Shown here: positions 1 to 64,000 of the stretch, in pieces | How positions within the stretch are numbered: the stretch's first letter is position 1 | Layout of the letters: each line of letters opens with the position of its first letter | DNA from: Arcobacter sp. | GTDB taxonomy: Bacteria > Campylobacterota > Campylobacteria > Campylobacterales > Arcobacteraceae | Assembly: GCA_002869565.1 (NCBI GenBank) | Contig: PKUJ01000007.1 | Span: forward strand, 1 to 64,000 | Length of the DNA: 64,000 nt | Direction of reading: 5' to 3' | The notes under the pieces: generated by a model | The model's database searches: none | What the model was told of the DNA's origin: nothing | Seen by the model: the letters and a program-made list of their open reading frames with translations, nothing else | Made by a program: the position numbers and the translations under genes

Positions 1-19
1 GCATTTAGTATTTTTAAGC

Positions 20-96
20 GCGGTAGTAGTTTAGTTGGTTAGAACGCCTGCCTGTCACGCAGGAGGTCGAGGGTTCGAGTCCCTTCTACCGCGCCA
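20..96 (+). tRNA. tRNA-Asp (anticodon GTC)
   Basis: A complete cloverleaf can be folded. The acceptor arm pairs GCGGTAG (20-26) with CTACCGC (86-92), the discriminator is G93, and an encoded CCA follows at 94-96. The anticodon stem CCTGC/GCAGG holds the loop with GTC, read as Asp, and the T arm carries GGTTCGAGTCC. The sequence closely resembles tRNA-Asp of other proteobacteria, including the G discriminator. A two-component operon begins about 100 bp downstream. Confidence 0.97.
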
Positions 97-198
97 CTTA
101 CTTAAATTTACTTATTAATCTTTTTTCTTCAATTATTTATGCACTTTTTATTAAAATTGCGTTATTCTTAAATCATAAGAAAATAGGATAACATATCT

Positions 199-1782
199 AT
201 GATAAAAGCAAAATCTTTATACCATTTAATTCTTTATAGTATTATTTTCATAATCATCCTTACTTCATCATTTACTTTTATAATTATCGACAATGCCTTT
301 GATGAATTTCAAGAAAAGATAGAAACTATTAGAACAAGTTTTCAAGAAAGAAAAAAAGAGACCATTAAAAAAGAGATAGAAAAGACTCTAAGTTTTATCA
401 CATACTATCACGATAAGCATAATGGACTAAAATCTGAAAAAGAAATTCAAAACGATATTTTAGTTGCACTTGAACTTATGAGAAATGTAAAAGATATTAA
501 TGATTATTTGTTCATATATAAAGATAATGGTACTTTAATTTATTATCCTATTTTAACTAGTGCAGTAGGAGAAAATCGTTTAGAAGTTACAGATTCTTCA
601 GGAAAAAAAGTTATTAAAGAGATAATCAATATTTCAAAAAAGCCAAAAGGTGGCTACGTTGAATATATCTGGTATAAACCTAAAATAAAAAAAGATGCTC
701 TAAAAATTTCTTATGCACTCTCATATGAACCTTGGAAGTGGACAATTGGAACTGGACTTTATTTAGATGATATTGAGGATATAGTAAAAGAAAAAAAACT
801 TGAATATGATGAAAAAATTTCAAATTATATACTTCAAATACTATCACTTACAATAATGCTTGTACTCTATTCAATCTTCATTTACAAGAATGCAACTATT
901 CTAATCGTGAATGATGTAAAAGAGATTGGCAAATATTTTAAAGAAACACAAAAAAATGATATGAGAATAAATCAAAATAGATTAATATTTGGTGAATTTA
1001 AAGTAATTGCAAATTATGCCTATGATGCAATGCATAATATAAAAGATAAATACCACATGATTGAAGAATTAAATACCCATTTAGAAGAAAAAGTAAATCA
1101 CCAAACAAAAGAACTTACAAATTTAATTGACTCACAAAAACAATTTTTAAAAAATTCAGTTCATGAAGTGAATACTCCTTTATCAATTATAAGAACAAAT
1201 ATTGACTTATTAAAAATGCATACTCCTAACAATAAATATATTTCAAATATAGAAAGTGGTACGAAAATCATTCAATATATCTATGATGATTTGTCTTACT
1301 TAATAAAAAAAGATAGAGTAGAATATCCAAAAGAATACATAAGTTTTACAGAATTTTTAAATGAAAGATTAGACTTCTTTCATGGAATTGCAACAGCAAA
1401 TGATTTATTCTTTGTATTAAATATAGATGAAGATATATACATCAAATTTAATAAAACAGAATTACAAAGAGTTATTGACAATAATATCTCAAATGCAATC
1501 AAATATTCGTACATAAAATCACCTATATACATAAAACTTAATTATTTAGATGATGAGACTATTAAATTTAGTGTAAAAACTAATTCTGATGAAATAAAAT
1601 CAAAAGATTATATATTTAATGATTTTTATAGAGAAAATGATTCACGTGGTGGATTTGGGTTAGGACTAAAGATAGTAAAAGAGATTTGTGATAAAAATTT
1701 AGTTATAATCGAATTAGACTCTAATGATAAACACACAAAATTCACTTATAGGTTTAAAATAAATGAAAATACTGCTTCTTGA
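199..1782 (+). CDS. Cache-domain sensor histidine kinase
   Basis: This 527-residue membrane kinase would phosphorylate the response regulator encoded right after it. A transmembrane helix at about residues 8-30 is followed by a roughly 180-residue extracytoplasmic part resembling a Cache sensor (about 35-205). A second helix (about 212-232) and a coiled-coil linker follow. The H box is HEVNTPLSI with the probable phospho-acceptor His322. The ATPase part has an N box (NNISNAIKYS) and a G box (GGFGLGLKIVKEI). The 3' end overlaps the regulator by 20 nt, so the two are translationally linked. Cache domains often bind small carboxylates or amino acids. The downstream transporters make a carboxylate ligand such as acetate plausible, but that is inference. 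Confidence 0.93.
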   Translation: MIKAKSLYHLILYSIIFIIILTSSFTFIIIDNAFDEFQEKIETIRTSFQERKKETIKKEIEKTLSFITYYHDKHNGLKSEKEIQNDILVALELMRNVKDINDYLFIYKDNGTLIYYPILTSAVGENRLEVTDSSGKKVIKEIINISKKPKGGYVEYIWYKPKIKKDALKISYALSYEPWKWTIGTGLYLDDIEDIVKEKKLEYDEKISNYILQILSLTIMLVLYSIFIYKNATILIVNDVKEIGKYFKETQKNDMRINQNRLIFGEFKVIANYAYDAMHNIKDKYHMIEELNTHLEEKVNHQTKELTNLIDSQKQFLKNSVHEVNTPLSIIRTNIDLLKMHTPNNKYISNIESGTKIIQYIYDDLSYLIKKDRVEYPKEYISFTEFLNERLDFFHGIATANDLFFVLNIDEDIYIKFNKTELQRVIDNNISNAIKYSYIKSPIYIKLNYLDDETIKFSVKTNSDEIKSKDYIFNDFYRENDSRGGFGLGLKIVKEICDKNLVIIELDSNDKHTKFTYRFKINENTAS

Positions 1783-2425
1783 AGACGAATTAATGCTGAA
1801 CAATGCAATATCTGAATATTTAAAAGGTATTGGACATATGGTAGAGAGTTTCACTGATGGTGAAGAAGTTGTTAATAGCGTAGATACAAGTTTTGACTTG
1901 CTAATTCTTGATATTAATGTTCCTAAAAAAGATGGTTTTGAAATATTGGAAGATCTTAATAAAAAGAAAATATTTATTCCTACAATATATATTTCTGCTT
2001 TAATTGACATAGAAGATATTACAAAAGCGTATGATTTAGGCTGTAGAGAGTATATTAAAAAACCTTTTCATTTAGAAGAGTTAGGAATTAAGATTAATCA
2101 AATTTTAAAAAAAGATCAAAATAGTACCTCTCATATGAGACTATCTGAAAATTATTCATATTCAAAAGATAAACAAACACTATACTTTAGTGGAGAACCT
2201 CAAACATTAACAAAAAAACAATTAGAGATAATTCATATTTTAGCTCTTAATATTAATATGATAGTGGACTTCGAAAGATTCAGAATTGACATCTGGGGTG
2301 GAGAGAATATTGACAATCCTACAATAAGAGCAGAGATATCTAGACTAAAAAAAGCACTAAAAGAAGATTTTATTAAAAATATCAGAGGTTTAGGTTACAA
2401 AATCGACAGATATTATTCTATTTAA
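1763..2425 (+). CDS. OmpR/PhoB-family response regulator
   Basis: This 220-residue regulator has a receiver domain (about 1-118) and a C-terminal winged-helix DNA-binding domain (about 130-218). In the receiver, MKILLLEDE carries the acidic pocket, Asp50 in LILDINVP is the phosphorylation site, and the conserved Lys lies in IKKPF. The winged helix ends in the typical RGLGYKID. It starts inside the kinase gene. OmpR/PhoB proteins usually bind two direct half-sites with an 11-bp period. Repeats of exactly that geometry precede the DUF4212, DUF485 and pta genes nearby, so this protein is the best candidate to bind them. A weak hairpin (AATAAGCT/AGCTTATT, about 2436-2459) follows the gene. Confidence 0.93.
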   Translation: MKILLLEDELMLNNAISEYLKGIGHMVESFTDGEEVVNSVDTSFDLLILDINVPKKDGFEILEDLNKKKIFIPTIYISALIDIEDITKAYDLGCREYIKKPFHLEELGIKINQILKKDQNSTSHMRLSENYSYSKDKQTLYFSGEPQTLTKKQLEIIHILALNINMIVDFERFRIDIWGGENIDNPTIRAEISRLKKALKEDFIKNIRGLGYKIDRYYSI

Positions 2426-2460
2426 CAAACCCCATAAATAAGCTCTTTTTTAGCTTATTT

Positions 2461-2526
2461 GCTACGCTAATACTACACTACAAAAAGAATTATATAAAAA
2501 AAATGTAATTGCTACCTTTTTGCTAC
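2461..2526 (+). promoter_or_regulatory. Two 11-bp-period direct repeats (candidate response-regulator box) upstream of the DUF4212-SSS operon
   Basis: Site A is GCTAC (2461-2465), six bases, then ACTAC (2472-2476). Site B is GCTAC (2511-2515), six bases, then GCTAC (2522-2526). Site B ends 10 bp before a possible -10 TATACT at 2537-2542, the arrangement of a PhoB-type box replacing the -35. The same pattern precedes pta and both DUF485 genes. That the upstream regulator binds here is inferred. Confidence 0.55.
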
Positions 2527-2603
2527 AGTGACCCATTATACTTTCAAGGTTGAATTACTAAAAAGAATTTACACTTTTTAGTAAAACTTAAAAAGGAGTA
2601 CTT

Positions 2604-2858
2604 ATGAGTCCAGAAAAAGCTCAAGCTTATTGGAAAGAAAACATTTCAATGATTTTTAAACTACTAGTAGTTTGGTTCATTGTTTCTTTTGGTTGTGGAA
2701 TTTTATTCATAAACGAACTTAATGCTATTGAAATCAGTGGTGTTAAATTAGGATTTTGGTTTGCACAACAAGGTGCAATTTATGTATTTGTTATACTAAT
2801 CTTTGTTTACGTTAAAGCAATGACAGGTATAGATGAAAAATACGGCGTTCACGAGTAG
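2604..2858 (+). CDS. DUF4212 small subunit of a sodium:solute symporter
   Basis: This 84-residue protein has an amphipathic N-terminus (MSPEKAQAYWKENI) and two membrane helices (about 16-36 and 50-72), the usual form of the DUF4212 family. These proteins are encoded just before large SSS-family symporters and are thought to be an accessory subunit. The symporter starts 12 bp downstream, so the two form an operon. Translation starts after AAAAAGGAG. A weak hairpin (CTTTTTAGT with ACTTAAAAAG) partly covers that ribosome binding site. Confidence 0.92.
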   Translation: MSPEKAQAYWKENISMIFKLLVVWFIVSFGCGILFINELNAIEISGVKLGFWFAQQGAIYVFVILIFVYVKAMTGIDEKYGVHE

Positions 2859-2870
2859 GAAGGGAAAACT

Positions 2871-4748
2871 ATGGAATTACAATCATTAATTTACCTATTC
2901 GTAGGTATTACATTCGCTATATATATTGGTATTGCATTATGGGCAAAAGCTGGATCAACTAAAGAGTTTTACGTTGCTGGAGGAGGAGTTCATCCTGTAG
3001 CAAATGGTATGGCTACTGCAGCGGATTGGATGTCAGCGGCATCATTTATCTCACTTGCAGGTATCATTTCGTTTAAAGGTTCTGATGGTGGTGCTTACTT
3101 AATGGGATGGACTGGTGGATACGTTCTACTAGCTATGTTATTAGCTCCTTATTTAAGAAAATTTGGTAAATTTACAGTACCTGATTTCGTTGGTGATAGA
3201 TATTATTCTGACGTTGCAAGAACTGTTGCAGTTGTTGGTGTTATCTTTGTTTCGTTCACATATGTTGCTGGACAAATGAGAGGTGTTGGTATCGTATTCT
3301 CAAGATTCTTACAAGTTGATGTAAATACAGGAGTTATAATCGGTATGGCGATTGTATTCTTTTATTCTGTACTTGGTGGGATGAAAGGTATTACTTATAC
3401 ACAAGTTGCACAATATGTTGTAATGATTTTTGCATACATGATCCCTGCAATTTTCTTATCACTACAAGTTACTGATACATTCTTACCTCAATTAGGTGTA
3501 TTCTCACAAACTTCATTTGCATTTGATGATGGAGTAAAAGTTATTCCAGAAGGAACATATCTTTTACATGCTCTGGATACTGCAGTTACAGACTTAGGTT
3601 TCAAAGCATATACACAACCTGGTAACTTATGGAATACATTTATGTTAACTACAGCGTTAATGCTTGGTACTGCTGGTTTACCACATGTTATTGTTAGATT
3701 CTTTACAGTTCCAACTGTAAAAGATGCTAGAGTATCTGCTGGTTGGGCATTAGTATTTATTGCGATTATGTATACAACTATTTCTTCAGTTGCAGCATTC
3801 TCAAGAGTTAACTTAATTAAAAATATTCAAAATGTTGAATATAAAGCATTTGTTGCAGGTGAATTAAAACACGCTGACGGAACTCCAAATAATGGTAACT
3901 GGTTCAAAACTTGGGAACAAGGTGGATTATTAGCATGGACAGATAGAAATGGCGATGGTAAAATCCAATATGCTCCTGGAGCTGCATTTGATGGAAAAGG
4001 TGGTAAACCTGCATTTGATGGTACTAACGTAACTGAAAATGGTAATAGAGCTACTACAAATGGTAAAGCATTTACAGAAAATGGAAAAATCCAAAATGAA
4101 GTTTATGTTGATAGAGATATTATGGTTCTTGCGAATCCTGAAATTGCGAACTTACCTAACTGGGTAATTGCGTTTATCGCAGCTGGTGGTCTTGCAGCAG
4201 CATTATCAACAGCAGCTGGATTATTACTTGTAATTGCTTCAGCTATTTCACATGACTTATTAGGTCAAGTTATCTTTAAAGATAAAGAGACTGGAAAATC
4301 TACATTATCTGAAAAATCAGAATTAATGTGGGCAAGAATTGCAGCTATTGCAGCTATTGCAATCGCAGGTTACTTAGGAATTCATCCTCCAGGATTTGTT
4401 GCACAAGTTGTTGCGTTCGCATTTGGTTTAGCGGCAGCAGCATTCTTCCCAACTATTATCCTTGGTGTATTTGATAAGAGAATGAATAAAGAGGGTGCTA
4501 TTGCTGGTATCTTAGTTGGTTTATTCTTCACATTCGGATATATTATCTACTTCGTATTCTTAGGTGGAGACAAAGCAGATTACTTTATGGGAATTGCTCC
4601 TACAGGTATTGGTACAATTGGTACAATTCTTCACTTAATTGTGGCACTTGTTGTATCAAGAATGACTCCTGAGCCTCCACAAGATATTCAAGATCTTGTT
4701 GAGAGAATCAGAATTCCTTCTGGTGCTGGTGACGCACACGATCACTAG
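2871..4748 (+). CDS. Sodium:solute symporter (SSS family, DUF4212-associated, ActP-like)
   Basis: This 625-residue inner-membrane transporter has about 13 predicted helices. SSS signatures include the N-terminal EFYVAGGGVHPVANGMATAADWMSAASF and [16 protein letters not shown] in the middle. The family couples Na+ to uptake of small organic acids; acetate, propionate or another monocarboxylate is likely here. A hydrophilic insert of roughly 90 residues (about 325-415) separates two helices and contains DRNGDGKIQY, which looks like a calcium-binding EF-hand loop. A rho-independent terminator follows. The substrate cannot be read from sequence. Confidence 0.93.
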   Translation: MELQSLIYLFVGITFAIYIGIALWAKAGSTKEFYVAGGGVHPVANGMATAADWMSAASFISLAGIISFKGSDGGAYLMGWTGGYVLLAMLLAPYLRKFGKFTVPDFVGDRYYSDVARTVAVVGVIFVSFTYVAGQMRGVGIVFSRFLQVDVNTGVIIGMAIVFFYSVLGGMKGITYTQVAQYVVMIFAYMIPAIFLSLQVTDTFLPQLGVFSQTSFAFDDGVKVIPEGTYLLHALDTAVTDLGFKAYTQPGNLWNTFMLTTALMLGTAGLPHVIVRFFTVPTVKDARVSAGWALVFIAIMYTTISSVAAFSRVNLIKNIQNVEYKAFVAGELKHADGTPNNGNWFKTWEQGGLLAWTDRNGDGKIQYAPGAAFDGKGGKPAFDGTNVTENGNRATTNGKAFTENGKIQNEVYVDRDIMVLANPEIANLPNWVIAFIAAGGLAAALSTAAGLLLVIASAISHDLLGQVIFKDKETGKSTLSEKSELMWARIAAIAAIAIAGYLGIHPPGFVAQVVAFAFGLAAAAFFPTIILGVFDKRMNKEGAIAGILVGLFFTFGYIIYFVFLGGDKADYFMGIAPTGIGTIGTILHLIVALVVSRMTPEPPQDIQDLVERIRIPSGAGDAHDH

Positions 4749-4756
4749 AGAGATTA

Positions 4757-4787
4757 AAAAGTCAACCTTCGGGTTGACTTTTTTTTT
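4757..4787 (+). terminator. Rho-independent terminator after the SSS symporter
   Basis: The stem GTCAACC (4761-4767) pairs with GGTTGAC (4772-4778) around a TTCG tetraloop and is followed by a run of nine T. Confidence 0.93.
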
Positions 4788-4901
4788 ATACTATTTTTTT
4801 ATATTAACTCTTAAGAATTGATATAAAAAAGTTGTAGAGGAGATTATCTTTTATACATTTTTTAAATATAATAAACTTATAAAATATTCTAAGGAAAATA
4901 A

Positions 4902-6719
4902 ATGAGTCTTCGAGATCAAAAATCTTTTTTGTCAAATATACACCCTTTTGAATTGTTAAGTGAAGAACAAATGGATAAATGTATTAGGCATATGGATATA
5001 GCCTATTATCCTAAAGATGAAATTTTAATTACTCCTGAAAAAATACCAAATCACTTTTTTGTAATTATTAAAGGTAGTGTTCATGAATATAATGAAGAAG
5101 AGGTATTAATGGACTACCACCATGAAGACTCATTTGATGCAAATTCATTAATATACTGAAAATCAAAAAATAGTTTTAAAGTATATGAAGATTTGATTTG
5201 TTATGAAATTGAAAAAGAGAGCTTCCTTGAATTAATAGAAAAAAATGAAGGTTTTAAGGATTTCTTTTTAAATGATTTAGTTAATAAATTTCAAACACTT
5301 AAACACAAAGAATATACATCCGAACTCTCAACTTTTATGATATCAAAAGTAAATGATACTGTTCTCCATCCACCTTGTATAGTTGAATCAGGAACAAAAT
5401 TAATTGATGCGATTGAACAATCTATGGAATACAAAACTTCTACAATTATTGTAAAAAGGCCTAATAAAGAGTATGGAATTATTACTGATTCACTTTTAAA
5501 AGTTAAAGTATTATTAGAAGGTAGAGATTTATCAATTAATGTAGATGACATCGCAATTTTTCCACTTTTTAGCGTGAATAAAGATGATTATCTGTTTGAT
5601 GCCTTTTCTTTACTAATAAAAAAGAATATTAAGCGTGTAGGAGTAATAAACTCCAACGGTGATATGATTGGTATTTTAGAACAAATCGATGTTTTATCAC
5701 ATTTTGCAAACCATACTTATGTAGTAGATTCAAAAATCAAAAATGCAAAATCACTTGAAGATTTAAAAGAAGCTAGTTCTGATTTAATTAATACCATTAA
5801 AACTCTGCATGCTAAAGGTGTAAAAGTAAATCACATCTCAAATTTAGTAGGGCAACTTAATACAAAAGTTTATCAAAAAATTTATAATATTATTGTTCCT
5901 GAAGAGTTAAGAAAAAAAGCTTGTTTTATTGTTATGGGTTCAGAAGGTAGAAACGAACAAATTATGAAAACAGACCAAGATAATGCACTTGTAATTTCAA
6001 ATGAAACAGATGTTGAACAATTTAGACCTTATATGCAAAAAATGACTGAAACACTTATAGATTTTGGATATCCTCCTTGTGAAGGCAATATTATGGTTTC
6101 AAATCCATTTTGGTGTAAAAATGTTCAAGATTATAAGAATGAAACTGCAAAATGGATAGAAGCTCCAGCTATGCAAAATTATATGGACTTGGCAATTTTC
6201 TTTGATTCATTTGCTGTAGCGGGAGATAAAACGCTTTTGATTAATCTAAAAGATGATTTATTTGAAAAACTTCATGACAAAGATGTATTTATGGCGTATT
6301 TTGCAAAAGCAACATTAACATTTGATACTCCAACTACTATAGCAAACTTCATGACAAAAACTCATAATATTGATATTAAAAAAACAGGTGTATTCCCAAT
6401 AGTGCAAGGAATAAGATCTTTAGCCCTTAGAGAAAAAATTAGAGAAACAACAACAGTAAAGAGAATAAAAATATTAGAAAGAAAAAAAATACTCGCAAAA
6501 GAAATGGCAGGAGAATTACTTGAGGCTTTTGAAGTATTAAATACACTAAGATTAAAAGCTCATCTACAAAAATTACAAGATAATAAAGAAATCAACAATG
6601 AAATTGATACTCATTCCTTAGGGAAAATCGAAAGGGATTTATTAAAAGATAGTTTAAAGATTGTTAACAATTTTAAAAAATTTATTAACTTTTCATTTAA
6701 GATAGATAAGATTTCATAA
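4902..6719 (+). pseudogene. cNMP-binding/CBS/DUF294 nucleotidyltransferase-like protein, copy 1, interrupted by an in-frame TGA
   Basis: Read without the stop this would be a 605-residue protein collinear with the intact paralogue at 12024. It has an N-terminal cyclic-nucleotide-binding-like domain (1-120), a CBS pair (about 140-270), a GlnD-like nucleotidyltransferase with GSEGRNEQIMKTDQDNA, and a DUF294 C-terminal helical domain. Codon 86 is TGA (5157-5159), where the paralogue has Asn. The frame stays open on both sides and similarity continues without a gap (SL-Y-stop-KSKNSF against SLVENYSKHTF). A single base change from GGA or TGG would explain it. A TTG at 5193 could restart translation of a 508-residue product without most of the cNMP domain. 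The choice between sequencing error, recent mutation and readthrough is open. The gene overlaps the exonuclease by 1 nt (TAATG). Confidence 0.85.
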
Positions 6720-7351
6720 TGTTAAAGAATTTAATTAACTCTTGGCGCAAAAAGAATTTAAAAGATCCAAAATACTTATATCTTTTTGAGAAACCACCTA
6801 TGGATGAATACATTTGTTTAGATTGTGAAACTACTGGATTAAATCCAAAAAAAGATGAAATTTTATCTATTGGGGCAGTAATAGTAAAAAAAAATAAAAT
6901 ATTAATGAGAAAGACTTTAAATATTTTTTTAAAACCTTCAAAACATGTTACAGAAGAATCAATAAAAATTCATCATATAAGACCTGTAGATTTGGAAAAT
7001 GCAGTTGAACCTGAAATAGCGATAAAAGAATTATTGGATTTTATGGGCAATAGACCAATTATCGGATACTACATAAAATTTGATGTTGCTATTATATCAA
7101 AATATACAAAAAAATATATTGGCATAGCACTTCCTAATCATCAAGTTGAAGTTTCTTCAATGTATTATAAAACTAAAAAAAGATCTAGTGATTATGAATT
7201 TGTAGATTTGAAATTTGATACAATTATGAAAGAACTTGATATTCCAGAACTTGGAAAACATGATGCTTTAAATGATGCAATAATGACTTCAATGATTTTT
7301 TTAAAACTTAGAGATATTGCACCTGCAAATTCTACTTTTTATACTGGATAA
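6719..7351 (+). CDS. DEDDh 3'-5' exonuclease (DNA polymerase III epsilon-like), copy 1
   Basis: This 210-residue protein has the four DEDDh motifs: Asp35 and Glu37 in CLDCETTG, an Asp in IKFDVAII, and His/Asp in GKHDALNDA. It resembles the proofreading subunit of DNA polymerase III, but the basic N-terminal leader (LINSWRKKNLKDPKYLYLFEKPP) is also found in its paralogue at 13858. Pairing with a cNMP/CBS/DUF294 protein and acetate symporters recurs across proteobacteria, so a role in signalling or nucleotide turnover is more likely than replication. The true substrate is not known to me. Its start overlaps the previous stop. Confidence 0.88.
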   Translation: MLKNLINSWRKKNLKDPKYLYLFEKPPMDEYICLDCETTGLNPKKDEILSIGAVIVKKNKILMRKTLNIFLKPSKHVTEESIKIHHIRPVDLENAVEPEIAIKELLDFMGNRPIIGYYIKFDVAIISKYTKKYIGIALPNHQVEVSSMYYKTKKRSSDYEFVDLKFDTIMKELDIPELGKHDALNDAIMTSMIFLKLRDIAPANSTFYTG

Positions 7352-7373
7352 AATAGCCGATAAACTCCCTTTC

Positions 7374-7389
7374 GTAGCATTAAAATAGC
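7374..7389 (-). promoter_or_regulatory. 11-bp-period direct repeat, reverse orientation, upstream of DUF485-actP copy 1
   Basis: On the minus strand the site reads GCTAT, six bases, GCTAC (plus strand GTAGC 7374-7378 and ATAGC 7385-7389). It matches the sites before the second DUF485 gene and pta but is inverted and about 230 bp from the next start codon. Confidence 0.45.
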
Positions 7390-7415
7390 ATAATTTCAAT
7401 TAGTACTTTTTACTT

Positions 7416-7462
7416 GTAACAATTTGATACTTTAACTTTTTTTTACTGTAACAAATTGTTAC
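7416..7462 (+). promoter_or_regulatory. Two GTAACA dyads, possible operators of DUF485-actP copy 1
   Basis: GTAACAATTTGATAC (7416-7430) and GTAACAAATTGTTAC (7448-7462) are near-identical dyads of the form GTAACA-N3-TGTTAC. They are spaced 32 bp start to start, about three helical turns. They lie in the 265-bp gap before the DUF485 gene. No binding protein can be assigned. Confidence 0.4.
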
Positions 7463-7616
7463 TTAGCCATTTTCAATGCTTAATATTGACTTAATAATCA
7501 AGATTTTCTTGTTTCATTCTATCAAACTTTAGTATAATCATCAAGATTCTTTTTAATACTTATTTCTTAGCATAAATAAAGTATTAAAAATATTTTACTA
7601 GGAAAAGGACGAATAT

Positions 7617-7931
7617 ATGAATAACGAATTAGTTGAGAGGATTAAATCAAATCCTAAATATCAAGAATTAATTTCAAAAAGATCAAGTTTTTCAATAAAA
7701 CTTGCAATTTTTGTTTTAGTTATGTTTTATGCATATATCTTAACAATTGCATTTGAACCAACACTGCTTGGAACAAAAATTGGTGAGGGTGTTATGACTG
7801 TTGCATTTCCAATCGCGGCTGCAATTATTATTATAAGTTTTCTTACAACATTAATTTATGTAAGAAGAGCGAATAGTGAGTTTGAAGATCTAACAAGCCA
7901 AATTAGAGAAGATGTAAAGGATGCATTATAA
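7617..7931 (+). CDS. DUF485 membrane protein, ActP accessory subunit, copy 1
   Basis: This 104-residue protein has two membrane helices (about 27-47 and 61-82), a charged N-terminus ([20 protein letters not shown]) and a charged C-terminal tail. This is the DUF485 form, YjcH in Escherichia coli, which is encoded just before the acetate permease gene actP. It overlaps actP by 1 nt (TAATG), and the ribosome binding site is AGGAAAAGGA. It is a clear paralogue of the gene at 9892. Confidence 0.93.
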
Positions 7932-9583
7932 TGTTTAAAATTTTAGCACTTATTTCAATTTTTGCTATTGCTGCATTTGCAGCAGGTGACGCTACTTTTG
8001 AAGCAACGAAAAGAGATCTTAACGTTCCAGCAATTGTTATGTTTTTTATTTTTATTGGAGCGACTTTAGGAATTACTTATTGGGCAGCACAAAGAACAAA
8101 ATCTGCAAGTGACTTCTACACAGCAGGTGGAGGAATTACAGGTTTCCAAAATGGTATGGCAATTGCTGGGGATTATATGTCAGCAGCGTCATTCCTTGGG
8201 CTTTCAGGTCTTGTATATTTAAAAGGTTACGATGGGCTTGTCTATGCAGTTGGATTTTTAGTTGGTTGGCCAGTTATTTTATTTTTAATGGCTGAAAAAT
8301 TAAGAAACTTAGGAAAATTTACATTTGCAGATATTGCAGCATTTAGACTTGGCCAAAAAGAGATTAGAATATTAGCAGCATTTGGTTCATTATCAGTTGT
8401 AACTTTATATTTAATTGCTCAAATGGTAGGATCAGGAAAACTTATTCAAGTACTATTTGGATTAGAGTATGAGTATGCTGTAATTCTTGTTGGAGTTATG
8501 ATGATTATTTATGTAACTTTTGGTGGTATGCTTGCAACTACATGGGTTCAAATAATAAAAGCAATTTTATTATTATCAGGTGTTACATTTATGGGCTTTA
8601 TGATTTTAAAACAATTTAATTTTGATTTTACATTACTTGCTACAAAAGCTGTTGAGACTCACAGTTTAGGTCAAGATATTATGGCACCAGGAGGATTTAT
8701 TTCTGATCCAATTTCTGCTATTTCACTTGGACTTGCACTTATGTTAGGAACAGCTGGTTTACCTCATGTTCTAATGAGATTCTTTACTGTTGGAAATGCA
8801 AAAGAAGCTAGAAAATCTGTTGTTTATGCAACTGGTTTTATTGGTTACTTCTACTTAGTAATTGCTGTAATTGGTCTTGGAGCAATTGTTTTCTTAAATT
8901 CTGATGCAAGTGCACAGTATTTTGTTGATGGAAAACTATTTGGTGGAAATAATATGGCTGCAATTCATTTATCTCATGTTGTTGGTGGAGATATTTTCTT
9001 AGGGTTTATTTCAGCTGTTGCATTTGCTACTATTTTAGCAGTTGTTTCAGGATTAACACTAGCAGGAGCTTCTGCAATTTCACATGATATTTATGCAAAT
9101 GTTATTATGAAAGGGAAAGCAGATGAAACAAAAGAAATGGCTGTTTCAAAACGAGCTGTAATAGTAATTGGTGTTGTTGGAGTGATACTAGGTATTGCTT
9201 TTGAACATCAAAATATAGCATTTATGGTAGGACTTGCATTTGCTATTGCAGCATCTGCAAACTTTCCTATTCTATTTTTATCAATTTACTGGTCTAAATT
9301 AACAACTAAAGGTGCATTTATCGGTGGATTTATGGGTCTTGTTACTGCAGTTGTCTTAGTTATATTAGGTCCTGTTGTTTGGGTTTCTGTATTAGGAAAC
9401 GAATCTCCAATATTCCCATATAAACACCCTGCACTTTTTTCAGTAACTGTTGCATTTATTAGTATTTGGTTCTTTTCAATTACTGATAAATCAGAACGTG
9501 CACAAAATGAAATCAAAGCATTTGAAGCTCAAAAAGTTAGAGCAGAAACTGGATTTGGTTCAGATGGAGCAGTTGATCACTAA
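7931..9583 (+). CDS. actP: Cation/acetate symporter ActP, copy 1
   Basis: This 550-residue SSS-family permease imports acetate and related short monocarboxylates with a cation. The N-terminal hydrophobic stretch ([17 protein letters not shown]) resembles a cleavable signal, as in E. coli ActP. Family motifs are [33 protein letters not shown] and [22 protein letters not shown]. It is translationally coupled to the DUF485 gene. It is about 85% identical by eye to the second copy at 10206, so the pair arose by tandem duplication. A hairpin follows the gene. Confidence 0.93.
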
Positions 9584-9585
9584 GA

Positions 9586-9648
9586 GTACAATTTGTACAA
9601 AAATTGTACATCAAAGAGAGTTTATATACTCTCTTTGATCCATTTTTA
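9586..9648 (+). terminator. TACAATTT dyad and terminator hairpin after actP copy 1
   Basis: TACAATTT (9587-9594) and AAATTGTA (9601-9608) form an inverted repeat around GTACAA. Next, TCAAAGAGAGT (9611-9621) pairs with ACTCTCTTTGA (9628-9638) around a six-base loop. A T-rich but imperfect tail follows. The hairpin probably ends the first actP transcript. Confidence 0.65.
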
Positions 9649-9733
9649 TACATAATAGCCTATATATAAGCATTTCACACTTCTCTATTTTCTGTTACTT
9701 TTTTACATATATTACATATTTCCTACATAATCA

Positions 9734-9807
9734 GTACAAAAAATGTACACTTATTGATTTTTACTATGCAATAATAAAACTGTTATTATATGCTATGTTA
9801 ATGCTAC
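9734..9807 (+). promoter_or_regulatory. GTACA dyad and 11-bp-period direct repeat upstream of DUF485-actP copy 2
   Basis: GTACA-N5-TGTAC lies at 9734-9748. GCTAT (9792-9796), six bases and GCTAC (9803-9807) match the candidate response-regulator box found before pta and the DUF4212 gene. A TATAAA at 9821-9826 or TATAAT at 9842-9847 could be the -10. The rest of the 308-bp gap holds no reading frame I would support. Confidence 0.5.
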
Positions 9808-9891
9808 ATTAATAAAAGCTTATAAATAAACTTATTCATAATATAATTTTTTCTTATTAAAAAAATAATAGGAAAAAAAAGGGGAAAAGAT

Positions 9892-10206
9892 ATGAAGGAC
9901 GAGTTAGTAGAAAGGATTGAAAATAATCCTAAATACCAAGAGCTAGTTTCAAAAAGAAATGCTTTTAGTATTAAATTGGGTGTTTTTGTACTTGTAATGT
10001 TTTATGCTTATATTTTAACAATAGCATTTAACAAAGAAATTTTATCAGCGAAAATTGGTGATGGTCTTACGACTGTGGCATTTCCTATTGCTCTAGCAAT
10101 ATTAGTAATCAGTTTTATCACAACTCTTATTTATGTAAAAAGAGCTAATGGTGAATTTGAAGATTTAACTAATGAAATAAAAAAAGACGTAAAGGATTTA
10201 ATATAA
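9892..10206 (+). CDS. DUF485 membrane protein, ActP accessory subunit, copy 2
   Basis: This 104-residue protein has two membrane helices and is nearly identical in layout to the one at 7617 ([21 protein letters not shown], then [15 protein letters not shown]). It overlaps actP copy 2 by 1 nt (TAATG). The start follows AAAAGGGGAAAAGAT. Its own upstream region differs from that of copy 1 except for the shared GCTAY-N6-GCTAC box, so the two copies may be expressed under different conditions. Confidence 0.93.
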
Positions 10207-11858
10207 TGTTTAAAATATTAATACTTATCACAATTTTTGCAATTAGTGCATTTGCAGCAGGTGATGCAACCTTTGAAGCAGTAAAAAGAGATCTTAATAT
10301 TCCTGCAATTATTATGTTTTTTATTTTTATAGTTGGTACCTTGGGAATCACTTACTGGGCTGCAAGAAAAACTAAATCTGCTAGTGATTTCTATACTGCC
10401 GGTGGGGGAATTACTGGTTTTCAAAATGGTTTAGCTATTGCTGGAGATTATATGTCAGCTGCTGCTTTCTTAGGTGTATCTGGGCTTATATACTTAAAAG
10501 GATATGATGGTGTTATTTATGCTGTGTCTTTTTTAGTTGGTTGGCCAGTTATTTTGTTCTTTATGGCTGAAAAATTAAGAAACTTAGGTAAATTTACATT
10601 TGCAGATATTGCCGCTTATAGACTTGGTCAAAAAGAGATTAGAACTTTGGCTGCCTTTGGTTCATTATCTGTTGTTATTTTATATCTTATTGCACAAATG
10701 GTTGGTGCAGGGAAACTAATTCAAGTTTTATTTGGTATGGAATATGAATATGCTGTTGTTCTTGTTGGTGTAATGATGATTATTTATGTAACTTTTGGTG
10801 GTATGCTTGCAACTACTTGGGTACAAATTATCAAAGCTTGTTTATTGCTAACAGGAGTATCTTTTATGGCTATTATGGTTTTATATCATTTTGGTTTTTC
10901 ATTTGAAGCATTAGCTGTTAAAGCAACTGAAAATCACAAAGCAGGTGAATCAATCTTAGCACCAGGAGGATTTATATCTGATCCTATTTCTGCTATTTCT
11001 TTAGGTATGGCACTTATGTTAGGAACTGCCGGTTTACCACATGTACTTATGAGATTCTTTACAGTTGGGAATGCTAAAGAAGCTAGAAAATCTGTTGTTT
11101 ACGCTACTGGTTTTGTTGGTTACTTTTGGATTATTATTACTATTGTTGGTTTTGGTGCAATTGCATTCTTAAACTCAGCAGATGGTGCGGAATACTTTGT
11201 TGATGGTAAATTATTTGGCGGAAATAATATGGCTTCAATTCACTTATCTCATATGTTAGGTGGGAATGCTTTCTTAGGATTTATTTCAGCTGTTGCATTT
11301 GCTACGATTTTAGCAGTTGTTTCAGGGCTTACACTAGCAGGAGCATCTGCTATTTCACATGATATCTATGCAAATGTAATTTGTAATGGAAATGCTAAAG
11401 AAGAAGACGAAATTAGAGTTTCTAAAATCTTCGTTGTTGTTCTTGGTGTTATTGGTGTTATTTTAGGAATTTCTTTTGAATCACAAAATATTGCTTATAT
11501 GGTAGGACTTGCTTTTGGTATTGCGGCAAGTGCTAACTTCCCTATTTTATTTTTATCTATTTATTGGAAAGGATTAACAACTAGAGGAGCATTCTTAGGT
11601 GGATTTATTGGTCTTATTACAGCTGTTACTTTAGTTATAATTGGGCCAATTGTATGGGTACAAATTTTAGGAAATGCAGAAGCAATCTTCCCATATAAAC
11701 ACCCTGCACTATTCTCAGTAACAATTGCTTTTGTTGGAATTTGGTTTTTCTCTAAAACTGATAATTCACAAAGAGGAAAAAATGAAAAAGAGATGTTTCG
11801 AGCTCAAAATGTAAGAGCAAATACAGGTATTGGCTCAGCTGGTGCAATTGACCACTAG
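10206..11858 (+). CDS. actP: Cation/acetate symporter ActP, copy 2
   Basis: This 550-residue SSS-family acetate permease is the tandem paralogue of the gene at 7931 and has the same length. It has an N-terminal signal-like helix ([17 protein letters not shown]), the [14 protein letters not shown] motif and [16 protein letters not shown]. Most differences are conservative and lie in the loops and the C-terminal third, for example [13 protein letters not shown] against [13 protein letters not shown]. This suggests two working transporters, perhaps with different affinity or substrate range, rather than a decaying copy. A terminator follows. Confidence 0.93.
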
Positions 11859-11884
11859 TAGTAATTTTTATATTTTTACTTATT

Positions 11885-11920
11885 TACCAAAGGATTAGTT
11901 TCCTTTGGTAATATATTTTA
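11885..11920 (+). terminator. Terminator after actP copy 2
   Basis: ACCAAAGGA (11886-11894) pairs with TCCTTTGGT (11901-11909) around a six-base loop, followed by an AT-rich stretch with TTTTA. Confidence 0.75.
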
Positions 11921-12023
11921 TATTTATCTTCACTAATAATAATTTTTTTATTCATAATCTGCTAAAATAATTATACAAATTAGTTACAATTCATAACTAA
12001 AATAAATATAATAAAGAGTCTTT

Positions 12024-13865
12024 ATGAGTATAATTGAGCAAACTTCATTTATTAGAAAAATTCATCCTTTTGAAAATCTTACAAAAAAACAGCTAGAAGA
12101 ATTTGCTGAAAACTTAGATATTATTTATCTTCAAAAAGATGAAATACTTCAAAAACAAGGTAGTAAACCTGAAAACTTATTTTTTATAATAAAAGGATTA
12201 ATTCAAGAAAAGTACGATGATGAAGTTTTGTCTATTTACTCTAAGAATGAATTTTTTGATCCAATCTCACTTGTAGAAAATTATTCTAAGCATACTTTTG
12301 TAGCTGCACAAGAGACTATTTGTTATATATTACCAAGAAAAATATTTATTAAAACATTACATGAAAACACTTCACTAGAGAGCTTCTTTTTTCAATCAAT
12401 TTCTCAAAAATTGAATGCTAATATTAGCAATGAAAAAGACAAAGAATTGGCAAATTTAATGCTTGCAAAAGTAAAAGATGCACAAGTTCATAGAGCAGTA
12501 ATAGTTCCATATAATACTACAATTTTCAATGCAGTAACAACGATAAAAAAAGAAAAAGTTCCTACTCTATTGTTAAAAGATGACAACGAAGAAATGTATA
12601 TAGTAACAGATTCTGATTTTAGAGAAAAAGTAATTTTAAACCGAATGGATTTTGATGATGTTGTTGGTAAGATATCAAATAAAGGTTTGAAATATGTAAA
12701 TGAAAATGATTTTTTATTTAATGCTCAACTTCTTATGGCAAAACATGGACTAAAAAGAATGGTAGTAAAAAATGATAATAATGAAATTTGTGGAATAATA
12801 GATCAAATATCACTCTCTTCTTTTTTTGCTACACATACATTCTCTGTATCAAATGAAATTGATAAAGCAGATACTATTGAAGAGTTAAAAGTAGCAATGT
12901 TATCATTTACTAAGATTATAAAATCACTTAATGCCAAAGGTGTAAAAGTTGATTTTATTTCTAAATTAATTAATCAGCTTAATAGAAAAATAATGCATAA
13001 ACTATTTAAAAAACTCTCCCCTGAAGCTTTAATTGGTAAATCTTGTTTAGTTGTAATGGGAAGTGAAGGAAGAGGAGAACAGATTCTAAAAACTGATCAA
13101 GATAATGCTTTAATAATTGCAGATGATTGCGAAATAAGTGATGAAGAAATTTTAGAATTTACCAACAAATATACAGAAGTTTTAGTTGATTTTGGATTCC
13201 CTAGATGTGAAGGGAATATTATGGTTTCTAATCCATATTGGTGTAGAAGACAAAAAGATTTTAAAGACTTAATTTATGAATGGATTACAAAACCAAGTGG
13301 TGATAACTTTATGAACTTAGCAATTTTTTATGACGCAGTTTGTGCAACAGGAGATAGAGAATTATTAATACAATTAAAAGAACATTTATTTAAAATTGGT
13401 TCAACATCAAAGACCTTTTATATGCATTTTGCAAAGATTATTATGGACTTTAATGTTCCTCTTGGTTTTTTTGATGGTTTTGTATTTAGTTCAAAAGATA
13501 AAGAACATGACAATGAAATAGATATTAAAAAAGGTGGGATATTCATTATTGTACAAAGTATAAGAACTCTCTCTTTGGAACATAAATTAATGAGATCTAA
13601 TACTTTAAAAAGGATACAAGATCTTAAAGAAATTGGAGAATTTGATGAAGAATTTGCTTCTGAAATAACAGAAGCTTTTAATTTTTTATTAACTATTAAA
13701 TTAAAATCAAATCTTGAAAAACTTGACTCAGGACAGACTGTTGATAACTACATAAATCCAGAAAATTTAAATACTATGGAAAAAGATTTATTAAAAGATA
13801 GTTTTAAAATTTTTAATAAATTGAAGAAAAAATTAGAACATCATTATAAGTTAAATTATGTTTAA
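12024..13865 (+). CDS. cNMP-binding/CBS/DUF294 nucleotidyltransferase-like signalling protein, copy 2 (intact)
   Basis: This 613-residue cytoplasmic protein has four parts: a cyclic-nucleotide-binding-like domain (1-125), a CBS pair (about 145-275), a GlnD-like nucleotidyltransferase core (about 330-470), and a C-terminal DUF294-associated helical domain. The core has GSEGRGEQILKTDQDNA with Gly346, Ser347 and the acidic pair Asp358/Asp360. The CBS domains would sense adenine nucleotides, and the transferase part may modify a partner as GlnD modifies PII; no target is visible. It overlaps the exonuclease by 8 nt. A TAGTTA-N7-TAACTA dyad lies just upstream (about 11982-12000). This copy is intact, which makes copy 1 dispensable. 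Confidence 0.9.
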   Translation: MSIIEQTSFIRKIHPFENLTKKQLEEFAENLDIIYLQKDEILQKQGSKPENLFFIIKGLIQEKYDDEVLSIYSKNEFFDPISLVENYSKHTFVAAQETICYILPRKIFIKTLHENTSLESFFFQSISQKLNANISNEKDKELANLMLAKVKDAQVHRAVIVPYNTTIFNAVTTIKKEKVPTLLLKDDNEEMYIVTDSDFREKVILNRMDFDDVVGKISNKGLKYVNENDFLFNAQLLMAKHGLKRMVVKNDNNEICGIIDQISLSSFFATHTFSVSNEIDKADTIEELKVAMLSFTKIIKSLNAKGVKVDFISKLINQLNRKIMHKLFKKLSPEALIGKSCLVVMGSEGRGEQILKTDQDNALIIADDCEISDEEILEFTNKYTEVLVDFGFPRCEGNIMVSNPYWCRRQKDFKDLIYEWITKPSGDNFMNLAIFYDAVCATGDRELLIQLKEHLFKIGSTSKTFYMHFAKIIMDFNVPLGFFDGFVFSSKDKEHDNEIDIKKGGIFIIVQSIRTLSLEHKLMRSNTLKRIQDLKEIGEFDEEFASEITEAFNFLLTIKLKSNLEKLDSGQTVDNYINPENLNTMEKDLLKDSFKIFNKLKKKLEHHYKLNYV

Positions 13866-14478
13866 TCTAATAAAAAATTATTTCAATAAAAAAAACCTAA
13901 AAGATGATAAATATTTATATCTTTTTAATAAACCAGATAATGAAGAATTTATCTGTTTTGATTGTGAAACTACGGGATTAAATCCCAAAAAAGATGATAT
14001 TATATCTATTGGCGCAGTTATAATTAAAAATAACACCATTGTATCTAGTAAAAAATTTGTTAAGTTTGTTAAACCAAAAACAAAACTTCAAATTGAAGCA
14101 ATTAAAGTACGTCACATTAGAGAAATGGATTTAGAAGAAGCTGAAGATATAAATGATGTTATTGAAGAATTTTTAGAATTTATTGGAAATAGAAAACTTG
14201 TAGGATATTTTTTAGAGTTTGATGTTGCAATGATAAATAAATACTTAAAACCAAAACTTGGAATTAATCTTCCAAATAAAAGATATGAAGTATCAGCTAT
14301 TTACCATGATTGGAAAATTGAAAAAATTCCACAAAGTAACATTGATTTAAGATTTGATACAATATTAAAAGACTTGAAAATTCCCCTCTTTGGTAAGCAT
14401 GATGCATACAATGACGCAATAATGACAGCAATGATGTTTTTAAAATTAAAAAACCAAGCAAAGGTGAAAATTAAATAG
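13858..14478 (+). CDS. DEDDh 3'-5' exonuclease (DNA polymerase III epsilon-like), copy 2
   Basis: This 206-residue paralogue of the gene at 6719 has all four motifs: Asp and Glu in CFDCETTG, Asp in LEFDVAMI, and His/Asp in GKHDAYNDA. It starts inside the upstream signalling gene (8-nt overlap), which argues that the two products act together. The N-terminal leader NLKDDKYLYLFNKPDNEEF is conserved between copies and is absent from the replicative epsilon subunit. The substrate is unknown. Confidence 0.88.
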   Translation: MFNLIKNYFNKKNLKDDKYLYLFNKPDNEEFICFDCETTGLNPKKDDIISIGAVIIKNNTIVSSKKFVKFVKPKTKLQIEAIKVRHIREMDLEEAEDINDVIEEFLEFIGNRKLVGYFLEFDVAMINKYLKPKLGINLPNKRYEVSAIYHDWKIEKIPQSNIDLRFDTILKDLKIPLFGKHDAYNDAIMTAMMFLKLKNQAKVKIK

Positions 14479-14550
14479 TATTTTGACATATAATTAACAT
14501 ATCTTTCTGATATAATTACCAAAATTTATTTTATGAAAAGGCAAAAGAAT

Positions 14551-15738
14551 ATGTTAGTACTAGTTTTAAATGCTGGAAGTTCATCTTTAAAATATCAATT
14601 AATGAATCCAGAAACTACTGAAGTTAAAGCAACTGGACTTTGTGAAAGAATTGGAATTGATGGAAGATTAATTCATGAAGCAAAAGGTCACAAAATAAAA
14701 AAAGATCTTCCAATGCCTACACACAAAGAAGCAATTAAAATAGCATTAGACTTTCTAACAACAGGAGAAGACAAAGTTATTGAGTCAATTGATGAAATCA
14801 AAGCTATTGGACACAGAGTTGTTCATGGTGGAGAATTTTTTAATCAATCAGTAATAATTGATGAAGATGTAATTGAAAAAATTGAATCTCTTATTCCACT
14901 TGCACCTTTACATAATCCTGCTCATATTATTGGTATTAAAATTTGTAGAGAGTTAATGCCAAATACTCCAAATATTGCTGTATTTGATACAGCTTTTCAT
15001 CAAACTATGCCAGCTAGTTCATATATGTATGCTGTACCATATGAAGATTATGAAGACCATAAAGTAAGAAAATATGGTTTCCATGGAACTTCACATTATT
15101 ATGTATCAAACGAAGCTAAAAAAATGTTAGCAAAAGAAGATTCAAAAGTGATTGTATGTCATTTAGGAAATGGATCTTCAATGTGTGAAGTAAGAGATGG
15201 TAAATCAATAGACACTTCAATGGGATTAAGTCCACTTGAAGGTCTTGTAATGGGTACAAGATCAGGAGATTTAGATCCAGCTGTAATGAATTATTTAATG
15301 GAAAAGAAAAATATGTCATCTGAAGAAATGATAAGTTATTTAAACAAAAAATCAGGATTGTTAGGAGTTTCAGGTATTTCTTCAGATTTAAGAGAAATTA
15401 TTGAAGCTGCAGAAAATGGCAATGAAAGAGCTAAAACCGCTATTGATATGAAGTGTTCTAGAATCAAAAAATATATCTGTTCATATGCTGGTGTTCTTGA
15501 AGGAGTAGATGCAATTTGTTTTACTGCAGGGATTGGCGAAAATGCAGATATTATTAGAAAAAAAGTTTGTAATGGATTAGAATTTTTAGGTGTTGAACTT
15601 GATGATGAAAAAAACAAAATTAGAGATGATAAAAGTAGAGAAATCAATAAGACTAATTCTAAAACAAAAATCTATGTAATTCCTACGAATGAAGAATTTG
15701 TAATCGCTCATGATACATATGAGTTAGTAAAGGCGTAA
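14551..15738 (+). CDS. ackA: Acetate kinase, copy 1
   Basis: This enzyme interconverts acetate + ATP and acetyl phosphate + ADP. Read from ATG 14551 it has 395 residues. That start matches the N-terminus of the second copy (MLVLVLNAGSSSLKYQ) and has AAAAGG 8-13 bases upstream; the ATG 18 bases earlier has no ribosome binding site. The active-site residues are all present: NAGSSS, HRVVHGG, DTAFHQTMP, HLGNGSS, GTRSGD and the terminal PTNEEFVIA. TATAAT at 14511-14516 is a likely -10. It lies downstream of the signalling/exonuclease pair and is separate from the pta-ackA operon 0.6 kb further on. Confidence 0.95.
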   Translation: MLVLVLNAGSSSLKYQLMNPETTEVKATGLCERIGIDGRLIHEAKGHKIKKDLPMPTHKEAIKIALDFLTTGEDKVIESIDEIKAIGHRVVHGGEFFNQSVIIDEDVIEKIESLIPLAPLHNPAHIIGIKICRELMPNTPNIAVFDTAFHQTMPASSYMYAVPYEDYEDHKVRKYGFHGTSHYYVSNEAKKMLAKEDSKVIVCHLGNGSSMCEVRDGKSIDTSMGLSPLEGLVMGTRSGDLDPAVMNYLMEKKNMSSEEMISYLNKKSGLLGVSGISSDLREIIEAAENGNERAKTAIDMKCSRIKKYICSYAGVLEGVDAICFTAGIGENADIIRKKVCNGLEFLGVELDDEKNKIRDDKSREINKTNSKTKIYVIPTNEEFVIAHDTYELVKA

Positions 15739-15763
15739 AACCCTTTACTTTAAAAACTTTTTT

Positions 15764-15845
15764 GGAGTTGCATTATAATATTTTTTATAGGCTCAAAAAA
15801 AGGAACTCTATTCACTAGAAGCTAAAAAAAATGCAATGCAACTAT
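15764..15845. repeat. Long imperfect inverted repeat between ackA and pta
   Basis: AGTTGCATT near 15765 pairs with AATGCAACT near 15840. Pairing continues inward through a T-rich arm (TTTTTTA with TAAAAAAAA) to GGCTC against GAAGCT, giving a hairpin of about 80 bases. It could end ackA transcription, although no T-run follows. It could also be a small mobile-type palindrome. Confidence 0.5.
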
Positions 15846-15962
15846 AATTTATATTAAACCTATTTGAAATAAACTCAATAGTAATTTCATTTTCTCATAT
15901 AGTTTTGAAAATATTTGTGTTGTAATTAATAACATGTTAAGAGTTCTTGAAAATCCAAAAAT

Positions 15963-16145
15963 ATGAATATTTATAAGAAAAAAGTTATTCCTATGATTCC
16001 AGAATCTTATTATAAAAAAGATCCTAAATCTGACACAAATGAAGAGCTTCTATATTTGGTTTCTTTTAATAATTTTTATTTAGACGAGTTATTTGAAAAT
16101 GCAGAAGATGAAATTGGAATTCATACATTAAGTAAATGTGAATAA
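15963..16145 (+). CDS. Possible small protein of unknown function
   Basis: A 60-codon frame lies in the 580-bp gap between ackA and pta. The product is charged, with no membrane helix or motif that I recognise (rich in Asp/Glu near LDELFENAEDEIG). Codon use resembles neighbouring genes. The ribosome binding site is weak; a second ATG at 15993 is an alternative start. It may be a real small gene or a chance frame. Confidence 0.3.
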   Translation: MNIYKKKVIPMIPESYYKKDPKSDTNEELLYLVSFNNFYLDELFENAEDEIGIHTLSKCE

Positions 16146-16257
16146 GAGTGTTGTTAGAAAATAATATACAAATTTAATACTTGATATAACCTAATGTACT
16201 ACTTTTATACACATATATAAAATATGTATAATTATTACGCTTCAAAAATAGCAAAAT

Positions 16258-16289
16258 GCTATTTAATTGCTACGCTTCAATATTATAAT
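16258..16289 (+). promoter_or_regulatory. 11-bp-period direct repeat and -10 of the pta promoter
   Basis: GCTAT (16258-16262), six bases, then GCTAC (16269-16273) match the sites before the DUF485 and DUF4212 genes. The repeat ends exactly 10 bp before TATAAT (16284-16289), so it covers the -35 position as PhoB-type activator boxes do. A repeated TACGCTTCAA (16237 and 16271) flanks it. Confidence 0.55.
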
Positions 16290-16318
16290 TTATTTAATTT
16301 ACAATAAAGGAAGCGTGA

Positions 16319-17311
16319 ATGGGTTTAATAGAAAATATTAAAGAAAATGCTAAAAAAGAGCTAAGAACTATTGTTCTTCCAGAGTCTGAAGACGAAAGAG
16401 TACTAAAAGCTACTCAGATAGTTCTAGAAGAAAAAACTGCCAAGATAATTTTAATCGGAAATGAAGAAAAAATCAAAGCTGACGCTGCAGCTTGTGGTGC
16501 TTCTATTGATGGTGCAACAATTATCGATCCTAAATCTTTTGACAAAATTGAAAAATATGTTGATGAATTAGTAGAATTAAGAAAACAAAAAGGTCTTTCA
16601 AAAGAAGAAGCAACCCAAATCATGAGTACTGAACCTAGATTTTTTGGTTGTATGATGGTTAGACTTGGAGATGCTGATGGATTAGTTGCTGGGTCAAACT
16701 CACCAACTGCTGATGTATTAAGAGCTGCAATTCAAGTTATTAAAACAGCACCAGGTATAAATACAGTTTCTTCTACTTTTATTATGGAGACAGCTGATGG
16801 AAAATTTGGTGATAATGGATTAATTTTATTTGCAGATTGTGCAGTAAATCCAGAACCAAATGCAGAACAACTTGCAGATATTGCATCAGCTACAGCTTCA
16901 ACAGCTACTTCAGTAGTAGGATTAGAGCCAAGAGTTGCAATGTTATCTTTCTCAACAAAAGGTAGTGCAAAACATCCATTAGTTGACAAAGTTCAATATG
17001 CATGTGACATACTGGAAGAAAGAAATGTTAATTTTTTATTTGATGGAGAAATGCAAGCAGATGCCGCTATTGTTGAAGCTATAGGTGCATCAAAAGCACC
17101 AGGTTCTAAAGTAGCTGGACGTGCTAACGTTTTAGTATTCCCTGATTTACAATCTGGAAATATTGGATACAAATTAGTTCAAAGATTTGCAGGGGCTGCT
17201 GCTCATGGACCAATTGTTCAAGGTTTAAACAAGCCTGTAAATGACCTTTCACGTGGTTGTTCAGTAGAAGATATTTCAAATTTAGTTGCTATTACTGCAA
17301 CACAAAGCTAA
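16319..17311 (+). CDS. pta: Phosphate acetyltransferase
   Basis: This enzyme interconverts acetyl-CoA + phosphate and acetyl phosphate + CoA. The 330-residue length fits the short (single-domain) Pta class without the N-terminal DRTGG part found in E. coli. Recognisable stretches are VLPESEDERVLKA near the start, DGLVAGSNSPTADVLRA, and the C-terminal RANVLVFPDLQSGNIGYKLVQR. It is followed 36 bp later by an ackA, forming the pta-ackA operon for acetate assimilation or overflow. AAAGGA precedes the start. Confidence 0.95.
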   Translation: MGLIENIKENAKKELRTIVLPESEDERVLKATQIVLEEKTAKIILIGNEEKIKADAAACGASIDGATIIDPKSFDKIEKYVDELVELRKQKGLSKEEATQIMSTEPRFFGCMMVRLGDADGLVAGSNSPTADVLRAAIQVIKTAPGINTVSSTFIMETADGKFGDNGLILFADCAVNPEPNAEQLADIASATASTATSVVGLEPRVAMLSFSTKGSAKHPLVDKVQYACDILEERNVNFLFDGEMQADAAIVEAIGASKAPGSKVAGRANVLVFPDLQSGNIGYKLVQRFAGAAAHGPIVQGLNKPVNDLSRGCSVEDISNLVAITATQS

Positions 17312-17347
17312 TTACAAAAATTTAATACAAAAAAAGGGAAAAGACAT

Positions 17348-18550
17348 ATGTTAGTATTTATTTTAAACGCAGGAAGTTCATCATTAAAGTATCAATTAAT
17401 GAATCCAGTAAACAAAGAAGTTTTAGCAGTAGGACTTTGTGAAAGAATTGGAATTGATGGTGTTATTAAACATGAATTTGGTGATGAACAAAAGTTAAAA
17501 TTAGAAGTTTCTATGCCTACTCATAAAGAAGCAATTGAGCTAGTACTAAAAACATTAACTGATGGTGAAGGAAAAGTTATTGATTCTATTGATGATATTG
17601 ACGCTATTGGACATAGAGCTGTTCATGGTGGAGAAGAATTTGCATCATCTGTGATGGTAACTGATGCAGTTATTAACAAAATGAAAGAATTAATTCCTTT
17701 AGCTCCATTACATAATCCAGCAAATATTATGGGAATGGAAATTTGCCAAGAATTAATGCCAGGTAAACCAAATGTAGCTGTATTTGATACTGCATTCCAT
17801 CAAACTATGCCTGATTATGCATACATGTATCCACTTCCTTATGAGCAATATACTAACCATGGTGTAAGAAAATATGGTTTCCATGGTACATCTCACTATT
17901 TTGTATCAAATGAAGCTGTAAAAATGTTAGATAAAAAACATAATACAAGAATTATTGTTTGTCATTTAGGAAATGGTTCTTCTGTTTCTGCAATTTTTGA
18001 TGGTAAATGTATTGACACTTCAATGGGACTTACTCCTGTTCAAGGTTTAATGATGGGTACTAGATCTGGAGATATTGGGGCAGGAGCTATCCAATATATG
18101 ATGGAATCTGAAGGTCTGAGCATTAAAGAAATGTTAGATATGTTAAATAAAAAATCAGGGATTGTTGGAATTTCTGGAAAATCATCTGACTTAAGAGAAG
18201 TTCTTGAAGGAATGGATTCAGGTGATGATAGATGTAGATTAGCAGTTGATATGATTGCTTACATTATCAAAAAATATGTTGGATCTTATGCAGCTGCACT
18301 TGACGGTGTTGATGCATTATGTTTCACAGGTGGTATTGGTGAAAATGCTGCATTAATTAGAGAAAAAGTTTGTTCAGGTTTAGATTACATGGGATTAAAT
18401 ATTGACCCAACTAAAAATAACAAAAGATCAGGTGAAGCTAGAGATATTTCTACAAATGGCTCAGCTGGTAGAATTTTTGTTATTCCAACTAATGAAGAAT
18501 ATGTTATTGCAAATGATACATATAAAATTGTTCAAGGTTTAGAGAAATAA
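17348..18550 (+). CDS. ackA: Acetate kinase, copy 2
   Basis: This 400-residue enzyme works with the upstream pta. All active-site elements are present: NAGSSS, HRAVHGG, DTAFHQTMP, HLGNGSS, GTRSGD and PTNEEYVIA. It is a close paralogue of the gene at 14551, but that copy has diverged more at several otherwise conserved spots (for example SMCEVRDGK against SVSAIFDGK). This copy is therefore probably the ancestral operon member. A strong terminator follows. Confidence 0.96.
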   Translation: MLVFILNAGSSSLKYQLMNPVNKEVLAVGLCERIGIDGVIKHEFGDEQKLKLEVSMPTHKEAIELVLKTLTDGEGKVIDSIDDIDAIGHRAVHGGEEFASSVMVTDAVINKMKELIPLAPLHNPANIMGMEICQELMPGKPNVAVFDTAFHQTMPDYAYMYPLPYEQYTNHGVRKYGFHGTSHYFVSNEAVKMLDKKHNTRIIVCHLGNGSSVSAIFDGKCIDTSMGLTPVQGLMMGTRSGDIGAGAIQYMMESEGLSIKEMLDMLNKKSGIVGISGKSSDLREVLEGMDSGDDRCRLAVDMIAYIIKKYVGSYAAALDGVDALCFTGGIGENAALIREKVCSGLDYMGLNIDPTKNNKRSGEARDISTNGSAGRIFVIPTNEEYVIANDTYKIVQGLEK

Positions 18551-18581
18551 TTACTATTTATCTATTATTCTAGGGAAAAGT

Positions 18582-18617
18582 AAAAAGGCTAAGAGTAGAT
18601 ACTCTTAGCCTTTTTTT
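18582..18617. terminator. Bidirectional terminator between ackA and the GNAT gene
   Basis: GGCTAAGAGT (18587-18596) pairs perfectly with ACTCTTAGCC (18601-18610) around AGAT. There is an A-run before and a T-run after, so it can serve both converging genes. Confidence 0.95.
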
Positions 18618-19257
18618 AAGCACATTTTTCTAGAAATAAAATTTTATTTTTTAAATCATCAAAATGATATTTTTCTTTTAATATTTCTTTAGAATCTTCA
18701 AATATCAATTTTTGTTTTTTATCAAATTCTTTCCCATTTAATTTTAGCATTTCATACATTTCTTTAATTTTTGATGTAGAGAACTCCTCAAGTGAGCTAT
18801 CCAAGACAACTTTTTTAATACCTGTTATCCCTTGATGGGGCATTTTAAAATCACTATAATATAAACCAAGTTTATCTACTCCCCAATACTCAAGTCCCAA
18901 CTTATTATAAAAAGGCAGAGAAGAAGGTGTACAAGTTAATTTTACTCTATTCACATCTTTATATGTAATAAACTCAAATAAATATTTAAGAAGATCATAA
19001 GCATATCCTTTTCCTCTTTGTTTTTTTGGCGTTAATAAAAAGTTAATAATTAAATACTCTTCATTCTTAGAAATAGTGTAAAAAAGATAACAAAGGTGAA
19101 TGTTATTATGGGTTAGACACAAAGGAGGAAATCTTCTCCAATAATAATTTTCATTCCACCAATCAAAAGCATGATTTGCAAAATCAGTACTCTTTTTATC
19201 TTCAATATCAACTATTGAATTCATATATTGTTCTAAATTTAGTTTTATAACTTCCAT
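18616..19257 (-). CDS. GNAT-family N-acetyltransferase
   Basis: This 213-residue protein contains the acetyl-CoA binding motif of GNAT enzymes, KKQRGKGYAYDLLKYLFEF (about residues 79-97), after a beta-strand stretch (EEYLIINFLLTP). A following VNRVKLTCTPSSLPFYNKLGLEYWG segment is the usual second half of the fold. The acceptor substrate is unknown. The C-terminal 70 residues have no recognised domain. It is a single gene converging on ackA. Confidence 0.82.
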   Translation of the reverse strand: MEVIKLNLEQYMNSIVDIEDKKSTDFANHAFDWWNENYYWRRFPPLCLTHNNIHLCYLFYTISKNEEYLIINFLLTPKKQRGKGYAYDLLKYLFEFITYKDVNRVKLTCTPSSLPFYNKLGLEYWGVDKLGLYYSDFKMPHQGITGIKKVVLDSSLEEFSTSKIKEMYEMLKLNGKEFDKKQKLIFEDSKEILKEKYHFDDLKNKILFLEKCA

Positions 19258-19529
19258 ATTTTCTCCTAATGAAAGAAAAAAGCTTAAAAAACTAATTTAA
19301 TTCAAATATTTTTACTCTTTATACAGTCTATTACTATTTTTTAGATTTTGAAGAATTATGTGTACATAATATACACAATTTCAATAATAAAGATTAAGAA
19401 AACCTAAAAAAATAAAATGTTAGAATTGGTTTTTATAATTTTATAAATTATAATATTTCAAAAGCTAAATTATGTTACTATTTCTGATAAAAATTTATTT
19501 TTAACTAATACAAAAGGATATACTTAATT

Positions 19530-20135
19530 ATGAACAAAATAACTTTTCAATTACTGTTTCTAATATACTTAGTTTCCACAGCTAATGCAGCAACCCGATA
19601 TGTTTCAGATGATTTATTTGCATATATTCATTCTGGTCCGGGTACTCAATACAAAATTGTTGGTAGTGTTGATGCAGGTGAACATATTAATACAATTCAA
19701 ACAAATGAAAATGCAGGCTATACTCAAATAAAAGATTCGAAGGGTCGTACGGGTTGGATTAATTCAAAATATATTTCAAATCAAATAGGATTGAAAGAAC
19801 GTTTGCCAAAACTTGAAATAGAACTTGCAAATCTAAACGAACAATTAAATACTGCGAAAGATAAAGCGAATGAGGATAAATCAAGTCTTGAAAAAAATTT
19901 AGAGTCTTATAAAAGTCAAGTTAATGAATTACAAAATACAAATTCAAAACTAGATAAAGAATTACAAGAAGTTCAAGCATTAAATCGTAATTTAAATGCA
20001 AAACTAGATACCCAAAAAGATGATTTATTAATGCGTTGGTTTACTTATGGTGGTATGGTTGGAGGTATTGGCCTTGTTTTAGGACTAATACTCCCTTCAT
20101 TAATCCCAAGTCGTCGTAAAAAAGCTCGTTGGTAA
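19530..20135 (+). CDS. SH3-domain envelope protein (YgiM/TIGR04211-like), likely horizontally acquired
   Basis: This 201-residue protein has a signal peptide (cut near ANAATR), a bacterial SH3 domain (about 22-88, YVSDDLFAYIHSGPGTQYKIVG), a coiled coil (about 95-165) and one membrane helix (about 173-193) ending in a basic tail (PSRRKKARW). This matches the gammaproteobacterial YgiM family, whose role is unclear. All eight Arg codons are CGN (seven CGT, one CGA), whereas surrounding genes use AGA almost exclusively. That points to recent transfer from a gammaproteobacterium. It is flanked by a 270-bp gap with no supported feature upstream and by a terminator downstream. Confidence 0.85.
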   Translation: MNKITFQLLFLIYLVSTANAATRYVSDDLFAYIHSGPGTQYKIVGSVDAGEHINTIQTNENAGYTQIKDSKGRTGWINSKYISNQIGLKERLPKLEIELANLNEQLNTAKDKANEDKSSLEKNLESYKSQVNELQNTNSKLDKELQEVQALNRNLNAKLDTQKDDLLMRWFTYGGMVGGIGLVLGLILPSLIPSRRKKARW

Positions 20136-20171
20136 TAAAATTAGTGAATGAAAATATTTCTAAAGGAAAAT

Positions 20172-20210
20172 AAAAAAGGGGAAAAGATATTAATCTTTTC
20201 CCCTCTTTTA
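20172..20210. terminator. Bidirectional terminator between the SH3 gene and sppA
   Basis: GGGGAAAAGAT (20178-20188) pairs perfectly with ATCTTTTCCCC (20193-20203) around ATTA, with A-run and T-run flanks serving both converging genes. Confidence 0.93.
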
Positions 20211-20234
20211 GTTTTTTATAATAATTAATTAAAA

Positions 20235-21125
20235 CTAATATGCTTTTAAAGAACCAAACATATTTACCGAAAAATTTGTCACAGCTTCGTTAATAATTTT
20301 ATCAATAAATTTATCAAATTTATCTTCTTTTTTCCACGTTGGTTTTTTAACACCTGAAAGTTTTACAATCTCATTTTTAGCATAAGTTAAGGTAGAAACC
20401 TCATCTACAAGACCAACTTTTTTAGCTTGTCCTGAAGTAAAGACATGAGCATCTGCAAATTTAGTATGATCTTCTACTTTTAATTTTCTAGCACTAGCTA
20501 CATCTGATACAAACATATCATATGTATCTTTTATGATTTTTTCAAGTTCTTCTTTTTCATAACTTGACCACTCTCTTGTTGGAGTTCCTGCTTCTTTATA
20601 TTTCCCAGCTTTTACAGTTTGAGTTTTAACTCCAATTGTTTTCATAAGTTCTTCCAAGTTAGTACCTTGAAAAATAACACCAATAGAACCAACCATAGCT
20701 CCAGGATTTGCAATAATTTTATTTGCCCATATAGATGCATAATAACTTCCACTAGCCATAATACCACTAGCATAAGCAACAACAGGCTTCAATAAAGCCA
20801 ACTCTTTTATTGCATAAGCTAACTCAACAGAAGGAGCAACTGCACCACCTGGAGAATTTACAATTAATAAAACACCTTTTATATTTTTATTCTTTTTTGC
20901 ACTATTTATTTCACTCATAGTTTTTTCAATATTCATAATAGGACCAAACAATTCTATTTTTTGCAAATTTACATCTTCAAATTCACCATTGTTTAATGCA
21001 GAATCTTCTGAACTTGCAACAAAGAAATATACTATCGTCAAAAAAACTACCGTCTTAAAATATTTAGTTATAAAATCTAAAACCGCTATAATCGGATAAA
21101 ATAACTTTTTAATCATCTCAAACAT
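20235..21125 (-). CDS. sppA: Signal peptide peptidase SppA (short S49 form)
   Basis: This membrane-bound serine protease degrades signal peptides left after secretion. Read from ATG 21125 it has 296 residues. That start follows GGAGG by six bases, while the ATG at 21137 would place GGAGG inside the gene. One helix (about 20-40) anchors it. The S49 core has VNSPGGAVAPSVELA, the catalytic Ser in MASGSYYAS, and the Lys region KAGKYKEAGTPTREWS. The 5' end overlaps the upstream amidohydrolase gene, so these genes and aroQ form one operon. Confidence 0.92.
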   Translation of the reverse strand: MFEMIKKLFYPIIAVLDFITKYFKTVVFLTIVYFFVASSEDSALNNGEFEDVNLQKIELFGPIMNIEKTMSEINSAKKNKNIKGVLLIVNSPGGAVAPSVELAYAIKELALLKPVVAYASGIMASGSYYASIWANKIIANPGAMVGSIGVIFQGTNLEELMKTIGVKTQTVKAGKYKEAGTPTREWSSYEKEELEKIIKDTYDMFVSDVASARKLKVEDHTKFADAHVFTSGQAKKVGLVDEVSTLTYAKNEIVKLSGVKKPTWKKEDKFDKFIDKIINEAVTNFSVNMFGSLKAY

Positions 21126-22341
21126 TTTTACCTCCAATAATTGAACTATCTACAAATTTTGTATGTAAAATTACGTTCATACATAAATCTTCTTCATCTT
21201 CTACCTCATTAGGTAAAATTAAACTAATCATATCAGCATCTTTATCTTTTGTTAATTCACCTTTATTTAATCCCAATGCTATACTTCCATTTTTTGTTGC
21301 AGCTTTTAATAAAACTTTTGAAAAGTCTATGACATTTTTATCAAAATGTGCCATTAAACAATTTCTTAATTCATCAAACATTGATAAAGAATTATTTGAA
21401 CTTAAGCCATCCGTGCCAATAGAAAAAGGAATAGTTTTTAATTTATCTAAATCTAGCTTCGAATTATTTAATAATCTATTAGATGTAACACAATGATTTA
21501 TTGTTGCACCTAACTCTTTTATCTTATCTAAATCATTTTCACTTGCTTCCACACAGTGAGTAAAAGACAAGTTATCTACATTTTTAAATTGATTTAAAAA
21601 TTCCATAGGTTTTGTAACTGCTTTTTCTTGACCTAAAAAGTTCTTGAAGAAATCTAAAAAACTACCTTCATCTTTATGTAACCACTCAAACTCTTCAGGT
21701 GATTCTAAAAAATGAGAACTAACAGCTAATTTTTCTTCACATGCTAATCGCAAAGTTTCTCTTAATAAAAATGGATGTACAGAATATGGAGAGTGTATTG
21801 CAATTGCTGGAATAAAACTAGCACTTCTACTTTTTTTAGCATTGTCTAATCGTGATTTAAAATCTGTAAATAGAGTATCTACCATATCTGGTTTACTTCC
21901 TATTACCTCAGTAAAAAAAACTGTGTTAATTGGTGATTTAATACAAGCATCCATATCATATGAATATGAAGAGATAGCACCAATTGTTGTTGTTCCAGTT
22001 TTCTGCATTTTTAACAACTTTTGGGAAATAAATTTAGTAGTGGCTTTTTCAACTAATTGATCCCGAAAAGAGATAACAGAATTCAACCAATTCATAAAAT
22101 TACCATATTTTAGTGTTGTAGAATTAGATGAAAACTCCAAATGAACATGCGAATTAATAAGCCCTGGCATTAAAGCTGAATTTTCTTTTAGTGAAATAAT
22201 TTCTATATCTGGATATTTTTTTTCTATAAAATCTTTAGGACCTATATCAATAATTTTATTGTCATAAACAACAGCACCATTTTTAATAATGGTACTGTTT
22301 TCATCACAAGTTATTACCCAAGATGCGTTAATAATTTTCAT
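21118..22341 (-). CDS. Amidohydrolase, probable aminofutalosine deaminase
   Basis: This 407-residue metal-dependent amidohydrolase (COG0402 type) has the metal ligands of the family: HVH in INSHVHLEFSS, a His in HSPYSVHP, SSHFLES, the HCV region, and Asp in GTDGLSSN. In Campylobacterota, proteins of this type next to aroQ convert aminodeoxyfutalosine to futalosine in the menaquinone pathway. That function is assigned from context and family, not from a diagnostic residue. It starts 6 bp after aroQ and overlaps sppA. Confidence 0.8.
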   Translation of the reverse strand: MKIINASWVITCDENSTIIKNGAVVYDNKIIDIGPKDFIEKKYPDIEIISLKENSALMPGLINSHVHLEFSSNSTTLKYGNFMNWLNSVISFRDQLVEKATTKFISQKLLKMQKTGTTTIGAISSYSYDMDACIKSPINTVFFTEVIGSKPDMVDTLFTDFKSRLDNAKKSRSASFIPAIAIHSPYSVHPFLLRETLRLACEEKLAVSSHFLESPEEFEWLHKDEGSFLDFFKNFLGQEKAVTKPMEFLNQFKNVDNLSFTHCVEASENDLDKIKELGATINHCVTSNRLLNNSKLDLDKLKTIPFSIGTDGLSSNNSLSMFDELRNCLMAHFDKNVIDFSKVLLKAATKNGSIALGLNKGELTKDKDADMISLILPNEVEDEEDLCMNVILHTKFVDSSIIGGKNV

Positions 22342-22346
22342 TAATT

Positions 22347-22832
22347 TTATTCAGCAACTTCGGCTTGTGCTTCCGTTTGTTGTGCTTCTACAGCTTTAAC
22401 TTCTGCAACAATTTGTGTTAAGGCAATTAACCCTAAATGATAACCAAATGGTCCAAAACCAGTGATAACACCAGTAGATGATCCGGCTGTAATTGATTTT
22501 TGTCTAAACTCTTCTCTTTTATAAATATTCGAGATATGTACTTCAATTGTAGGTAAATTTACTGCTGACAAAGCATCTTTGATTGCAATTGATGTATGAG
22601 AAAATGCTGCTGGGTTAATTAAAATACCATCAACTGTACCTAAACACTCTTGAATTCTATCAACAAGTTCACCTTCTAAATTAGATTGAAAAAACTCTAG
22701 TTCAACACCATTTTGAGAAGCTGAACCTTTCATTTGTTCATGAATTTGATCTAAACTCATTGGACCGTAAATATGCTGTTCTCTAATACCTAACATATTT
22801 AAGTTTGGACCTTGGATTACTGCTATTTTCAT
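22347..22832 (-). CDS. aroQ: 3-dehydroquinate dehydratase, type II
   Basis: This enzyme converts 3-dehydroquinate to 3-dehydroshikimate in the shikimate pathway. It has 161 residues and starts with the class signature [14 protein letters not shown]. Also present are the active-site [23 protein letters not shown] with the catalytic His region, [15 protein letters not shown]-like residues, and [11 protein letters not shown]. The C-terminus is extended by a short Ala/Glu-rich tail. Its ribosome binding site sits in the 3' arm of a perfect 12-bp hairpin, described separately. Confidence 0.96.
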
Positions 22833-22839
22833 ATTATTT

Positions 22840-22925
22840 TCCTTTTAAATAGTCCCTATTTAAAAGGGACTTTTGTGTTTTATGTCTACTTTTTTACAGT
22901 AGGTGTGAAACCTACTTAAAAGTAG
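22840..22925 (-). promoter_or_regulatory. Two-hairpin leader of aroQ with enclosed ribosome binding site
   Basis: Read on the minus strand, hairpin 1 (22925-22886) pairs CTACTTTT with AAAAGTAG and AGTAGG with CCTACT. Hairpin 2 (22866-22840) pairs CCTTTTAAATAG with CTATTTAAAAGG around GGA. Its 3' arm contains AAAAGGA, the aroQ ribosome binding site. GTCCC before hairpin 2 could instead pair with GGGAC in its loop region. The hisA leader has the same order and related sequence. Confidence 0.6.
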
Positions 22926-23028
22926 CAAAATTCTAAAGAGAACAATTAATTGTTCTTTTGTATAAATTTTCGCTAAGATTATATTGAAATTTTAGTTAAT
23001 ACTAAATCAAATCAATTAAAGAGAAATT

Positions 23029-24054
23029 ATGAAAAATTATATTTTACTAGATGAAAATGCAGTTTACTACGAATGTGGCTTTTCTTGCGACAATGTTATA
23101 TTCTTAAGACTTGGGAATGAATCAATTTTTATTACTGATCCAAGATATACAGTTGAAGCAAAAGAATATGCAAAAAATTGCCAAGTAATTGAAAGTTCAA
23201 ATTTTATTGAAGATACAAAAAAAATATTAAAAAAAGCAAAAATAAAAAAAATATCTTTTGATCCAAATGATTTTAAACTCTCTTTTTATCAAAATTTAAC
23301 AAAAAATTTAAAAATCGAATTTGTTGCAAAAGAAAATTTCTCAAAATTAAAAAGAATTATAAAAACAGATGAAGAGATAGAATTATTAAAAAAAGCAGCC
23401 AAAATTGGAAGAAATGGGTTTAAAGAACTAGCACTATATATAAGAAAAAATGGTTTTAGACAAAGTGAAAATTTTCTACACTTTAAAGCAATAGAAAAAA
23501 TGAGTGCGATGGGGAAAAATGATTTAAGTTTTGACCCAATTGTTGCAATAAATAAAAATGCAGCTAAACCTCATGCTTTACCTACGAATAAGAAACTTAA
23601 ATTAAATGATTTAATACTAGTTGATGCAGGAGTGAAATATAAAAGATACTGTTCAGATAGAACTTGTACCTCAAATACAAACTTTGAAAATTTTTCTTTC
23701 AAGAGAGAACAAAAATTCAAAAATAAAAAACATCAAAAAATATATGATATTGTATTAAAAGCCCAACTCAATGCCATAGAAAAAGCAAAAGTTGGAATGA
23801 AAGCATCTGAAATTGATAAATTAACTAGAGATGTAATTGAAAAATCAGGATATGGTAAATATTTTGTTCATAGTACGGGACATGGCGTAGGACTAGATAT
23901 TCATGAATTTCCAAATATAAATTCAAAATCTGATGTAATTATAGAGAACAATATGGTATTTACAATTGAACCAGGAATCTATCTTCCAAATGAATTTGGA
24001 GTAAGGATTGAAGATACAGTTGTAATGAAAAATGGAAAAGCAATTATACTTTAA
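23029..24054 (+). CDS. pepQ: M24-family Xaa-Pro peptidase
   Basis: This 341-residue metallopeptidase of the aminopeptidase P / prolidase group has an N-terminal creatinase-like domain (about 1-115) and a C-terminal pita-bread catalytic domain. Metal ligands are visible: Asp in ILVDAGVKYKRYCSDRTC (two Asp), His in HSTGHGVGLDIHEFP, Glu in FTIEPGIY, and Glu in GVRIEDTVV. It cleaves peptides containing proline. It leads a plus-strand operon with folK and two mnmA genes. The divergent gap to aroQ contains a GAACAATTAATTGTTC palindrome near 22940. Confidence 0.9.
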   Translation: MKNYILLDENAVYYECGFSCDNVIFLRLGNESIFITDPRYTVEAKEYAKNCQVIESSNFIEDTKKILKKAKIKKISFDPNDFKLSFYQNLTKNLKIEFVAKENFSKLKRIIKTDEEIELLKKAAKIGRNGFKELALYIRKNGFRQSENFLHFKAIEKMSAMGKNDLSFDPIVAINKNAAKPHALPTNKKLKLNDLILVDAGVKYKRYCSDRTCTSNTNFENFSFKREQKFKNKKHQKIYDIVLKAQLNAIEKAKVGMKASEIDKLTRDVIEKSGYGKYFVHSTGHGVGLDIHEFPNINSKSDVIIENNMVFTIEPGIYLPNEFGVRIEDTVVMKNGKAIIL

Positions 24055-24114
24055 ACAAAAAAAATTAAAAATTAAACTTGACTTATTTAATAAGTTTTAT
24101 ATTTTAGGGAAAAT

Positions 24115-24606
24115 ATGAAAAAAAAATTAGCAGAAGATTTAACACTTTTTTATAGTTCTAATTTTCCAAAAAAATTTAATACAAGTTCAAACAAAAAATA
24201 TACTGTAACTATTGGTATTGGGGGAAACCTGGCAAATACAAAAAGAATTTTTGATAAATTATTCTTATGTTTAAAAAAAGATTCTAGATTTACTTTACTT
24301 GTGAGTTCACCCCTACTTTTAAACCCTCCTTTTGGTTTTTTGGAACAAAATGACTTTTTAAATGGTATAATCGCGCTTAAAACTAATCTAGCTCCTAATG
24401 ATTTTCTAAAAAACATGCAGAGGTTAGAAAAAAGATTTGGAAGAAAGCGATCCTTTCAAGATGCGCCTAGAACTCTAGATATAGATATCATATTTTTTGA
24501 CAATAAAAAAATAAATACCGAGGACCTTATTATTCCTCACAAAGACTGGGCCAATAGAGAATCAGTGATTATTCCTTTAGAAGAGATAAAAAGGATAAAT
24601 AAATGA
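24115..24606 (+). CDS. folK: 2-amino-4-hydroxy-6-hydroxymethyldihydropteridine pyrophosphokinase
   Basis: This folate-pathway kinase transfers pyrophosphate from ATP to the hydroxymethyl pterin. It has 163 residues with the family core: GIGGNLANTKRIFD, SSPLLLNPPFGFLEQNDFLNGI, and the signature RTLDIDIIFFDN with its Mg-binding acidic residues, then IPHKDWANRESVIIPL. A 28-residue N-terminal extension precedes the usual start of the fold. It overlaps mnmA copy 1 by 4 nt. In many Campylobacterota folK is followed by flhF and flhG, which are absent here. Confidence 0.93.
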   Translation: MKKKLAEDLTLFYSSNFPKKFNTSSNKKYTVTIGIGGNLANTKRIFDKLFLCLKKDSRFTLLVSSPLLLNPPFGFLEQNDFLNGIIALKTNLAPNDFLKNMQRLEKRFGRKRSFQDAPRTLDIDIIFFDNKKINTEDLIIPHKDWANRESVIIPLEEIKRINK

Positions 24607-25703
24607 AAAAAAAAGTAGTTGTAGGTATGTCTGGTGGTGTTGATTCATCTGTTACAGCACTTCTATTAAAACAACAAGGATATGAAGTAGTAGGCTTATT
24701 TATGCGTAATTGGGAGTATGGAATCAAAGGTAGTCAATGCCCTAACCGTATAGAGTTCGAAGATGCAAAAAAAGTTGGTGAACTCATAGGAATTGAAGTA
24801 AAAGGTAAAGACTTTGTCGAGGAATACAGAACAAAAGTATTTGATGTATTTTTAGAAGGTTTAAAAAAAGGTCTTACTCCTAACCCAGATATACTTTGTA
24901 ATCGTGAGATTAAATTCAATGTATTTTTAAATGAAGCAAAAAAAATGGGTGCTGATTTTATTGCAACTGGACATTATGCCAAAATAGCTAATTATAATGA
25001 CCACTTTGTACTAGACACTCCAAAAGATAATACAAAAGACCAAACTTATTTTTTACACGCACTATCAAGTGAACAACTCTCCCATGCTATGTTTCCACTT
25101 GGAGATTTAACTAAAAAAGAAGTTAGAGAAATAGCTAAAAAACACAATCTGCCAGTAAGTGATAAAAAAGACAGCACTGGTATATGTTTTATAGGTAATC
25201 AAAGATTTGATGAATTTATCACACAACATTTAAAAGCAATTCCAGGTGAGATCGTAGATGAAAATGGAAAAGTATTAGGAAGACATAAAGGTCTTATTTG
25301 TTACACATTAGGTCAGAGAAAAGGTATTGGCCTTGGAGGCATCAAAGAGACTGAATCAGCTGGTCACATTCATAATCCATGGTATGCAGCAAAAAAGAAT
25401 ATGGAAGATAATACCTTAGTAGTTGTGCAAGATACAAATCACCCCTTGCTTATGAACCAATATGTTGAAGCTAATCATATGCATTGGGTATTAGAAGAGG
25501 CACCTAAAGTTGGTGATAAATTAATGGCGCAAGTTCCTTATCGTCAACAAAAACAAGCTTGTACTGTAACAGAAGCAAATCAGGATAAAGTCCTAGTTAA
25601 ATTTGATAAGCCTCAAAGAGCTGTAACCTTAGGACAAAGTCTTGTTTTATATGATGGTGTTTATTGTCTAGGTGGGGGATTTATAAGTAATTACTATGAG
25701 TAG
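24603..25703 (+). CDS. mnmA: tRNA-specific 2-thiouridylase MnmA, gammaproteobacterial-type copy
   Basis: This enzyme adds sulfur to U34 of tRNA-Lys, -Glu and -Gln. It has 366 residues, the E. coli length, with the ATP-pyrophosphatase loop GMSGGVDSSVTALLL. The two catalytic cysteines lie in TPNPDILCNREIKF and DSTGICFIGNQRF. Four of ten Arg codons are CGT, unlike the AGA-only pattern of its neighbour, so it may have been acquired from outside. It overlaps the second mnmA-like gene by 8 nt. Having both copies is unusual; one may modify a different tRNA or be redundant. Confidence 0.93.
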   Translation: MKKKVVVGMSGGVDSSVTALLLKQQGYEVVGLFMRNWEYGIKGSQCPNRIEFEDAKKVGELIGIEVKGKDFVEEYRTKVFDVFLEGLKKGLTPNPDILCNREIKFNVFLNEAKKMGADFIATGHYAKIANYNDHFVLDTPKDNTKDQTYFLHALSSEQLSHAMFPLGDLTKKEVREIAKKHNLPVSDKKDSTGICFIGNQRFDEFITQHLKAIPGEIVDENGKVLGRHKGLICYTLGQRKGIGLGGIKETESAGHIHNPWYAAKKNMEDNTLVVVQDTNHPLLMNQYVEANHMHWVLEEAPKVGDKLMAQVPYRQQKQACTVTEANQDKVLVKFDKPQRAVTLGQSLVLYDGVYCLGGGFISNYYE

Positions 25704-26739
25704 AATTAAAAAAAAAGTAATGGTAGGTATGAGTGGAGGAATTGATTCCTCAATAACTGCTTATATGCTACAAAAAGATGGCTTTCAAGTAGAAGGTGTA
25801 TATCTAAAACTTCACAATAGAACAGATGGTTATCACGAAAAAAACTTAGCTTACATCAAAGATGTAGCAAAATTCCTAAATATCAAATATTATATTTTAG
25901 ATTTAACGGATAAATTTACAACTGAGATTTATGACTATTTTATTGATTCTTATTTAGAAGGAACAACTCCTAACCCATGTGTAAAATGTAACAAACAAAT
26001 TAAATTTGGAGCGATGCTTGATTTTGCAAAAGAACATGGAGCTTCATATTTAGCGACAGGTCACTATGCTAAAACTGATGGCGAATTTTTCTATGAAGCT
26101 GATGACAAAACAAAAGATCAAAGTTATTTCTTATCACAAGTTGATAAAGAAGCACTTCCTTTTATGATGTTTCCTTTAAGTACTTATAAAAAAGAAGATA
26201 TTATAAAATTTGGGAAAGATTTAGATGTAGCGTACGAAAGAATCACAGAAAAAAATGAATCACAAGAAATTTGTTTTGTTGAAACAGTTTATACTGATGT
26301 AATAAAAAAACATGCAAATATTGATGTTCCAGGTAAAGTACTAGATGAAAAAGGGAATGTTATTGGTGAACATAAAGGTTATGCACACTATACAATTGGA
26401 AAAAGAAGAGGCTTCACAGTTCATGGTGCCCATGTTCCACATTTTGTAACAAAACTTAATCCTAAAGACAATACTATTGTTGTTGGCAAAAAAGCTGCTT
26501 TAGAGATAAATAATGTTGAAGCAGAAAATTTAAATATGTTTATTGAAGAAAAAGAATTTTCATGTACTGTAAAACTAAGATTTAGATCAATTTCTATACC
26601 TTGTAAAGTTAAAATTAAAGATAATAATGCTTTTATAACTTTAAAAGAACCTGCATTTGGAGTTGCAGCTGGACAGTTGGCTGTTTTTTATGAAGATCAA
26701 AAAGTAATTGGAAGTGCCTGGATTACAAACACTAAATAA
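25696..26739 (+). CDS. mnmA: tRNA-specific 2-thiouridylase MnmA, Campylobacterota-type copy
   Basis: This 347-residue paralogue has the ATP loop GMSGGIDSSITAYML and both catalytic cysteines (NPCVKCNKQIKFG and QEICFVE). The shape (short N-terminal insertion, GVYLKLHNRTDGYHEKNL) is what I recall for Campylobacter and Helicobacter MnmA. The Arg codons seen are AGA. It is probably the resident gene, with the upstream copy the newcomer. A weak hairpin without a T-run follows (26747-26771). Confidence 0.92.
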   Translation: MSRIKKKVMVGMSGGIDSSITAYMLQKDGFQVEGVYLKLHNRTDGYHEKNLAYIKDVAKFLNIKYYILDLTDKFTTEIYDYFIDSYLEGTTPNPCVKCNKQIKFGAMLDFAKEHGASYLATGHYAKTDGEFFYEADDKTKDQSYFLSQVDKEALPFMMFPLSTYKKEDIIKFGKDLDVAYERITEKNESQEICFVETVYTDVIKKHANIDVPGKVLDEKGNVIGEHKGYAHYTIGKRRGFTVHGAHVPHFVTKLNPKDNTIVVGKKAALEINNVEAENLNMFIEEKEFSCTVKLRFRSISIPCKVKIKDNNAFITLKEPAFGVAAGQLAVFYEDQKVIGSAWITNTK

Positions 26740-26914
26740 ACACTATAAACTGGGAGCCTTGCTTCCAGTTTAAGTCTTCTAATAAAATATATTTTCTATA
26801 TATTTTCTCTCAACTAATAAATAATATTATTGAAATTAAAATTCAAATATAAATCAATTAAGTAGTTTTTAGATAAAATCGCTCTAACACAAACAATCAC
26901 ACAAGGAAAATCTG

Positions 26915-27847
26915 ATGGCAAAATTTAAGCTTTTTAGTGGTTCCGCAAACCCTGAATTTGCTAAAAAAGTAGGTCGATACTTAAATATGGAAATTGGTGG
27001 AGCTACGATCCAAAAGTTTAGTGACGGAGAAATATCTGTTCAAATACATGAAAGTGTTAGAGGACAAGATGTATTTATTGTTCAACCAACTTGTGCTCCA
27101 ACTAATGATCACCTAATGGAACTACTTATCATGGTAGATGCCCTAAAAAGATCAAGTGCAAAATCTATCTCTGCTGTTATTCCATATTTTGGATATGCAA
27201 GACAAGATAGAAAAGCAGCACCTAGAGTTCCAATTACTGCAAAACTAGTTGCTGATATGCTAGAGTCTTCTGGTATTGATAGAGTTATAACTATTGATTT
27301 ACACGCAGCCCAAATTCAAGGTTTCTTCAACATACCTGTTGACAACTTATATGGTTCAGTACTATTTGTTGATCATTTAAAAAATAAAAATCTTAAAAAT
27401 CCAATCATTGCATCTCCTGATATTGGCGGAGTTGCTCGAGCTAGATCTTATGCAGACAAATTAGGTTATGACTTAGTAATTGTTGATAAGAGAAGAGAAA
27501 AAGCAAATGTTGCTGAAGTTATGAATATCATAGGTGAGGTAGAGGGTAAAGATGTAATCTTAGTTGATGATATGGTAGATACAGCAGGAACTTTAGTTAA
27601 AGCTGCTGAAGCTTTAAAGTCAAGAGGTGCTACTTCAGTTATGGCATGTTGTACGCATGGAGTACTTTCTGGACCAGCATTTGATAGAATTAATAATGGT
27701 ACACTAGATGAACTTATTATTACTGATACAATTCCTATGCGTGGGAAAAGTGATAAAATAACAATTTTAACTGGTACAAAAATTATTGCAGAAACAATAA
27801 GAAGAATTACTAATAACGAATCAGTTAATTCAATATTTATAGACTAG
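26915..27847 (+). CDS. prs: Ribose-phosphate pyrophosphokinase
   Basis: This enzyme makes PRPP from ribose 5-phosphate and ATP for purine, pyrimidine, histidine and tryptophan synthesis. It has 310 residues in the class I form: FSGSANPEFAKKVGRYL at the start, FSDGEISVQI, the flexible-loop FGYARQDRKAAPRVPITAK, DLHAAQIQGFF, and the PRPP motif VILVDDMVDTAGTLVKAA. A TAAAAT -10 (26873-26878) with T-rich upstream DNA fits Campylobacterota promoters. AAGGAAAA precedes the ATG. Confidence 0.97.
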   Translation: MAKFKLFSGSANPEFAKKVGRYLNMEIGGATIQKFSDGEISVQIHESVRGQDVFIVQPTCAPTNDHLMELLIMVDALKRSSAKSISAVIPYFGYARQDRKAAPRVPITAKLVADMLESSGIDRVITIDLHAAQIQGFFNIPVDNLYGSVLFVDHLKNKNLKNPIIASPDIGGVARARSYADKLGYDLVIVDKRREKANVAEVMNIIGEVEGKDVILVDDMVDTAGTLVKAAEALKSRGATSVMACCTHGVLSGPAFDRINNGTLDELIITDTIPMRGKSDKITILTGTKIIAETIRRITNNESVNSIFID

Positions 27848-27930
27848 ATTAAAACTAATATAAATAACAAATAAATATTTAATTTATTTTAAGTTATAAT
27901 CACATAAATACACAAATACAAGGGAAAAAA

Positions 27931-28962
27931 ATGAAAAAGATTTTATTATCAAGTGCTTTATGTGCTACTATGATGTTCGCAGCAAATAGTGAGTACAAAT
28001 ATGAAGTTACACCAATGGTTGGTGGAACATATACTGAAGGTAACTTAGGTCTAGAAAGAAATTATGCTAATGCTGGTTTGGCTGTAGGATTTAATTTAGA
28101 TGATTCTATGTTTGACCAAGTAGAATTAGGTTTCTTAAGAAGTGTAGGAGATGTTAAATATACTGCAAGTCCATATGCTAATATGGATACTGGTATTACA
28201 AGAGTATTCTCAAATGTTATTAAAGAGTATGAATTAAGTAGCAAGACTTCATTGTATGCATTAATTGGTGCTGGTTTTGAATGGTTTGATAGCGAAGCAT
28301 ATGGAAATAAAAGTAGTATCTTCGGAAACTATGGTTTTGGTATCAAATATAAAATTACTGATGATATTTCATTAAAAGCAGATGTTAGACATTTAATTGA
28401 AACTGACGACTCTGACAATAATTTATTATACACAGTTGGTTTAGCAATTCCATTTGGTAAAAAAGCTGCTCCTGCTCCAATGGCAGAACCAGCATCAACT
28501 CCAGCTCCAGTAGCTGAACCAGTTAAAATGATGCCAAAAGATTCAGATGGTGATGGTGTTGTTGATTCACTTGATAAATGTCCTGATACTCCAAAAGGTG
28601 AAATTGTTGATGAAACTGGTTGTACTTTAAATGTTGATTTAAATATTAATTTTGAAACAGACTCTGCAGTTATCAATAACTCATATGATTCAAAAATCAA
28701 AAAATTCGCTGATTTTATGAAAGCTTTCCCATCAGTTAAAGGTAAAATCGCAGCACATACAGATTCTGACGGTTCTGATGCATATAACCAAAAACTTTCT
28801 GAAAGAAGAGCGGCATCTGCTGTTAAAGCTTTAGAAGCTTATGGTGTTGAAGCAAGTAGATTAAATTCAATTGGTTATGGTGAAACAAAACCTAAAGCAT
28901 CTAATGCTACTGCTGAAGGTAAAGCGATGAACAGAAGAGTAGAAGGTTCTATTTCTAAATAA
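27931..28962 (+). CDS. OmpA-family outer membrane protein
   Basis: This 343-residue protein has a signal peptide (cut near MMFAANS), an eight-strand-type beta barrel (about 20-180), and an Ala/Pro-rich linker (KKAAPAPMAEPASTPAPVAEP). It continues with a thrombospondin-type-3 calcium motif (DSDGDGVVDSLDKCPDTPKGE) and ends in an OmpA C-terminal peptidoglycan-binding domain (about 235-342) with AHTDSDGSDAYNQKLSERRA. It links the outer membrane to the cell wall. It is probably abundant, since it stands alone with its own terminator. Confidence 0.93.
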   Translation: MKKILLSSALCATMMFAANSEYKYEVTPMVGGTYTEGNLGLERNYANAGLAVGFNLDDSMFDQVELGFLRSVGDVKYTASPYANMDTGITRVFSNVIKEYELSSKTSLYALIGAGFEWFDSEAYGNKSSIFGNYGFGIKYKITDDISLKADVRHLIETDDSDNNLLYTVGLAIPFGKKAAPAPMAEPASTPAPVAEPVKMMPKDSDGDGVVDSLDKCPDTPKGEIVDETGCTLNVDLNINFETDSAVINNSYDSKIKKFADFMKAFPSVKGKIAAHTDSDGSDAYNQKLSERRAASAVKALEAYGVEASRLNSIGYGETKPKASNATAEGKAMNRRVEGSISK

Positions 28963-28976
28963 TTTCATTACTTTTA

Positions 28977-29011
28977 TAGATTTTAGGCAGATGCCTAAAA
29001 TCTATCTTTTT
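28977..29011 (+). terminator. Terminator after the OmpA-family gene
   Basis: TAGATTTTAGGC (28977-28988) pairs perfectly with GCCTAAAATCTA (28993-29004) around AGAT, followed by a short T-run. Confidence 0.92.
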
Positions 29012-29100
29012 AAAATTCCTAACTTATAAATTTCACTTAACTCATAACTAACTAATTTTTAGATATAATCGCGATAAAATATATTACATAGGATTATGCC

Positions 29101-30888
29101 TTGCAAGAAAATATTAGAAACTTTTCAATTATTGCCCACATTGACCATGGTAAGTCAACTCTTGCTGATAGAATTATTCAAGAGTGTGGTTCAGTCGCAG
29201 ATAGAGATATGTCTGCCCAAGTAATGGATACAATGGATATTGAAAAAGAACGTGGTATTACTATTAAAGCTCAAAGTGTAAGACTTGATTATGTAAAAGA
29301 TGGACAAAATTATGTTTTAAATCTTATTTACACTCCAGGTCATGTTGACTTCTCTTATGAAGTATCTCGTTCTTTAGCTTCATCAGATGGAGCACTATTA
29401 ATTGTAGATTCAACTCAAGGAGTAGAAGCACAAACTATTGCAAATGTTTATATTGCAATGGAAAATGATTTAGAACTATTACCAGTTGTAAATAAAATTG
29501 ATTTGCCCTCTGCTGATCCAGATAGAGTTTTAGAAGAAGTTGAAGAGGCTATTGGTATTGATTGTACAGAGCATAATCTTATTTCTGCAAAAACTGGACT
29601 TGGAGTAAGAGATTTAATTGATTCTATTGTTGATAGAGTTCCATCTCCAGTAGGAGATACAAATGCCCCTACAAAAGCGCTTATTTATGATTCTTGGTTT
29701 GATAGTTATCTTGGAGCACTTGCCCTTGTACGAGTATATGATGGTAGCATTAAAAAAGGTCAAGTTGTTCGTATGATGAATACAGAACATGAACAACAAG
29801 TATTATCACTTATGTACCCTCACCCTTTAAAAAAACAAGTTACAAATGAGATTAAAACAGGTGAAATTGGTATTGTAGTACTTGGCATTAAAACGGTAGA
29901 TATTATTGCAGTGGGAGATACTATAACTGATGCAAAAAATAGAACTGCTGAGGCTATTGATGGCTTTGAACCAGCAAAACCTTTTGTATTTGCAGGAATC
30001 TATCCAATTGATACAGATAAATTTGAAGACTTAAGAGATGCCTTAGATAAACTAAGATTAAACGATAGTTCAATCTCATATGAACCAGAGAGTTCAGCTG
30101 CATTAGGAAGTGGTTTTAGGGCAGGTTTTTTAGGTATGCTTCATATGGAAGTTATTAAAGAGAGATTAGAGAGAGAATTTAACCTTGACCTAATAGCGAC
30201 TGCACCAACAGTTATTTATGAAGTATTAAAAAACAATGGTGAAAAAATTGTAATTAGAAACCCAAGTGAATTACCAGAACCAAACTATATTGATACAATT
30301 TATGAACCATATGTAAAAGCTACTATTTTAGTACCAGATGAGTTTTTAGGAAATGTAATAAAACTTCTTAATGACAAAAGAGCAGTACAAAATAAAATGG
30401 ATTATATAGGAACAAGAGTTTTACTTGATTATGATATTCCAATGAATGAAATTGTAATGGATTTTTACGACAAACTAAAATCAACTACAAAAGGTTACGC
30501 ATCTTTTGATTATGAACCAATAGGTTTTAAACCAGGTATATTACAAAAACTTGATATAAAAGTTGCAGGTGATGTTGTAGATGCACTTTCAATTATTGTT
30601 CCAGAAAATAAAGCCCTTTCAAAAGGAAGAGAGTTTATCAAAGCATTAAAAGAATTAATACCAAGACAACTATTTGAAGTTGCTATTCAAGCAAGTATAG
30701 GAAATAATATTATCACAAGAGAGACAGTTAAGTCTACAGGTAAAAATGTAACAGCTAAATGTTACGGTGGAGATATTACAAGAAAAAGAAAACTTTTAGA
30801 GAAACAAAAAGCTGGTAAGAAAAGAATGAAGTCTATAGGTAAAGTAAACGTTCCACAAGAAGCATTCATGGCCGTGTTGAAGATTTAA
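29101..30888 (+). CDS. lepA: Elongation factor 4 (LepA)
   Basis: This ribosome-associated GTPase back-translocates or remodels ribosomes. It has 595 residues with the GTPase motifs [19 protein letters not shown] and NKIDLPSA, and the LepA-specific C-terminal region ending [16 protein letters not shown]. The start is TTG at 29101, six or seven bases after AGGA; the ATG at 29096 is out of frame. A TATAATC -10 element lies near 29063. The 3' end contains a small hairpin (TTGAAGAT/ATCTTCAA) spanning the stop codon. Confidence 0.97.
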
Positions 30889-30904
30889 TCTTCAACAGAG
30901 CTAA

Positions 30905-31453
30905 CTATTTTTTATAATTCAATAATAATTCTTCAAAAAAAGGTACTGAATCTTCATAAGCTTTTTTACTAAAAGAACTCAAAGTAAAAAGAATGAAATA
31001 TTCGTTTCCCTTCTCATCTTTCTCATCCGAATAAACAACTTGTTCATAATTTTTATTTCCAAAAAACTTTAAACTTTTATAATATTTATCACTCAAGAAA
31101 CTTTTTAGTTTTATATTAGAAATGATTACATCCGGTTTATTTTTTCTAAAATCACGTATATCATCTCTAATAAATTCTTCTAATGAATTAAAACTAACTT
31201 TTTCTTTCCAAATTGCACGTGCATATATTATTGATTCTGCATTAGAAAAATTATATCCACTTGGAATGTATGTATTCATTGAATAATGTAAACTAACTTC
31301 TCTATTATGTTCCCAACCATCGATATTAGACAATTTTGGCCACCAAGAAAAACACATCTTTTCTTCACAAAAATATGAAACTTTTTCAATTTCTGCATTT
31401 ACTATATTTACTGAAAATGATAAAACAATTAATATTTTTAACAATAACTTCAT
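30905..31453 (-). CDS. Secreted protein of unknown function
   Basis: I do not recognise this protein. Read from ATG 31453 (preceded by AAAAAAGGA) it has 182 residues, with a signal peptide (LLLKILIVLSFSVNIVNA). The mature part is rich in aromatic and charged residues. Two cysteines (CEEKMCFSWWPKL) near the new N-terminus could form a disulfide. There is no membrane helix after the signal. It is monocistronic and converges on lepA. Confidence 0.75.
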   Translation of the reverse strand: MKLLLKILIVLSFSVNIVNAEIEKVSYFCEEKMCFSWWPKLSNIDGWEHNREVSLHYSMNTYIPSGYNFSNAESIIYARAIWKEKVSFNSLEEFIRDDIRDFRKNKPDVIISNIKLKSFLSDKYYKSLKFFGNKNYEQVVYSDEKDEKGNEYFILFTLSSFSKKAYEDSVPFFEELLLNYKK

Positions 31454-31492
31454 TATATTATATTCCTTTTTTTTCAAACTACTAAAATGTGA

Positions 31493-31662
31493 GCATTTTC
31501 AAAATAGCGTTAAAAAAATCTATATAAATTCGTAAAGAAATTTGGACTGTCTGAGGTGAGGGACGAGCCGAGTTTTCAAATTTTAGAATTTCTATATATT
31601 TTTTAGCTATTTTGAAACCCGCGAATGCTTTTCTTTTGCGAACTTTTCTTTACTAAAAAGAA
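31493..31662. repeat. Palindromic intergenic element with GC-rich core
   Basis: The arms TTCAAAATAGC (31498-31508) and GCTATTTTGAA (31606-31616) are perfect inverted repeats, and pairing continues inward through AT-rich DNA. The central part (about 31544-31573, GGACTGTCTGAGG then GGGACGAGCCGAG) is much richer in GC than its surroundings. A second hairpin follows (CTTTTCTTT/AAAGAAAAG, about 31639-31662). It looks like a non-coding dispersed repeat or a structured RNA rather than a gene. Confidence 0.6.
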
Positions 31663-31736
31663 AAGTGGAAAAACTCACCATACATTTTTATTCACATTTA
31701 TCTTTTAATATAAAATATTATATAATAATACTCATT

Positions 31737-32306
31737 ATGAAATGCTTATCCTGCGAACAACTATCATTCCAAATTATTTGTAAAGAATGCCAAAATACTT
31801 TACTAATACCCTCTTTCCATAAAAGAGAACTTGAACATGATTTTTTTAATTACTCTTTTTATTCATTCTCAGAAATAGAAGAGTTTATAACTTCTAAATA
31901 CTATTTTCATGGTGACAGGGTTTTTAATATTCTAGCCTCTTTATCTTTCAAAAAATTTGCGCAAGGTTTTGAGTTTGATGAGCTTGTTTATTCTATTGGT
32001 ATAGATGAACACACTAGACATGAATTTTCACAAACGGCTATTTTATCTAGGTATTTAAAATCTAAAAATATCAAACCTCTTTTCAATCAGTTAAAAGCTA
32101 CAAATATTATAAAATATGCTGGTCATGATTTGGAATTTAGAAAGAAAAACAGACGTAAATTTAAAACAAATCTTACTAATAAAAAGATTATTTTGGTTGA
32201 TGATTTGGTCACTACTGGCGCTACTATTTTAGAAGCTAAAAAAATATTAGAATCTAAAAACAATGAAGTCCTATTTTCTTTAACCCTAGCTGATGCTAAA
32301 ATTTAG
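31737..32306 (+). CDS. comF: ComF-family phosphoribosyltransferase
   Basis: This 189-residue protein is read from ATG 31737. An upstream GTG would add 24 residues that fit no family member. A zinc-finger-like N-terminus (MKCLSCEQLSFQIICKECQ) is followed by a type I phosphoribosyltransferase fold with the PRPP motif KIILVDDLVTTGATILEA. ComF proteins are required for natural transformation in several bacteria. The TAG stop is 27 nt before hisH. Confidence 0.87.
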   Translation: MKCLSCEQLSFQIICKECQNTLLIPSFHKRELEHDFFNYSFYSFSEIEEFITSKYYFHGDRVFNILASLSFKKFAQGFEFDELVYSIGIDEHTRHEFSQTAILSRYLKSKNIKPLFNQLKATNIIKYAGHDLEFRKKNRRKFKTNLTNKKIILVDDLVTTGATILEAKKILESKNNEVLFSLTLADAKI

Positions 32307-32332
32307 TATAATCCTTTTTTTAAAGGATTATA
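32307..32332 (+). promoter_or_regulatory. Hairpin enclosing the hisH ribosome binding site
   Basis: TATAATCCTTT (32307-32317) pairs perfectly with AAAGGATTATA (32322-32332) around TTTT. The 3' arm holds AAAGGA, seven bases before the GTG start, so a folded RNA would hide it. Confidence 0.6.
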
Positions 32333-32333
32333 T

Positions 32334-32948
32334 GTGATTGGAATTATTGATTACAACATGGGAAATCTTGCAAGTGTTTACAATGCTTGTCATCTTTTAG
32401 ATGCCAAAGCCCAATTTGTAAAAGATCCAGAAGAACTAAAAAACTATGAGAGAATTATTCTTCCTGGTGTTGGAGCTTTTGGTGATGCTATGCAAAACCT
32501 AAATGAAACTGGTATGTTTGAAGCTATTCATGACTATGCAAAAAGTGGAAAACCTATGATTGGTATCTGTCTTGGTATGCAACTTTTATTTGAAAGTTCT
32601 ACAGAGTTTGGAGAACATAAAGGTTTAGGACTTATCGATGGACAGATTGTAAAATTTGATAAATCAAAAATGCATGAAGATACTAAAATCCCACACATGG
32701 GATGGAATGTAATTAAAACTCAAGATGATCATACTTTATTTGAAGGATTAAAAGACCCTTACCTTTATTTTGTACACTCTTACCACGCAGTTACTGATGC
32801 AAAAAATGTTATTGGTACGACTGAGTATGGATATGAATTTGTAAGTGCTGTACACAAAGAAAATATATATGGGTTTCAACCTCATCCAGAAAAGTCTCAC
32901 GACAATGGATTAAAAATACTTAAAAATTTTATGAATTTATCACACTAA
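32334..32948 (+). CDS. hisH: Imidazole glycerol phosphate synthase, glutamine amidotransferase subunit
   Basis: This subunit releases ammonia from glutamine for HisF in histidine synthesis. It has 204 residues: IIDYNMGNLASVYNAC at the start, PGVGAFGDAMQNL, the nucleophile Cys in GICLGMQLLFESS, and the catalytic His/Glu in FQPHPEKS. The start is GTG (32334), because the overlapping ATG gives an immediate stop. hisA follows 120 bp later behind a structured leader; hisF is not in the window. A GGCAAA/TTTGCC hairpin directly follows the stop. Confidence 0.96.
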   Translation: MIGIIDYNMGNLASVYNACHLLDAKAQFVKDPEELKNYERIILPGVGAFGDAMQNLNETGMFEAIHDYAKSGKPMIGICLGMQLLFESSTEFGEHKGLGLIDGQIVKFDKSKMHEDTKIPHMGWNVIKTQDDHTLFEGLKDPYLYFVHSYHAVTDAKNVIGTTEYGYEFVSAVHKENIYGFQPHPEKSHDNGLKILKNFMNLSH

Positions 32949-33061
32949 GGCAAACTCGTTTGCCACTTTAGGATTTACTTCTTTAAGGATTTTTTACAAA
33001 TTCTGTAAAAAGAAGTCATTAAATAAAAGGTCCCTTTTCAAAATGGGATATTTTAAAAGGA
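32949..33061 (+). promoter_or_regulatory. Structured leader of hisA with enclosed ribosome binding site
   Basis: After a short hairpin (32949-32964), hairpin 1 (32977-33016) pairs ACTTCTTT with AAAGAAGT and TTACA with TGTAA. Hairpin 2 (33033-33060) pairs CCTTTT with AAAAGG and AAAAT with ATTTT around GGGAT. Its 3' arm is the AAAAGGAG ribosome binding site. CTGTAAAAA and GTCCCTTTT occur at matching places in the aroQ leader. Confidence 0.6.
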
Positions 33062-33068
33062 GAAAAAT

Positions 33069-33776
33069 ATGGATATATTACCTGCAATTGATTTAAAAGA
33101 TGGAAAAGCTGTAAGACTAAGTAAAGGTCTTATGGAGAGTGCAAAAATCTATTCAGATGAACCTTGGCAAGTTGCAAAAAGATTTGAAGAACTAGGTTCA
33201 AAATGGCTTCATATAGTTGATTTAAATGGTGCATTCGCAGGAGAACCTGCTAACTTAGAACAAATTAGAAAGATTAGAGAAAACTGTAATCTCAAAATTG
33301 AACTTGGTGGTGGTATTAGAGACGAAGAGACTATCAAAATGTATATGGAACTTGGAGTTGATAGACTTATTTTAGGAAGTATCGCTGTAAAAGACCCTCA
33401 GTTTGTAAAAGACATGGCATCAAAATATCCAATTGCTGTTGGAATTGATGCTATGAATGGAATGGTAGCAGTAGAAGGTTGGGCAGAAGTATCTACTATG
33501 GAAGCTACAACTTTAGCTAAAGAATTTGCAAATGCAGGAGTACAAGCTATTATCTGTACAGATATTTCAAAAGATGGAATGCTTTGTGGTGTAAATGTTG
33601 AATTTACAGAATCAATTGCTTTAGCATCTGGAGTTGATACTATTGCTTCTGGTGGAGTAAAAGATATTAATGATATTACTAATTGTAAAGAAAATGGAAA
33701 GATCGCGGGTGTTATCGTTGGAAAAGCTTTCTATGAAGGAACATTAGACTTAGAAGAAGGTTTCAAAGCACTTTAA
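33069..33776 (+). CDS. hisA: Phosphoribosylformimino-5-aminoimidazole carboxamide ribotide isomerase
   Basis: This isomerase catalyses the fourth step of histidine synthesis. It has 235 residues in a half-barrel duplicated TIM fold: [19 protein letters not shown] with the first catalytic Asp, [14 protein letters not shown], the second catalytic Asp in [12 protein letters not shown], and [11 protein letters not shown]. It is preceded by the two-hairpin leader. A small membrane protein gene starts 1 nt after its stop. Confidence 0.96.
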
Positions 33777-33777
33777 T

Positions 33778-33939
33778 ATGTGCCTAGTTCTTTCATTAGT
33801 CTTTTTAGGTCTTGCATATACATTTTTTGAAGATGGAAATATGCAAGGCTTTTATATCAATCTTTCTATTGCTATCTTTTTTATTTTACTTATGATTAGA
33901 AATATATTAAAAACTAAAAAAGATAGAGAATCAAAATAA
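33778..33939 (+). CDS. Small two-helix membrane protein
   Basis: A 53-codon frame starts one base after the hisA stop and ends just before the converging mutS gene. The product has two hydrophobic stretches (CLVLSLVFLGLAYTFF and FYINLSIAIFFILLMI) joined by a short EDGNMQG turn, then a basic tail (RNILKTKKDRESK) that fits the positive-inside rule. Position and layout support a real gene coupled to hisA. No function is known to me. Confidence 0.7.
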   Translation: MCLVLSLVFLGLAYTFFEDGNMQGFYINLSIAIFFILLMIRNILKTKKDRESK

Positions 33940-33953
33940 ATTAATATTAAATC

Positions 33954-36914
33954 TTATTTTTCAATATCCGCTGCGGTATAGTGTAATTCTAAACCTTTTG
34001 AAGTTGATACAAAACCATTTACATTTATAATTCCATCATGTACCATTTTATGGTGTTCTTTACATAATGGTATTAGATTATATTTATGATTTGCATTTAT
34101 ATGCCCTATAAACCCATTTTTGTTGGCTCGTGCTTGTTCTTTTATATGATGAACATCATCACATGCACGTCCACAGATTACACATGAGCTTACAAAAACA
34201 TCTTTATTGTACTTTGATGCCTTTTTATGATAAAGCCTCTCTACCGGGCTGTAATCGTCAGTTAGTTTTTTTCTAATATCATTTGCAACTTGTAAAAACT
34301 CTCTGTCCATATGGAGTGATTTTGCATATTCAAGTCCATACATAGACGAACCACTTCCATATTTTAGTTTTCGATCAAAGATTAATTTATCTTCTTCATC
34401 TTCATACATAACTGACAAATGAAGTGCTATTATATTTTTTAGTTTTGCAACTTCATCGATTTCTGGCAACTGATGAAGGTGTGTTGCAAAGATAAACATA
34501 GCTTCAAGTTTTGAAAGTTTCAAAATAGCACTAGCAACAATACTTACTCCACTCATAGTTTCAGTTGAATGAGAGATTTCATCTCCTAAGATAAGGGATT
34601 GATTTGTTGCACGATTAAAAATGTTTTTAAGTTCTAGCATCTCAACGGCAAAAGATGATAAACCTTTTGCAATATTATCAGCTCCTGAAATTCTTGTAAA
34701 CACTGAATCAAAAATAGAAAACCTCATAAATTTTGCTGGTACATAAAATCCAGCTTGAGCCAAAACGACTGCAATTCCAACTGATTTCATTAAAGAAGAT
34801 TTTCCTGACGAATTTATTCCATAGAGAAGAACTCCATGCATTTTATTGTTATTCATATTTATTGGATTTGAATTTTTGATTATTACATTATTCTTATGTT
34901 CTTCTTTTGCCAATGACAACTCACCTAAGATAATATCATTCGGCACATAAATACCTTGTTCTTCATTTGCTTCAATTATTGGGTGTCTTAAATCAATAAG
35001 CTCTAAAAAATTTTCGCCTTCATTTGTCTTAACAATTTTTGGACACACATAGTTATGTCTTTTTGCTGTTTTGATATTTGAAATTGTTAAATCAACTTCT
35101 GCTATAAACTGTACTAAATCATCTAAAAGTGTTGCAAATTTCTTTTCAAATTCAGTGAGTTTTTCTTTGAATACTAGTTTATTAAGTTCAATAATTTTTC
35201 TTAAGTTATGTACATATTTATCAGAAATTGTATCCATAAATTTACAAGAGATTTTTACAGATGTTGTTTGAACTTTTATATTAAAATCTTTTATTAATAA
35301 AAGTTCATCATCAATAATTATATGAGAATTTAATAACTCTTCTTTTATAGAATTAAATCTATTTTTAGTCAAAGATAAAAAGAAACCTTCTTTATCAAGT
35401 CTTTGAATAGATACATAGTTTGAATCATTTGTATTTATAAATGTCAAAATATGAGTTCTTAACAATTCTAATTTTGTATAAAGTTCTTCATTTTGGACAT
35501 TTAACTCATCAATTTGAACATTAATTCCCTCACTAACCATATTGCACTCAACATCTTTTAGCATATATTTTCCAGATATACTTAAATCAAAAGTTGAATC
35601 AATAGAATCAATAAACATTTGAAGTTGAGCTAAAGAACAAGGAGGAGTTATAAACTTATAATTTTCCATAAAAGAGACAACTTCTTTGATACTAAGAAGT
35701 GAATCATATAAATAATTTAACTCAAAAGGATGAAGTCTTGTAAGTTTGATTCTTCTTGTAAGTCTTTCTATATCATAAATATTTGCCAATTCATTTTCAA
35801 TAGGAGCATGATAATCATACAACTCTTTTGAAAGAGCATATCTTCTTAATAATTCTTTTGTATCTTTTACAGGGTGAGTTAATCTCTCTTTTAAAAGTCT
35901 TTTACCCATAGCAGTTGAAGTATTATTTATTAGTTTAATCAAAGATGGATTATGTGTTGTTTCTATTATATTTAACTGCTCTAAAGCATTATTTCCAAGA
36001 TATATATATTTGCTAACGTCAAGTTTTATAGGATAAGAAAGTTTTTGAACAATATTTGAATCATGTCCAATTACAAAATCAATCAATATAGCAAGGGATT
36101 CCGTACTTAAAGGAACTCTCTCCATATCAAGATGTTCAATCGAAGTTAAAAGAGATTCTATATTAAAAACATTTTTAAACAATTCATTTTGATAATTTAT
36201 CTTTGGAATAAATGTCCCTATATGAAATGTTTTCAAAGTTAATTCTAAATAATCAATTACCTCTTTTTGATTAATATTTTTATCCGCAAAAGATACAACT
36301 ATTTCATTTGTTTTATGCATGTTCATATAGTTGAATACTTCATCTAAAGCATAAAATTTATCTTCACTTGTACCATGTACTTCATTGTAGAAACATTTTC
36401 CAGTTGTTACATCAATTGCAGAATATCCAACTAAATAGATTCCTTTAATTTGGTCAATTACCAAAGATGTAATATTGTTTTCATCTTGGTCAATCACAAA
36501 ATCAAAGTTTGTTCCAGGAGATACCACAGTATCTAAATATCTACTTACATTGGGAGGAACTCCACGTTGTCTTATTATTACAACAGTATATTTTTGTTCA
36601 GAGATTATCCTAGCTAAATGTTTTTCAAGTGAGATGGCAGGAACTCCAGCCATAATAGGATTTTCTTTTGAATTTTCTAAAATTGATTTATTTTTACGGG
36701 TCAGTTGAATATTAAGTAGTTCGGCAATTTCTTTTGCTTTTCCTACTTGTTCTTCATCATTGTTTACTTCATAAACTTCAAAGAATGTTCCAATTTCCAT
36801 AAGAACAACAGTATTCCTCCCATATTTTTTTTCAAACAGTCTTTGTAGTTTAAAATATGTAACAGTTAAAAGTGTTTTCTTCTGGTCTAATAACTCTTGA
36901 ACTTCTTCTCTCAA
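33954..36914 (-). CDS. MutS7-type DNA mismatch protein with C-terminal HNH nuclease
   Basis: This 986-residue MutS homologue keeps the mismatch-recognition domain with the F-x-E motif (FFE at residues 44-46). It has connector and lever regions, an ATPase with Walker A GINSSGKSSLMKS and Walker B LILGDEISHSTE, and a C-terminal HNH domain (about 905-970). The zinc knuckle there is CVICGRAC with CKEHHKMVHDG, and DVHHIKEQ carries the active-site His. This matches the MutS7 family, also found in giant viruses and octocoral mitochondria. The fused nuclease may replace MutL/MutH-type nicking. It lies 1 bp after the haem-binding protein gene's start side and is part of a minus-strand cluster. Confidence 0.92.
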   Translation of the reverse strand: MREEVQELLDQKKTLLTVTYFKLQRLFEKKYGRNTVVLMEIGTFFEVYEVNNDEEQVGKAKEIAELLNIQLTRKNKSILENSKENPIMAGVPAISLEKHLARIISEQKYTVVIIRQRGVPPNVSRYLDTVVSPGTNFDFVIDQDENNITSLVIDQIKGIYLVGYSAIDVTTGKCFYNEVHGTSEDKFYALDEVFNYMNMHKTNEIVVSFADKNINQKEVIDYLELTLKTFHIGTFIPKINYQNELFKNVFNIESLLTSIEHLDMERVPLSTESLAILIDFVIGHDSNIVQKLSYPIKLDVSKYIYLGNNALEQLNIIETTHNPSLIKLINNTSTAMGKRLLKERLTHPVKDTKELLRRYALSKELYDYHAPIENELANIYDIERLTRRIKLTRLHPFELNYLYDSLLSIKEVVSFMENYKFITPPCSLAQLQMFIDSIDSTFDLSISGKYMLKDVECNMVSEGINVQIDELNVQNEELYTKLELLRTHILTFINTNDSNYVSIQRLDKEGFFLSLTKNRFNSIKEELLNSHIIIDDELLLIKDFNIKVQTTSVKISCKFMDTISDKYVHNLRKIIELNKLVFKEKLTEFEKKFATLLDDLVQFIAEVDLTISNIKTAKRHNYVCPKIVKTNEGENFLELIDLRHPIIEANEEQGIYVPNDIILGELSLAKEEHKNNVIIKNSNPINMNNNKMHGVLLYGINSSGKSSLMKSVGIAVVLAQAGFYVPAKFMRFSIFDSVFTRISGADNIAKGLSSFAVEMLELKNIFNRATNQSLILGDEISHSTETMSGVSIVASAILKLSKLEAMFIFATHLHQLPEIDEVAKLKNIIALHLSVMYEDEEDKLIFDRKLKYGSGSSMYGLEYAKSLHMDREFLQVANDIRKKLTDDYSPVERLYHKKASKYNKDVFVSSCVICGRACDDVHHIKEQARANKNGFIGHINANHKYNLIPLCKEHHKMVHDGIINVNGFVSTSKGLELHYTAADIEK

Positions 36915-36915
36915 T

Positions 36916-37335
36916 TTACTTTTTCACTCCCGTCCACATTCTAATCATAGTTCTTTGCTCTCGTGTTAAATCTGCTTCTTTATGAAATTTAATATATCCT
37001 GCTAATGGCATAGAAGCATATGCTGTTCTAAATATCTCTTTTAATTTTTTCTTTTTCTCTTCTTCTGTATAATCTTCCCATTCTGAGAAATTTAATGATT
37101 TACGGCCATTTGATACATGAGAATCAATTATCCAAGAAAATGGTGCAATATTAGAATACCAAGGCCATTTCACTTCGTTTGAATGACAATCATAACAGGC
37201 ATTTTTAAGCATAACAGTAATATTTTCAGGAGCTTTTATTTCTAGATTTTGGGCTACTAATTTATTTGTTTTATCAGTTTGTTTAAATTGCATAACTATA
37301 AAAATTGCCAAAATTATAAGTAAAGTTTTTTTCAT
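36916..37335 (-). CDS. Haem-binding domain protein, periplasmic
   Basis: This 139-residue protein has an N-terminal signal or anchor (KKTLLIILAIFIVMQF) and one CxxCH haem-attachment motif in ACYDCHSNEVKWPWYSNIAP, which matches the Haem_bd family. It would be a c-type haem protein outside the cytoplasm; the partner is unknown. The next gene upstream encodes a thioredoxin-like protein 3 bp away. It and the mutS gene are separated by 1 bp. Confidence 0.85.
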   Translation of the reverse strand: MKKTLLIILAIFIVMQFKQTDKTNKLVAQNLEIKAPENITVMLKNACYDCHSNEVKWPWYSNIAPFSWIIDSHVSNGRKSLNFSEWEDYTEEEKKKKLKEIFRTAYASMPLAGYIKFHKEADLTREQRTMIRMWTGVKK

Positions 37336-37338
37336 TAA

Positions 37339-37668
37339 TTAATCCATAAATAAAGTATAAGGTCTTTTCAATTCATTTACAAATTGTTGAATAGAAAGAT
37401 TTCTTCCCTTTCTAAAAAATTCTTTTGAATCAAAAAAAACAAGTATTGTTGGTATAGAAAATACCGAAAAACTCCTTGCTATCTCTTTATATATATCAGC
37501 TTTGACTTCATATGTTTTCATTTTAGGGAAATTTTCAGGAATTACTTCATCAATTTTTGGTTTTAGTACTTTACACACAGAACAATTTTCACCAGAAAAA
37601 TATATTAGTACAGGCTCTCCTGTACTAATAAACTTATCTATATCACTTTTTGTTGATACTTGTATCAT
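37339..37668 (-). CDS. Thioredoxin-like protein
   Basis: This 109-residue thioredoxin-fold protein has the redox pair in [15 protein letters not shown] (CSVC instead of the usual CGPC). The cis-Pro lies in [10 protein letters not shown]. There is no signal peptide, so it is cytoplasmic. It overlaps the DUF1538 gene by 26 nt and sits 3 bp from the haem-binding protein gene. CxxC variants with Ser and Val often mark specialised thioredoxins; the target is unknown. Confidence 0.87.
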
Positions 37669-39682
37669 GTACCACTGCTGATTCTTTGATTTTTTCTACA
37701 GCTTTTTCTTCTTCTTTTTTCATCAATTCTTCGGTATCAATATCAGGATTAGTATGATCTTTTCTATTTACAAAAATATCATGTCTACTTAAACTAATAC
37801 CTTTCATATGAGATAGAGGAAAAGCAAAAGCAATACCTTTTCCTGTTGTAGTAATATGTAAAGAATGAATAATAGATTTAATAACCGGATTCACTAAACT
37901 TTGAGGAAGGAGAAACAATAGCATTGCATCATTTGCTTCAAAAGAAGTTCTATAGAAATTATCAATTTTACCAAGTCCAATTCCATCAGCTCTTAAAACT
38001 GTAACACCAGAAGCACCTGCTTTATTTGCAGCTTGAATTGCATCTATTTTTTTCTCTTTTGGAACTAAAATAACAACAGCTGAAAAATCCATTGGTAAGG
38101 AGTGTCTTCTATCACTTCCATCAATATTTACAGTTGCTAAATCCATATTTTCAGCATCAATAAGAGCATCTTTTAATATATTTGCAGCTTCAATTTCTGT
38201 ATCTGATTTAACACCAAGTTTTTCAGTTAAAATACCATACAACATTACAGTTATCATTGGAAAAAGTGATGCAAATGCAATTAGCCCAAAACCATCTATT
38301 AGAGGACTTCTTCCTTCAATATTTGTTGCTAATCCAATACCAAGAGCAGCTACAAGAGGAACAGTTACTGTTGAAGTTGTAACACCACCTGAATCATAAG
38401 CAATTGGAATAATATATTTTGGAGCTATAAAAGTTAGTATAATTACTAATAGATATCCAACAATAATATAGTAATGAATATGCCCTCCATCAACTATTCT
38501 AAATGCTCCAAGAGCAATTCCCATAGCAACACCAGTAGCCACAAATAGTCTTAAAGCAAAATCATTTATCTTACCATCACTAATCTCTTTTGCTTTTTTT
38601 GCAATTGCCATAAGTGCTGGTTCTGCCATTGTTGTAGAAAAACCAATAGCAAAAGCAAAAGCATATATAACAAATGCCGAACCTGATTTTGTTAACTGAT
38701 AAGCCATTGTTTCACCAAGAGAAAACAACCCTAACTCAAGTCCTAAAATAAATGCATAAAGTCCAAGAATAACTAAACCAAAACCAAAAAAAACAGTTCT
38801 TAAATTAGAAATACCTTTTTTCAATACTCCATACTGAAAAAACATAATAATTGCTAAAATAGGAACAACATCTTTAATAACATTTGTTAATCCAATAAGA
38901 ACAGAACTAATAGAAATATCAGTAGGTGCAGATATTGTAGCATTTACAACTAAAGAAGCTACATCTTTTGCATCTACTAAATTATAAACTGCAATTCCAT
39001 AAATTTGAACAAATATCATAGGTGTTAATGAAGCAAAAGCAATTAAACCAAAGCCATCAATTACTGGGTTTCTTCCTTTTATCGAAGAGGCAAGTCCAAT
39101 ACCAAGTGCAGCAACTAAAGGAACTGTTACTGTTGATGTGGTTACTCCACCTAAATCATATGCAAGACCAATAATCTCTTGAGGAGCAAAAAAAGTAACA
39201 CTTACAACTAATATATACCCAGCAATAATATAGTAGTGAATAGGATGCCCTTTTATGATTCTAAAAACACCTAAGAGTATTGCAAATCCAACTGAAGCTG
39301 CAACAACCAGTCTAAGGACTGTCGAATCAATTCTTCCACTTGATATAGAAGCTGCTTTATCCGCAATAACCGCAAGAGCTGGTTCTGCAATTGTAGTACC
39401 AAAACCAATTAAAAAACCAAAAATAAGTAACCAGGTAAGTGAACTATGTTTAGAGAAATCTCTTGCTAATCCTTCTCCTACAGGAAAAATACCAATTTCC
39501 AATCCTTGTAAGAAAATAGCAAGTCCTACACCAACAATTACTAATCCTACAGCCGTAGAGACCCAACCTTCAGGTACGCTTTGAATAATTGCCAATTGGA
39601 AAAATAAAATTACTAATACAATAGGAATTAAATCTCTAAAAGATTCCTTTAATAATTTTAAAAAAAAGTTAAACTGCATCAT
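37643..39682 (-). CDS. DUF1538 membrane protein with a PII-like C-terminal domain
   Basis: This 679-residue protein is built of two similar halves, each a DUF1538 membrane unit with about six helices. Corresponding stretches are [17 protein letters not shown] with [17 protein letters not shown], and [21 protein letters not shown] in both. After the membrane part comes a soluble domain of about 100 residues ([27 protein letters not shown]) resembling a PII signal fold. The family is probably a transporter, but its substrate is not known to me. It overlaps the RCK gene by 4 nt, which suggests a link with potassium or nucleotide-regulated ion flow. Confidence 0.85.
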
Positions 39683-40380
39683 TTTCTTATATCCTGTGTG
39701 ATTTTTTTGAATAATTCTAAATCATTTTTATACCCAATTAATACCAATGTATCTCCCTCATCAATTTTATGATTAATTCCACTAGAATTAAATATAAATT
39801 TTTCACTCAATTCTTTATCCATTATTCCCACAAGAACAAGATTATACCTTCTTGAAAAATCTATCTCATTTACATATTTTTCATTTAAAATAGAATTATT
39901 TTCTATTAATATTTCAATAACAATTAAATCTGTTTTATTAAATAATATATTATCTAAAACTTCTAAAATTAAAGGTCTATGTAAAAGTCTAAAAATTCTC
40001 AAAGCCCCAACTTCATATGGATTTAGAATTTTAGAAGCTCCTGCTAAAGTCATTTTTTTAGCATTTTGTTTATCACTTGAAAGTGCAATAATTTTTAATT
40101 CTTTATTTAGATTTCTACAAGATAAAACTACAAATAAATTGTTATTTTCTGATTTACTTAAACAAAATATTGTATCTACCTCAGAGTCTATTCCAAGTTC
40201 AATTAATTGGGAATCTTCCATTAAATCATAATTGTAACTTTTATAACCATGCTCTAAAGCTCTTCTATAATTACTAATATCAGGATCTACAATAATAATT
40301 TCATAATCTTTTTCTACTAATAACTTTGTAATTTTAGAACCTAAAGATTCATATCCGTATATAATAATTTTTGAACGCAT
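39679..40380 (-). CDS. RCK/TrkA-type NAD-binding regulatory protein
   Basis: This 233-residue soluble protein has a TrkA-N Rossmann domain ([28 protein letters not shown], about 1-130) and a TrkA-C domain (about 150-230). These RCK modules gate potassium channels or transporters in response to nucleotides or ions. The next gene encodes a potassium channel with its own RCK module 1 bp away, so this protein probably joins that channel as an extra gating subunit. The Rossmann loop GYESLG deviates from the usual GxGxxG, so nucleotide binding may be weak. Confidence 0.87.
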
Positions 40381-40381
40381 A

Positions 40382-41935
40382 TTAAACCTTTGGCTTCATA
40401 TTTAAAAGATCTATTTTAAGTTCTGTAATATCATCAGCATAACCAATAATAATAAAAATATCTTTTTCACTTATAACATAAGCTTGATTTACTGGATTAA
40501 ATATAAATTTTTTTTCTTTATTTACAATACCAATTAAAGTTAAATTATATTTATTAAAATCAATTATATCTAAAGAATACCCTATAAAACTTGAATTTTC
40601 AAGGACTTCTACTTCATCAACATTTGCTCCAATATCATCATTTAATAATATTTCATCTATTGCTTCAAAAGCAACAGGTTGTCCAACATATTCAGTTGCA
40701 ACATAAGAAGTAATGTCATTCGCAGAGATAATATGATCTGCCCCTGCAATTTTTAATTTTGGTTTAGAATGTACATTATTAACTCTTGAAATTATATTAA
40801 TAGTTGTATCTAAAGTTCTAGCACTTAAGATAATTGATAAATTTACAGCATCATTACTTGTTAACGCAATAACAGTAGTTGCCCCATCTCCTACACCCAC
40901 ATTTTTTAAAACATCAATATTTGTAGCATCTGCTTTGAGACATAAATAAGCATTTTTTCTAGCTTCTAAAACATTTTCATTGTCAATATCAAGTATTACA
41001 AATTTAGTTTTTAACTTTACCAATTGTTCTGCTAAAATTTTGCCCATAATTCCATATCCACAAAGAACAATAAAATTAGTCATTTTAGATACTTCTGACT
41101 CTACTCTATTTTCTTTGATAACTTGCATCCTATCACTAAGCCCAGTCGTAACTATAGATGTTCCAAATGCAATGACTAAAAATCCACTAATTGTCAAAAC
41201 TAAAGTGACAGCTTTTCCTTCCATTGTCATTGGTGTTATGTCTCCATACCCAACGGTTGAAAGGGTTATAATTGACCAATAAATGGCATCTAGAAAACTT
41301 GTCACTTTGTCATTTATCCCTGCACCTTCATATATATACATAATAGTTGAAGAAAAAAATACAACCATAACATACATCATAGAAAGGGTTAAAAATTCAA
41401 ATTTTCTCTCTTTAAAAATTTCACCAAATTGTTTAACTGAACTTGTGTATCTTAGTATTTTAAATAGTCTAAATAAAAGAAAAATTCTAAGAACTCTAAG
41501 TGGCCTATAATAAGGTAATATGGCAAGTAAATCTATAATTGACATAGGGGAAAATAAAAAATCAAGTTTTTGAGTAATAGCTTTTTTTAATGATTGTACT
41601 AAAGAGTATTTTTTTTCTGTGAGATTAGCTCTTTCAAAATCTTCAATAATAACATTATGAACATCTGAACAAACCCAAAACCTGCCTAGCCATTCTATTA
41701 TAAAAATCAATATAGCTATTAATTCAAACTCATCAAATATATGCTGTTTTTGGTGATTAACTTCAAAAATAAGTATTCCAATAGTACTTAATACTAAAAA
41801 TATCATGAAAATATCAAAATATTTTTTGTATTTAAAACTATTATCTTCTAAAATTGAATAAGTAAAATATTTAATATTTCTATATATTCTTGAAGATTCA
41901 ATTTTATATGATAAAGATACTACTATATTATTCAT
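40382..41935 (-). CDS. Voltage-sensor-type potassium channel with RCK domains
   Basis: This 517-residue membrane channel has several N-terminal helices (about 40-260) including an Arg-rich S4-like segment (YRPLRVLRIFLLFRLFKILRY). The selectivity filter TVGYGD lies in STVGYGDITPMTMEG. The cytoplasmic half has a TrkA-N Rossmann domain (VLCGYGIMGKILAEQL) and TrkA-C. The channel lets K+ through and is gated by the RCK part. It lies downstream of leuA but is separated from it by a terminator. Confidence 0.92.
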   Translation of the reverse strand: MNNIVVSLSYKIESSRIYRNIKYFTYSILEDNSFKYKKYFDIFMIFLVLSTIGILIFEVNHQKQHIFDEFELIAILIFIIEWLGRFWVCSDVHNVIIEDFERANLTEKKYSLVQSLKKAITQKLDFLFSPMSIIDLLAILPYYRPLRVLRIFLLFRLFKILRYTSSVKQFGEIFKERKFEFLTLSMMYVMVVFFSSTIMYIYEGAGINDKVTSFLDAIYWSIITLSTVGYGDITPMTMEGKAVTLVLTISGFLVIAFGTSIVTTGLSDRMQVIKENRVESEVSKMTNFIVLCGYGIMGKILAEQLVKLKTKFVILDIDNENVLEARKNAYLCLKADATNIDVLKNVGVGDGATTVIALTSNDAVNLSIILSARTLDTTINIISRVNNVHSKPKLKIAGADHIISANDITSYVATEYVGQPVAFEAIDEILLNDDIGANVDEVEVLENSSFIGYSLDIIDFNKYNLTLIGIVNKEKKFIFNPVNQAYVISEKDIFIIIGYADDITELKIDLLNMKPKV

Positions 41936-41943
41936 AATTTCAT

Positions 41944-41974
41944 AAAAAAAGAGTACATTTTGTACTCTTTTTAA
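41944..41974 (-). terminator. Terminator after leuA
   Basis: AAAAGAGTACA (41947-41957) pairs with TGTACTCTTTT (41961-41971) around TTT. Read on the minus strand it ends with a run of seven T. Confidence 0.9.
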
Positions 41975-41977
41975 TTA

Positions 41978-43531
41978 TTATATTTGATGTTCTTGTCTTT
42001 TTGATAATCTCTCCTTTTGAGAAAGATAAGAGTTTAAAGCACTTAAATATGCTTTTGCCGTTGCTAACATTGTATCAATACTTAAACCATGACCTACAAA
42101 AGCAGGAGATTCATCATCAAAAGCAACTCTAGTTGTTACTTTAGCTAGAGCATCTTTACCTTCAGTTACTGAAGTAACTTTATAATCTTTTAACTCACCG
42201 TTATAACCAGTAAGTCTATCAATAGTTTTAAAGATTGCATCCATTGTACCATCACCAATTGCTGCATCGCTCATTATATGATCTTCAAATTTAATAGATA
42301 CAGCAGCTGTTGGAACACCATTTGAACAGTCTGAAATTTGTAATCCTACTAATTCATATGTTTTGTCTTGATTTAAAGATTCATCAGTAATTAACATTCT
42401 AATATCATCATCAGTAACATCTTTTTTCTTATCAGCTAAGATTTTAAATCTATCAAATGCAGCATTTAATTCTTCATCAGAAACTTTATCAAAACCTAAA
42501 TGTTCAATTTTATCTCTAAATGCAGCACGTCCAGAATGTTTACCTAAAATAAGTGTTGAATCTTTAAATACACCAACATCCTCGGGCTTCATAATTTCAT
42601 ATGTTTCTTGATGTTTTAAAACACCATCTTGATGAATTCCACTTTCATGAGAAAATGCATTTTTTCCAACAATTGATTTATTTTGTTGTGGTTCAACGCC
42701 AGTAACAGTTGCAACTAATCTAGAAGTTGGGTAAATTTCAGCTGTATTTATACCTGTATATAAATCACCAAAAGCATCACGTCTTGTTTTAATAGCCATT
42801 ACAGCTTCTTCTAAAGCAGAATTTCCAGCTCTTTCACCTAAACCATTGATTGTAACTTCAATTTGTCTTGCACCATTCATAACTGCTGCTAAAGTATTTG
42901 CAGTTGATAATCCTAAGTCATTATGATTATGAACAGAAATAATAGCTCTATCTCCTGCAAAATCTGATAATTCTTTAACCATTGCACCTAATTCGTGAGG
43001 TAATCTATATCCTACAGTATCAGGTAAGTTAATCGTTGAAGCACCTGCATTAATAACTGCATCCATAACTTCTTTCATAAAAGGAATTTCAGATCTTCCT
43101 GCATCCTCTAAAGAAAATTCTACATCATCAACAAATGTCCTTGCATATTCTACTGCATGAATTGCCCTTTTAATAACTTCTTCTTCACTCATTTTTAATT
43201 TATATTTCATATGAATTGGAGAAGTAGCAATAAATGTATGAATTCTATGTAATGGTGCTTTACAAACTGCTAATCCAGATTGCTTAATATCATTATCAAT
43301 TGCTCTACTTAAAGAACAAATTGATGAATTTTTTACTTGTTCTGCAATTCTACTAACTGCATCAAAATCACCTGGTGATGCCGCTGCAAATCCAGCTTCA
43401 ATAACATCTACACCTAATTTTTCTAATTGTAATGCAATTTTAATTTTTTCTTCAGTGTTCATTGAACAACCAGGAGATTGTTCTCCATCTCTTAATGTTG
43501 TATCAAATACTATAATTCTATTTTTATCCAT
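41978..43531 (-). CDS. leuA: 2-isopropylmalate synthase
   Basis: This first enzyme of leucine synthesis condenses acetyl-CoA with 2-ketoisovalerate. It has 517 residues with the DmpG/HMGL core: [32 protein letters not shown] with the metal ligands, and [15 protein letters not shown]. The C-terminal LeuA allosteric domain for leucine feedback spans about 370-500. It stands behind its own consensus promoter and a leader peptide rich in leucine. A terminator follows. Confidence 0.96.
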
Positions 43532-43625
43532 TGTTTAACCCTTGTAAAAGTTGTTTATTATAACTTTTTTTTTATATAAAAAAAGTAAAACTATTTGCGT
43601 GAATATTATTTATATTTATTAAATA

Positions 43626-43703
43626 TTAGAGTGATGTTGAAAGAAGGAGAAGAGAGTTAACACTTTTTATGAAATGATTATTATAAAAATTAAATATTTT
43701 CAT
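43626..43703 (-). CDS. leuA leader peptide with four consecutive Leu codons
   Basis: A 25-codon frame lies between a consensus promoter and leuA. It starts at ATG 43703 after AGGAG and ends in TAA 95 bp before leuA. Residues 18-21 are Leu-Leu-Leu-Leu and residue 25 is also Leu. The codons are CTT, CTC, CTT, CTT and CTC, in a genome where leucine is mostly TTA. This is the classic layout of a leucine-attenuated operon: ribosome stalling at low Leu-tRNA would change the fold of the downstream RNA. I do not see a GC-rich terminator; an A/T stem with T-runs near 43560-43590 is the best candidate. Confidence 0.75.
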   Translation of the reverse strand: MKIFNFYNNHFIKSVNSLLLLSTSL

Positions 43704-43734
43704 TGTACTCTCCTAATTTTTTGTAAGTGTTGAA

Positions 43735-43763
43735 ATTATAATAGCTTAGAAAGAATTTGTCAA
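43735..43763 (-). promoter_or_regulatory. Consensus sigma-70 promoter of the leuA leader
   Basis: On the minus strand TTGACA (43763-43758) and TATAAT (43740-43735) are separated by 17 bp, a perfect match to the consensus. The leader peptide starts about 30 bp downstream. Confidence 0.88.
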
Positions 43764-43768
43764 GAGTT

Positions 43769-44392
43769 CTACTTAGATTCTTTTAAATTCTCTTCTTTAA
43801 ACTTTTTAGTTGCAATTAAAGTTATTCCAGAAATCACTTTATCACCAATTTTTACATTAGTTTCAATGTCTGTATTTAAATTCACTATTACTTGTCCTTG
43901 TAAAAAGATGCCTATCTTTTCACTCTTTATATTTTTATTATCTTGATTTATATTAATACTTGAATTACACATTGAAGAGTATAATTCCATAGAGGAATTT
44001 GTATATTCTATCTTTGCATGTTCATTTAATTGTTTTGCTTTTAAAGTTGTTAATAAAAGATTTAATCCCCTTTTAATACTAACTTTATAATTACCAGATT
44101 CTAAACTTCTTAAAATATGAGAATCACATAAAGAAACATCTATATATATTGATTTTTTAAAATCTTTTACATCAATTGCAGACACAGTTCCAGAAATAGG
44201 TGCAATATATTCATTTTCTTTAAATATACTATAGTCAATATATTTATATCTATACATATAAATTAAAGTAAGCATTAGTACAAAAGAGATAAAAGTCAAA
44301 AATCTACATTCAAGCAGAATAAAAATAATCATTGCAGTGAATGCAATTAAAATTGATTTTTGTCCCTCTTTTGCAATAATACTATCAAACAT
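43769..44392 (-). CDS. Phosphatidylserine-decarboxylase-like membrane protein without the cleavage serine
   Basis: Read from ATG 44392 this is 207 residues; the longer start at 44422 lies inside ftsH. Two helices come first (about 12-50), then a soluble domain resembling PSD (APISGTVSAIDVKDFKKSIYIDVSLCDSHILRSLESGNY). In true PSD the pyruvoyl cofactor arises by cutting an LGST motif; the corresponding stretch here is FLQGQVIVNL, with Gln in place of Ser. It is therefore probably not an active decarboxylase. The arrangement next to ftsH is similar to what I recall in Campylobacter. Confidence 0.75.
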   Translation of the reverse strand: MFDSIIAKEGQKSILIAFTAMIIFILLECRFLTFISFVLMLTLIYMYRYKYIDYSIFKENEYIAPISGTVSAIDVKDFKKSIYIDVSLCDSHILRSLESGNYKVSIKRGLNLLLTTLKAKQLNEHAKIEYTNSSMELYSSMCNSSININQDNKNIKSEKIGIFLQGQVIVNLNTDIETNVKIGDKVISGITLIATKKFKEENLKESK

Positions 44393-44393
44393 T

Positions 44394-46457
44394 TTATTCT
44401 TTGCCCTCTTTTTTATCTTCACTATTTTCAGAAATATCTTCTTCTACTGTTTCATTAGTAGTTTCAGAACTTGATTCTTTAGTTTTTTCAGTTTCACTAT
44501 CTTCATCTTTTATAGACTCAGTATGCAAATCTTCATCCTCAAAAACTTCTCCACCGTGAGCTTTTATAATTTCTCTAACTCTTTCTCCAGAAATAACTTC
44601 AATATCAAGTAATTCTGCAGTCATCTCTTCAATTGCAGCACTATTGTCTCTTAATTCTTCTAAAACAATAGCATATCTATCATCCAAAAGTTTTTTTACA
44701 TGATCATCTAAACTTCTTGCCATATCGTCAGAAAAGTCTTTTGTTGTTTGTCCACCAAGGAATTGATTACTTCTCTTTTCTAAAACAATAAGACCTACAA
44801 CATCACTCATACCATAAATAGTAGCCATAGATTTAATAATATCAGTTGCTCTTTCTAAGTCGTTTCCAGCACCTGTAGAAATTTCACCAATAAATACTTC
44901 TTCAGCTGCACGTCCACCAAGTAGAGTATCAACTTCAGCAATAAGTTCATGTTTTTGCATTAAATATTTATTTTCTTCAGGAGTATTAAGAGTATATCCC
45001 AAGGCAGCCATTCCTCTTGGAACAATAGATACTTTATTTACTTTCTTAGCACCTTTTGTAATCTCAGCAATAACAGCATGTCCTGATTCGTGATAAGCAA
45101 CAATTCTTCTCTCTTTTGGAGATATTCTTCTTGATTTCTTTTCAAGTCCAGCTATTTGTCTTTCAACAGCTTCTTTAAAATCACTATATGTAACTTCATC
45201 TTTTTTAGCTCGTCCGGCTAAAAGTGCAGCTTCATTAATAATATTTGCTAAGTCTGCACCAGCAAGTCCAGCTGTCATACGTGCTACTTCAACTAAATCT
45301 ACATCTTTTCCTATAACTACATTTTTAATATGTACATTAAGAATCTCTTTTCTACCTTCAAAATCTGGCTTATCAACAAGTACTTGTCTATCAAATCTTC
45401 CAGGTCTTAAAAGTGCAGGGTCAAGAACTTCAGGTCTATTCGTTGCAGCTAAAACAATAACAGGTGCAACTTCAGTTGAGAAACCATCCATTTCAGCTAA
45501 TAATTGATTTAAAGTTTGTTCTCTTTCATCATTTCCACCCATTGGTCCACCTGATGCTCTAGATTTACCAATTGCATCAATTTCATCAATAAAAATAATT
45601 GCAGGTGCAACTTTTTTAGCTTGCTCAAATAAATCTCTAACTCTTGAAGCTCCAACACCAACAAACATTTCAATAAAAGCAGAACCTGAAACAGATAAAA
45701 ACTCAACACTAGCTTCACCAGCAACTGCTTTTGCAAGTAATGTTTTACCAGTTCCTGGAGGTCCTACAAGTAAAACACCTTTTGGAATTTGAGCTCCAAG
45801 TTTTACATATCTATCTGGCTCTTTTAAGAAATCTACAACTTCTTGTACTTCTTCTTTAGCCTCTTTATTTCCAGCCATATCATCAAAAGTTACATTTGGT
45901 TTTTCAGAATTAATCATTTTTTTAGATGACCCTATTCCTAAGATTCCACCTGAACCTCCACCCATAGATTTTGACATTCTTTTTGCTAAAAACATCCAAA
46001 CAGCAAAGAAAAGTACAAATGGTAAAATCCAACCAAGGATATCTGCAATTATATTTTCTTCGCTTATTCCTCCATAATTAATCCCTTTAGATTCTAAACT
46101 TGGAATCAATGTACCATCTGGAATAACTCTTCTTACAGTATATGCAGTAACTTGTCCATTTGAAGGTTTGCTAATAGCTCTAATTTGTGTATTACCAATT
46201 CCCACATATTCGATATTTCCAGCTGAAATCATCTTTTTTAATTCTGAATATGCAATAGTTTGATTCTTAGTTTTTCCATATGCAGATATTGCTGAATTTT
46301 GTCCAGTCAATTCTTGGCCCGTTCCTTCAGGAAATACTGCCTTAAATACAAAAATCGTAACAATCGAAAATACTACGAATACTAATAATGGATTATTATT
46401 GAAAAAATTATTGTTCTTGTCCCCATCATTATTATTATTATTTTTTTTACCACTCAT
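44394..46457 (-). CDS. ftsH: ATP-dependent zinc metalloprotease FtsH
   Basis: This membrane protease degrades damaged membrane proteins and regulators. It has 687 residues: two helices (about 28-45 and 138-158) around a periplasmic loop, then AAA ATPase with Walker [13 protein letters not shown], Walker [15 protein letters not shown] and the SRH region RPGRFDRQ. The zinc site is HESGHAVIA. The C-terminal tail is long and very acidic (Glu/Asp/Ser-rich, about 640-687), and the N-terminus has a run of Asn residues ([19 protein letters not shown]). Confidence 0.97.
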
Positions 46458-46473
46458 AAAATATAACTCCTTT

Positions 46474-47280
46474 TTACTTTTTAAAAACTACAGTTATCCA
46501 CTCATTTTTGTGAATTAACTCTAATTGTTCTAAGTTTTTAAATTTTCTTAGAACCTTATCTATATGTTTATCTAATATACCTGATATAACTAGTATACCA
46601 TCATCTTTTAAGCATTTTTTTAAATCACTTGCTATAAAAACTAAAACATCAGCAACGATATTTGCTATTACAACATCATATTTTTTTCTTGTTGTGTATG
46701 CCGAACCTACCCATGATTCATGAAAAGTTTCCTGATTCAACTCATAATTTGATATTGTATCTTTTATGCAAACTTCATCTGTATCACAAATATCAACTTT
46801 TGCTCCAAGTTTTGATGCAGCAATTGCCAAGATTCCACTTCCAGTTCCTACATCTAGTAGAGTACTTTCACTATTGACATATTTACTGATTGCTTCAATA
46901 CAACTTGATGTTGTTTCATGATGACCTGAACCAAAAGATAAAGCTGGATCAATTATAATATTAATTTTATCTTCTCTTGGTTTATCCCAAGATGGTCTAA
47001 TATAAAACTTACCAACTTCAACTGATTTAACAGAATCTTGATATTGTTTAATCCAATCAATATTCTCTTTTTTTACTAAAGTTGTTTCACATTTAACATG
47101 TAAAGCCTTAGCAAATTCTTTTATTCCAAATTCTACATCACTTAAGTCGTCTTCACTTCTTGCGATAATAGCATTATCTAATTCTTCAATAGCTTCATTT
47201 GTTAATGTAGTTACTAAATCAACAAATGAATCGAATTCTTCATTTGGTTTGATTGTTAGTTCATAATAATATTCGGTCAA
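46474..47280 (-). CDS. prmA: Ribosomal protein L11 methyltransferase
   Basis: This enzyme methylates ribosomal protein L11. It has 268 residues with the SAM-binding GTGSGILAIAASKLGA motif after DPALSFGSGHHETT, and the catalytic-loop VIANIVADVL. The start is TTG at 47280, seven bases after AAGGGA. It lies 16 bp before ftsH and is probably cotranscribed with it. Confidence 0.93.
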   Translation of the reverse strand: MTEYYYELTIKPNEEFDSFVDLVTTLTNEAIEELDNAIIARSEDDLSDVEFGIKEFAKALHVKCETTLVKKENIDWIKQYQDSVKSVEVGKFYIRPSWDKPREDKINIIIDPALSFGSGHHETTSSCIEAISKYVNSESTLLDVGTGSGILAIAASKLGAKVDICDTDEVCIKDTISNYELNQETFHESWVGSAYTTRKKYDVVIANIVADVLVFIASDLKKCLKDDGILVISGILDKHIDKVLRKFKNLEQLELIHKNEWITVVFKK

Positions 47281-47341
47281 GTATTTCCCTTAGGTTAAAG
47301 TGCATAAATGCATAAAGCAGACTATTTTATCTAAAAAGGTT

Positions 47342-48274
47342 TTAAAAAAAGTTTTCGATTATATCTCTCATGATTTTTTTATCAGAAATTCGGTTAATAA
47401 TATCTCTAAACTCAGCGGCACCTTTATAACCTTTTGAGTAAGAATGCAATAATTTTCTAAACATAACAGCACCATGAATTCCATGATATTTTAATACTTC
47501 ATCATAATGTTCTAAGATAACTTCTCTTTTTTTATCTTCAGTAATATCTTCAATCCCATGTTTTAATTGGTAAAAGATCCAAGGTTTTCCAATTGCACCA
47601 CGACCAATCATAACACCATCAGCATTTGTATATTTTAATACTTCTTTAGCTTTTTCATAGTCTTTAATATCTCCATTTGCAATAACTGGAATTGAAACTG
47701 CCTCTTTCATCATTCTAATTGCATCGTAATCAACTGGCGCTTTATATTTTCCTGCTCTTGTTCTTCCGTGGACTGAAACAAAATCTACCCCACAAGATTC
47801 AACTACTTTTGCAATTTCAACAGGAATTTTTTCATTAACCCCAATTCTAACTTTTGCTGTAGTATATTGTTTTTTATTGTATTTTTTTACTGTTCCTAAA
47901 ATCTCTTCAAGTTTTTTTAAATCACCCAATAAATTTGAACCGGAACCATGTGAAAAAACTTTTGGGGCAGGACATCCACAGTTTAAATCAATTCCATCAA
48001 TACCATCAATCTCGTTTAAGATTTGAACTGCATCTCTTACTATTTCTACACTATTTCCAGCAATTTGTACAATATAAGGGTCTTCAGAAGGAGATTTTTC
48101 AATCATTTTTTTAGTTCTTTCTGATTTGTACACTAAAGCATTTGAAGAGATCATTTCAGAAATAGTTATATCTGCTCCAAATTTTTTAACAACAGCACGA
48201 AATGGTAAATCAGTGTATCCAGCTAGAGGGGCCAGCACCATTAAGGGCTGGCTAAAGTCGATTTTTTTTGTCAT
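47342..48274 (-). CDS. dusB: tRNA-dihydrouridine synthase
   Basis: This FMN enzyme reduces uridine in tRNA D-loops. It has 310 residues with the Dus signature: MVLAPLAGYTDLPFRAV at the FMN site, DLNCGCPAPKVFSHGSGS with the catalytic Cys, VHGRTRAGKYKAPVDYDA, and VIANGDIKDYEKA followed by GVMIGRGAIGKPW. The form is closest to DusB. It starts immediately after the stop of the upstream membrane protein gene. Confidence 0.93.
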   Translation of the reverse strand: MTKKIDFSQPLMVLAPLAGYTDLPFRAVVKKFGADITISEMISSNALVYKSERTKKMIEKSPSEDPYIVQIAGNSVEIVRDAVQILNEIDGIDGIDLNCGCPAPKVFSHGSGSNLLGDLKKLEEILGTVKKYNKKQYTTAKVRIGVNEKIPVEIAKVVESCGVDFVSVHGRTRAGKYKAPVDYDAIRMMKEAVSIPVIANGDIKDYEKAKEVLKYTNADGVMIGRGAIGKPWIFYQLKHGIEDITEDKKREVILEHYDEVLKYHGIHGAVMFRKLLHSYSKGYKGAAEFRDIINRISDKKIMRDIIENFF

Positions 48275-48277
48275 TTA

Positions 48278-49288
48278 TTATATTGAGATATCATCTAATG
48301 AGTAGTGTTTACCAGCATCTTTTAAATCTAAGATGGCTCTAAATGGTAACATTTCATTTTCATTATAACCTGTTAATATATCTCTTATTTTATCAATCAT
48401 TTCTAATTCACAAAGGACATAGAAGTATGCAGTAGTAGCTTCATCATTATCTTCTGAAATACTTTCAAATAATTCAAGTAATTTGTCAGGACTTAAGGCC
48501 TCTTTATAAAGCTTCGCTAATGTCAAATACTCTTCACTTGTGTAATTTAAACTTTTAGTAATTTTTAAAATTTCTTCTTTTGATAATCCAAATTCAGTAT
48601 TATCGATATCTTTTATAAAAAGTTTTAAAGCCATCTCTTTATCAAGTTTTACATTATTATAAACTTTTTTAACAGTTGTCATTGTTTTATTTTCTAAAAC
48701 ATTTAAAAAAGCAATTCTAACAATATCAGAAGAGAATTGATCAGACTTTTTTAATACATCTAAAGAGTAATCAACTTGTTCACTCATTTTGTTTATTAAA
48801 TTTTGTTTTGCTAAGTCTGAGTCAAGATTTAATTTAAGAGATTTTTCATTTACATATTTACCAGCTTTAATATCTTTAATTTGAGATACAACTAGGTTTA
48901 ATCCTTCATCAGAAGAAGTAAAAGCTGAATCTTGTACATCAATTTTAAATTGATTTAAAATGCTTGACAAATTTTTGTATCCAGAAGTTTTAAATTTTCT
49001 TTTATCATTTTTTTGTAAAAGAATATTTTTAAGAGTTTCAATAACAGTTACTTCGTCTTTTATAAAACCTCTATTTTTACAATAATTAAGTGAACCGTAG
49101 AACATTAAATGTAAAACCGTAAATATAAAAAGTAGGACAATTGGTGCTAAAACCCATACCACAATTGATAAATTTAATGATAAATCATAAATTTTAAGTT
49201 CATAAGTTCCTGGTACAATAGCAAATACCAGCACACCAATAACTATCATAAATAATAAAGAAAACCCTATATATATTTTAAGTCCCAC
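48278..49288 (-). CDS. Membrane protein of unknown function, conserved between dksA and dus
   Basis: This 336-residue protein has two N-terminal helices (about 4-26 and 42-66). A long mostly helical cytoplasmic part of about 260 residues follows (charged, no recognised motif), ending in MLPFRAILDLKDAGKHYSLDDISI. From memory, Campylobacter species have a membrane protein at the same place between dksA and a dus gene. I cannot assign a function. A tetratricopeptide-like helical repeat in the second half is possible but not clear. Confidence 0.8.
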   Translation of the reverse strand: MGLKIYIGFSLLFMIVIGVLVFAIVPGTYELKIYDLSLNLSIVVWVLAPIVLLFIFTVLHLMFYGSLNYCKNRGFIKDEVTVIETLKNILLQKNDKRKFKTSGYKNLSSILNQFKIDVQDSAFTSSDEGLNLVVSQIKDIKAGKYVNEKSLKLNLDSDLAKQNLINKMSEQVDYSLDVLKKSDQFSSDIVRIAFLNVLENKTMTTVKKVYNNVKLDKEMALKLFIKDIDNTEFGLSKEEILKITKSLNYTSEEYLTLAKLYKEALSPDKLLELFESISEDNDEATTAYFYVLCELEMIDKIRDILTGYNENEMLPFRAILDLKDAGKHYSLDDISI

Positions 49289-49300
49289 ATTTTATCCTTT

Positions 49301-49654
49301 TTATTGTTCTACTTCGTATATTTCTCTACAATGTGTACAAAATTTTGCGAATGGTTTAGCTCTAAGTCTTCCAATTGCAATTGATTCATCACACATTTCA
49401 CAAACTCCATAAGTACCTTTTTCTATTCTTTTTAAGGCATCTTCAATTTCATTTAACTCTTTTATCTGTTGGTTTGCAATGATTCCTTCTTTGAAACTAT
49501 CACTTGAAACCTCAGCATAATCATATTCATCTTTACATTCAGAATCTTTTAAAGAATCGATACTGTCTCTACTACCTTGAATATTTTTATTAATTGTTTC
49601 TTTTCTCGCAACTAAAACTTCTTTTAATTCTTCAATTTGTTTTGAATTAGCCAT
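49301..49654 (-). CDS. dksA: DksA/TraR-type zinc-finger transcription factor
   Basis: This 117-residue protein binds the RNA polymerase secondary channel and mediates stringent control. It has an N-terminal coiled coil (about 5-75) and a C4 zinc finger (CEMCDESIAIGRLRAKP and CTHC). The coiled-coil tip reads YDYAEVSSDS rather than the E. coli DxxDxA pattern, as is usual for the shorter Campylobacterota proteins. Confidence 0.92.
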   Translation of the reverse strand: MANSKQIEELKEVLVARKETINKNIQGSRDSIDSLKDSECKDEYDYAEVSSDSFKEGIIANQQIKELNEIEDALKRIEKGTYGVCEMCDESIAIGRLRAKPFAKFCTHCREIYEVEQ

Positions 49655-49703
49655 ATTATACCTTATTTAAAAAATTTTGCAATTATACACAAAACTTCAT
49701 AAA

Positions 49704-50159
49704 TTATTTATGATATGGATGATTGTTTTTTATTGCTAATCCTCTGAATATTTGTTCAAGTAGTACAAGAGTGACCACTTTATGAGCCATTGTGAGAGAA
49801 CTTAAGCTGATAATTTGGTTACATTTTTTTAACAATTCTTTTTCAAATCCATAGGCTCCACCGATAAAAAAATTAATTTCGCTATTATTTGTTATTATTT
49901 TTGAAAATTCGAAACTATCTACCTTTTTACCTAAAACATCTAAGGCAATACAATAACCACTCATATATGGTTCATATGCTTTAGTATATGATTCTTGTGC
50001 TTCTTTTTCACCAATAGTTTGAGCTTTTGAAATATTTTTATTAAATATAGAGTGAACTTCAACTTTTGCATATTTTGAACACATTTTAATAAACTCTTTT
50101 GAAATCTTATCAAACTCATCTGTAGATGGTTTTACAATTGCATAAATGTTAATTTTCAT
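49704..50159 (-). CDS. rlmH: 23S rRNA pseudouridine-1915 N3-methyltransferase
   Basis: This SPOUT methyltransferase modifies 23S rRNA position 1915. From ATG 50159 it has 151 residues, with MKINIYAIVKPS at the start. The SAM-knot region carries FFIGGAYGFEKELLKKC and the ending is SLSSLTMAHKVVTLVLLEQIFRGLAIKNNHPYHK. It overlaps the thiE-like gene by 11 nt. Confidence 0.95.
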   Translation of the reverse strand: MKINIYAIVKPSTDEFDKISKEFIKMCSKYAKVEVHSIFNKNISKAQTIGEKEAQESYTKAYEPYMSGYCIALDVLGKKVDSFEFSKIITNNSEINFFIGGAYGFEKELLKKCNQIISLSSLTMAHKVVTLVLLEQIFRGLAIKNNHPYHK

Positions 50160-50757
50160 ATAAAGCACTCCCAACTACATTAAATGAGACATTCTCTATT
50201 TTGTCAGCTATGACAACTCCTCCAATAGCACAAACAGGATGAGCTGATATCTTTGCTAAGTAAGTAATATTAGACCCTAGTATATTTTCAACATCTTTTG
50301 TAGCAGTATTCCTATACGCACCAAGTCCAATCATATCAAAATCAAGTTCATTTGCTTCAAGTATTTCAATTTCATTATGAGTTGATAGTCCTAGAAGTTT
50401 ATTTCCTATTTTTTTTCTTATTAACTTAAGAGCAAGTTTCTTATCACTATGAATTTTCATAAGATCTTCTTGTCCTAGATGGATACCATCTGCATAATCT
50501 ATTAACTCTAATTTATCATTTATTAAAATAGGCATATCAAGATGCTTTTTCAAATATTCTAAATTCTCTTTTTGAGTTTCTATAGAATTTATTTTGTCTC
50601 TATATTGAATAATTTTTACATCCAGTTTTTTTGTAATTTTAATAAAGTCACTTAAAAGAAGATCTTTTTTTAATAAAGTTTGAAAATCACATAAGGCATA
50701 GAGAAGATTTGAAGCTTCAAGTTTAAAACCCAAAGCTTCTTCAAATCTACTAGTCAT
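50149..50757 (-). CDS. Thiamine-phosphate synthase-like protein
   Basis: This 202-residue TIM-barrel protein resembles ThiE/TenI: IIQYRDKINSIETQKENLEYL, MPILINDKLELIDYADGIHLGQEDL, GLSTHNEIEILEANELDFDMIGLGAYRNT and ISAHPVCAIGGVV. The N-terminus has an additional 25 residues. Some ThiE substrate-contact positions differ, so it may be a TenI-type relative rather than the true synthase. It is coupled to accD by a 1-nt overlap. Confidence 0.8.
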   Translation of the reverse strand: MTSRFEEALGFKLEASNLLYALCDFQTLLKKDLLLSDFIKITKKLDVKIIQYRDKINSIETQKENLEYLKKHLDMPILINDKLELIDYADGIHLGQEDLMKIHSDKKLALKLIRKKIGNKLLGLSTHNEIEILEANELDFDMIGLGAYRNTATKDVENILGSNITYLAKISAHPVCAIGGVVIADKIENVSFNVVGSALYEN

Positions 50758-51626
50758 TAGCTAGCATTAGTAGTTTTTGAGAACATTGTTAATAAATCTG
50801 ATAATGTCTTTTTCATATCATTTCTATTTACAACCATATCAATTGAACCTTTTTCAAGTAAAAATTCAGCTCTTTGGAAACCTTCTGGTAAATCACTACC
50901 AATAGTTTGTTTAATAACTCTCTGTCCTGCAAAACCAACTAAAGCACCTGGCTCAGCCATAATAATGTCACCTAAGAAAGCGAATGAAGCAGAAACTCCA
51001 CCCATAGTAGGGTCAGTTAAAACTGAAATAAAAGGAAGTTTAGCTTTATCCATTCTTTTTAATGCAGCTGATGTTTTTGCCATCTGCATTAATGCAAAAG
51101 TAGACTCTTGCATTCTAGCTCCACCAGAAGCAGAAACAATTATAAGTCCTTGGTGATTTTCCATAGCTCTATTAACAGCTCTTACAATTTTTTCACCCTC
51201 TACAGAACCTAAACTTCCACCCATAAAAGCAAAATCAAATACAACTATTTGTGTCGGGATTCCATTAATAGTACATTCTCCACTAACAACAGCAGAAGTT
51301 CTACCAGTTTTTTTAACTGCTTCATCTACTCTTTTTTTGTAAGATTTTTTATCCACAAATTTTAAAGGATAAGTAGGTTTTAAATCTCCATCATATTCTA
51401 CAAAAGAATCTACATCAGTTAAAATTTCAATTCTTCTTTTTGCCCCAATTCTCATATGAAAATTACATTTTGGGCAAATATTATTTTGATTTTCCACTTC
51501 TTTAAAAAACATTAATGATGCACATTCTGGACATTTTATCCAGTGAGTTGGTGCATCTTTTTTTGAAGGTTGTTCTTTATCTTTACTATCAAATGAAATC
51601 TTACTAAATAAGTTTTTTAAATCCAT
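50757..51626 (-). CDS. accD: Acetyl-CoA carboxylase carboxyltransferase subunit beta
   Basis: This subunit carries out the carboxyl transfer step of malonyl-CoA synthesis. From ATG 51626 it has 289 residues, after AAGGA. The N-terminal zinc ribbon is CPECASLMFFKEVENQNNICPKC. The crotonase-like core includes VVFDFAFMGGSLGSVEGEKI, IVSASGGARMQES and GGVSASFAFLGDI. Its ribosome binding site lies in a perfect 13-bp hairpin. Confidence 0.95.
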   Translation of the reverse strand: MDLKNLFSKISFDSKDKEQPSKKDAPTHWIKCPECASLMFFKEVENQNNICPKCNFHMRIGAKRRIEILTDVDSFVEYDGDLKPTYPLKFVDKKSYKKRVDEAVKKTGRTSAVVSGECTINGIPTQIVVFDFAFMGGSLGSVEGEKIVRAVNRAMENHQGLIIVSASGGARMQESTFALMQMAKTSAALKRMDKAKLPFISVLTDPTMGGVSASFAFLGDIIMAEPGALVGFAGQRVIKQTIGSDLPEGFQRAEFLLEKGSIDMVVNRNDMKKTLSDLLTMFSKTTNAS

Positions 51627-51631
51627 TATAC

Positions 51632-51668
51632 TTCCTTTTAAATTGGTCCCCAATTTAAAAGGACCTAT
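51632..51668 (-). promoter_or_regulatory. Hairpin enclosing the accD ribosome binding site
   Basis: On the minus strand CCTTTTAAATTGG pairs perfectly with CCAATTTAAAAGG around GGA, covering 51662-51634. The 3' arm continues into AAGGAAG, the accD ribosome binding site. GGTCC in the 5' part can alternatively pair with GGACC in the loop region. The sequence is nearly the same as hairpin 2 of aroQ. Confidence 0.62.
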
Positions 51669-51692
51669 AAATTATTTTATCTTTTTTTTATA

Positions 51693-52931
51693 TTATATGT
51701 TCTTGAGTTTTTTTACTTCGTCAAGTTTTTCCCAAGGATAGTCACTTTGACCAACTTGCCCACGTGCAGCTACATCTGCATAAAGGAAAGTTTCTTCAGA
51801 TGGTTTGTCTAATCCAAATTTCTCAGTAATCCATCTTGGAGTTAAAGAGTACTCATTCATAATAATTTCAGATAATTCATCATCATCATACTTAGTATAA
51901 GTACCCATAGTATCAATAGAAACCGAAGTAGGTCTCGCAACTCCAATAGCATATGAAATTTGCACTATAGCTTTACCAGCTAAACCTGCTGCAACAATAT
52001 TTTTTGCAATCCATCTTGCTGCATATAATCCAGATCTATCAACTTTTGTATAATCTTTAGAAGATTGAGCTCCTCCACCAATTGGCGAATATCCACCAAA
52101 TGAATCAACAATAAGTTTTCTTCCTGTTAATCCAGAATCATGTAAAGAAGAATGACTTACATATCTTCCTGTAGGATTAATATGAATAATTGTTTCATCT
52201 TTATTATACATACTTGTTGGTAATCCTGTATCATCGATTAATCCTTGAATTAACTCTCTAACTTCTTCAATTGGCATATCTTCAACAGAAGGTGCGCTTA
52301 CAACAATTGTATGTATTTTTTGAGGTTTACAATTTTCAAAATTCTCTTTTGTTCCATAATCAACAGTAACTTGAGTTTTAATATCTACTCCAAGTTTTTG
52401 ATTATGATGTAAAGCATAATTATATACTTTATCACATAACATTCGAGCATAAGTAATTGCTGCTGGCATATAATCAGATGTTTCAGTAGAAGCAAAACCA
52501 AACATAATACCTTGGTCACCTGCACCGATTTCTCCAGTCTCTTGATCAACACCTTGAGAGATATCAGGACTTTGTTGATTTAATAAAACTTGAACTTGCA
52601 CATCATCAGGATGTAAACATTGCTCATTTGTAAATGCAGATTTACCATCATAGCCTATCTTAGCCAATGCATTTTTCACTAAATCTTCATAATCTTTTTG
52701 TGATAATTGACAATGAGATTTAACTTCTCCACCAATTACAACATGTTTACCTGCTACAAAAACTTCAGAAGCAACTCTGCTATTCTTATCTTCAATAATT
52801 AATTTATCAACTATTGTATCTGCAATAATATCTGCACATTTATCAGGGTGCCCTGGGCTTACAACTTCACTTGTAAATAAGTATTTTGTTTTCTTACTAT
52901 TTTCAATAGTTTGTTTTGAATTGTTTTCCAT
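51693..52931 (-). CDS. metK: S-adenosylmethionine synthase
   Basis: This enzyme makes SAM from methionine and ATP. From ATG 52931 it has 412 residues, including a roughly 17-residue leader before the usual LFTSEVVSPGHPDKCADIIADTI. Also present are GAGDQGIMFGFA, NPTGRYVSHSS and GGGAQSSKDYTKVDRSGLYAARW. Earlier in-frame GTG 52970 lies in a short tandem repeat and is a less likely start. No SAM riboswitch is seen upstream. Confidence 0.95.
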   Translation of the reverse strand: MENNSKQTIENSKKTKYLFTSEVVSPGHPDKCADIIADTIVDKLIIEDKNSRVASEVFVAGKHVVIGGEVKSHCQLSQKDYEDLVKNALAKIGYDGKSAFTNEQCLHPDDVQVQVLLNQQSPDISQGVDQETGEIGAGDQGIMFGFASTETSDYMPAAITYARMLCDKVYNYALHHNQKLGVDIKTQVTVDYGTKENFENCKPQKIHTIVVSAPSVEDMPIEEVRELIQGLIDDTGLPTSMYNKDETIIHINPTGRYVSHSSLHDSGLTGRKLIVDSFGGYSPIGGGAQSSKDYTKVDRSGLYAARWIAKNIVAAGLAGKAIVQISYAIGVARPTSVSIDTMGTYTKYDDDELSEIIMNEYSLTPRWITEKFGLDKPSEETFLYADVAARGQVGQSDYPWEKLDEVKKLKNI

Positions 52932-52972
52932 TTTTGTTTTCCTATTTTGTTTTCCATGTTTGTTTTCCACTA
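52925..52972 (-). repeat. Short tandem repeats at the metK start
   Basis: On the minus strand a unit close to TGGAAAACAAAAA occurs four times in a row (13-14 bases each) across the translation start, one copy having AGG instead of TGG. Two ATG and one GTG fall inside. Slippage here would change the start codon, the leader length or the distance to the ribosome binding site. Confidence 0.7.
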
Positions 52973-53026
52973 AATTTATACTTATTTTTATCTTTAAATT
53001 CTAATAAAAAAATAAAAAATTAATAT

Positions 53027-54829
53027 TTATTCAACAGTTACGGACTTAGCCAAGTTTCTTGGCATGTCAACATCATTTCCAAGTCGTATTGATATCTCCA
53101 TTGAGAATAATTGCAATACAACTAACATCTCAAAAAACTCTAACATATAATGGTCAGTTTTTTGAGTTTTTATAAAATCATCACTAAGTTCAAACTCCAA
53201 AGGGGAAATAGAACATATTGTACTATCTCTTGCACTTAATTCTTCAACATTCGATTTTATTTTATCATATAATAAATTTTGTGGCATTAAAGCAATCGTG
53301 AATAATTCAGGATCGGCTAATGCAATTGGACCATGTTTCATTTCACCAGAAGGATAACCTTCAGCATGTAAGTATGATATTTCTTTTAATTTTAAAGCAC
53401 CTTCAAGAGCTAATGGGAAAAAGACATCTCGTCCTATAAAGAAAAAACCATGACCATGAAGATATCTTTTTGATAATCTTTTAGTCTTTTCATGAATTTT
53501 ATCATCAATAATTAAAGATTTTGGAACTTCTCTTAAAGCGTGAAGTTCCTTCTGTAATTTTTCAGATGAAATTGAATCATTTATTTTAGCAAAATAAAGA
53601 GCTAACATCCATAAAACAGTTGCTTGCGTTGAAAAAGCTTTTGTTGAAGCAACACCTTTTTCAATTCCTGCACGTGTAAGTATAGTATAATCAGCTGTCC
53701 TAGTCATTGATGAATTATCTACATTACAAATTACAAGAGACTTTAAGCCAGCTTTTTTTGCCATCTTTAAAGCTTCTAACGTATCTGCTGTTTCCCCACT
53801 TTGAGAAATTACAATAAAAAGTGTATCTTTAGTAAGAAGAGGTTCTTTATATCTAAACTCACTTGCTACTTCAATACTACATTTAACTTTTGACAATCGT
53901 TCAAAAAGGTATGAAGAAGTAAGTCCCGCATGATAAGAAGTACCACAAGCACAAATTTTAATCTCTTTAATTCCCTCAAGTATCGATTCATCAATTTCAT
54001 CAAATGAGATTTCATTATCTTGAATACGTCCAAGCATACAATCACTAACAACAGAACTTTGCTCATAAATTTCTTTTTCCATAAAAAATCTAAAACCATC
54101 TTTTTGAGCAAATTGTTTTGAACTTGGAAGAGTTGACCAAGAATAATCATCAGAGAAAAATTCAATTGAATCAGCAGATGCTATACCACCTACTCCATCT
54201 TCTAAATAAACTACTTCATTTGACAATCCAATTAAAGGAGCATCAGAAGAAGAGAAAAGAACTTCACCTTTTTCATTGCCTTTGGCAATAATTAAAGGAC
54301 TTCCATGTTTGAAGAAAAATATCTTTGAAGGATCAGCTTTCGAGATTAAAAGAATCGAAAAAGCACCTTCTAGTTTTGTTATTGTATTTTTAAAAGCTTC
54401 TGTTGTGTCATTTAATTTATTTTGAAAATTTTCAAAAAGATGAACAATAACTTCTGTATCAGTTTGAGATACAAAGTTATGTCCAGCTTTAATTAATTCT
54501 TCTTTCAATTCTTTATAATTTTCAATAATACCATTATGTACAACATAAGAGTATTCCCCTAAATGAGGATGTGCATTTAGTTCTGTTGGTTTACCATGTG
54601 TTGCCCATCTTGTATGTCCAATACCGATTTCATATTTTGATAATTTAGCACTTTCTACTTTTTCACTTAAATTTTTAAGTTTTCCAAGTGCTTTAAATAC
54701 GTCAATTTTTTCATCATTTAACAGAGCTATTCCTGCTGAATCATAACCTCTATATTCTAACTCTTTTAGCCCATCTAGTAAAAATTTAGTAGTATCTTGT
54801 TTTCCTATATAACCAACTATTCCACACAT
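53027..54829 (-). CDS. glmS: Glutamine-fructose-6-phosphate aminotransferase
   Basis: This enzyme makes glucosamine 6-phosphate, the start of cell-wall precursor synthesis. It has 600 residues: catalytic Cys2 in MCGIVGYIG, a glutaminase domain (1-235; GIGHTRWATHG) and two SIS sugar-isomerase domains (CGTSYHAGL, ISQSGETADTLEA; SYLHAEGYPSGEMKHGPIAL), ending in NLAKSVTVE. No glmS ribozyme-like structure is seen in the 70-bp upstream gap. Confidence 0.97.
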   Translation of the reverse strand: MCGIVGYIGKQDTTKFLLDGLKELEYRGYDSAGIALLNDEKIDVFKALGKLKNLSEKVESAKLSKYEIGIGHTRWATHGKPTELNAHPHLGEYSYVVHNGIIENYKELKEELIKAGHNFVSQTDTEVIVHLFENFQNKLNDTTEAFKNTITKLEGAFSILLISKADPSKIFFFKHGSPLIIAKGNEKGEVLFSSSDAPLIGLSNEVVYLEDGVGGIASADSIEFFSDDYSWSTLPSSKQFAQKDGFRFFMEKEIYEQSSVVSDCMLGRIQDNEISFDEIDESILEGIKEIKICACGTSYHAGLTSSYLFERLSKVKCSIEVASEFRYKEPLLTKDTLFIVISQSGETADTLEALKMAKKAGLKSLVICNVDNSSMTRTADYTILTRAGIEKGVASTKAFSTQATVLWMLALYFAKINDSISSEKLQKELHALREVPKSLIIDDKIHEKTKRLSKRYLHGHGFFFIGRDVFFPLALEGALKLKEISYLHAEGYPSGEMKHGPIALADPELFTIALMPQNLLYDKIKSNVEELSARDSTICSISPLEFELSDDFIKTQKTDHYMLEFFEMLVVLQLFSMEISIRLGNDVDMPRNLAKSVTVE

Positions 54830-54901
54830 TATTATAAACCTTTTAAATCTATTTTAAAAATCAGGTATATTATCTAAAATAGGCTAAAATTTACTTTATC
54901 A

Positions 54902-55669
54902 TTATAAATTAGATACTAAAGAATCATGAATATAGCCGTTTGTAGCAACAATATATTTATGCTCAAATAGCTTATATTTACTTCCATCTAGATTTGAAAT
55001 TTTTCCGCCAGCTTCATGTAAAATTATAATCCCAGCACTTACATCCCAAGCTTTTAAATTCATTTCATAATAACCTTCATAAGTCCCCCTTGCTACATAA
55101 CATAAATCTAATGCTGCGGAACCTAGCCTTCTTATATCTTGACACTTTGGAAGAATATTTTTTAATTTTATCATTACATCATTTAAATCATCTTCACAAG
55201 TTCCACTTGTATAAGGGAAACCTGTTGAAATAAGTGCTTTTTGAAAATCATTTTCATTTGAAACTTGAATTTTCTCACCATTTAAAAAAGCTCCTTTTCC
55301 AATTTCTGCTTCATATAGCTCATCTAATATTGGATTATATACTATTCCAATATATGGTTTCTTGTCTTTATAAACACCTACTGAAATACAAGTGTGAGGC
55401 ACTTGATTAACAAAATTTGTTGTTCCATCAATTGGATCAACTATAATTGAATTATTAAATTCTATATTTGAATTATCTGATTCTTCTGCAATTACGTTGT
55501 AATCAATAAACTCTTCTAAAAACTTGTTTTTCAAAAAATTTTCAATTCCTACATCATATTTTGTAACTAAATCTTTTTTTGCTTTAAAAGTCACATCTTT
55601 ATTAGAATAATAACCCTCTTTTAAAATTTCACCAGCTTCTTTAATTATTTCAATTAATCTATTTTTCAT
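54902..55669 (-). CDS. suhB: Inositol-monophosphatase-family phosphatase
   Basis: This 255-residue Mg-dependent phosphatase has the family motifs VAEESD, IVDPIDGTTNFVNQVPHTC (metal site) and AWDVSAGIIILHEAGG. Members hydrolyse inositol monophosphate or other small phosphates such as NADP or PAP. The exact substrate is not readable. The suhB symbol is given by family only. Confidence 0.85.
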   Translation of the reverse strand: MKNRLIEIIKEAGEILKEGYYSNKDVTFKAKKDLVTKYDVGIENFLKNKFLEEFIDYNVIAEESDNSNIEFNNSIIVDPIDGTTNFVNQVPHTCISVGVYKDKKPYIGIVYNPILDELYEAEIGKGAFLNGEKIQVSNENDFQKALISTGFPYTSGTCEDDLNDVMIKLKNILPKCQDIRRLGSAALDLCYVARGTYEGYYEMNLKAWDVSAGIIILHEAGGKISNLDGSKYKLFEHKYIVATNGYIHDSLVSNL

Positions 55670-55865
55670 TTTTCATCCATTAAGTTTTCTTGAATTCTAA
55701 CTAAAGATAGTTACAAAAGCTCTAAATAATGCTTAAATAATAGATAATTCAGTTCTTTTTCTTAAAATTTAAAAAATAGTCAATTTCTTCTAAGGTTTTG
55801 AATCCCTATTTTATAAGCTATATAGGCTTATTTTTATAATTTATATATAAAAGGTACTTTTTTGT

Positions 55866-56067
55866 TTGCTTTTTAAATCTAAATAGTGTTATAATTTTAT
55901 TAACAAAGACAATATGGAGGTGTAAATGACGAAGGTTTCTCATTTTTAGTATTGTTAAACACTAATTAAAAAATAATTTACGATATCGTAAATTTTATGA
56001 ATATATGTTTTATTTATAACATAGTAAAAAAAAAGGGAAAGACTTTTAAATCTTTCCCTTTTTTTAT
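55866..56067 (+). ncRNA. Small transcription unit with a 7-codon reading frame
   Basis: TTGCTT (55866-55871) and TATAAT (55890-55895) form a possible promoter with an 18-bp spacer. A strong GGAGG (55916-55920) precedes ATG ACG AAG GTT TCT CAT TTT TAG (55926-55949), which would encode MTKVSHF. A perfect 20-bp palindrome centred on CGATATCG follows (55975-55994), then a terminator whose stem pairs AAAAGGGAAAGA (56031-56042) with TCTTTCCCTTTT (56051-56062). It is either a micro-peptide gene or a small RNA. The sequence from 55670 to 55865 shows nothing else. Confidence 0.5.
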
Positions 56068-56081
56068 GTCTAATATTTCTG

Positions 56082-56430
56082 AGTTTTTAACGCTTTCTTT
56101 TCGAGTTTGGTGATGCTTACACACATCACTTTAGTCTGAGCAGAGGACTAAATTCCCCTGCCTTTTCCTTCGGACTCCGTGGCTTCACTACGTTCTGACC
56201 ACTTCGTCTGCGAAAGCTAAAAGAGTGAAGCAGTTCACTCTTTTTTAACGCTTGTCTTACGGGTTTGCTGGTGCCTTTGGCACATCACTCTCACCTGCGA
56301 AAGCTAAAAGAGTGAAGCAGTTCACTCTTTTTTAACGCTTGTCTTACGGGTTTGGTGGTGCCTTTGGCACATCACTCTCACCTGCGAAAGCTAAAAGAGT
56401 GAAGCAGTTCACTCTTTTTTAACGCTTGTC

Positions 56431-56434
<4 letters not shown>
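56082..56434. repeat. 87-bp tandem repeat array adjoining the groEL stop codon
   Basis: GTCTTAC recurs at 56254, 56341 and 56428, an exact 87-bp period. Nearly identical units run from about 56210 to 56434, and the last one takes in the groEL stop codon. Each unit holds two hairpins: GTGCC-TTT-GGCAC, and AGAGTGAA-GCAG-TTCACTCT flanked by A- and T-runs (56218-56246, 56305-56333, 56392-56420). The second looks like a bidirectional terminator for groEL in triplicate. A degenerate further copy lies at about 56085-56142, and a GC-richer non-coding stretch (about 56143-56208) lies between them. Confidence 0.85.
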
Positions 56435-58325
<1,891 letters not shown>

Positions 58326-58361
58326 TTATTTCTCCTATAATTTTTTGTAATAATTATTAAT

Positions 58362-58388
58362 CTAGCACTCTATTTTTTTGAGTGCCAA
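58362..58388 (-). promoter_or_regulatory. CIRCE element upstream of groES
   Basis: CTAGCACTC (58362-58370), nine bases, then GAGTGCCAA (58380-58388) match the HrcA operator TTAGCACTC-N9-GAGTGCTAA with two end mismatches. It lies 37 bp before groES, the typical position. Confidence 0.92.
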
Positions 58389-58454
58389 ATTTTATAAAAT
58401 TTTTGTTTAATTGTCAAGCAGTATGAGTTTATCTGACTAAAGCTATTTGTTTTA

Positions 58455-59318
58455 TTAATTTTTATGTCTATATAAATATTTTGATAGAAGTTCTGTTAAT
58501 GAATCTTTTAAGTCTTCTTCAAATTCATTTAAAATATTCTCACATTTTTTTGCTAACTCATTTGCAGAATTTATTGAACCTTCAAGTCCAAGCAAATTTA
58601 CAAAAGAATTTTTTGATTCGTCATTATGAGTAGTTTTTCCTGCTTCTTCATCACTTTGAGTTTCATCAATAATATCATCTTGAATTTGAAATAACAATCC
58701 AATATCTATTCCAAAATTGTAAAGTTTTTCTTGAGTTTCCAAATCATATTCTGAAATTATTGCACCCATTTTCAAACTTGCAGCAATAAGCTTCGCAGTT
58801 TTATGTATATGTAAAAATTCCAATTGATTTAATTCTAATTTTTTATTTTCAAAATAACAATCAATGGCTTGACCTATTATCATTCCTTCAATTCCACCAT
58901 TAATACTTAAACACTTTACAAGTTCAACTTTTATGTCATTGTGTAAAGGAGCACTAACAATTTGATTAAAAGCTTCTGTATTTAGAGCATCTCCAACAAG
59001 CATTGCAGTTACTTCATCATATTTTTTATGAAGAGTTTGAAAACCTCGTCTTAAATCAGCGTTATCCATAGCAGGAAGGTCGTCATGAATTAAAGAATAA
59101 GTATGTAACATCTCTAGGCCCAATGCTACAGGATAAGAATTGGAGATAAGTAAGCTTTTATTTGATTTAATAACTGATAATAAAAGCATTGGTCGGAATC
59201 TTTTTCCACCAGCTTTTAGCATATCGCCTAAAGCATCTTCAAAATAGGGATGAAATGATTTTGATTTTGGTAAATTATTTAATAAGTAATTTTCAAAAGA
59301 TAAAAGAATTTCTTGCAT
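58455..59318 (-). CDS. ispA: Geranyl/farnesyl diphosphate synthase
   Basis: This isoprenoid chain-length enzyme has 287 residues from ATG 59318, the ATG just after the ybaB stop. It has both Asp-rich motifs: first DDLPAMDNADLRRG, second DDIIDETQSDEEAGKTT, plus GGKRFRPMLLL. The form is IspA-like (type II farnesyl synthase, with two residues inserted in the first Asp motif). It supplies precursors for quinone and undecaprenyl synthesis. Confidence 0.93.
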   Translation of the reverse strand: MQEILLSFENYLLNNLPKSKSFHPYFEDALGDMLKAGGKRFRPMLLLSVIKSNKSLLISNSYPVALGLEMLHTYSLIHDDLPAMDNADLRRGFQTLHKKYDEVTAMLVGDALNTEAFNQIVSAPLHNDIKVELVKCLSINGGIEGMIIGQAIDCYFENKKLELNQLEFLHIHKTAKLIAASLKMGAIISEYDLETQEKLYNFGIDIGLLFQIQDDIIDETQSDEEAGKTTHNDESKNSFVNLLGLEGSINSANELAKKCENILNEFEEDLKDSLTELLSKYLYRHKN

Positions 59319-59319
59319 A

Positions 59320-59640
59320 CTATTTTTGTCCAAAAGATCCAAGACCACCCATCATATTCATTGCCATCATTTTTTTATTTTCATCGCTTTGTTTAATTAC
59401 ATCATTCATTGCTGATATTAATAAAATCTGTAAAGAATCTTTATCTTCAAGTAAAGAGTCATCAATTTGTAAATCAATTACTTCTGAATTTCCATTAATT
59501 GAAATTTCAACCATTCCTCCACCAGCTTTTGATGTAAATATCTGTTCAGCATTTTTTTCTTTTGCATTATCAGCCATTTCTTGAAACTGCCCCATAACTT
59601 CATTTAAGTTAATTTTACTTAAATCAATTCCATCAAACAT
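59320..59640 (-). CDS. ybaB: YbaB/EbfC-family nucleoid-associated protein
   Basis: This small dimeric DNA-binding protein has 106 residues from ATG 59640, which follows GGGAG. It has the family core [48 protein letters not shown]. It overlaps the panD 3' end by 8 nt. Confidence 0.9.
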
Positions 59641-60016
59641 GGTCACTCCCTACAAGCTCATTTGTTACCATTTCGATGTTATTTTCGTCATCTACAATTA
59701 CAACTGTTGGAAGATAATTTTCTAGTTCTTCTTCAGAATATGAAGCATAAGATATTACAATAATTTTATCACCAATTTCCACTTTTCTAGCAGCAGCGCC
59801 ATTAAGGCACATATCTTTACTTCCTGCTTTACCTTTAATTACATAAGTTGCAAATCGTTCACCATTGTTCACGTTCACAATCTCTACTTTTTGTCCAACT
59901 CTCATTTTTGAAGCAATCATTAACTCTTCATCAATTGTAATTGAACCGATATAATTAAGATTAGCATCTGTAACAGTTGCTCTGTGAATCTTACTATATA
60001 GCATGTCAAATGTCAT
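59633..60016 (-). CDS. panD: Aspartate 1-decarboxylase
   Basis: This pyruvoyl enzyme makes beta-alanine for pantothenate. It has 127 residues with the self-cleavage Gly-Ser in NYIGSITID (Ser about 26), the conserved [12 protein letters not shown] near the start, and [14 protein letters not shown] plus [20 protein letters not shown]. The cleavage serine is intact, unlike in the PSD-like gene upstream. Confidence 0.96.
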
Positions 60017-60028
60017 ATATAACGTCCT

Positions 60029-60391
60029 CTATTGCGCTAAATTAATAGGCTCTCCCCAAAATTGCTCAGGAATTAAAAATTCTGGCACTGGATTTCCACC
60101 TATTATGTGTTCTTCTACAATTCTATCAATTTTTTCCTTAGATAACTGACAGTACATGTGATGACCTGGTTCAATTAACATTACTGGTCCCATTTGGCAT
60201 CTTCCTAAACATGAAGTTCTTATAGCTTGAACTGGTCCCATTAATCCTTTTTGCATCATCGATTGAGCTAAATGATTAAATAAATCTCTTGTCTGTTCTA
60301 TTACACAAGATGGCTTAGGCATGCCAGGAGGCGAACTTTGCTCACATTTAAAAATATAAAACGTAGGTTGTGGAATTGCTGGCATTTCCAT
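60029..60391 (-). CDS. Thioredoxin-fold 2Fe-2S ferredoxin
   Basis: This 120-residue protein has four cysteines in the thioredoxin-like 2Fe-2S arrangement: FKCEQSSPPGMPKPSC at the start and TSCLGRCQMGPVMLI, with MYCQLSKEKIDRIVEEHI following. Such ferredoxins serve as electron carriers, for example near hydrogenase or NADH-related enzymes. No partner is visible in this window. It may be cotranscribed with panD (12-bp gap). Confidence 0.88.
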   Translation of the reverse strand: MEMPAIPQPTFYIFKCEQSSPPGMPKPSCVIEQTRDLFNHLAQSMMQKGLMGPVQAIRTSCLGRCQMGPVMLIEPGHHMYCQLSKEKIDRIVEEHIIGGNPVPEFLIPEQFWGEPINLAQ

Positions 60392-60542
60392 AATATAATC
60401 CTTTTTAAATCTATACTAGACAAATTTTGTTTGAATTTTAACAAATATTTATTAAATTCATATAAAAATAGATTTTTAATAAGTTTTTAAAACCATACAT
60501 AATATACTAAATTCTTTAAAAATCGTATATAAAAGGTAAAAT

Positions 60543-61073
60543 ATGAAAAAAATATTTTTTATTTTGTTTTGTTCGGTGTTACTTTTAGAAGCAGCAAATC
60601 CTATTGCACTTGTAAAAACTACACAAGGTGAGATTGAGATTGAGTTAAGACCTGATTTAGCACCTAAGGCTGTTGAGAATTTTGTTACTCACTCTAAGAA
60701 TGGTTATTATAATGGCTTAATTTTTCACAGAATTATTAAAAACTTTATGATTCAAGGGGGAGATCCAGAAGGCACAGGAAGAGGTGGTAAATCTATTTGG
60801 GGAGAACCATTTAAAGATGAGTTTGCACCAAATGCAGTATTTGATAAACCAGGAATTCTAGCGATGGCAAATTCAGGACCAAATACAAATGGCAGTCAAT
60901 TTTTCATTACTACAGTACCTACATATTGGTTAAATGGTAAACACACAATTTTTGGATATGTAAAAAATGGTCTAAAGGCAATGAGAGCATTGGAAAATGT
61001 ACCAACATCAGGTCAATATAGGGGAAATAAACCTTTAAATGATCAAAAGATTATATCTATTACTATAAAATAA
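60543..61073 (+). CDS. Periplasmic peptidyl-prolyl isomerase (cyclophilin)
   Basis: This 176-residue protein has a signal peptide (KKIFFILFCSVLLLEAAN). A cyclophilin domain follows: FHRIIKNFMIQGGDPEGTGRGGKSIWGEPFKDE, GILAMANSGPNTNGSQFFITTVPTYWLNGKHTIFGYV. The catalytic Arg (FHRII), Gln and His positions are present. It assists proline isomerisation of exported proteins. It is monocistronic, with a short convergent hairpin (61084-61118) downstream that overlaps the end of the facing gene. Confidence 0.93.
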   Translation: MKKIFFILFCSVLLLEAANPIALVKTTQGEIEIELRPDLAPKAVENFVTHSKNGYYNGLIFHRIIKNFMIQGGDPEGTGRGGKSIWGEPFKDEFAPNAVFDKPGILAMANSGPNTNGSQFFITTVPTYWLNGKHTIFGYVKNGLKAMRALENVPTSGQYRGNKPLNDQKIISITIK

Positions 61074-61102
61074 AGTTTAATTTTGGAAGTAAATATTTAG
61101 AC

Positions 61103-62479
61103 TTATCTACTTCCAAAAAGTTTTGTCATTATTGTTTTATCGCCATGCTGAATAATTTGCTTTTCTAATAATTCCATTCTCTTAGCTTCATTCTTAGCTT
61201 TTTCTTTCCAATAGGCTAATTTTTGAGACATAGATTCCGCATTACCTATACCGTCAAGTTTTTCATTCATCTTAGATAACTCTTGTTCTAAATCATCAAT
61301 TTGAACTTCATAATTAACTTTTATTTGTTTACACTCTTTTTCATGATCTTCTTTTATGTTATCTAATTTTGAATTTAATTTTTTTATCTGAATTCTCATA
61401 TCAGCATTTTCTTTTGACAATTTAAGTGTACGAGTACTTTTTTGTTCAACTAATTCAGAATCATTTTTATATTGTTTTAACTCTGTTTTTAATTTTTTAT
61501 TTTCTAAAGAATATTTTTCTGTCGTGTAAATATACCTATCTTTATCTGATTTAACTCTAAAAACTTCTTTTCTTAAAAATTCAATTTCATCTCTTAATCC
61601 ATTTATATTATTTTGAAACTGAGCACTATTTTCTTTACTTTTAATAAAAATTTGACTTTTATCTTTCATAAGAGAAGAGCGAACTTCTCTATTTTTAATA
61701 ACCTTTTCTGTTTCATCTTTTTGAATAACTAAACAACCAGTTAACTCTCCTAAATCATTTAGAGTACTAATTACACTTGTATCTGATATATAATAATTAC
61801 CATCTTTAGTTATATTTTTTAGTTGCCCAGTCCATTGTCTGTTATTTAAAACATTATTATAAATCTTTTTATATATTTCATCATTTATATCTTTATGTTT
61901 TAAATAAATTAATTCTTGCCCTATTAACTCTTTTTTATCAAAGCCAGTAATATCACAAAAAAGGTCATTTACAAATGCTATTTTCATATTTTTATTTGTT
62001 CTAATTACAATATTATTATTATAAATAATATCTTTATATTTTTTCAATTCTTTATTTTGTTGATTAAGTAAAAAATCATGGTAAATAATTGTTGAGAGTT
62101 CAGCTAATACTTTCATTAAATTTCTAATATCAATCGGTTTGATTATATATTCATAAACTTTTAGTTTAATTGCATCAATTAAAAATTCAGTATCAGAATA
62201 AGCAGTTGTAAATATAACTGGGATATTCTTGTCAATATCTCTAATCTCTTCTAACATTTCAATACCAGTTAATTTTGGCATATTAATATCTGCAATAATT
62301 ATATCAATATCATTTTGCTTTTCTTTATATAATTCAAGACCAATTTTTCCATTCTCAGCTACATATACGTTTTCAAAAAAATTTGATAATAGTGAAGACA
62401 ACTCATTTCTAACATTGTCATCATCTTCAACATATAGAATTTTTAATCTTTTTAAAAGTTTTTTATCTATAGTTGCCAT
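61103..62479 (-). CDS. Response regulator with PAS domain and long coiled coil
   Basis: This 458-residue protein has a receiver domain (about 1-125; phospho-Asp in IIIADINMPKLTG), a PAS domain (about 140-260; NKNMKIAFVNDLFCDITGFDKKELIG) and a long coiled coil (about 270-450). There is no visible output or enzyme domain. It may act as a scaffold that transmits phosphorylation or redox signals to a partner. It overlaps the single-domain regulator by 1 nt (TAATG) and belongs to the chemotaxis cluster. Confidence 0.87.
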   Translation of the reverse strand: MATIDKKLLKRLKILYVEDDDNVRNELSSLLSNFFENVYVAENGKIGLELYKEKQNDIDIIIADINMPKLTGIEMLEEIRDIDKNIPVIFTTAYSDTEFLIDAIKLKVYEYIIKPIDIRNLMKVLAELSTIIYHDFLLNQQNKELKKYKDIIYNNNIVIRTNKNMKIAFVNDLFCDITGFDKKELIGQELIYLKHKDINDEIYKKIYNNVLNNRQWTGQLKNITKDGNYYISDTSVISTLNDLGELTGCLVIQKDETEKVIKNREVRSSLMKDKSQIFIKSKENSAQFQNNINGLRDEIEFLRKEVFRVKSDKDRYIYTTEKYSLENKKLKTELKQYKNDSELVEQKSTRTLKLSKENADMRIQIKKLNSKLDNIKEDHEKECKQIKVNYEVQIDDLEQELSKMNEKLDGIGNAESMSQKLAYWKEKAKNEAKRMELLEKQIIQHGDKTIMTKLFGSR

Positions 62480-62871
62480 TAATTTTTTATTTCCATTGTT
62501 GTTACAATATCGATAAATTTTATAAAATCAAAAGGTTTTAATAAATAATTATCAACACCCAGTTCTTTTGCTCTATCAATGTACTCATTTTCCGTATGTG
62601 CTGACATTATAATAACAGGAATATCATTATTATTATTTCGAAGTTTTTCTATCATCAAAAGACCATTCATAACTGGCATATTGATATCAGTAACAATAAC
62701 ATCAATATTAACTTCTTTTTTAATTATTTTTAATGCTTCTTCCCCATTTTTTGCAGTAAGGAAATTAGCATTAATTTTAATTAAAGTATCTGTTATTATT
62801 TCAATTAAGTCTTCTTCATCTTCAACAAAAAGAATTTTTAATGACTTTAACTTATCAATTTTTTCTTGCAT
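62479..62871 (-). CDS. Single-domain response regulator (CheY-like)
   Basis: This 130-residue receiver-only protein has the acidic pair in LFVEDEEDL, the phospho-Asp in IVTDINMPVMNG, the conserved Ser in IIMSAHTE, and Lys in LLKPFDFIKFI. It could bind the flagellar motor or relay phosphate within the cluster. It is encoded between cheW and the PAS-coiled-coil regulator. Confidence 0.9.
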   Translation of the reverse strand: MQEKIDKLKSLKILFVEDEEDLIEIITDTLIKINANFLTAKNGEEALKIIKKEVNIDVIVTDINMPVMNGLLMIEKLRNNNNDIPVIIMSAHTENEYIDRAKELGVDNYLLKPFDFIKFIDIVTTMEIKN

Positions 62872-62885
62872 TTTATATCTTAATA

Positions 62886-63386
62886 TTAATCTTTTAACTC
62901 ATTTTTATGCACAACTGATTCTATATCCATCACAACTAACATTTCATTATTTGCGAGCCTTACAAAACCTTTTAAGTATTTTGAAGGGATGGCAGAACCC
63001 ATGTCCGAAACTGGTGCTAATGTTGTTGTATCAAGTCTTTGAACATCATCAACTTTATCAACAATAATACCTACCATTCTTTTATCTTCTGTAATAACAG
63101 CAATTACTGATGTATTTATATCATATATTGCTTCACCTGTATTAAACTTTATTCTTATATCTAAAATAGGTACAACTTCACCTCTTAGATTAATAAGCCC
63201 TTTTACCCAATTTGTAGTATTTGGCAAAGTAGTAATATTATCTGTATAAGTTAATATTTCTCTTATTTTTGGCAATTCAATTGCATACTTCATTTTACCT
63301 AACTCAAAAGTCATAAATTCACTTGTATTTGCATAATCTATCAACTCTTCATCTGTATGATTATTCATATTTTTAATTTGTTCCAT
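62886..63386 (-). CDS. cheW: Chemotaxis coupling protein CheW
   Basis: This adaptor links receptors to the CheA kinase. It has 166 residues with the CheW fold: FELGKMKYAIELPKIREILTY, WVKGLINLRGEVVPILDIRIKF, and GIIVDKVDDVQRLD. It is encoded 6 bp from the PAS protein and close to a chemoreceptor, which suggests a dedicated signalling set. Confidence 0.93.
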   Translation of the reverse strand: MEQIKNMNNHTDEELIDYANTSEFMTFELGKMKYAIELPKIREILTYTDNITTLPNTTNWVKGLINLRGEVVPILDIRIKFNTGEAIYDINTSVIAVITEDKRMVGIIVDKVDDVQRLDTTTLAPVSDMGSAIPSKYLKGFVRLANNEMLVVMDIESVVHKNELKD

Positions 63387-63391
63387 ATTAA

Positions 63392-63796
63392 TTACCTTCC
63401 TTCTTCTTTATTCCATTGAACATATAATTTTTCTGCAGCTTCTATTTCTTTATTTGATGGTTTTCGTCTACATGAAAGAAACCCCTTTGAACCATCACAA
63501 CTTTCAAAAGGATAAACTGTTGCAAAAACCCAATAATATCCACCAGATTTTGTCGCATTTTTCACATAACCAGTCCAAATTTCACCTGATTGAACAGTAA
63601 CCCAAAGAGATTTAAATGCTTTTTTTGGCATATCTTCATGTCTCACCATATTATGAGCTTGTCCAATTAACTCTTCAAGTGTGTATTCTGCAATCTTGCA
63701 AAAATCATCATTTGCAAATTGTATAATACCTTTTGAATTTGTTTCACTAACTAAGAATGCATACTCATCTAAAACTGTTTCTTGTCCTACTGACAT
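63392..63796 (-). CDS. PAS-domain energy/redox sensor protein (Aer/CetB-like)
   Basis: This 134-residue protein consists of one PAS domain: FLVSETNSKGIIQFANDDFCKIAEYTLEELIGQAHNMVRHEDMPKKAF, then YYWVFATVYPFE. This closely resembles the Aer and CetB PAS domain, which holds FAD to sense cellular redox or energy state. The adjacent truncated gene encodes a chemoreceptor signalling domain, so the two may work as a CetA/CetB-type pair. Confidence 0.87.
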   Translation of the reverse strand: MSVGQETVLDEYAFLVSETNSKGIIQFANDDFCKIAEYTLEELIGQAHNMVRHEDMPKKAFKSLWVTVQSGEIWTGYVKNATKSGGYYWVFATVYPFESCDGSKGFLSCRRKPSNKEIEAAEKLYVQWNKEEGR

Positions 63797-63806
63797 ATTT
63801 TACTCC

Positions 63807-64000
63807 TTAGTTAAATTTCTTAGCACTTGCATCAGCTACTAAGTCATTAGCCATAGTAGCAACTTCATTTGCGATAGATTTAACTTGATTAGCTTCACTT
63901 GCATTTTCTTGAGTCACCCTATCAAGCATTGTAACGGCAGCATTAATTTGCTCAATTCCAGACATTTGTTCTTTTGAGGCATTTGACACATCTTCTATTA
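63807..64000 (-). CDS. Methyl-accepting chemotaxis protein, C-terminal end (partial)
   Basis: The last about 64 residues of a chemoreceptor are present; the gene continues beyond the window end. The stretch SNASKEQMSGIEQINAAVTMLDRVTQENASEANQVKSIA is the usual C-terminal part of the methylation helix. The PAS and CheW genes follow it, consistent with a CetA-like receptor. There is no C-terminal CheR-binding pentapeptide: the end is DASAKKFN. Confidence 0.88.
   Translation of the reverse strand, partial: IEDVSNASKEQMSGIEQINAAVTMLDRVTQENASEANQVKSIANEVATMANDLVADASAKKFN

Follow-up and report, generated by a model that had tools for sequence, protein, structure and literature searches.

The window analyzed here is a stretch of 64,000 nucleotides from Arcobacter sp. 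contig PKUJ01000007.1. It carries aroQ on the minus strand, and the leader of this gene folds into three hairpins, hp1 to hp3, with better folding than shuffled sequences (z -5.1). Read along the minus strand, the leader has the order GAACAATTAATTGTTC-TCTTTAGAATTTTG-CTACTTTT...AAAAGTAG-(spacer)-GTCCCTTTTAAATAGGGACTATTTAAAAGGA-AAATAATATG. Perfect hairpins with arms of 12 or more and loops of 3-8 are frequent in the window, 10 compared to 0-1 in resampled sequence. The features of the aroQ leader, and of the hisA and accD leaders discussed below, are collected in Table 1.

Table 1. Features of the aroQ, hisA and accD loci in the window. SD, Shine-Dalgarno sequence; R1, covariance model of the element.
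Feature	Position	Strand	Basis
aroQ, type II 3-dehydroquinate dehydratase, gene behind the leader	22347..22832	-	ORF; NCBIfam TIGR01088 above cut-off
TATAAT, probable -10 box of aroQ	22978..22983	-	Sequence and comparison of orthologs; putative promoter function
hp1, AGAACAA-UUAA-UUGUUCU, directly 5' of the box	22939..22956	-	Folds; compensatory changes; ungapped test
Single-stranded conserved box CUUUAGAAUUU (family form CUUUAG[GA]NUUU)	22928..22938	-	
hp2, outer stem CUACUUUU/AAAAGUAG, inner stem AGUAGGU/ACCUACU	22886..22925	-	Folds; compensatory changes
hp3 fold A, GUCCC (22870-22866) with GGGAC (22856-22852), SD left free	22852..22870	-	
hp3 fold B, perfect 12-bp stem CCUUUUAAAUAG/CUAUUUAAAAGG, SD hidden	22841..22867	-	
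SD of aroQ, AAAAGGA	22840..22846	-	Sequence; element-free relatives use the homologous AAAAGGA as SD
hisA leader, second copy	32949..33062	+	R1 match, E 2.7e-10; empty orthologs
hisA leader, hp1	32949..32964	+	
hisA leader, box	32966..32976	+	
hisA leader, hp2	32977..33016	+	
hisA leader, hp3	33030..33060	+	
hisA leader, SD	33055..33062	+	
hisA	33069..33776	+	NCBIfam TIGR00007 above cut-off
accD leader, hp3-only version	51632..51665	-	Fold A GGUCC/GGACC; fold B CCUUUUAAAUUGG/CCAAUUUAAAAGG

The long stem of hp3 in aroQ pairs CCTTTTAAATAG with CTATTTAAAAGG around the loop GGA. The initial annotation described a two-hairpin leader, with a perfect 12-bp stem containing AAAAGGA and a second long hairpin upstream. 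Both hairpins are present, the upstream one as hp2. The stem is indeed perfect and encloses AAAAGG, but the last A (22840) is unpaired. The count of two was too low, as hp1 and the CUUUAG box (22928-22956) had been overlooked. The annotation also proposed an alternative fold in which GTCCC pairs with GGGAC, and this pairing is borne out. It shares CC with the SD stem, and the two folds are therefore mutually exclusive.

To find related leaders, a covariance model, R1, was trained on the aroQ, nifU, ppiC and hemE leaders of this genome, after manual removal of a ~22-nt insert from the hemE leader. The model spans hp1, the box, hp2 and the start of hp3. Paralogous leaders had already been found by blastn of the aroQ leader against its own genome, and R1 located 19 copies there at E below 1e-4. 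Strong matches in the window are limited to the aroQ leader (E 2.8e-18), which is in the training set, and the hisA leader, which is outside it. A likeness between these two leaders had been noted from their order of elements and from the shared blocks CTGTAAAAA and GTCCCTTTT. The structural likeness is confirmed by the R1 match of hisA, whereas the blocks occur at chance frequency as words; comparing the two leaders at the word level yielded common words only at chance. In hisA, the TAA stop of the preceding ORF is immediately followed by hp1. The third leader precedes a gene that we take to be accD from its N-terminal sequence.

The aroQ leader represents an uncatalogued folded RNA element of ~110 bases that is scattered across the Arcobacter family. 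A covariance search across Arcobacter genomes had been suggested in the initial annotation; run with a different training set, it recovered the element family. Copies matching R1 are found in all 15 genomes of the same genus and in 74 of the 104 Arcobacteraceae genomes (15 of 20 genera). In a class-wide sample of 397 genomes, 35 contain matches at E up to 1e-4, and 34 of these are Arcobacteraceae. Matches outside the family are few and diverged. The lone out-of-family genome (G404) has its copy immediately before 23S rRNA, within the 16S-23S spacer. When selected genomes were searched with higher sensitivity, seven diverged copies turned up in a second genus of the G404 family (G124). These are intergenic repeats (L232-L239) that contain a GC-rich hp1, a CTTTAG box and hp2, with neither an SD hairpin nor a following start codon. 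Named records with the motif are assemblies of Arcobacteraceae, Campylobacteraceae and Campylobacterales, and one contig labeled Helicobacter pylori. In that contig (CAMCYD010000017.1, strain PMSS1; L286) a typical Arcobacter-type element precedes a thioredoxin-like gene, and mislabeling or contamination is possible.

Known families did not account for the element. A search of the whole window against Rfam release 15 returned only tRNA at the gathering cut-offs, the best hit of the aroQ leader (E 0.35) was far below them, and no element matched a family at 15 further loci. The element had no match in the phage or plasmid search, which speaks against carriage by either; 18 viral contigs matched a short pattern and 0 matched the covariance model. 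The motif survey of Arcobacter sp. L reports novel intergenic motifs that are mostly Arcobacter-only and unnamed (Stav et al. 2019; PMC6429828). These come from the same bacterial group as the element, and a possible overlap with one of them would be a partial earlier sighting. In the literature searched we found no description of an Arcobacter leader repeat and no SD-targeted mobile element of this kind.

The structure of the core, hp1-box-hp2, is supported by extensive compensatory changes. In the alignment fitted to the model, 97.9% of the hp1 and hp2 cells are paired compared to 69.5% in shuffles, and 642 cells contain double changes compared to 198. The signal is lost when the partners are slid. 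Absence of compensatory changes in relatives had been named beforehand as a result that would refute the annotated RNA control. They are present in 19 of the 22 hp1/hp2 pairs (hp1, 7/7; hp2 outer stem, 5/8; hp2 inner stem, 7/7). Because an alignment fitted to a model favors its own structure, hp1 was retested ungapped, with the sequences anchored on CTTTAG alone. Its cells are 93.7% paired compared to 65% with arms swapped between copies, and 42 different 5' arms are represented. UUU in the box, which was not selected for, is present at 99-100%, and CUUUAG itself is fixed by the anchor used. G-U exceeds A-C in hp1 and hp2 (44:14), suggesting that the sense RNA is under selection. The element also exists in a long form, with two extra small hairpins between the box and hp2. 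A second small repeat, TTCATAGCGTAGTCTTGTGRCGAACGAAGTGAAGRCAAAA, about 45 nt long, is inserted in element hairpins at four loci before three different genes (L023, L117 and L122 in the hp3 loop; L052 in hp2).

In hp3, four segments follow one another with no spacers, in the order X (GUCCC), Y (UUUUAAAUU), X' (GGGAC) and Y' (AAUUUAAAAGG). All five fold A pairs are kept in 104 of the 119 scored copies, including those with UUCCC/GGGAA and GUUCC/GGAAC. Fold B was scored in the 45 sequences (36 gene clusters) with the most common spacing. Its cells are 92% paired compared to 76% in shuffles, with 66 double changes compared to 24. About 10% of its cells are mismatched, and an excess of G-U was looked for in fold B and is absent. 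Evolution has thus kept two exclusive folds, one hiding and one freeing the SD, as in translational riboswitches, and the annotated shared cis-acting RNA with two such folds is substantiated by a family in which compensatory changes preserve the pairing.

The two folds are also close in computed energy. For isolated hairpins of copies with a full A stem, as distinct from transcribed and translated mRNA, the median difference is -0.4 kcal/mol, and 46 of 97 lie within 2 kcal/mol. Across 61 gene families the gap between A and B is smaller than after permutation (median 1.7 compared to 2.9, p 0.0015). The energies of A and B correlate over these families (rho 0.61); the restriction to full A stems and the few nucleotides common to both folds may build in part of this correlation, which is therefore supportive and not proof.

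The element is placed precisely with respect to genes. A start codon lies just downstream in 127 of the 133 copies examined, an SD is present in 126 of those 127, and the R1 match typically ends 20-41 nt from the start codon. The copies are in the sense orientation. Of the six copies with no ORF start, three lie inside tandem arrays, two precede genes that contain an in-frame TGA, and one is a short form. ArsC-like frames just 3' of the element at two loci (L066 in G004 and L106 in G002) have TGA in place of the Cys of relatives (KTCxSV to KT-TGA-xSV), and this TGA probably encodes selenocysteine. Further genes behind the element are presumably nifU, sufC, hemE, glnB, cysK, folA and ilvD, as recognized by sequence. 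In 86 of the 127 copies a frame on the same strand lies within 70 nt upstream, at a median gap of 10 nt.

Comparison of orthologous leaders revealed frequent differences between close relatives. For aroQ, the element is found in 3 of 15 genomes (G000, G009 and G011), and the other 12 have the same promoter and SD with the element absent, e.g. TATAATCTTACCCAAAATTTATAAAAGGAATATAATATG. The stretch TATAATCTTA, with TATAAT, is also located 5' of aroQ in most of the element-free relatives. For hisA, 3 of 16 genomes contain it (G000, G003 and G008), and it is missing from close relatives such as G013. Empty aroQ and hisA sites are clean. On a species tree from four concatenated proteins, aroQ and hisA each need three changes, hpcH six and sufC five, which argues against an ancestral regulon of single origin for aroQ and hisA. 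Losses still occur: sufC scars are retained in G012 and G015, and at rpsB, where five genomes have hp1-box-hp2 between the gene's own conserved leader and its SD, G014 retains hp2 alone and most of the other leaders read are empty. The conserved rpsB leader, CACATGTGTCAATCCTGG...GGGRCACAGAGGCTAAACCC, is found across the order (L310-L339) and is probably an S2 autoregulatory leader.

Since orthologs in close relatives are often element-free, the element is dispersed and subject to gain and loss, and does not form a fixed riboswitch regulon. Consistent with the annotated dispersed repeat that carries its own ribosome binding site, multiple scattered copies and element-free orthologous sites are both observed. 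The suggested control of biosynthetic genes as a regulon did not survive: the genes behind the element fall into 78 unrelated protein clusters with no coherent target pathway, and the same genes lack it in close relatives. No excess of target-site duplication was detected, the longest match between left and right flanks being 5.37 compared to 5.34 in shuffled pairs; one locus (L227) is a striking duplication-like case. No mobile-element carrier was seen in the flanks read. Tandem copies are on record, which suggests slippage or recombination between SD-like ends. One Arcobacteraceae isolate, STC_79, has arrays of elements and leftover hp3 pieces before several genes (L282, L289), with two identical units. 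An hp3-like piece, GGTCCCTTTAAAAATGNAAATTTTTAAAGGAG, is located in the 23S leader, in the last about 60 nt before 23S rRNA, of two related genomes (L273 in G010, L275 in G014) and is absent from G001 and G006.

On balance we favor, with a little more than even confidence, a leader element dispersed in Arcobacteraceae that has been repeatedly gained and lost and that in most copies holds the SD in a two-state translational switch. This account builds on what comparison of the sequences establishes directly, namely that the family exists, that it occupies leaders, that hp1 and hp2 are structured as sense RNA, that copies are gained and lost, and that both folds are conserved. The element, laid out as hp1, CUUUAG box, hp2, A/U spacer and hp3 with the SD, would act in sense before unrelated genes. 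Opening of the SD in fold A and its hiding in fold B (CCUUUUAAAUU:AAUUUAAAAGG) follow directly from the geometry. Translation would start from fold A. The X-Y-X'-Y' order with no spacers suggests that A forms first during transcription and that B can replace it by strand displacement. We infer that these folds govern translation in vivo, and the balance between them would set, or let another factor set, translation of the gene carrying the element. The core may bias the switch, as core-only (rpsB) and hp3-only (accD) leaders exist. The SD switch is only part of the function, as hp3 is missing from the rpsB copies of five genomes and from one other copy of this genome. More tentatively, a regulatory RNA may be spreading by landing time and again on the SDs of unrelated genes, with one common factor reading the hp1-CUUUAG-hp2 core and a two-state switch at each gene.

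The strongest competitor, although rather unlikely, is a selfish or neutral repeat that settles in A-rich leaders near SDs with little harm and no regulation, its hairpins serving its own spread or keeping the SD usable. The unrelated genes, element-free relatives, scars and partial deletions, tandem copies, pieces in rRNA spacers and intergenic relatives in another family would all be expected of it. It does not readily explain the strict sense orientation immediately before start codons, the G-U bias of the sense strand, or the conservation of both hp3 folds at matched energies, and target-site duplication above background, a carrier and phage or plasmid matches, which would favor it, were not found. 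The same separability of core and hp3, together with the invariant, unpaired box that separates two covarying hairpins, could instead indicate a true sensor domain for a protein or metabolite, with hp3 as its expression platform and the copies as one coordinated regulon. We consider this improbable, given a heterogeneous and fast-changing gene set, few conserved unpaired bases for an aptamer and no Rfam match.

In rrn leaders boxB precedes boxA, i.e. a hairpin precedes the box, and the element has the same order and a CUUUA core that resembles boxA. The diverged copy of G404 has CUUUAAC just before 23S rRNA, and the suhB leader, with boxA next to the SD and an adjacent hairpin, is a precedent (PMC5725501). 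A role as an rRNA-type antitermination (nut/boxA) site, recruiting Nus factors and shielding poorly translated leaders from Rho, is nevertheless very unlikely: rrn leaders of the group read (A/G/T)UCUUUAA(A/C)A compared to CUUUAG[GA]NUUU in the element, whose sixth position is G in almost every copy and which thus differs from the organisms' own boxA after CUUUA. The element also contains extra covarying hairpins and the SD switch, and the resemblance is a lead only. The upstream frames that closely precede most copies would fit punctuation for RNA processing or stability between operon genes, e.g. with hp2 as an RNase III site flanked by protecting hairpins. This is a distant prospect, as it leaves the two-fold SD hairpin unexplained, as well as copies, such as that of aroQ, that have a promoter of their own. 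Least plausible is an RNA thermometer, in which the A/U-rich stem holding the SD melts on warming. The computed difference between A and B is stable at 10, 20 and 37 °C (median -0.3 to -0.4 kcal/mol), which speaks against it, and the genes are housekeeping.

Small dispersed intergenic repeats with RNA structure include ERIC, BOX, RUP and NEMIS/Correia. They resemble the element in size (about 100-150 bp), in many copies per genome, in patchy presence between relatives, and in being folded and transcribed within UTRs. Unlike them, the element is strictly sense and directly before start codons, and it puts the SD in a conserved two-state hairpin, with no target-site duplication detected and no Rfam match. 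Translational riboswitches and protein-bound leaders share with it an upstream domain and a platform with two exclusive SD folds; the element differs in lacking pathway coherence, in quick turnover between orthologs and in the occasional absence of platform or core. A riboswitch-like leader normally belongs permanently to its gene. Here, one species carries a strongly conserved two-state SD RNA at a gene whose counterparts in relatives cleanly lack it. Empty sites, scars and tandem copies make the spread of a post-transcriptional control element directly testable, as is the effect of carrying it on expression of housekeeping genes. If the spreading regulatory RNA is real, a post-transcriptional regulon would be built and dismantled by gain and loss of the element. 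Should a common factor bind the core, the genes under control would be rewritten from species to species.

Elsewhere in the window, adjacent ORF pairs of equal lengths are located at 7617-9583 and 9892-11858 (104+550 aa twice), and adjacent ORFs of equal length at 40382-41935 and 41978-43531 (517 aa twice). By their lengths and arrangement, these look like tandem gene duplications.
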